DNA from: Gammaproteobacteria bacterium
Lineage (GTDB): Bacteria > Pseudomonadota > Gammaproteobacteria > SZUA-229
Length of the DNA: 22,788 nucleotides
Reading direction: 5' to 3'
Assembly (NCBI GenBank): GCA_024278435.1
Contig: JAJRTD010000142.1
Location: 1 to 22,788 of the forward strand
The notes under the pieces are model-generated. The model made no database searches. It was not told the DNA's origin and saw only the letters and a list, made by a program, of their open reading frames with translations. Numbering within the stretch: position 1 is the first letter of the stretch; each line of letters opens with the position of its first letter. Below are positions 1 to 22,788 of this stretch, one piece after another. Both the position numbers and the translations under genes were made by a program.

Positions 1-2
1 AA

Positions 3-140
3 TATCTCAAGCCAGAAGTCAGCTTTGAAATACTGGATGAATACGCGCTGAAAATAAGTGATAATAAAGCCGCTAGTGAGCTACAAAAAGCTAGGAAAAA
101 GCTATTTAGTTTGATTTTCAAACACCCTAAAACCGGATGA
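3..140 (+). CDS. C-terminal end of an unidentified protein (partial)
   Basis: An open frame enters from the left edge (first full codon at base 3) and ends at a TGA at 138-140, leaving about 45 residues. The visible tail is hydrophilic and lysine-rich, ends in KHPKTG, and has no membrane segment or motif I can name. I do not recognise the family. Its base composition is AT-rich like the glycosyltransferase and acyltransferase genes downstream, so it may belong to the same glycan module, but that is only position-based inference. Reality of the frame is supported by its being uninterrupted up to the edge; the short length keeps confidence moderate. Confidence 0.5.
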   Translation, partial: YLKPEVSFEILDEYALKISDNKAASELQKARKKLFSLIFKHPKTG

Positions 141-712
141 GTGGTCTGGGCTATTTCAGACTCATTTGTTAATTGGAAAATACTGTCAATAGGTCATGCA
201 TGCGCAGCCTTACGCCACATCAAAACGGACGAATTAAAGACGCGTTATGGGCTTATATTGCCCCTGTGCACGGAAAGCATCCGCCTCAAAGATTTGGCTG
301 AGGCCACAAACAGAGCTTCGTACAAAGCGTAAGACTTGACTTCATTGATACGCGGTAACTATAGAACGTGATAGCTTTGTGCCGCCAAGATGATAAAGAC
401 GGCGGGCTTATGCAGCCATGATTTTCGACCTGCTAATTATGCCATTGCCATCATCACGGGCTATAGCACCTAAGTAACTGCTCTAAAAAAACGGTCTCTA
501 TAGTTTATTTTACAAGCGTTTCAAATTCATGTCTTGATATAAGTTTCAGTAGTTATGAAAATACAGTATTATTGCACCTCATGATCTGATTTCCTTTTTT
601 ATTTTCAATGGTTTGTGGCAAACTCATTGCGTCAAAACAAAAGGGGCTTCAGACCTGTTTATTTCTCCTTAACAGGACGACAGTAATATCTGGATAACCA
701 TTTAAAGACGTT
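141..712. other. Intergenic region, about 570 bp, with sigma-54 promoter near its right end
   Basis: No convincing gene is present. A 63-codon GTG-initiated frame at 141-332 has no ribosome binding site, no recognisable motif and directly abuts the previous stop, so I treat it as chance. The stretch 333-600 shows scattered stops in all frames and becomes AT-rich from about 480 onward, typical of upstream regulatory DNA. The useful content is the sigma-54-type promoter at 616-630. A small perfect inverted repeat, CCTGTT (654-659) and AACAGG (671-676), lies in the predicted leader of the acyltransferase gene. Confidence 0.6.
616..630 (+). promoter_or_regulatory. Candidate sigma-54 (RpoN) -24/-12 promoter
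   Basis: TGGCAAACTCATTGC matches the RpoN consensus TGGCACG-N4-TTGC at the invariant positions: GG at 617-618, exactly ten bases, then GC at 629-630. Both TGGCA and TTGC blocks are intact. It reads toward the acyltransferase start at 713, placing the transcript start near 642 and leaving a leader of about 70 bases. The same window encodes a sigma-54 activator of the PrsR type, and such activators need this promoter class, which makes control by PrsR attractive. No activator binding site could be recognised upstream. Confidence 0.6.
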
Positions 713-1342
713 ATGAAAACATTAAATAAAGTTTTCGAGAAACTTACCTACGACCCGCTATGGCCGCTTGCTTACATCTTCTCTAGGCTGTTCCTTATAA
801 CCCTTTTATACAAAAAAAACATCCAGATTGACGGGAAGATAAAAATTAGCGGGATACCTCTTATAGATATTCACAACCGCGCCCGCTTAATAATAGGGCA
901 TAATGTAACCATAAATTCCAGAAACAAGGACTATCATGTTAACATGCACTCACCCGTAAAGTTGTTTGCTGATAGAGATGGTGCCACAATCAAAATTGGC
1001 AACAACACGCGGTTACACGGCACTTGCATCCACGCATACTCATCCATTGAAATAGGAAACAACTGCCTAATAGCTGCAAACTGCCAAATACTGGACGGCA
1101 GCGGCCATGACCCATCCTTCCCTGATGTCGACAACAGGATAAATACTTCCGGTCAGGCGCGCCCAATTAAAATCGAAGACTCTGTCTGGATTGGCATTAA
1201 CTGCGTTATCTTGCCCGGAGTAATAATTGGAAGAGGCAGTATAATTTCAGCAAATAGTGTTGTTGTAAAGGATGTTCCACCTATGGTTATCGCTGGCGGA
1301 AACCCTGCCAAGATAATAAAATCGTATACAAACAAGGCATAA
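713..1342 (+). CDS. Hexapeptide-repeat (left-handed beta-helix) acyltransferase
   Basis: A 209-residue cytoplasmic acyltransferase of the WbbJ/LacA-like superfamily, likely O- or N-acetylating a sugar residue of the EPS repeat unit from acetyl-CoA. The body from about residue 80 shows the imperfect [LIV]-G-x4 hexapeptide periodicity (IKIGNN, IEIGNN, VWIGIN, VIIGRG). The candidate catalytic His lies in SGHD (about residue 132). The C-terminal half ends with the family signature in which an ANS-V-V-KDVPP segment is followed by GGNPAK. A short hydrophobic stretch near residues 19-33 may associate it with the membrane. The start follows a sigma-54-type promoter; the ribosome binding site is weak. 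The downstream glycosyltransferase begins 44 bases later on the same strand, so the two are probably cotranscribed. The exact acceptor sugar cannot be told from sequence. Confidence 0.85.
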   Translation: MKTLNKVFEKLTYDPLWPLAYIFSRLFLITLLYKKNIQIDGKIKISGIPLIDIHNRARLIIGHNVTINSRNKDYHVNMHSPVKLFADRDGATIKIGNNTRLHGTCIHAYSSIEIGNNCLIAANCQILDGSGHDPSFPDVDNRINTSGQARPIKIEDSVWIGINCVILPGVIIGRGSIISANSVVVKDVPPMVIAGGNPAKIIKSYTNKA

Positions 1343-1386
1343 AGAACTGTTTATGCCTTAACCCCTTTTAAAATTGATTACTACTT

Positions 1387-2382
1387 ATGAGAAAACACAT
1401 CTGGATCACATGGGAAAAACACAGAAGAACAAAAGAGCTGGCCGGCGCTTTTAATGCAACACTAATTCCAATTATATACAATGGGTCGCCTTTTATACGA
1501 TATCCTTTCTCCTTGCTGAAGACTATATATATACTACTCATTACACGCCCAGCCATATTATTCGTCCAGAACCCGTCAATGATTCTCGCGACACTGGCTT
1601 CAGCGTTAAAACCTATCTTCAGATATCAACTTATTGTTGACAGGCACTCAAACTTTCGCTTCTCTACAATAAATTCAAGATCACCTAAATGGAAATTTTT
1701 TCACGCACTGAGCCGTTACACCATAAAAAAAGCTGACGTTACAATCGTAACCGTTCAATCACTGGCAGCACTCGTGAACGACTGGGGAGGAAATGGCTTG
1801 GTGCTCCAAGACAAAATACCCGATATCCCCATAAACGAAGATGATATCAGAGAGCTTAAAGGGAACTTTAACGTGGTTTGTGTATCAACCTTTGTTGCGG
1901 ATGAGCCCATATTTGATATCGTGAATGCGGCAGCACTGATTAGCGATGACACACACATCTACCTCACAGGAAAGTATGATAACTTCCCAGAGATTAAAAT
2001 CTTACAGAAGATAAAGCCAAAAAACGTAACTTTTACAGGGTTCATTTCTGACTATGATTATGCGCAATTATTATATAGTGCTGATGCAATCATGGTGCTT
2101 ACAATGCTTGATGAATTATTAACCTGCGGTGCTTATGAGGCAGTAGCAATAAACAAGCCCATGATCCTCTCAAATACAGAGGCATTATCCGCCTATTTTT
2201 ATAAAGGCGCTGCATACACAGGCTCGGACAAGGAATCCATTGCACGTGCTATCATCGACGTTCAAAAAAACTACAATACGTACCTAAGAGATATTAAATC
2301 ACTACATGACAGCCTAGATACAAACTGGTTAGAACGATTTCAGAAAACAAAGACGGTAACTCACAGCCTACGTGATAACTAA
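1387..2382 (+). CDS. Glycosyltransferase, GT-B fold (GT4-like)
   Basis: A 331-residue protein with the layout of a retaining GT-B glycosyltransferase that would add one sugar to the lipid-linked repeat unit on the cytoplasmic face. The N-terminal half has a hydrophobic segment (about residues 38-72) with ILFVQNPS, typical of the acceptor-binding domain. The C-terminal half has the GFISDYDYAQLLYSADAIMV helix-strand pattern followed by an intact E-x7-E nucleotide-sugar motif: Glu in DELLTCGAYE, followed by INKPMILS. It is shorter than most GT4 proteins. The codons are AT-rich, like the acyltransferase it follows by 44 bases. Donor and acceptor are unknown. Confidence 0.8.
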   Translation: MRKHIWITWEKHRRTKELAGAFNATLIPIIYNGSPFIRYPFSLLKTIYILLITRPAILFVQNPSMILATLASALKPIFRYQLIVDRHSNFRFSTINSRSPKWKFFHALSRYTIKKADVTIVTVQSLAALVNDWGGNGLVLQDKIPDIPINEDDIRELKGNFNVVCVSTFVADEPIFDIVNAAALISDDTHIYLTGKYDNFPEIKILQKIKPKNVTFTGFISDYDYAQLLYSADAIMVLTMLDELLTCGAYEAVAINKPMILSNTEALSAYFYKGAAYTGSDKESIARAIIDVQKNYNTYLRDIKSLHDSLDTNWLERFQKTKTVTHSLRDN

Positions 2383-2893
2383 ATCAAGAAGCACTGATCA
2401 CATAAATTAGACCAGATCACCATAATCATGGGTTACCACCAAACGAGGCAGAGAATCGTTATTGGGAAGCTCTTAACAACCACAAACTATAAATCGGCGG
2501 GGTCGTTTCAGGGACTGGAAGCCCCACCATATACCGACCAAAGCTGATTGATTATTCAATTTCAAAATTCACATTTGGCTTCTCTTCAAAATCATGAGAT
2601 AAATACTCTACTATCATTTGCTTCGCCCCCCCCTGCTGCTACACAAAAACGCCCGCCCCAATACCATTTTTTTAAATGCGGAAACTCGAACAATCTCTAT
2701 CTAGAAAAAACCACATGTTTGTCTTGCCTACTCCCTTAATCCAGTGGCCACATCACCCTGTAGAACTTGGTAACGATATTCGCAACCCAAACAAAATGGC
2801 ATTCAATCTTGCACTTCATATGTGAACCTGTGCGATAGCCCATAACTCAACATTAATCCAACGGCGAGGGTTTAAATCTTTAAAGCGGGCGAA
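2383..2893. other. Intergenic region, about 510 bp, no gene seen
   Basis: This stretch separates the end of the glycosyltransferase (+) from the end of the secreted lectin/lyase-like gene (-), so both transcripts converge here. A 63-codon frame at 2548-2739 is low-complexity in composition, lacks a ribosome binding site and an ATG start, and matches nothing I know. No T-rich hairpin that would serve as a terminator was found, although convergent genes would need one. There is an 8-base C run near 2626-2633. Confidence 0.6.
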
Positions 2894-3877
2894 TTACTTG
2901 ACCACTACATTAATACCACTGGGGGGGAGTGGTGCGTTGGGAAGCAACGGCGTCGTAGATATTACAAAATCATCAATCAACCATTCGGTTTCAACAGCAT
3001 ACTCATCATTGTGATACCCCATTAAATAACCCGCACCCCATCCATTATACCCAGCAGCAATTGACTCATTTGAAATATCACAATCTATATTTTCATATCC
3101 AGTGATGTACTCAAAATTAGCATCTCCCTTCCATCTACGGTACATCTTTACAAGGCCATCACGAGCACCATTTTTTGATGAGGCTTTAAAATGAAATATT
3201 ACTTGCATCCAACGACCAGAATCTGTAGGCGTCACAAAGCCCTGGTATGGCTGAGATTCAGGCGTAAACTGAGTTCCACGATTCGAAACCTGAAGCTGCA
3301 TTGACATGCTATAAGGAACTGTAGACGGACGGTCTTTAACCTCTACAAACGTAGACTTATAGTTAAAAAGATTTGATTTCGAATTCATTCCAAAAATCAT
3401 CCATTTATTATTGGAGTTTCTGTTAGATCCTGAGCCAGTACGCTTATAGTTCATCGGCACTCTTATCCAATACGATATCCAAACTTCTGGATATCCCTTT
3501 TTCATGTCAAATTCTTGTTCTACAAATGCTGAGTCATCTCCTTTGCCAGTTGCCTGATACTTGAATCGCAAGCTATTTTTTCCATCCTGCGCAGCATACT
3601 CCCTCGGGGTCCCATCAGGCAGCTTAGGACTAAATACCTGATACTTGCGACCTTCCCAGCTTGTAAAAATACTTACTGGCCCATCATCAGGATCTTGCGT
3701 AACTATACTTATGCGATCATTTTCTCCCGATGGAATCCACTCAAACTTATCAGCATTTGTTGACAACAAATCACCTGACTCGAAAGAATCTGAAAAAATC
3801 ACCTCCGCACCTGCGGTTGTCACCACCATATGCAGAGAAAAAAATAAAAGTATAGAAAAGGTATTGACGTTAATCAT
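2894..3877 (-). CDS. Secreted concanavalin-like / polysaccharide-lyase-like protein
   Basis: A 327-residue exported protein. Residues 1-24 form a signal peptide (hydrophobic core ILLFFSLHMVV, cleavage expected after TAGA), and the mature part begins with a FSDSFESGD segment. That opening is common in secreted beta-jelly-roll proteins of the concanavalin A-like lectin/glucanase fold and in the heparin lyase/alginate lyase-like PF14099 group. Supporting pattern: the strand EVWISYWIRVP near residue 130, a tryptophan-rich core, and a closing strand EWLIDDFVIST. A ribosome binding site GGGTGGA lies seven bases before the ATG. It could trim or bind the EPS outside the cell; the catalytic residues cannot be assigned, so enzyme activity is unproven. 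There is no C-terminal PEP-CTERM anchor. The next - strand gene lies about 400 bases upstream, so it probably has its own promoter. Confidence 0.7.
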   Translation of the reverse strand: MINVNTFSILLFFSLHMVVTTAGAEVIFSDSFESGDLLSTNADKFEWIPSGENDRISIVTQDPDDGPVSIFTSWEGRKYQVFSPKLPDGTPREYAAQDGKNSLRFKYQATGKGDDSAFVEQEFDMKKGYPEVWISYWIRVPMNYKRTGSGSNRNSNNKWMIFGMNSKSNLFNYKSTFVEVKDRPSTVPYSMSMQLQVSNRGTQFTPESQPYQGFVTPTDSGRWMQVIFHFKASSKNGARDGLVKMYRRWKGDANFEYITGYENIDCDISNESIAAGYNGWGAGYLMGYHNDEYAVETEWLIDDFVISTTPLLPNAPLPPSGINVVVK

Positions 3878-4278
3878 TAGTTTCCACCCTAAGTTAGGTC
3901 AGAATATTATCGGGTGTTTATTCGCAATTTAATAGAGGAAACTTGCAAAATTGGCTCGGTGACGCACTAAAAGTAACGCGAACAAACATTATCAACTTTC
4001 AATATCACCAGTGATAATATCGAAAATATATATTTTTCATACATTTAGTCGACACCTTATGCCTATATTTGATGATAAATAATCAACGAATTATGGAGAC
4101 TTTAGGAGATGCGAACCGCAATCACAGGCACACCTGCAACTTACAGCAAAAAAAGTATAGCATATTTTGTCGAAAACGCGACAATTTCTGTCGAAAATAT
4201 AACAGCCTCCTCTCCAGATTTACTCCTGTATACTTAACAAGAGAAGCTTCCCATATCCGCCAGAAAAGCAAGTGGCTC
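3878..4278. other. Intergenic region, 401 bp, with TGTCG repeats
   Basis: This separates two - strand genes and should carry the promoter of the secreted lectin/lyase-like gene. It is strongly AT-rich. The 83-codon frame on the + strand at 4069-4320 overlaps the end of the phosphatase-fusion gene and has no family features, so I do not call it. The notable content is the set of TGTCG/CGACA half-sites at 4168-4193, described separately. A sequence near 3946-3960 (- strand) has a good TTTTGCAA -12 block but CG instead of GG at -24, so it is not called a sigma-54 promoter. Confidence 0.55.
4165..4197. promoter_or_regulatory. Candidate operator: three TGTCG half-sites
   Basis: TGTCG (4168-4172), six bases, CGACA (4179-4183), five bases, then TGTCG (4189-4193). 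The first and second form a perfect inverted repeat; the first and third are direct repeats, each followed by AAAA and spaced 21 bases apart, about two turns of the helix. Such an arrangement suits a dimeric DNA-binding regulator. It lies about 290 bases upstream of the secreted lectin/lyase-like gene. The regulator is unknown. Confidence 0.35.
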
Positions 4279-5847
4279 TCATCGTTTTGTCAACTCCCTC
4301 GATTTTATAATTTCAGTTAAAGCATTATCTATTGCCTGAAAACAGTCATCAAAGAAGACATCCGGCTTGCCATACGGGTCATCAATAATAATTGACGGAT
4401 TTTTTTTCATCAGACCCAGCAAAATCACCTGGCAGGAGCTACCATCAACTTCCTTAAATAATTTCACATGCCACGGCTCCATACAAATAACAAGATCGTT
4501 ATCATTAATTTTGACAGAATCATAAAGCTTGGCCTTGTGCCCTTCAAGATTCACGCCTCGATAAAGCGCGCGCCTTAGCGCATCTGAATTAGCCGGCGAA
4601 CCCTCCTTAGTGTACAAGCCCATTGATACCGCTTTGGCCCCTAGTTGTTTGGCTTTTATCTCTGCGTAAGGACTACGGCATATATTCCCTTTACAGACAA
4701 AGACTAGTCGCGAAACATTCGTCCAATCTATATTCTTATAGCGCTCGTAAAACCTCAGCCTATACTTAATTAATATAATAATATTAAAAAGCAACTTTCT
4801 TTTTACAGTGTGTCGCACCTTGAATTTAATCTTTCTTATAAAACTGCTCACAGATTCGAAGCCAGAACAATATTGCACCAAGTCCTCAACATTAGAAGGA
4901 AAGCTCATCCTTTTTATTAAATATTTATCGGCCTCTGCGGCATCATTAAAACTTACATAACCGGGTTCAGCAGTCACCGCTCCCGCCAAGCAAGCCGATT
5001 TAATATAATCAACATCTCTATAAATGAAATCCTCATTACGTCCTGTAGGATAGGCAAAAACCGGGCACGGCTGATCAAGCTTCTCTCTTAGCATATTCCA
5101 TGACTGCTCAATCTCATCATATGCCTGATCATCAGTACATTGAGACAGAATATAATGATTAACAGCATGCGGACCAAATGATATCCCCTGCTTTTCTAGC
5201 TTACGCGCCATATCCCAACTCAAAGGTTTTGCGCAATCCTTCAAAAACACTGTTGGTACAGTACTTAAATAACCTGACAACGCTCTCATCACCTTTTCAA
5301 GCTCTGCAATCGGTAGTTTTTTACAGGCACCTCTTAAGGTTGCCATAGATTTGTACCTTCTTACCGGATCAGCAATATTATAGGTTACCTTTTCTCCGTT
5401 AATTTCAACGGTAATTTTATCTTCTTCTGTATTGTAGAGAACAAATTTAAGAAAACAGTCCCAAGGCGGGGTTCCTTTATCTACAAAATCAGTTATAAGA
5501 AAAATTGTTGCAGGACATTGATGCTTTATAAACACAGGCGCTGCGACTTCCGCCTGTTCGATATAACCATCATCCAAAGTGAAGGCAACAGCCTTTTTAA
5601 GCGGTTTTTCACCACTATTGATATTACGGACAATTTCATCCAGCGATACCAGGTTATAACCTTTCTTTCTTAAATGAGTTAGCGCCCGATCTAGAAACTC
5701 CGCTGAATGCCCCTTTTCAATCACACCGGGGGCTGACATACGATGCATCATAAAAATAACGGCTTTGTTCTGTAGGCTTGGGAATGCACCTTTCAGGTAC
5801 AACCACTCCCATGTATATACCAGTATTCTTTTAAGATAGCTTTTCAT
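4279..5847 (-). CDS. NodB-type polysaccharide deacetylase fused to low-molecular-weight protein-tyrosine phosphatase
   Basis: One uninterrupted frame of 522 residues from the ATG at 5845-5847. The frame stays open upstream to a TTG at 5961, but those 38 residues look non-native, and MKSYLKRILVY is a more natural start. The N-terminal domain (about 20-290) is a carbohydrate esterase 4/NodB deacetylase: FMMHR, the metal-binding TLDDG, and an H-x3-H pair in GPHAVNH. A basic linker (about 325-375) leads to a low-molecular-weight tyrosine phosphatase domain. This has the P-loop CKGNICR (Cys385, Arg391, a perfect C-x5-R followed by SP) and the general acid in DPYG (Asp490). Stand-alone phosphatases of this class (Wzb-like) dephosphorylate BY-kinases of EPS export. 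No signal peptide is seen, so both domains are probably cytoplasmic. The gene is AT-rich and diverges from the ATP-grasp gene. Confidence 0.85.
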   Translation of the reverse strand: MKSYLKRILVYTWEWLYLKGAFPSLQNKAVIFMMHRMSAPGVIEKGHSAEFLDRALTHLRKKGYNLVSLDEIVRNINSGEKPLKKAVAFTLDDGYIEQAEVAAPVFIKHQCPATIFLITDFVDKGTPPWDCFLKFVLYNTEEDKITVEINGEKVTYNIADPVRRYKSMATLRGACKKLPIAELEKVMRALSGYLSTVPTVFLKDCAKPLSWDMARKLEKQGISFGPHAVNHYILSQCTDDQAYDEIEQSWNMLREKLDQPCPVFAYPTGRNEDFIYRDVDYIKSACLAGAVTAEPGYVSFNDAAEADKYLIKRMSFPSNVEDLVQYCSGFESVSSFIRKIKFKVRHTVKRKLLFNIIILIKYRLRFYERYKNIDWTNVSRLVFVCKGNICRSPYAEIKAKQLGAKAVSMGLYTKEGSPANSDALRRALYRGVNLEGHKAKLYDSVKINDNDLVICMEPWHVKLFKEVDGSSCQVILLGLMKKNPSIIIDDPYGKPDVFFDDCFQAIDNALTEIIKSRELTKR

Positions 5848-5975
5848 ATCATCTGTCTTACTTTCATCTTCATTGCCAGTCTTGCCTATATCAATAGCCT
5901 GGATATCACCATCTCGGTACCACCACAATCTGATGACAAGCCACCCAACTATAACAGGCAATTCGTAATATTTGA

Positions 5976-6003
5976 TTGTTTCAGCGATTAAAGGGCCTAT
6001 AAT
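5976..6003 (+). promoter_or_regulatory. Candidate sigma-70 promoter of the ATP-grasp gene
   Basis: TTGTTT (5976-5981), a 16-base spacer, then a perfect TATAAT (5998-6003). It reads toward the ATG at 6060 and sits in the 212-bp gap between divergent genes. The expected transcript start is near 6010, giving a leader of about 50 bases. Confidence 0.5.
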
Positions 6004-6059
6004 CTACCGGCAATGCAAAACAGCGTCATTAATCTCCTGGAACCAGCCCTGTAGCTTAC

Positions 6060-7238
6060 ATGAAAAGAGCTCTTGTTCTAGATTCAAATCAGCGCAGCGC
6101 CCTGGCAGTAACTCGCTCACTTGGCAAGCAGGGCGTTCCTGTCTTTACCACGGAGGAAACCGCTCCAGCACTAGCCGGCGCTTCACGGTACAGCCGGCAG
6201 CATTTTACCTGCCCCTCGCCCGCACAGGAACCCAAAAAATTTATTGAATACCTGACTGGGCTCGTTAGCAGACTACAGATCGACATCCTGCTACCTATGA
6301 CTGAACTAACCACAACCTTGCTGCTCCTAAATCAGGAAGCTTTCCCATCTACGCTTATCCCTTTTGCCGATGCAAACACCGTCGACGCACTGGCCAACAA
6401 GTGCCACCTGATGCAAACGGCCGGCTCGCTTGATATTCCCGTGCCGCTCACCTGGTACGCAGACAATGCAAGCAACCTTCCCGACAAGCTAGAGAACCTG
6501 CCATACCCACTGGTACTCAAACCAGGCAAATCCTGGGTTTTTTACAACAACCAGTGGCGGCGAGCCGCCGTGAAGTTTGCTCAGACCCCCGCAGAAGCGC
6601 AAAACATTATTGACACATACTGGGCCTTTCAGACCCTCCCGTTTATGCTGCAAGCATCCGTGGAAGGCCATGGCGCCGGGGTATTCGCTATTTACGACCA
6701 TGGACGGCCACTGGCTTTTTTCGCCCATAAGCGGTTGCGGGAAAAACCACCCAGCGGCGGTGTCAGCGTCCTTTCTGAAAGCGTAGCCGTCGACCCAGTG
6801 CAGGGTATCTATGCACGCAAACTACTGGACAATGCCGCCTGGCACGGGGTTGCCATGGTCGAGTTCAAGGTCACACCAGATGGCACACCGTATTTAATGG
6901 AGATCAACACCCGTTTCTGGGGCTCTTTGCAGCTTTCTATCGACTCCGGCGTGGATTTCCCCTGGCTGTTGTATCAGGTGAGCTGTGGTGAGCAGGCAAA
7001 CGCTGTTACTGACTACAAAACTGAGAACCGCTTGCGCTGGCTGCTGGGCGATCTCGACAGCCTGTACCTGACATTTAAAAACAGGCAGGCACCGGTTGGC
7101 AAAAAGCTGGTCGCCCTGCTTCGCTTTTTAACTCCCTCACCGCTACGCACCCGACACGAGATAAACCGTATTGGCGATATGGGACCCTTCTGGTATGAAT
7201 TACGCCAGTATATGCGCGATATACTGGGAAAATCCTGA
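6060..7238 (+). CDS. ATP-grasp family ligase
   Basis: A 392-residue cytoplasmic protein with the three-part ATP-grasp arrangement. It has an N-terminal pre-ATP-grasp domain (residues 1-110; ALVLDSNQRSALAVTRSLGK, PMTELTT) and a central ATP-binding subdomain with YPLVLKPGKSW (about 150-160). The C-terminal part carries the Mg/ATP ligands in VAMVEFKVTPDG and YLMEINTRFWGS (about 280-300). ATP-grasp enzymes activate a carboxylate as acyl-phosphate and join it to an amine, thiol or other nucleophile. Members of the carboxylate-amine ligase type often occur in EPS and exosortase loci, but their substrate is generally undefined. It is flanked by divergent and convergent glycan genes and appears to be a single-gene transcript with its own TATAAT promoter. 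It is GC-richer than the genes to its left. The ribosome binding site is weak. Confidence 0.85.
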   Translation: MKRALVLDSNQRSALAVTRSLGKQGVPVFTTEETAPALAGASRYSRQHFTCPSPAQEPKKFIEYLTGLVSRLQIDILLPMTELTTTLLLLNQEAFPSTLIPFADANTVDALANKCHLMQTAGSLDIPVPLTWYADNASNLPDKLENLPYPLVLKPGKSWVFYNNQWRRAAVKFAQTPAEAQNIIDTYWAFQTLPFMLQASVEGHGAGVFAIYDHGRPLAFFAHKRLREKPPSGGVSVLSESVAVDPVQGIYARKLLDNAAWHGVAMVEFKVTPDGTPYLMEINTRFWGSLQLSIDSGVDFPWLLYQVSCGEQANAVTDYKTENRLRWLLGDLDSLYLTFKNRQAPVGKKLVALLRFLTPSPLRTRHEINRIGDMGPFWYELRQYMRDILGKS

Positions 7239-7327
7239 ATGTTGATGTTTTTAAAAAGCCCGCTTTTCCTAGCCTGCTGACGGCACCAGAATTCACAGTC
7301 GGCCTGCCCCCCCCCGAAGGTTTGGCA

Positions 7328-8431
7328 TCAGGCAACCTCATCATACAGATATCGGTACTGTCTGAGCATTACCTCGATATCATAGGTTTCGATGGCATAC
7401 TGTTTCGCGTTCTGCGCCATTTTTTCCCGTAACTCACTATCGCTTGCTACCTTTTCCAGGGCATCGGCAATCGCTTCCGGGTTTTGCGCATCAATAAGCA
7501 CACCAGTCTCCCCCTCCCTGATCAAACCCACGTAACCACCCACACGCGTGGCAACAATGGCGCGCGCCGCCACCATGGCCTGTATTGCCGAAAGCGGCAG
7601 ACCTTCGGTAACGGACGATGACAGAAAGATATCGATACCGGCGAGGAACTCGCCGGCATCATCGGTAAAGCCCAGGAACTGTACGATTTCATTAAGACCC
7701 AGCTCTTTTCTAAGAGCCAGTAGCGAATCATACAGCCCCCCCTTTCCCTGACCGGCGATTACAAAACGAAACGGAATTTCACGATTTTTCAACAGGGCAG
7801 CCGCCTTCAACAAGATATCGTAAGCTTTTGCCGGTCGGATATTACCCAGACTACCGACAATAATTTCATTATTATGCCAGCCGAACCGATCTCGTATTGC
7901 AATGGACGGTGGACGAATATAAGCACCTGTTTCAATGCCATTATAAACAACCACGCTTTTTTTCCGGCTAAGTGAGGTGCGACTGATAATATCCTGCAAA
8001 AGACTGTCGGTAACTGCCACGATACGTCTGGAACCCATATTAATAGCGGCGAATTTCAGGCCGACCAGACGTTCATTCGGCTTAATATCCACTTCGCCAT
8101 GAAAGGTAGCGATTACCGGCCTGCCGGTGATCAGGCCCGCCAGAGAGCAGTATACATTTGCGCCCAGCAGGTGCGACTGGATCAGATCAACCCCCTTCTC
8201 CCGAATAAGCCTGCGCAACCCCATCAGGTAAGAAACATTAAAAGAGCCCCTGGCATCAAGCAGAATCGGCTGCACACCTCTACGACAGAGCTCTTCGTAA
8301 ACCCAGCCCTTGCCACGTATCACCACCACTGAACGATATTTATCCGCTGGCAGACGTGTTGCCAGATCAATAAATACCGTCTCTGCGCCACCCGGACCGG
8401 TGGTATCAATAATATGCAGAATAGTCTTCAT
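7328..8431 (-). CDS. Glycosyltransferase family 4 protein with E-x7-Q motif
   Basis: A 367-residue GT-B glycosyltransferase. The N-terminal domain opens with HIIDTTGPGGAE, the usual glycine-rich acceptor-side loop. The C-terminal domain has IVGSLGNIRPAK (nucleotide-sugar loop), the QFLGFTDD segment, and SSVTEGLPLSAIQAM followed by AIVATRVGG. In this family the last motif is normally E-x7-E; here the second Glu is Gln (Glu276 and Gln284, codon CAG). The protein would transfer a hexose or related sugar from a nucleotide donor during repeat-unit assembly. It is convergent with the ATP-grasp gene (89-bp gap with a nine-base C run) and divergent from the deacetylase at 8525. No strong ribosome binding site precedes the ATG. 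Specificity is unknown. Confidence 0.87.
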   Translation of the reverse strand: MKTILHIIDTTGPGGAETVFIDLATRLPADKYRSVVVIRGKGWVYEELCRRGVQPILLDARGSFNVSYLMGLRRLIREKGVDLIQSHLLGANVYCSLAGLITGRPVIATFHGEVDIKPNERLVGLKFAAINMGSRRIVAVTDSLLQDIISRTSLSRKKSVVVYNGIETGAYIRPPSIAIRDRFGWHNNEIIVGSLGNIRPAKAYDILLKAAALLKNREIPFRFVIAGQGKGGLYDSLLALRKELGLNEIVQFLGFTDDAGEFLAGIDIFLSSSVTEGLPLSAIQAMVAARAIVATRVGGYVGLIREGETGVLIDAQNPEAIADALEKVASDSELREKMAQNAKQYAIETYDIEVMLRQYRYLYDEVA

Positions 8432-8524
8432 GAATATATATTTTCGTTACAAAGTAGACTACATTACAATAGTCACCCGTTATAAACCAGCTCGTAAATT
8501 TTCCTGAAAAATCTTCAAGACCAC

Positions 8525-9556
8525 ATGGCAAACAGCCCGTCAGTTAAACGTATAGTCAAGCGTAGCCTACAGCATATAGCCGCCGCTTTCGGTCCACACA
8601 GGCGCACACCAAAAGAGCCAGTACTCCTTGTATTAATGTATCACCGCATACTGCCGGAAAATGATACCCGCGCCAAACTTGAGGAGCCGGGCATGATGGT
8701 AACACCAGAAACCTTCAGAATGCACATGCAGCTGGTAAAACAATACTTTGACGTATTACCACTTTCACAATGGATCGATTACAAAAACAATGACAAAGCC
8801 CTGCCGCCACGCTGTTGCGCGATCACCTTTGATGACGGCTGGGCAGACAACTACGAGTTTGCCTACCCTGTACTGAAAGAACTCCGACTGCCCGCTACTA
8901 TTTTTCTGGTATCGGACATGATCGGCACGAATCGACTTTTCTGGCCCGAACGCGTGGCACACACATTAGCCACTATCGCCAATCACTGCCCCGACAAGTG
9001 GAACGATCCCTGCCTTGCATGGCTTAAATTCAATAATATCGGCTATAACTACGGTTCAACACCTCCCGACAAAGAGCAGTTGAGCGCGCTGATCGGACAG
9101 ATAAAAGCGTTAACCGATGAGGATATTCATTCCCGCCTGGACAATATTGCCGCCACCTTAAACCTGACCATTCAAACCCAACCAGCACTTCTAGGCTGGG
9201 ATCAGGTTATCGAAATGCACCAGTCCGGCTTAATCGAGACCGGCAGCCACACCTGCAACCACATACGCCTGACCAGTGGTCAGAACAGTGACACACTGAT
9301 GCACGAAGTTATTGACAGCCACTCAACCATTGAAAAAAATACCGGTGCACCAGTGACTGCTTTCTGCTACCCAAACGGTGATCATTGCCCCGAAGCCGTT
9401 ACGCTGGTCAGAAAAAACTACGCCTGCGCCGTCACAACCCACAAAGGCTGGAATACCTGCCACACCAATGTGCATACCATGAACCGCATTGCCATACATG
9501 AAGACATCAGTGCCGACGAAACCGCTTTTCTTGCCCGTATTTCCGGCTGGCTATAA
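8525..9556 (+). CDS. Polysaccharide deacetylase (NodB homology domain)
   Basis: A 343-residue carbohydrate esterase family 4 protein that would remove N-acetyl groups from the EPS or its lipid-linked precursor. Motifs in order: VLMYHRIL (about 36-43), the metal-binding TFDDGW (101-106), PATIFLVSD (about 121-129), an H-x3-H pair in GSHTCNH that completes the Asp-His-His metal site, and FCYPNG near 285. There is no clear signal peptide; the N-terminus is basic, so a cytoplasmic or membrane-surface location is likely. The stop lies six bases before the ATG of the FemAB gene, so the two form an operon. The 93-bp gap to the divergent glycosyltransferase should hold its promoter; I could not pick one with confidence. 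Confidence 0.88.
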   Translation: MANSPSVKRIVKRSLQHIAAAFGPHRRTPKEPVLLVLMYHRILPENDTRAKLEEPGMMVTPETFRMHMQLVKQYFDVLPLSQWIDYKNNDKALPPRCCAITFDDGWADNYEFAYPVLKELRLPATIFLVSDMIGTNRLFWPERVAHTLATIANHCPDKWNDPCLAWLKFNNIGYNYGSTPPDKEQLSALIGQIKALTDEDIHSRLDNIAATLNLTIQTQPALLGWDQVIEMHQSGLIETGSHTCNHIRLTSGQNSDTLMHEVIDSHSTIEKNTGAPVTAFCYPNGDHCPEAVTLVRKNYACAVTTHKGWNTCHTNVHTMNRIAIHEDISADETAFLARISGWL

Positions 9557-9562
9557 CACCCG

Positions 9563-10090
9563 ATGCCAGACACTCACAACAAAAAACAAATACTGCACAA
9601 CCCTGCCGCCGCCTACACAGCTTTGCTCAGCACCAGTGACGTAGCGCCACAGCAGTTGTTAGACCTTGCCCAACAGCGGCAACAGCTACAGCAACAGGCC
9701 GACAATCAACAACTGGAGAATAAAAAACTTTCACGCCGCATTGGCGAGGCCAAGAAAGCAGGTAGTGACATGGACACACTGGACAGACTTCTTAATGAGA
9801 TGAAAACCGGCAGCGCCACATTTAAACAACTTAAAGCCGAACAGGCCGTAGTCGAAGACAACATCCTGTCATTTTTCCGGAACAATAAAACCACCGAAAG
9901 CGACACCAACAAGACCGTTGTAGGCGAGCTCCCCAGGCGCCTCCACCTGCGTTCTAACATCAGCATCGACAGCGTTTCCATTCATGAGCTATCAGGCCCT
10001 CTGACAGAGTGGAACCATTATGTTAAACAACACCCAGATGGATGCATCCATCATCGCAGCGAATGGAACCATCTTGCAAAGCACTTATAA
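9563..10090 (+). pseudogene. FemAB-family aminoacyltransferase, 5' part (SerRS-like arm plus start of FemAB domain), frameshifted
   Basis: This 175-codon frame contains two parts. Residues about 23-105 are a helical, Gln/Glu/Lys-rich coiled coil with LSRRIGEAKKAG in its middle. They closely resemble the antiparallel tRNA-binding arm at the N-terminus of seryl-tRNA synthetase (family pattern LSKEIG-AKK-G followed by a second helix). Residues about 135-170 (TEWNHYVKQHPDG, HRSEW) are the beginning of the FemAB domain of exosortase-associated proteins, which then breaks off at a TAA. The rest continues in the +1 frame from about 10073-10090. The combined span 9563-10997 is one base longer than a multiple of three, consistent with a one-base insertion in a 477-residue gene. 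It follows the deacetylase by six bases. It may be a true pseudogene or a sequencing or assembly error. Confidence 0.72.
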
Positions 10091-10997
10091 TCACAACTGT
10101 CTGTACCTTTTTGCCCGCAACCACAAGGAGGGCATCTGCGGCGTACTGCCGCTGGTACAGCTAAACAGCCGCTTGTTCGGTAATCTGCTGGTTTCCATGC
10201 CCTGGTTCCAGCGCGGCGGCGCGCTGGCCGACAACCCGGCAATAGAAGACAGACTAATGGCCGCCGCCGCAGAGCATGCGACCGTGCTTGGCTGTGAGCA
10301 CATTGAATACCGCGACAACATTCCCCGCGAGGCGCTACCGGTCAACACCCACAAGGTCAACATGGTGCTATCATTACCGACGGAGGCTGAACAGCTTTGG
10401 CAGCAATTCAAACCGAAACTACGAGCGCAGATCAAGCGCTCGCAGCGAGCGCAACCGGCAATACATTTTGGCCGTGAAGAGCTACTGGATGATTTTTACC
10501 GTATTTACAGCCGTAATATGCGCGACCTGGGTTCACCAGTTCACAACAAGGCGCTGATAGCAACTATTCTGCGGCAGTTCCCGGACAACAGCTGGCTGGC
10601 AGTTGTTTATTTACACCACAAACCTGTTTCTGCCGGTTTCCTGCTGGCCGACAAAGACACCATGGAAATCCCGCTGGCATCAACCATTCGCAATGCGAAT
10701 CATCTGAGCATCAACATGTTTCTTTACTGGGAAATACTTCAGTTTGCCATCCAGCAGGGATACCGTCACTTTGACTTCGGCCGCTCAACCCGTGGTGCCG
10801 GTACCTATAACTTCAAGAAACAGTGGGGGGCAAGACCCATGCTGTTGTACTGGCATTACTGGCTGCACGAAGATACTGAACTACCGGGGCTTAATCCGGA
10901 CAACCCGAAATTCAAGCTGGTTATTGCCGCGTGGAAACGTCTGCCAGTCTGGCTCAGCCGGCTGCTCGGCCCGGCTATCGTCAAAAATATTCCCTGA
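10020..10997 (+). CDS. FemAB-family (XrtA/PEP-CTERM-associated) aminoacyltransferase, main part
   Basis: This frame carries the bulk of a FemAB-type GNAT-fold enzyme: GVLPLVQLNSRLFG and SMPWFQRGG, IKRSQRAQ, then FDFGRSTRGAGTYNFKKQWG near the C-terminus. These segments match the FemAB proteins that accompany exosortase systems (TIGR03019 type). FemAB enzymes transfer amino acids from aminoacyl-tRNA to an amine, classically in peptidoglycan cross-bridges; the acceptor in EPS loci is unknown. The ATG at 10020 is only where the frame happens to open; the first 20 or so codons are out of frame with the homologous N-terminus, which lies in the preceding frame (9563-10090). If the frameshift is real, translation here would need internal initiation and would lack the N-terminal strands. 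The gene converges on the DUF3473 deacetylase with a 42-base gap and no visible terminator. Confidence 0.75.
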   Translation: MLNNTQMDASIIAANGTILQSTYNHNCLYLFARNHKEGICGVLPLVQLNSRLFGNLLVSMPWFQRGGALADNPAIEDRLMAAAAEHATVLGCEHIEYRDNIPREALPVNTHKVNMVLSLPTEAEQLWQQFKPKLRAQIKRSQRAQPAIHFGREELLDDFYRIYSRNMRDLGSPVHNKALIATILRQFPDNSWLAVVYLHHKPVSAGFLLADKDTMEIPLASTIRNANHLSINMFLYWEILQFAIQQGYRHFDFGRSTRGAGTYNFKKQWGARPMLLYWHYWLHEDTELPGLNPDNPKFKLVIAAWKRLPVWLSRLLGPAIVKNIP

Positions 10998-11039
10998 TAT
11001 AAGCACGACTGATACAGCCTCAAGCGAACCCGACACAGC

Positions 11040-11900
11040 TCAGGCACTATCTCTGTCGAAAAGCCCCAGGCTATTCAGGACATCCTCACAGGTAGTAAAA
11101 CTAAAATCATCCAGCAGTCGTTCCAGCCTGTGTTCACACTTGTGCAGATTGTTGTAATGTCTGAATCTAGAAAACGCACTGGCCTCAATGCGCGGCTGAT
11201 CCGAATCCACTTCCCAGGGGTGCAGATAAAAAACGAAAGGGCAGCCGCGATTATTCACTTGCCGCAAACCGAATCGGGTTAGCCAGTAAGGATAAAGCCG
11301 AAAATAACCGCCACCCGCCACCGGCATCTTGTAATTCAATATTCTGGCGGTCGATAGCGGAAACTCCACTAACGTATATCCGGCGGGCGTCGTTAGCGTA
11401 TGCGGAGTCTCTTCAGCGCCTGGTATGCCGTAGCGATCATGACGCACTGGAAAAATACTCGAATCATATTTAAATCCTTCTTCAGCAAGAATATCCAGAG
11501 CCCACAGGGATTTTCTGGTAATGGAATAACTTGCCGCACGGTAACCTTTAACTTCAGTACCAGCAAGTTCTTCCAGCAATGCTTTTGACCGCCGAGTTTC
11601 ATCCCGAAAAACTTCCGGCGTCTGGTTATAAATCAGCTGATGACTGAAACCATGACTGGCTACTTCATGTCCACGCAAGGCAATTTCCCTGACCAGTTGC
11701 GGCTCTCTTTCCGCCACCCAGCCAAGGATAAAAAACGTGGCTTTAACACCCGCCTTCTCAAAAAGATCCAGCAACAGATGGGTATTTCTTTCAACCCGAC
11801 GTGGATGCAGATCCCAGTCTTCATGGTTGATGCTTTTTGCGAAAGCAGAGACCTGGAAGTAATCCTCTACATCAACAGTAAGTGCATTATTTATATCCAT
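11040..11900 (-). CDS. XrtA-associated polysaccharide deacetylase (DUF3473 type)
   Basis: A 286-residue deacetylase of the kind found in exosortase/EPS loci (TIGR03006 type). The frame remains open to 11972, but the ATG at 11898-11900 gives the expected opening ALTVDVEDYFQ, and the extra 24 residues overlap the preceding gene. The NodB domain has VDVEDYF in place of the usual TFDDG (Asp10 to Phe15), then KATFFILGWVAE, the HGFSH metal pair, and GYRAASYSI. The C-terminal DUF3473 part includes GGGYFRLYP and FYLHPWEVD. It would deacetylate amino sugars of the EPS. It is the last gene of the - strand operon, starting 13 bases after the kinase stop. Confidence 0.9.
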   Translation of the reverse strand: MDINNALTVDVEDYFQVSAFAKSINHEDWDLHPRRVERNTHLLLDLFEKAGVKATFFILGWVAEREPQLVREIALRGHEVASHGFSHQLIYNQTPEVFRDETRRSKALLEELAGTEVKGYRAASYSITRKSLWALDILAEEGFKYDSSIFPVRHDRYGIPGAEETPHTLTTPAGYTLVEFPLSTARILNYKMPVAGGGYFRLYPYWLTRFGLRQVNNRGCPFVFYLHPWEVDSDQPRIEASAFSRFRHYNNLHKCEHRLERLLDDFSFTTCEDVLNSLGLFDRDSA

Positions 11901-11913
11901 TGCTGACAGTAAT

Positions 11914-12789
11914 TTATTCTTCTGAACCGTAATAACTGTAATAATAACTACTGCGCCCGGAGAAACCTTCACTCTTATTCATGATCAAACCCACAGCCTG
12001 ATCTTCAGGCATCATCTCCAAAGCCTCTTCCACTGCCGCTTGCGGAGTCTTCCCTGCTTCAATTACGAACACAACCTGTCCGACCAGTGCGGTCAGCACC
12101 TGAGTTTGCGGTGTCGGCAATAACGGCGGCCCATCAAAAATTATAATGCGATCATCGTAGCGCTCCCCGATTTCCGCTACGAGATCAGCCATACGCTGAC
12201 TGGCCAGAAGCTCGGTTACAAACTCGTGCTGCTTGCCTGCCGACAACAGGCATAACTGAGGGACGTCCGTGGTCATCATGGAATCCCCCACCGTAAAACC
12301 ATCGGTTTCGATTACGTCAATCAGACCCGGGCGATCCGCGATACCCAGCGCCCTACTGGTGCCGTGCCGGGTTACATCACAATCAACCAGCAACACCGTA
12401 TGATCCCGCTCACTGGCAATTGACAGTGCCAGATTAATAGCCGTATGCGTTTTACCTTCGCCAGGTAATGCACTGGTTACCAGAATCAGGTTACCTTTTT
12501 CTACCAGCGATGAAGATTTGCCGAAAGCGTTCGACAATAAAGGGCGCTTAATACGACGATATTCGTCAAAAAACAAAGGCGGTAGCTTTGTACCCTTGAC
12601 AAGCATATTCATATCTCGTAGTCGATCCTGAACCAGAACTCGTCCCGATTCTACTACCGTAGACACAGAACTATATCGTTCCCCTCTCGACTTCTGAAAG
12701 AACCGGCTGCTATTCTCACACTCATCGGCAGAATTGACCAACTCGATAATCGTATCGCTATTAGAATTATTGTCCGTGATCTGCTTCAT
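11914..12789 (-). CDS. XrtA-associated tyrosine autokinase (BY-kinase)
   Basis: A 291-residue cytoplasmic P-loop kinase that pairs with the chain-length determinant just upstream to control EPS polymerisation, as the split Wzc/CapB systems do. Motifs: Walker A ALPGEGKT (107-114), Walker A' VLLVDCD (132-138), Walker B IIIFDGPP (215-222), and a C-terminal tyrosine cluster (Tyr282, 283, 284, 286, 287) that is the expected autophosphorylation site. I chose the ATG at 12787-12789 because an AGGGGG ribosome binding site lies about ten bases upstream and the longer frame overlaps the preceding gene. The gap to the chain-length stop is four bases. A low-molecular-weight tyrosine phosphatase domain that could reverse its phosphorylation is encoded in the same window at 4279-5847. 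Confidence 0.92.
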   Translation of the reverse strand: MKQITDNNSNSDTIIELVNSADECENSSRFFQKSRGERYSSVSTVVESGRVLVQDRLRDMNMLVKGTKLPPLFFDEYRRIKRPLLSNAFGKSSSLVEKGNLILVTSALPGEGKTHTAINLALSIASERDHTVLLVDCDVTRHGTSRALGIADRPGLIDVIETDGFTVGDSMMTTDVPQLCLLSAGKQHEFVTELLASQRMADLVAEIGERYDDRIIIFDGPPLLPTPQTQVLTALVGQVVFVIEAGKTPQAAVEEALEMMPEDQAVGLIMNKSEGFSGRSSYYYSYYGSEE

Positions 12790-12793
12790 GTAG

Positions 12794-14344
12794 CTAACGC
12801 CCCCTGATCTGAGCAAAGAACGATACGCCTGTGTCACGTAATAACAGAACTACAAAGAAAGCGATTATCAGCAGAAAGCTTGCCGATAAAAATGAGGCCA
12901 GCTGCGCACGTCGCCTTCTCTTATGTGCGGGAGAAAGATATAGGCTGACCGTCCCCAGCACCGGCAACCCCGTGGCGCTTGCCACCTGTCTGATATCAAT
13001 AAATGTCGGGGCCAACATATACCGTAAGAAACTCCAGCCCAAACCCACGGCAAACGCCGCCAGCAACACTGCTACCAGTAGCAGCAGACGATTCGGTGAT
13101 GATGGTTTCGTGGGCACGATCGGCGGCTCGATTACGCGAAAGCTGACCTCACCCGTTGATATTCCAGCACTTTGCGCCAGTAGCGCAGACTCACGTCGCT
13201 CTACCAGCTCCAGGTAGCGCTCACGGGTAACTTCATAGCCACGATTAAGTTTGGCAAGCTTAGCTTCCACTTCAGGAATAATATCAATAGAATCTTTCAG
13301 TCGCTTAACATAGGCCTCCTGTTCTGCCTGCTGGGTTTTCAGCGTAGCAATTTCTACGCTTGCTCTGTTCAGTTCGACCTTCATCTCCTGATATACCGGA
13401 TTAAATTCTGTTGCATCCACATCACCAGCCGCATCCTCGCCCGCATCTCGACCAGCCTTTAGCTCCGCTATAATGGCCCTGACGGCGAGTACGTCAGGAT
13501 GCCGCCCCGTATACTCATCTAGCAGCGAATCCAGCTGCTGCCGATAGCGTTGAATCTTGGCTTCACGATTTGAAGCATAACCTCCGCTTAGCACCGGACT
13601 CTCCCCTTTTAACTGCTTCTGTAATTCAGCATGACGGCGCTCCGCAAGGCGCAGGGCAGAACGCGTTTGCTCAACATCATCCTGTGCACGCTGTAGGCGC
13701 AAGTAGTAACCGCCTCTTTCGTCTGGCATAAAACCCACATTGGCTTTTTTGAAAGCCGCCAGCTTTTGCTCAGCCTCTGTCAAGCGTCTTTCATATTCTG
13801 CAATCTGGCTGTCAAGAAATTTCTGCGCCAGTTGGGTGTTCATGCGGGTAGAACTTAGAGCACCATTTATCATTGAATTAAGCAGGTAGGATACCACCTG
13901 GTAGGCCAAGGTCGGTGATGTGGAATGATAGCTTATCTCGTAAATATTATTATCGTTACCTCGTCTGTTATTTCCACCGCCTTTCACCTCAACGGTGGCA
14001 GCAAGCGTTTCCAGCATGGTTTCCCGCTCCCTCGGCGTACCTATCTTGAGATCGAGGTCGGTTTCACGGATAAGCCCCAACAGATTTTCACGGCTAAGCA
14101 GCGTACGGCTCATGACCTGAAGCGTATCATCCGTATCAGTTTCTGGTGCCAGCCCTCTTAGCAATGGCTTCATTACAGATGAAGTATCAACATAAACCTC
14201 GGTTCTGGCCTCATATTTGTCCGAAACCATAAGGGCCACAGGCCAGCCTATTATTGCTACCAGCCAGGCGATAACCAGCGCCGACCAGCGATAGCGCCAC
14301 ATGCCATGTAAATAGCCATAAATCTGGAAAAGTTGCTCATTCAT
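12794..14344 (-). CDS. XrtA-system polysaccharide chain-length determinant (Wzz/GumC-like)
   Basis: A 516-residue inner-membrane polysaccharide co-polymerase. The first transmembrane helix is about residues 20-40, followed by a Wzz domain with YEARTEVYVDTSSVMKPLLRGL. A long periplasmic coiled coil follows in two stretches (about 160-245 and 300-385). A second transmembrane helix at about 420-446 is preceded by the Pro-rich IEPPIVPTKPSSPN segment characteristic of the family. Unlike Wzc it has no kinase domain; a third hydrophobic helix near 483-502 follows a basic AHKRRRR stretch. The separate tyrosine kinase follows four bases downstream. It starts 176 bases after prsT, a gap where related loci often carry further EPS genes. 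Confidence 0.9.
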   Translation of the reverse strand: MNEQLFQIYGYLHGMWRYRWSALVIAWLVAIIGWPVALMVSDKYEARTEVYVDTSSVMKPLLRGLAPETDTDDTLQVMSRTLLSRENLLGLIRETDLDLKIGTPRERETMLETLAATVEVKGGGNNRRGNDNNIYEISYHSTSPTLAYQVVSYLLNSMINGALSSTRMNTQLAQKFLDSQIAEYERRLTEAEQKLAAFKKANVGFMPDERGGYYLRLQRAQDDVEQTRSALRLAERRHAELQKQLKGESPVLSGGYASNREAKIQRYRQQLDSLLDEYTGRHPDVLAVRAIIAELKAGRDAGEDAAGDVDATEFNPVYQEMKVELNRASVEIATLKTQQAEQEAYVKRLKDSIDIIPEVEAKLAKLNRGYEVTRERYLELVERRESALLAQSAGISTGEVSFRVIEPPIVPTKPSSPNRLLLLVAVLLAAFAVGLGWSFLRYMLAPTFIDIRQVASATGLPVLGTVSLYLSPAHKRRRRAQLASFLSASFLLIIAFFVVLLLRDTGVSFFAQIRGR

Positions 14345-14520
14345 TCAAAAAACATCTGTTAAAAGTTTCACCGGAAATCAGGAATCACCGGGTTCGGGCA
14401 ATCAGAAAATAGGATCGATACTACCTACGACTGGCAAACCAGATTATCACTCGGACAAAGTATAGTTTATTGTTACTGCATTACCTGTAAACAATGAACT
14501 ATTAACTGGAAAATCCTTCT
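14345..14520 (-). other. 176-bp gap between prsT and chain-length gene, with inverted repeat
   Basis: Everything else in the - strand core is nearly gapless, so this gap stands out. It contains an imperfect inverted repeat: AGTTTATTGTTAC (14464-14476) and GTAAACAATGAACT (14487-14500), loop 14477-14486, one mismatch and one bulged base. No U-run follows on either strand, so a rho-independent terminator is unlikely; an operator or an mRNA structure is more plausible. I found no sigma-54 spacing and no convincing -35/-10 pair. Confidence 0.5.
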
Positions 14521-17322
14521 TCACCAGCTCTCGAGTAATTTTTTCACATTCTGCCGACCGCTGAAAAGCTCGTTGCTGTCAAGCAGCCGCCGCAAACGCT
14601 CCCTGGCCTCAGCTCGCTCGCCTGTGCGCGCCAAAGCCACGGCGTAATGATATTGCACGTCCGGGCTCTCAGGCAGTGCCACAAGTGCCTTCTTCAGAAG
14701 GTGTCGGCCTTTATTCGCCTGCCCCTGCTCCACCAGGATCCAGCCATAAGTGTCCAGAACACCCGGACTTTCCGGCGCCAGACTATAAGCTTTTTCCGCA
14801 AGCACCATGGCCTCAGGGTTGTTTTCCAGGTTATATATCCAGGCCAGATTATTCAGAACAAGCACGTCATCTGGGGCTATTTCAAGAACACGTTTGTACT
14901 CAATCACGGCCGCGCGGTTTTCGCCTCCCGTCTGATAAATGCTGCCAAGAAATTTGTGAACATCAACGCTCTCCGGATTGCTGCGTAACCAGTCCCTTAA
15001 TACGCGTTTTGCCTTGTCTGCCTCATCCATGAGCATATACGTCCTTGCCAGCTTGATGACGACTTCGCTAAGCGGTTGTAGCTTCAGCGCTTTACTGTAT
15101 GCACGTACGGCAGCACTATAGTTTTTCTGTTTTTCGTAAACCGCTCCCTCCAGTGTATAAGCAATGGCGGAATCCGGTTTAAGTTTATGAACGCGCTGGA
15201 TATACTCTTTGGCACGCTCAGGAGAACCCTGGGTTAACTCCAGGTTGGTCAGTAATAGCAGCGCCGGCACATTATAGGCATCAACAGCTAACGCAGACTC
15301 CAACTGCCCTCGCGCGCCTCCTATCTGGCCCAGCTGTAAATAGACTTCACCCAGCAGAACATGCCAGCGCACGGACACTGCCCGCCTGTTAACAAGCCTG
15401 TTTAGTGGCTTCACTGCTTCATTAAAACGCTGCTGACTTATTAGCAACCTCCCCTGTATTTCCATCACTTTCGGGTCATCTGGTGCGAGATCAAGCAGCT
15501 CCTTGACAACCGCCCCGGCCTTACCCTGCTCTCGGCGGCTCAGATAGTACTCGGCAAGAACCAGGCGCGACCGCTGATCATTCAAGACCTGCTCTCTCGC
15601 CCGCTCCAGCCAGGACAGCATTGCACCCTCGTCACCACGGGTTCTGGCTATTCTGGCCAGTGCTAAATATGGTTCAACCGAGCTTTTCTTTTCGGCGACG
15701 ACCTGCCGGTAAAGCAACTCGGCAGCCTCCAGGCTACCCTCCTCTTCTTCCAGGGCACCAAGCAGAATTTTCGCCAGCGAATAATCCGGTTTCAGCGCAA
15801 TTGACTGATTGAAATAACGACGCGCTTCTTTTTTATCGCCACTTGCGGCAAACACGTTGCCCGCCAGCGCATAAGTCACTGCATCATCCGGTTGGCGCTT
15901 TAGTAAATCATGCACGATGCGAATAGCATCATTATATTGTCCCGCCCGTAAATAAGCGGCGATTCTCAATACTTCTGTCTGGCTTTTGCTCCCTCCATCC
16001 TGCTGCATCTTGTCCAGTTGACTGATGGCCTGCTCTGTCTGCCCAGCAAAAATATAGGCTCTGGCGAGCTCGCTTCGCAAGGCATGGCTTTGCGGTTCAA
16101 TCTCTAGTGCTTTTTCCAAACCACTGATACCGGTGGCCAGATCACCCGACTTGAGCTGAGAAACGCCTATCAGCGCCATCAACTCTGCATCATTCTCAGA
16201 CAGGCGCATTCCCGGCAGCAGCACGGCTTCAGCCTCTTCCTGCCGCTCCAGCAACAGATAGCTTCGACCCAGCAGTTTTCGCACATTGGTATCAGATGGT
16301 ACTTGCTGCAAATACTTGCTCAGGTAGTAGGCCGCCTGCTCATGATTATTTTGCGCAAAACTGACCGCACCATAAAGCAACAGACTCTTTGCGTGAGAAG
16401 GCATATATTTAAACACCTTCAACAACCGCAGTTCAGCCTGCTCGTAGTTGCCCTGCTCAAAATAAACCAGAGCCTGTATGTAGTTGGCCTCTAGGTCATC
16501 CGGTGCCTGTTTCAGAACCGGCTCCACCTGTTTTTGCGCTGCCACCAGATCCTTTTTCAGCAGCGAAAGCCGCGCCAACGCAAGCATTGCCTGACGGCCA
16601 CTGAATGTCACCAGCCCCCTCGGCTCATTTGCCACTACCCTGTCAAACTGTCTAACAGCTCTTATATTGCTGCCCTGAGCCATAGCCAGATAACCACTCA
16701 ACAACAAAAGTCCGGTATTGTCAGGATAATAAGACAGCCCTCGCTTCAGCAGATTCTTCGCCTGCGAATAATCCTGGTTACTGATGGCAATCTGTACCGA
16801 TGTTCGTAGCAATTCAACAGCATTACCGTCTATGGCTCTGCCCTTGTCCAGCATTTCTACCGCGCGCTGGTTTTTACCAATAGCCGCAAAGGCATAAGCC
16901 TTCAAGCCATAGAGGTTGGCCTGTATACTTTTCGGAAAAACGTCTTTTATCTCAAGCGCAAGAACGTCATTATATTTCTGAGCTGCGAGCATCGCTCTGG
17001 CCATACCAAGTAACGCAGCGGCCTCATCCCAGCCAGCCTCTCGTGCCAGACGGAAATTTCTCGCGGCTGTCGACATATCGCCAAAAACAAGATTCAACTC
17101 ACCCAGAAGAAAACGCGCCTCAGCGTTTTTCGGGTTCTGCTGTAGGACATTCTTCAGCTCTAAGCTAGCCTCCCGCAGTTTATGCTGCTCCACATACGAG
17201 CGCGCCGAAGAAACCAGTTGCGCCTCATCTACGCCACCGCATGAAACCAGCAGAAACAGGCATAACAGCCCACCAGCAAACTTGTGGCAGGCATACTCAG
17301 ACCACCCTTTCTTCAACCTCAT
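14521..17322 (-). CDS. prsT: PEP-CTERM/XrtA-system TPR-repeat lipoprotein PrsT
   Basis: A 933-residue lipoprotein built almost wholly of tetratricopeptide repeats, the size and design of PrsT proteins of exosortase loci. The start at 17320-17322 is chosen because a strong GGGAGAGA ribosome binding site precedes it and because it gives a compact lipoprotein signal. The basic N-terminus MRLKK is followed by the hydrophobic GGLLCLFLLV and the lipobox LVSC, with the lipidated cysteine at position 28. The residue after it is Gly, so an outer-membrane destination is expected. About twenty TPR units follow (for example PDNTGLLLLSGYLAMAQG and PDDVLVLNNLAWIY). It may act as a periplasmic scaffold linking EPS secretion and exosortase sorting; its precise role is unknown. 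The start is 28 bases after the exosortase stop. Confidence 0.92.
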   Translation of the reverse strand: MRLKKGWSEYACHKFAGGLLCLFLLVSCGGVDEAQLVSSARSYVEQHKLREASLELKNVLQQNPKNAEARFLLGELNLVFGDMSTAARNFRLAREAGWDEAAALLGMARAMLAAQKYNDVLALEIKDVFPKSIQANLYGLKAYAFAAIGKNQRAVEMLDKGRAIDGNAVELLRTSVQIAISNQDYSQAKNLLKRGLSYYPDNTGLLLLSGYLAMAQGSNIRAVRQFDRVVANEPRGLVTFSGRQAMLALARLSLLKKDLVAAQKQVEPVLKQAPDDLEANYIQALVYFEQGNYEQAELRLLKVFKYMPSHAKSLLLYGAVSFAQNNHEQAAYYLSKYLQQVPSDTNVRKLLGRSYLLLERQEEAEAVLLPGMRLSENDAELMALIGVSQLKSGDLATGISGLEKALEIEPQSHALRSELARAYIFAGQTEQAISQLDKMQQDGGSKSQTEVLRIAAYLRAGQYNDAIRIVHDLLKRQPDDAVTYALAGNVFAASGDKKEARRYFNQSIALKPDYSLAKILLGALEEEEGSLEAAELLYRQVVAEKKSSVEPYLALARIARTRGDEGAMLSWLERAREQVLNDQRSRLVLAEYYLSRREQGKAGAVVKELLDLAPDDPKVMEIQGRLLISQQRFNEAVKPLNRLVNRRAVSVRWHVLLGEVYLQLGQIGGARGQLESALAVDAYNVPALLLLTNLELTQGSPERAKEYIQRVHKLKPDSAIAYTLEGAVYEKQKNYSAAVRAYSKALKLQPLSEVVIKLARTYMLMDEADKAKRVLRDWLRSNPESVDVHKFLGSIYQTGGENRAAVIEYKRVLEIAPDDVLVLNNLAWIYNLENNPEAMVLAEKAYSLAPESPGVLDTYGWILVEQGQANKGRHLLKKALVALPESPDVQYHYAVALARTGERAEARERLRRLLDSNELFSGRQNVKKLLESW

Positions 17323-17350
17323 TCTCTCTCCCTGTAAATAGCTCGATAGT

Positions 17351-18877
17351 TTACTCAACTGCCCTGCCCGTTAATGAAACAGCATCTAGTGGCTTGTGCA
17401 TATCCAGAACAAATCTCTCCAAAACCTGCCTGGAGGCCGATATATCTGTTTTTATCTGCGTGGAAACAGCCACCAGATAGGCCTCCGGCCGACCTATAAC
17501 AAGCCCCGCCAGTTGCAAGACCTTGCCTGCATACCGGCTTACCGTTACCCGACCGCCAATGTTATACCAGTACCAAACAATGCGCTCGGTTTTATCATGA
17601 CGCAGCCGCTGTTCCAGCACTGTGCGCCCATTCACCTTCAAACTGCGCGGATGCGCATAAACCTCACTCCAGTCTTCCATTTCGGCAATCTTATTACTCA
17701 TGTTTACAAGCTCCGACCCCTGCTGCTGGTGCACGTAGTAAGCAATATATAAACTAACCCTACTGTCTTCAAGCTGGTAATCACGCCTGACGGTAACCGC
17801 GCCTGTATACACCGGGTGCCAGTTATTGCTACTGACCAGAGGCCCTTTCCAGCCTTCATCTCCAACCGGCAGACCCAGGCTCACAGTAGTCGCGTCAATC
17901 TGGTGCGGCGTCATGACATAAAAAGCAACGGGGCCAGCTGCCACTGCCGCCACCAAAAGAAAAACCGGCAGTGGCAGCGACGGGCATCCAACCGAACATC
18001 CCGTATGTGATACTGCCGGCTCGGCAACAAAACCATCATCAACAAAAGAGAAACGGCGACTCAGGGCGCCGTCTATAAACAGCAAAACAGCTATCAGTCC
18101 GCCAAATAAATACCACCCCAACATCATATGGTCGGCTATCATGGGATGCTGCATATCTGTCGCATAACCCAGATACACTACGATGACGACACGCATTATA
18201 TTTGCCACTATGGCCGTGGCCGCCGCTACCATTATCACCACTATACGGGCCAGCATACTGGTGTAGTTAAGGTAAGAATAAAGGGTTCCCAGCGTCAACG
18301 CGGCCAGCAGATAACGCTGACCGCCACAGGACTCTTCCACGGAAAGAGCACCCGCAGGAACAATAATCATATTTTCCTCGAGAAACGCAGGCACATTGAT
18401 CAGGCGGATAACGCCAAAGGCCGCATCAGCCGTCAGATCCTGCAAAAACGGCCCCAGGGGAAACCAGATGGGAATTGCCAGAAAAATAAAAAGTACCGGA
18501 AACATGAGTTGACGGGCCACCTGGCGCCCAAAGATGGTCCAGAGTATACCCAGCAGGATAAACGGCAAGGCAACCAGCTGGACAATCATCACATTCACCA
18601 GCGCCGCCAGCAACCATAGCAGACTGGCAAACAGCACTAGCAGTATAGGCATATAGGCCGGACAAGGAACAAGAGCCGCCAGTCGCTCACGTTTGAGATA
18701 AACAAGGTACAGCGAGATTGCAACAACCAGATAACCATGGCCGTAATCGCCTTCACTGAACTCACTCCACCTACGCAACAGGTAAAACAACGGCTGCCAA
18801 TAGAACACAGCAGACGACAGCAGCAAAAGGCCCAGCGCCAACAGGGCACGAGGCCATGCAGCATTTAACAGCCTCAT
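17351..18877 (-). CDS. Exosortase fused to EpsI domain
   Basis: A 508-residue inner-membrane transpeptidase-like protein. Residues 1-275 are the multi-helix exosortase (EpsH) domain with the Cys-Arg-His triad: Cys184 in VEESCGG, Arg229 in ANIMR, His250 in DHMMLGW. Exosortases are thought to cleave C-terminal PEP-CTERM sorting signals of secreted proteins. After a further helix (about 303-322), residues 325-500 form the EpsI domain. The neighbours prsK, prsR and prsT point to the XrtA (EpsH1) class, but the sequence around the cysteine reads CGGQR where XrtA proteins usually have C-S-G-[IL]-R, so I leave the subclass open. The start codon overlaps the prsR stop by four bases (ATGA), indicating translational coupling. 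No PEP-CTERM substrate is encoded in this window. Confidence 0.92.
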   Translation of the reverse strand: MRLLNAAWPRALLALGLLLLSSAVFYWQPLFYLLRRWSEFSEGDYGHGYLVVAISLYLVYLKRERLAALVPCPAYMPILLVLFASLLWLLAALVNVMIVQLVALPFILLGILWTIFGRQVARQLMFPVLFIFLAIPIWFPLGPFLQDLTADAAFGVIRLINVPAFLEENMIIVPAGALSVEESCGGQRYLLAALTLGTLYSYLNYTSMLARIVVIMVAAATAIVANIMRVVIVVYLGYATDMQHPMIADHMMLGWYLFGGLIAVLLFIDGALSRRFSFVDDGFVAEPAVSHTGCSVGCPSLPLPVFLLVAAVAAGPVAFYVMTPHQIDATTVSLGLPVGDEGWKGPLVSSNNWHPVYTGAVTVRRDYQLEDSRVSLYIAYYVHQQQGSELVNMSNKIAEMEDWSEVYAHPRSLKVNGRTVLEQRLRHDKTERIVWYWYNIGGRVTVSRYAGKVLQLAGLVIGRPEAYLVAVSTQIKTDISASRQVLERFVLDMHKPLDAVSLTGRAVE

Positions 18878-20244
18878 GATTTCACAGACTCTGCCAGACC
18901 GAACTTTTTCAGCATCTGATATAACGATGGTCGACTAATGCCCATTGCCTCAGCCGCGTGCGTGACATTATTATCATGAATCCTCAAGGCACGCAAAACA
19001 ATCTTTTTTTCGACCCGCTCCCTGGCATCACGCAGATTTAGCGCCTGTATATACTCCTCGTTTTCAACAAAACCCAGATCACTCTCTAAAATCTGTTTGC
19101 CTTCAGCGAGCACAACTGCGCGTTTGACACGATTCTCCAGCTCTCGCACATTACCCGGCCATTCATAGGCATCAATCGCCGCACGTGCCGAATCGGTAAA
19201 ACCACGAAAGCTGCGACCATTTTTCTGACTAAAGTTATCGAGAAAGGTCTGCGCCAATAACGCCTTGTCACCGTCACGATCACGCAATGCCGGAATTTCG
19301 ATGACTATCTCGCTGATTCTGAAGAACAGATCTTCGCGGAACTCACCACTTTCAATTAATTTACTTAAGTTACGGTGCGTGGCGCAGATAATTCGCACAT
19401 CAACTTCAATCGTACTTCGCCCACCCAAACGTTCAATCACACGCTCCTGCAAAAAACGCAGCATTTTTGCCTGCAATGCCATTGGCATATCGCCAATCTC
19501 ATCCAGAAACAGTGTGCCGCCACAGGCGCTCTCAATCTTGCCTTTGGTTTGTTTTACGGCACCCGTGAAGGCTCCTCTCTCATATCCGAATAGCTCACTC
19601 TCTAACAAGTTATCAGGAATGGCTGCACAGTTCAGCGCAACGAAAGGCTTGTCCTTACGCGGGCTGAGACGATGCAGAGCACTGGCGAACAATTCCTTAC
19701 CAGTGCCACTCTCTCCCAACACCAGTGAGGTGGCATCAGTCGGCCCAACTTTTTCTACCAGCCGACAGGCTGCCAGCATAGACGTGCTAGCACCGATAAT
19801 CCCGTCCAGCGGCGAGTCTCGACCCTCTAAAGCCAGGCGACGATTTTCTTCTTCCAGCTCATACAACTGATAGGCGCGATCAACAATTAAACCTAAAACA
19901 TCCGGTTCGATTGGCTTTTGATAAAAATCGTAGGCACCACAGGAAATCGCTTCCAGAGCATTCTGGCGATCATCATTACCGGTCACCACGATGATCTTGG
20001 TATGCGGCGCCAGCTTCAGAATCTCCTTCAGCGCCGCCAGGCCTTCACTGGCATTGGCAGGGTCTGGCGGCAGACCCAGATCGAGCGTAACCACTGGCAT
20101 CCGGTGCTTTTGCAACAATTCAATCGCAGAAGCACGATCACCGGCAAGATAGACTTTATAGCCCTCAAAAGACCACTTTAACTGTTTCTGCAATCCAGGG
20201 TTGTCTTCGACAACCAGCAGCGGTTTTAACGCATTGTCTACCAT
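18874..20244 (-). CDS. prsR: PEP-CTERM-box sigma-54 response regulator PrsR
   Basis: A 456-residue NtrC-type activator. The receiver domain (1-125) has acidic Asp14, phospho-acceptor Asp55 (VVTLDLG), Thr88 and Lys110. The AAA+ domain (about 148-375) has Walker A GESGTGKE (177-184), the sigma-54-contacting GAFTGA loop (224-229) and Walker B LFLDE (Asp248, Glu249). A Fis-type helix-turn-helix closes the protein (NVTHAAEAMGISRPSLYQML). It is the partner of the histidine kinase encoded just upstream, whose stop is 49 bases away. Proteins of this family activate PEP-CTERM and EPS genes through RpoN promoters; the promoter at 616-630 is the one clear candidate in this window. It overlaps the exosortase gene by four bases. 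Confidence 0.94.
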   Translation of the reverse strand: MVDNALKPLLVVEDNPGLQKQLKWSFEGYKVYLAGDRASAIELLQKHRMPVVTLDLGLPPDPANASEGLAALKEILKLAPHTKIIVVTGNDDRQNALEAISCGAYDFYQKPIEPDVLGLIVDRAYQLYELEEENRRLALEGRDSPLDGIIGASTSMLAACRLVEKVGPTDATSLVLGESGTGKELFASALHRLSPRKDKPFVALNCAAIPDNLLESELFGYERGAFTGAVKQTKGKIESACGGTLFLDEIGDMPMALQAKMLRFLQERVIERLGGRSTIEVDVRIICATHRNLSKLIESGEFREDLFFRISEIVIEIPALRDRDGDKALLAQTFLDNFSQKNGRSFRGFTDSARAAIDAYEWPGNVRELENRVKRAVVLAEGKQILESDLGFVENEEYIQALNLRDARERVEKKIVLRALRIHDNNVTHAAEAMGISRPSLYQMLKKFGLAESVKS

Positions 20245-20293
20245 AACCTGATATCAGTTTCCTTAAAATTAAAATTACAAATCACCCGATTAC

Positions 20294-22393
20294 TCATGCA
20301 CTAAGGACATCTAAATCATCACTTTGAGATAAACTCAGCGGGATGTGTAGGGTGATTATAGACCCTTTTCCAGGATTACTTTGCACGTTGATATCACCAC
20401 CCAGCTGACGAATAAATTCCCGGCTCTCATACATGCCTATGCCCATACCGGCATTGCCTTTTGTGGTGTCGAAAGGCTTAAATAAACGGTTTCGAATAAA
20501 ATCATCGTCCATGCCGTGGCCGTCATCCTTGATGCCAATGATATACATTTTTTCGGTGCAGGACAGGGTAACAATAATCTCACCGTCATCGGCTGTGGCC
20601 TGCTGCGCATTCTCTATCAAGTGTGCGAGCACATTGGCAAAACGTTGCTTTTCCAGATACACCATGCCTGATTCCGATAACACTTTAAATTGCGGCGCCG
20701 GTAGTAAATGTTTTTTGGACACGATAACACTTGTCACCAGCTCGACCAGATCCACCAGAACCTTTTTCTCGTTCTCCGCCCGCCTGTTACGCAATTGCGC
20801 CAGCAACCGATTGATGTCGGCCGCAGCGTTTTCGACCGTACCAAAAGCGTCTTCGATAAACTCAGGATTTGCCGTATGCTTTTTTGAATTGATGGCTATC
20901 AATTCTAACTCGGCCGCAATATTTTTCAGATCGTGCACCATGTAGGCCGAAAGACGGGTAAATACTTCAAACTGCTTCGCTTCGGCCAGCTGCGTTGAAG
21001 TCGTCAGTACCGCCAGGTAACTGGTGATTTGCTTGGCCGCCGTTTTTAGCAGATCACGATCCTCCCAGTTAATCGCACGTTCGATCAGCGGGTTGGCCAG
21101 CACAACAAATCCCTGTAACACATGGATGCCGTGCAAGGGAACGATCAGCCAGGGCTGCCCTGTATTCAGCCACCAATCGGGCAAGGACAACCCCTTGTAT
21201 TCGTCGGCATGGCTGGATAGCTCGGCTATATTGATGACAAAACCTTTTTTATCCATGAAGGTTATCAATGATGCTTCGCCTGAAATTACGCGCTCCTGAA
21301 GACCACCCTGCCAGGACTCGACATTTTTATATTGACCGCTTTCATCACGCAGCCATAACGATCCAGCGCGCGCATCTACGATATGCGCCATCGCTTCAAT
21401 CACTGTTTTATTGTGATCCTTATTATCCGGGTCAACTTTCAGGTCTTCAGTCAGGCGCAGCCACTCTATACGATAATCATATTTATTCTTATAAAAGTGT
21501 TTACTCAAAAACACTTTTACCTTTGCACGAACCTGCGAGGAGGTGAGTACAACAAATAAAAAAACCACGGCCAGTGTTAAAAACATCACCTGACCAACTT
21601 TGCCCCAGTCACCACCAAATACTCTCAGGTAATAACCGGCACCCGCCATCGCCAACAGGTAAAAACCACCGCTGAGAATAGCCGTAGTATTTAAAATAAT
21701 GTCACGCGAAACAAAAATGTTAAGCGACCAGTTTTTATTACGGGCCGAGGATATCGCTAACAAAGGCACTGCCACCATATGCACTACCCCACGCGCCTCC
21801 CACAACCCCTGATCAATGCTCCTGAACAGCAGAGCGTCCGCGTATAAATAAAAATCAAAAACAAAAACTCCGCCCGCACCAAAGAATAAATACTTGGTCG
21901 CCCAGCGATAACGCGGCGATGTATTACGGAACAGCTGCTCAATAATAGCGAGACCAATAAGCGCAAGGATAACGTTGCCAGCAATGCCAAATACAAACTG
22001 CCCCGGTAAGGTAAACATAGCAACCAGTATTTCGTTCAACAATAATATCGTGGCGAAACCCACACTTAGAGGCAAAGCCCAACGCACAAACTTTTGGTAA
22101 CTCTGCTTTTGACCATGATGAGTCACATCACCAGACAAAACGACATCAAATAACTTGAATAAAAAAACATACCAGGCAATATAACGAAGAATTTCAAAAA
22201 CCTGATACGACAGGAGATAAGTCTCTTTGTGAAGCGCAATCTGTAATGCGATGAATGCCCAGCAGGCACTGACCAGCATCGCAATAAAAATCAGTTTTCC
22301 CTGCAAGCTTTCACGCCAGCTAAACAGCAGCAGCACAGCAAAAAAGCTATACGCCAATCCCGCTCCAAGATAACTGTATAAACCAAAATTCAT
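20294..22393 (-). CDS. prsK: PEP-CTERM system membrane histidine kinase PrsK
   Basis: A 699-residue sensor kinase. I start it at the ATG 22391-22393 (MNFGLYSYLGAG), preceded by AGTGGAA; the frame is open to a TTG at 22438, but that would start inside the upstream terminator. Residues 1 to about 290 contain roughly eight to ten transmembrane helices with only short loops. A GAF-like domain (about 310-455) follows, then the dimerisation helix with the phospho-acceptor His487 in VHDLKNIAAELE. The catalytic ATPase domain has the N-box LIENAQQA, the G1 box DDGHGMDD and the G2 box GNAGMGIGMYESREF. Family knowledge: PrsK phosphorylates PrsR; the signal is unknown, and the bulk of the sensor is membrane-embedded. 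It is the first gene of the - strand core operon. Confidence 0.93.
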   Translation of the reverse strand: MNFGLYSYLGAGLAYSFFAVLLLFSWRESLQGKLIFIAMLVSACWAFIALQIALHKETYLLSYQVFEILRYIAWYVFLFKLFDVVLSGDVTHHGQKQSYQKFVRWALPLSVGFATILLLNEILVAMFTLPGQFVFGIAGNVILALIGLAIIEQLFRNTSPRYRWATKYLFFGAGGVFVFDFYLYADALLFRSIDQGLWEARGVVHMVAVPLLAISSARNKNWSLNIFVSRDIILNTTAILSGGFYLLAMAGAGYYLRVFGGDWGKVGQVMFLTLAVVFLFVVLTSSQVRAKVKVFLSKHFYKNKYDYRIEWLRLTEDLKVDPDNKDHNKTVIEAMAHIVDARAGSLWLRDESGQYKNVESWQGGLQERVISGEASLITFMDKKGFVINIAELSSHADEYKGLSLPDWWLNTGQPWLIVPLHGIHVLQGFVVLANPLIERAINWEDRDLLKTAAKQITSYLAVLTTSTQLAEAKQFEVFTRLSAYMVHDLKNIAAELELIAINSKKHTANPEFIEDAFGTVENAAADINRLLAQLRNRRAENEKKVLVDLVELVTSVIVSKKHLLPAPQFKVLSESGMVYLEKQRFANVLAHLIENAQQATADDGEIIVTLSCTEKMYIIGIKDDGHGMDDDFIRNRLFKPFDTTKGNAGMGIGMYESREFIRQLGGDINVQSNPGKGSIITLHIPLSLSQSDDLDVLSA

Positions 22394-22433
22394 TTCCACT
22401 ACACGCCCATTGCCATTTACTTTAACTTTTACA

Positions 22434-22464
22434 GGCAATAAAAATCCGCCAATATAGCGGATTT
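22434..22464 (-). terminator. Rho-independent terminator of the fibronectin type III gene
   Basis: A perfect 8-bp stem, AAATCCGC (22442-22449) and GCGGATTT (22457-22464), with a seven-base loop. Read on the - strand, it is followed by a T-rich tract (GGATTTTTATTG). It lies about 67 bases past the stop of the partial gene at the right edge and just before the prsK start, separating the two transcripts. Confidence 0.75.
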
Positions 22465-22478
22465 GATGTTATCAACAA
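22451..22478 (-). promoter_or_regulatory. Possible sigma-70 promoter of prsK
   Basis: On the - strand TTGTTG (22473-22478), a 16-base spacer and TATATT (22451-22456). The -10 block falls in the loop of the terminator hairpin, so promoter and terminator overlap. The expected start is near 22444, giving a leader of about 50 bases. Moderate match only. Confidence 0.35.
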
Positions 22479-22530
22479 AAATCTATCTAATTGTAACCTC
22501 TGCACTATTTACACCACCAATAATATAACC

Positions 22531-22788
22531 TTAAAAAGTAACCCCTACTTCAGGAGCAGAAAAAGCACTTTCACGACCATCAACATCTACTGTAGTAACA
22601 ACTATTGAATAAGTACCAGGCCGAACCAAAATAGCGCCGATGCTCACCTGCACATTTGCAACATTATTACTATCGTCGATATAAATTGGCGCTTGATCAC
22701 GATAAGTACCCATCGCGGTTTTATAGTAAATATTATAACCAGCTATTTCCGCTAAAGCGATTGGCGTTACATTATCCTCTCTCCCAGA
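22531..22788 (-). CDS. C-terminal fibronectin type III domain protein (partial)
   Basis: An open frame enters from the right edge and ends at a TAA at 22531-22533, giving 85 residues. The sequence has the fibronectin type III pattern common in secreted proteins: TPIALAEIAGYNIYYKT (strands B-C), a middle strand with VQVSIGAILVRPGTYSIVVTTVD, then DGRESAFSAPE (strands F-G). This is the C-terminal end of what is probably a larger extracellular or cell-surface protein; there is no PEP-CTERM anchor at its end. An ATG at 22711-22713 lies inside the domain and is not the real start. Whether the gene belongs to the EPS locus is unknown; the terminator after it separates it from prsK. Confidence 0.75.
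   Translation of the reverse strand, partial: SGREDNVTPIALAEIAGYNIYYKTAMGTYRDQAPIYIDDSNNVANVQVSIGAILVRPGTYSIVVTTVDVDGRESAFSAPEVGVTF

Follow-up and report, generated by a model that had tools for sequence, protein, structure and literature searches.

An N-terminal arm of the seryl-tRNA synthetase type marks a subgroup of exosortase-associated FemAB transferases

The stretch of DNA analysed here (the window, 22,788 nucleotides) contains an XrtA/PEP-CTERM polysaccharide locus, with XrtA, PrsT, the TIGR03006 deacetylase and a chain-length protein each scoring above cut-off (Table 1). Just past the end of a second deacetylase gene (8525–9556), which, read by eye, contains TFDDG and SHTCNH motifs and lacks a hydrophobic stretch at the N-terminus, begins an open reading frame of 175 aa (9563–10090) that encodes an arm resembling that of seryl-tRNA synthetase (SerRS), a linker and the start of a FemAB transferase domain; FemABs with such an arm are called armed below. 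No tRNA gene was found within the window. Elsewhere on the reverse strand, a polysaccharide deacetylase (PF01522) and a low-molecular-weight tyrosine phosphatase (PF01451) share one 560-aa frame (4279–5961), which in relatives is matched by shorter separate frames, and a 327-aa protein (2894–3877) with an N-terminal hydrophobic stretch by eye gave no Pfam match at E 0.01.

Table 1. Coordinates of the armed FemAB gene, its parts and its neighbours within the window.
Feature	Position	Strand	Basis
SerRS-type N-terminal arm: two short helices and an antiparallel two-helix hairpin	9572..9889	+	PF02403; AlphaFold2; residues 4–109
Tip motif LSRRIGEAKKAG	9728..9763	+	residues 56–67; best-conserved part of arm, common to SerRS
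Flexible linker, arm to transferase	9890..10006	+	block pLDDT 53–73
Start of FemAB transferase domain	10007..10087	+	first frame; TIGR03019 profile 2–26 at residues 149–173
Remainder of FemAB (TIGR03019) transferase	10068..10994	+	other frame; 330.6 bits, profile 23–330
Polysaccharide deacetylase (Polysacc_deac_1)	8525..9556	+	78 bits; ends 6 bases upstream of armed gene
XrtA-system polysaccharide deacetylase (TIGR03006)	11040..11972	-	409.7 bits; convergent with FemAB gene
GT4 glycosyltransferase of cassette	7328..8431	-	present in 11/13 armed loci
ATP-grasp protein (ATPgrasp_Ter) of cassette	6060..7238	+	near armed FemAB in 9/13 loci
Exosortase A with C-terminal EpsI-type domain	17351..18877	-	TIGR03109 228.2 bits (cut-off 208); TIGR02914 91.9 bits (cut-off 42.8)

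Because the first frame stops inside the FemAB domain and the remainder of the domain lies in another frame, the gene must be broken near 10085, as an earlier note on this DNA had already observed; the second frame stays open up to 10997. The frameshift may lie in the organism or in the assembly alike. An intact 477-aa relative with the same arm (G000:C277, also L002/L103) is encoded elsewhere in the same bin, on a contig of 4.2 kb; for this bin, completeness is 84.74% and contamination 3.65%. It has the same kind of deacetylase upstream but a different deacetylase downstream, and its subclade differs from that of the window copy in a tree of 60 core sequences. This second copy is perhaps a paralogue, or its contig may come from another strain.

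The earlier note had proposed a SerRS-like arm at 9629–9877, based on LSRRIGEAKKAG and a two-helix pattern in the frame at 9563. Both features are present in the sequence, and the Pfam family Seryl_tRNA_N (PF02403) matches the frame with 36.8 bits (E 4.9e-9; residues 7–104 against profile positions 4–100 of 108), above its curated gathering cut-off of 28.2 bits. The arm is somewhat longer than proposed, with helices reaching from about 9572 to 9889, and the PF02403 alignment includes a small N-terminal part besides the coiled coil. In the AlphaFold2 model, helices at residues 4–12, 14–21, 30–65 and 70–109 (block pLDDT 83–98) form a confident hairpin, not the unrelated or disordered helix named as the alternative; in the intact relative, pLDDT falls to 40 in linker block 111–120.

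The tip is the best-kept stretch of 118 FemAB arms, with the pattern S-R-x-I-G-x-A-K (S 97%, R 97%, I 98%, G 100%, A 94%) and a tip lysine that is K in 79% and R in 19%. SerRSs from the same genomes as the FemAB arms mostly have KSIGKAKAAGED at the tip, and the corresponding place in SerRSs of related genomes mostly reads KSIGKAKAAG; the "RN" ahead of the tip in SerRS is absent from the FemAB arms. Among 40 armed loci of named genomes (from the best 80 of 559 relatives), 25 match the strict tip pattern and a further 11 retain S-x-x-I-G by eye. Loss of the tip IG is seen in four of these 40 loci from the best 80 of 559 (L173, L199, L219 and L223; strain HTCC2143 is included). Four Marinobacter loci (L212, L214, L217 and L225) have an arm that is shorter on the N-terminal side, with the tip kept or nearly so.

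Profile comparisons show that this arm is homologous to that of SerRS, a resemblance that family profiles detect clearly and single sequences only faintly. Profile-profile alignment of 13 FemAB arms with 10 SerRS N-termini of the same genome family gave a probability of 96.3% over 74 columns, and alignment of the 118 arms (proteins of alignment A1) with 28 SerRSs gave 95.8%, also over 74 columns. Searching 54 whole genomes with the profile of 13 FemAB arms yielded 57 places, comprising 11 armed FemABs (95–144 bits) and 46 others (23–41 bits), with no match in these genomes other than armed FemABs and SerRS genes: the 46 are the places that PF02403 finds at 93–112 bits, i.e. SerRS genes, and 10 of them (L140–L149) were confirmed too by full-length comparison. 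PF02403, run through the same 54 relatives at E 0.001, returned 62 places: the 46 SerRS genes, the 11 armed FemABs (37.6 bits for the window's arm), one 47-position N-terminal piece within a 51-aa frame (37.2 bits), and four other places at 20.7–22.6 bits, all below cut-off, which mark the chance level. By eye, one of these four (G064:C51) corresponds to a coiled coil at the start of a porin-like protein. Among the 11 armed genes, two fall below the PF02403 cut-off (G050, 23.9 bits; G061, 20.7 bits), and two named armed proteins score within the chance range (L212, 21.8 bits; L173, 21.2 bits); these four arms are putative assignments made through kinship with better-scoring proteins, not through their own score.

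Wider samples were searched at strict thresholds, which miss diverged arms, with matches in 8 of 369 class genomes and 2 of 398 phylum genomes; those in G000 (both samples), G205 and G231 are armed FemABs, and six others are SerRSs by full-length comparison. Against the PDB, the first seven sequences found by the arm profile were all SerRSs (6.5e-7 to 0.002; best other 0.004), and a whole-protein profile found FemX with the core and SerRS with the arm. A single-sequence PDB search reached SerRS at E 0.017, NCBIfam serS scored 14.3 bits, behind another coiled-coil family, and at E 0.01 an HMM built from 28 close SerRSs recovered 8 of 13 armed genes. The predicted structure was set aside as chief evidence for a SerRS arm because other helical hairpins match the model equally well.

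The body of the protein is assigned to FemAB by Pfam, NCBIfam and fold alike, and the class II catalytic domain of seryl-tRNA synthetase is absent. TIGR03019 scores 12.1 bits (E 0.074) over the first-frame fragment, which is weak by itself; columns W150, Y153 and W168 are invariant in the 81 rows of alignment A4. The second frame alone exceeds the curated TIGR03019 cut-off of 260.35 bits, and the intact relative scores 384.6 bits. Fold comparison of the predicted structure gives the core a FemX fold of the double-GNAT kind, with aminoacyl-tRNA enzymes as the closest solved structures and CoA-type entries scoring lower. F417 and K418 of the intact relative align with Phe304 and Lys305 of Weissella viridescens FemX. 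This donor-site Phe-Lys pair is invariant in 120 of 120 proteins; it does not tell armed from unarmed members, since a 60-row set of both kinds (the window's second frame included) has FK in 59 rows and YK in one.

The arm marks a subgroup of TIGR03019, not the entire family. Within the window's family, 17 of 54 genomes are above the TIGR03019 cut-off and 10 of 54 contain armed FemABs, 11 in total. Across the class, 59 of the 274 genomes sampled are above this cut-off, of which three are armed (G000, G205 and G231) and 56 had no arm that we could see, the arm model having been run on 30 loci and 11 further regions, and the remaining genomes (bar the window's own) having been called unarmed by open frames of at most 398 aa, the shortest armed frame seen being 443, a criterion that would overlook a frameshifted arm such as the window's. 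Among the best 80 of 559 relatives in named genomes, an arm scoring at least 20 bits (E no larger than 1.2e-5) is present in 40, a share that is not a frequency because these loci are the best 80 of 559 relatives of an armed query; the armed ones include Marinobacter algicola, M. halophilus, M. changyiensis and M. denitrificans, as well as gamma proteobacterium HdN1, HTCC2143, Granulosicoccaceae, Spongiibacteraceae, Cellvibrionales and others. The possibility that all TIGR03019 proteins have the arm is therefore rejected, given that 56 of 59 class-sample genomes show no arm and that only 40 of the best 80 (of 559) named loci are armed, and the survey of exosortase FemABs that the earlier note had called for has confined the arm to a subgroup.

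In the 120 best database relatives, the N-terminal stretch is long enough for the arm in 118, and by our own count 92 have a precomputed PF02403 assignment. Thirteen armed rows form one clade (SH-aLRT 99) in the tree of 60 core sequences. In a tree of 123 rows, 50 armed-labelled rows, of which L162 covers just 24% of columns, need a single change (support 7). These trees are compatible with, but do not prove, a single origin of the arm within TIGR03019. A protein search with the 175-aa frame alone gave no match because it was restricted to proteins of similar length; a scan of named genomes with this frame also gave no match, and the named loci were obtained with alignment A1 as the query. A plasmid collection contained 21 matching records, none across more than 80% of the query, and among the ten matches listed only the core was covered, from residue 131–137 onward.

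In 12 of the 13 loci of the window's clade (the exception being G018), the armed gene directly follows a deacetylase like that at 8525, and a second deacetylase lies downstream in 10 of the 13 (absent for the window, G024 and G231). Several contigs of this clade are too short to show the GT4 and ATP-grasp genes counted in Table 1; in G062, the ATP-grasp protein is missing though the sequence stretch continues. The ATP-grasp protein is possibly a second amino-acid or acyl ligase of the pathway. For the 40 armed named loci (best 80 of 559), a same-strand deacetylase is found just upstream in 22 (15 TIGR03006-like and 7 8525-like), and 18 have none of the reference genes there; for 38 unarmed named loci from the same best 80, the numbers are 22 (21 TIGR03006-like and one 8525-like) and 16 without. 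Since these counts are similar, deacetylases accompany the family as a whole. Armed Marinobacter genes that have a reference gene just upstream have the TIGR03006 type, like most unarmed ones. The order with an 8525-like deacetylase holds in the window's own clade, but a constant link between the arm and a special gene order is rejected.

We propose, with a probability of about 0.5, that the armed protein is a FemX-type aminoacyltransferase of the XrtA/PEP-CTERM exopolysaccharide locus, with a SerRS-type arm that recruits tRNA in cis. As in SerRS, where the contacts are the long variable arm and the 19–56 corner, the arm would grip the outer corner of the aminoacyl-tRNA, and the flexible linker would let the tRNA 3' end reach the FemX-type active site, such that arm and core together would grasp opposite ends of a single tRNA. 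The counterpart of FemX Lys305, which is Lys418 in the intact relative, would then help to transfer the amino acid to a free amine; FemX-type enzymes pass an amino acid from the tRNA 3' end to an amine (excerpts of PMC4964394 and PMC12945691). The acceptor amine would belong to an amino sugar of a lipid-linked exopolysaccharide precursor and would be freed by the neighbouring deacetylase, which appears cytosolic from our own reading of its N-terminus and would supply the amine as proposed for HfsH/HfsK. Judged from homology, the arm probably binds tRNA. Ser-tRNA(Ser) is the leading donor because of the arm's ancestry, and we consider the chances of serine being the donor to be about even; the amino sugar is a tentative choice of acceptor. 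The arm argues directly for a tRNA-dependent reaction in the armed subgroup only; for unarmed members, the case would come only from family kinship and the Phe-Lys pair.

A bolder reading, which we regard as doubtful, is that a SerRS domain, captured once, made a FemX-type enzyme into a dedicated seryltransferase that adds serine to exopolysaccharide amino sugars. If true, this would be a tRNA-dependent modification at the level of the polymer, outside peptidoglycan, with the tRNA picked in cis by the synthetase's own arm. The SerRS-type arm names a candidate donor for a subgroup of exosortase-associated FemABs, including those of named genomes (Marinobacter, HdN1), and would be an example of a tRNA-selecting module moved from a synthetase onto another enzyme. 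In human cells, SerRS acts in trans as the tRNA(Ser) selection factor for METTL6 (excerpts of PMC11479938).

The arm might instead bind tRNA without being specific for tRNA(Ser), recognising either the tRNA corner in general or a different tRNA whose variable arm is long, with another amino acid as donor. We consider this unlikely: the missing "RN" and the shorter Marinobacter arms are in its favour, but the tip S-[RK]-x-I-G-x-A-K is common to SerRS and most of the 118 arms, which makes the ancestor a serine-tRNA module. tRNA(Gly) has no long variable arm. The helical arm of FemA has been suggested to form a Gly-tRNA site (excerpts of PMC4964394), which also favours a tRNA other than tRNA(Ser). 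A SerRS-derived arm could also have become a protein-protein module for dimerisation, docking on a glycosyltransferase or deacetylase, or regulation, consistent with the many unrelated helical hairpins that fit the arm model equally well and with the loss of the tip motif in 4 of the 40 named armed loci (best 80 of 559). We judge this quite improbable, as the tip is the best-conserved part of the arm and the transferase fold attached to it has aminoacyl-tRNA enzymes as its nearest solved relatives.

The fold also bears on whether the protein is just a conventional HfsK-type N-acyltransferase that depends on CoA, with the arm as a bystander. PF13480 bears the name Acetyltransferase, and the FemX-like HfsK from the holdfast polysaccharide system is termed a putative acetyltransferase (excerpts of PMC5362036 and PMC8449245); nevertheless, the nearest structures are aminoacyl-tRNA enzymes, with CoA-type entries lower, and the armed clade of 13 contains no unarmed row, making this explanation very improbable. 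That the SerRS resemblance is a chance coiled-coil match has a practically negligible probability. Such a match would fit the four low PF02403 scores outside SerRS and FemAB genes and the weak single-sequence results, but the window's arm scores 36.8 bits, or 37.6 in the genome scan, specificity is reciprocal in the 54 genomes, and an arm HMM run over 3060 ORFs of the collected loci found armed FemABs and SerRS genes only. Hence, the reciprocal profile searches reject a chance coiled coil.

The literature searched on FemAB with PEP-CTERM, exosortase or XrtA, which covered few subscription papers, yielded nothing on an arm-FemAB fusion; one FemAB gene appears in the table of a biofilm locus (excerpts of PMC3684757). 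As far as this literature shows, the donor and acceptor of exosortase-associated FemABs have not been established. Pfam assignments of single database proteins already list both domains, so the architecture can be seen in databases, though the literature searched does not discuss it. 

A close parallel is the Caulobacter holdfast, in which the FemX-like acyltransferase HfsK and the polysaccharide deacetylase HfsH act on one exopolysaccharide, and transfer by HfsK to amines exposed by HfsH has been proposed; HfsK differs in being a c-di-GMP effector, and the excerpts mention no such arm (excerpts of PMC5362036). In Hirschia baltica, neither hfsK nor its paralogues affected the holdfast (excerpts of PMC8449245). 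VlmA, DhpH-C, PacB and the streptothrisamine-related Sbb17/Sba18 belong to natural-product pathways, and the available excerpts on them mention no SerRS arm. FemX of W. viridescens is armless and uses UDP-MurNAc-pentapeptide as substrate and Ala-tRNA as donor, and FemA of Staphylococcus aureus has its arm (residues 246–307) inserted in domain 2 (excerpts of PMC4964394). By contrast, the arm described here is a separate N-terminal module, as the earlier note had recognised. The core is a member of the TIGR03019 family of XrtA/PEP-CTERM-associated FemABs, most of whose members in the class sample (56 of 59 genomes) are without the arm. With the N-terminal domain of SerRS (PF02403), the arm shares the N-terminal helices, the antiparallel two-helix arm and the tip S-K/R-x-I-G-x-A-K; it differs in lacking "RN" before a tip that is often more basic, and in being attached through a flexible linker to a GNAT-type transferase, without a synthetase domain.
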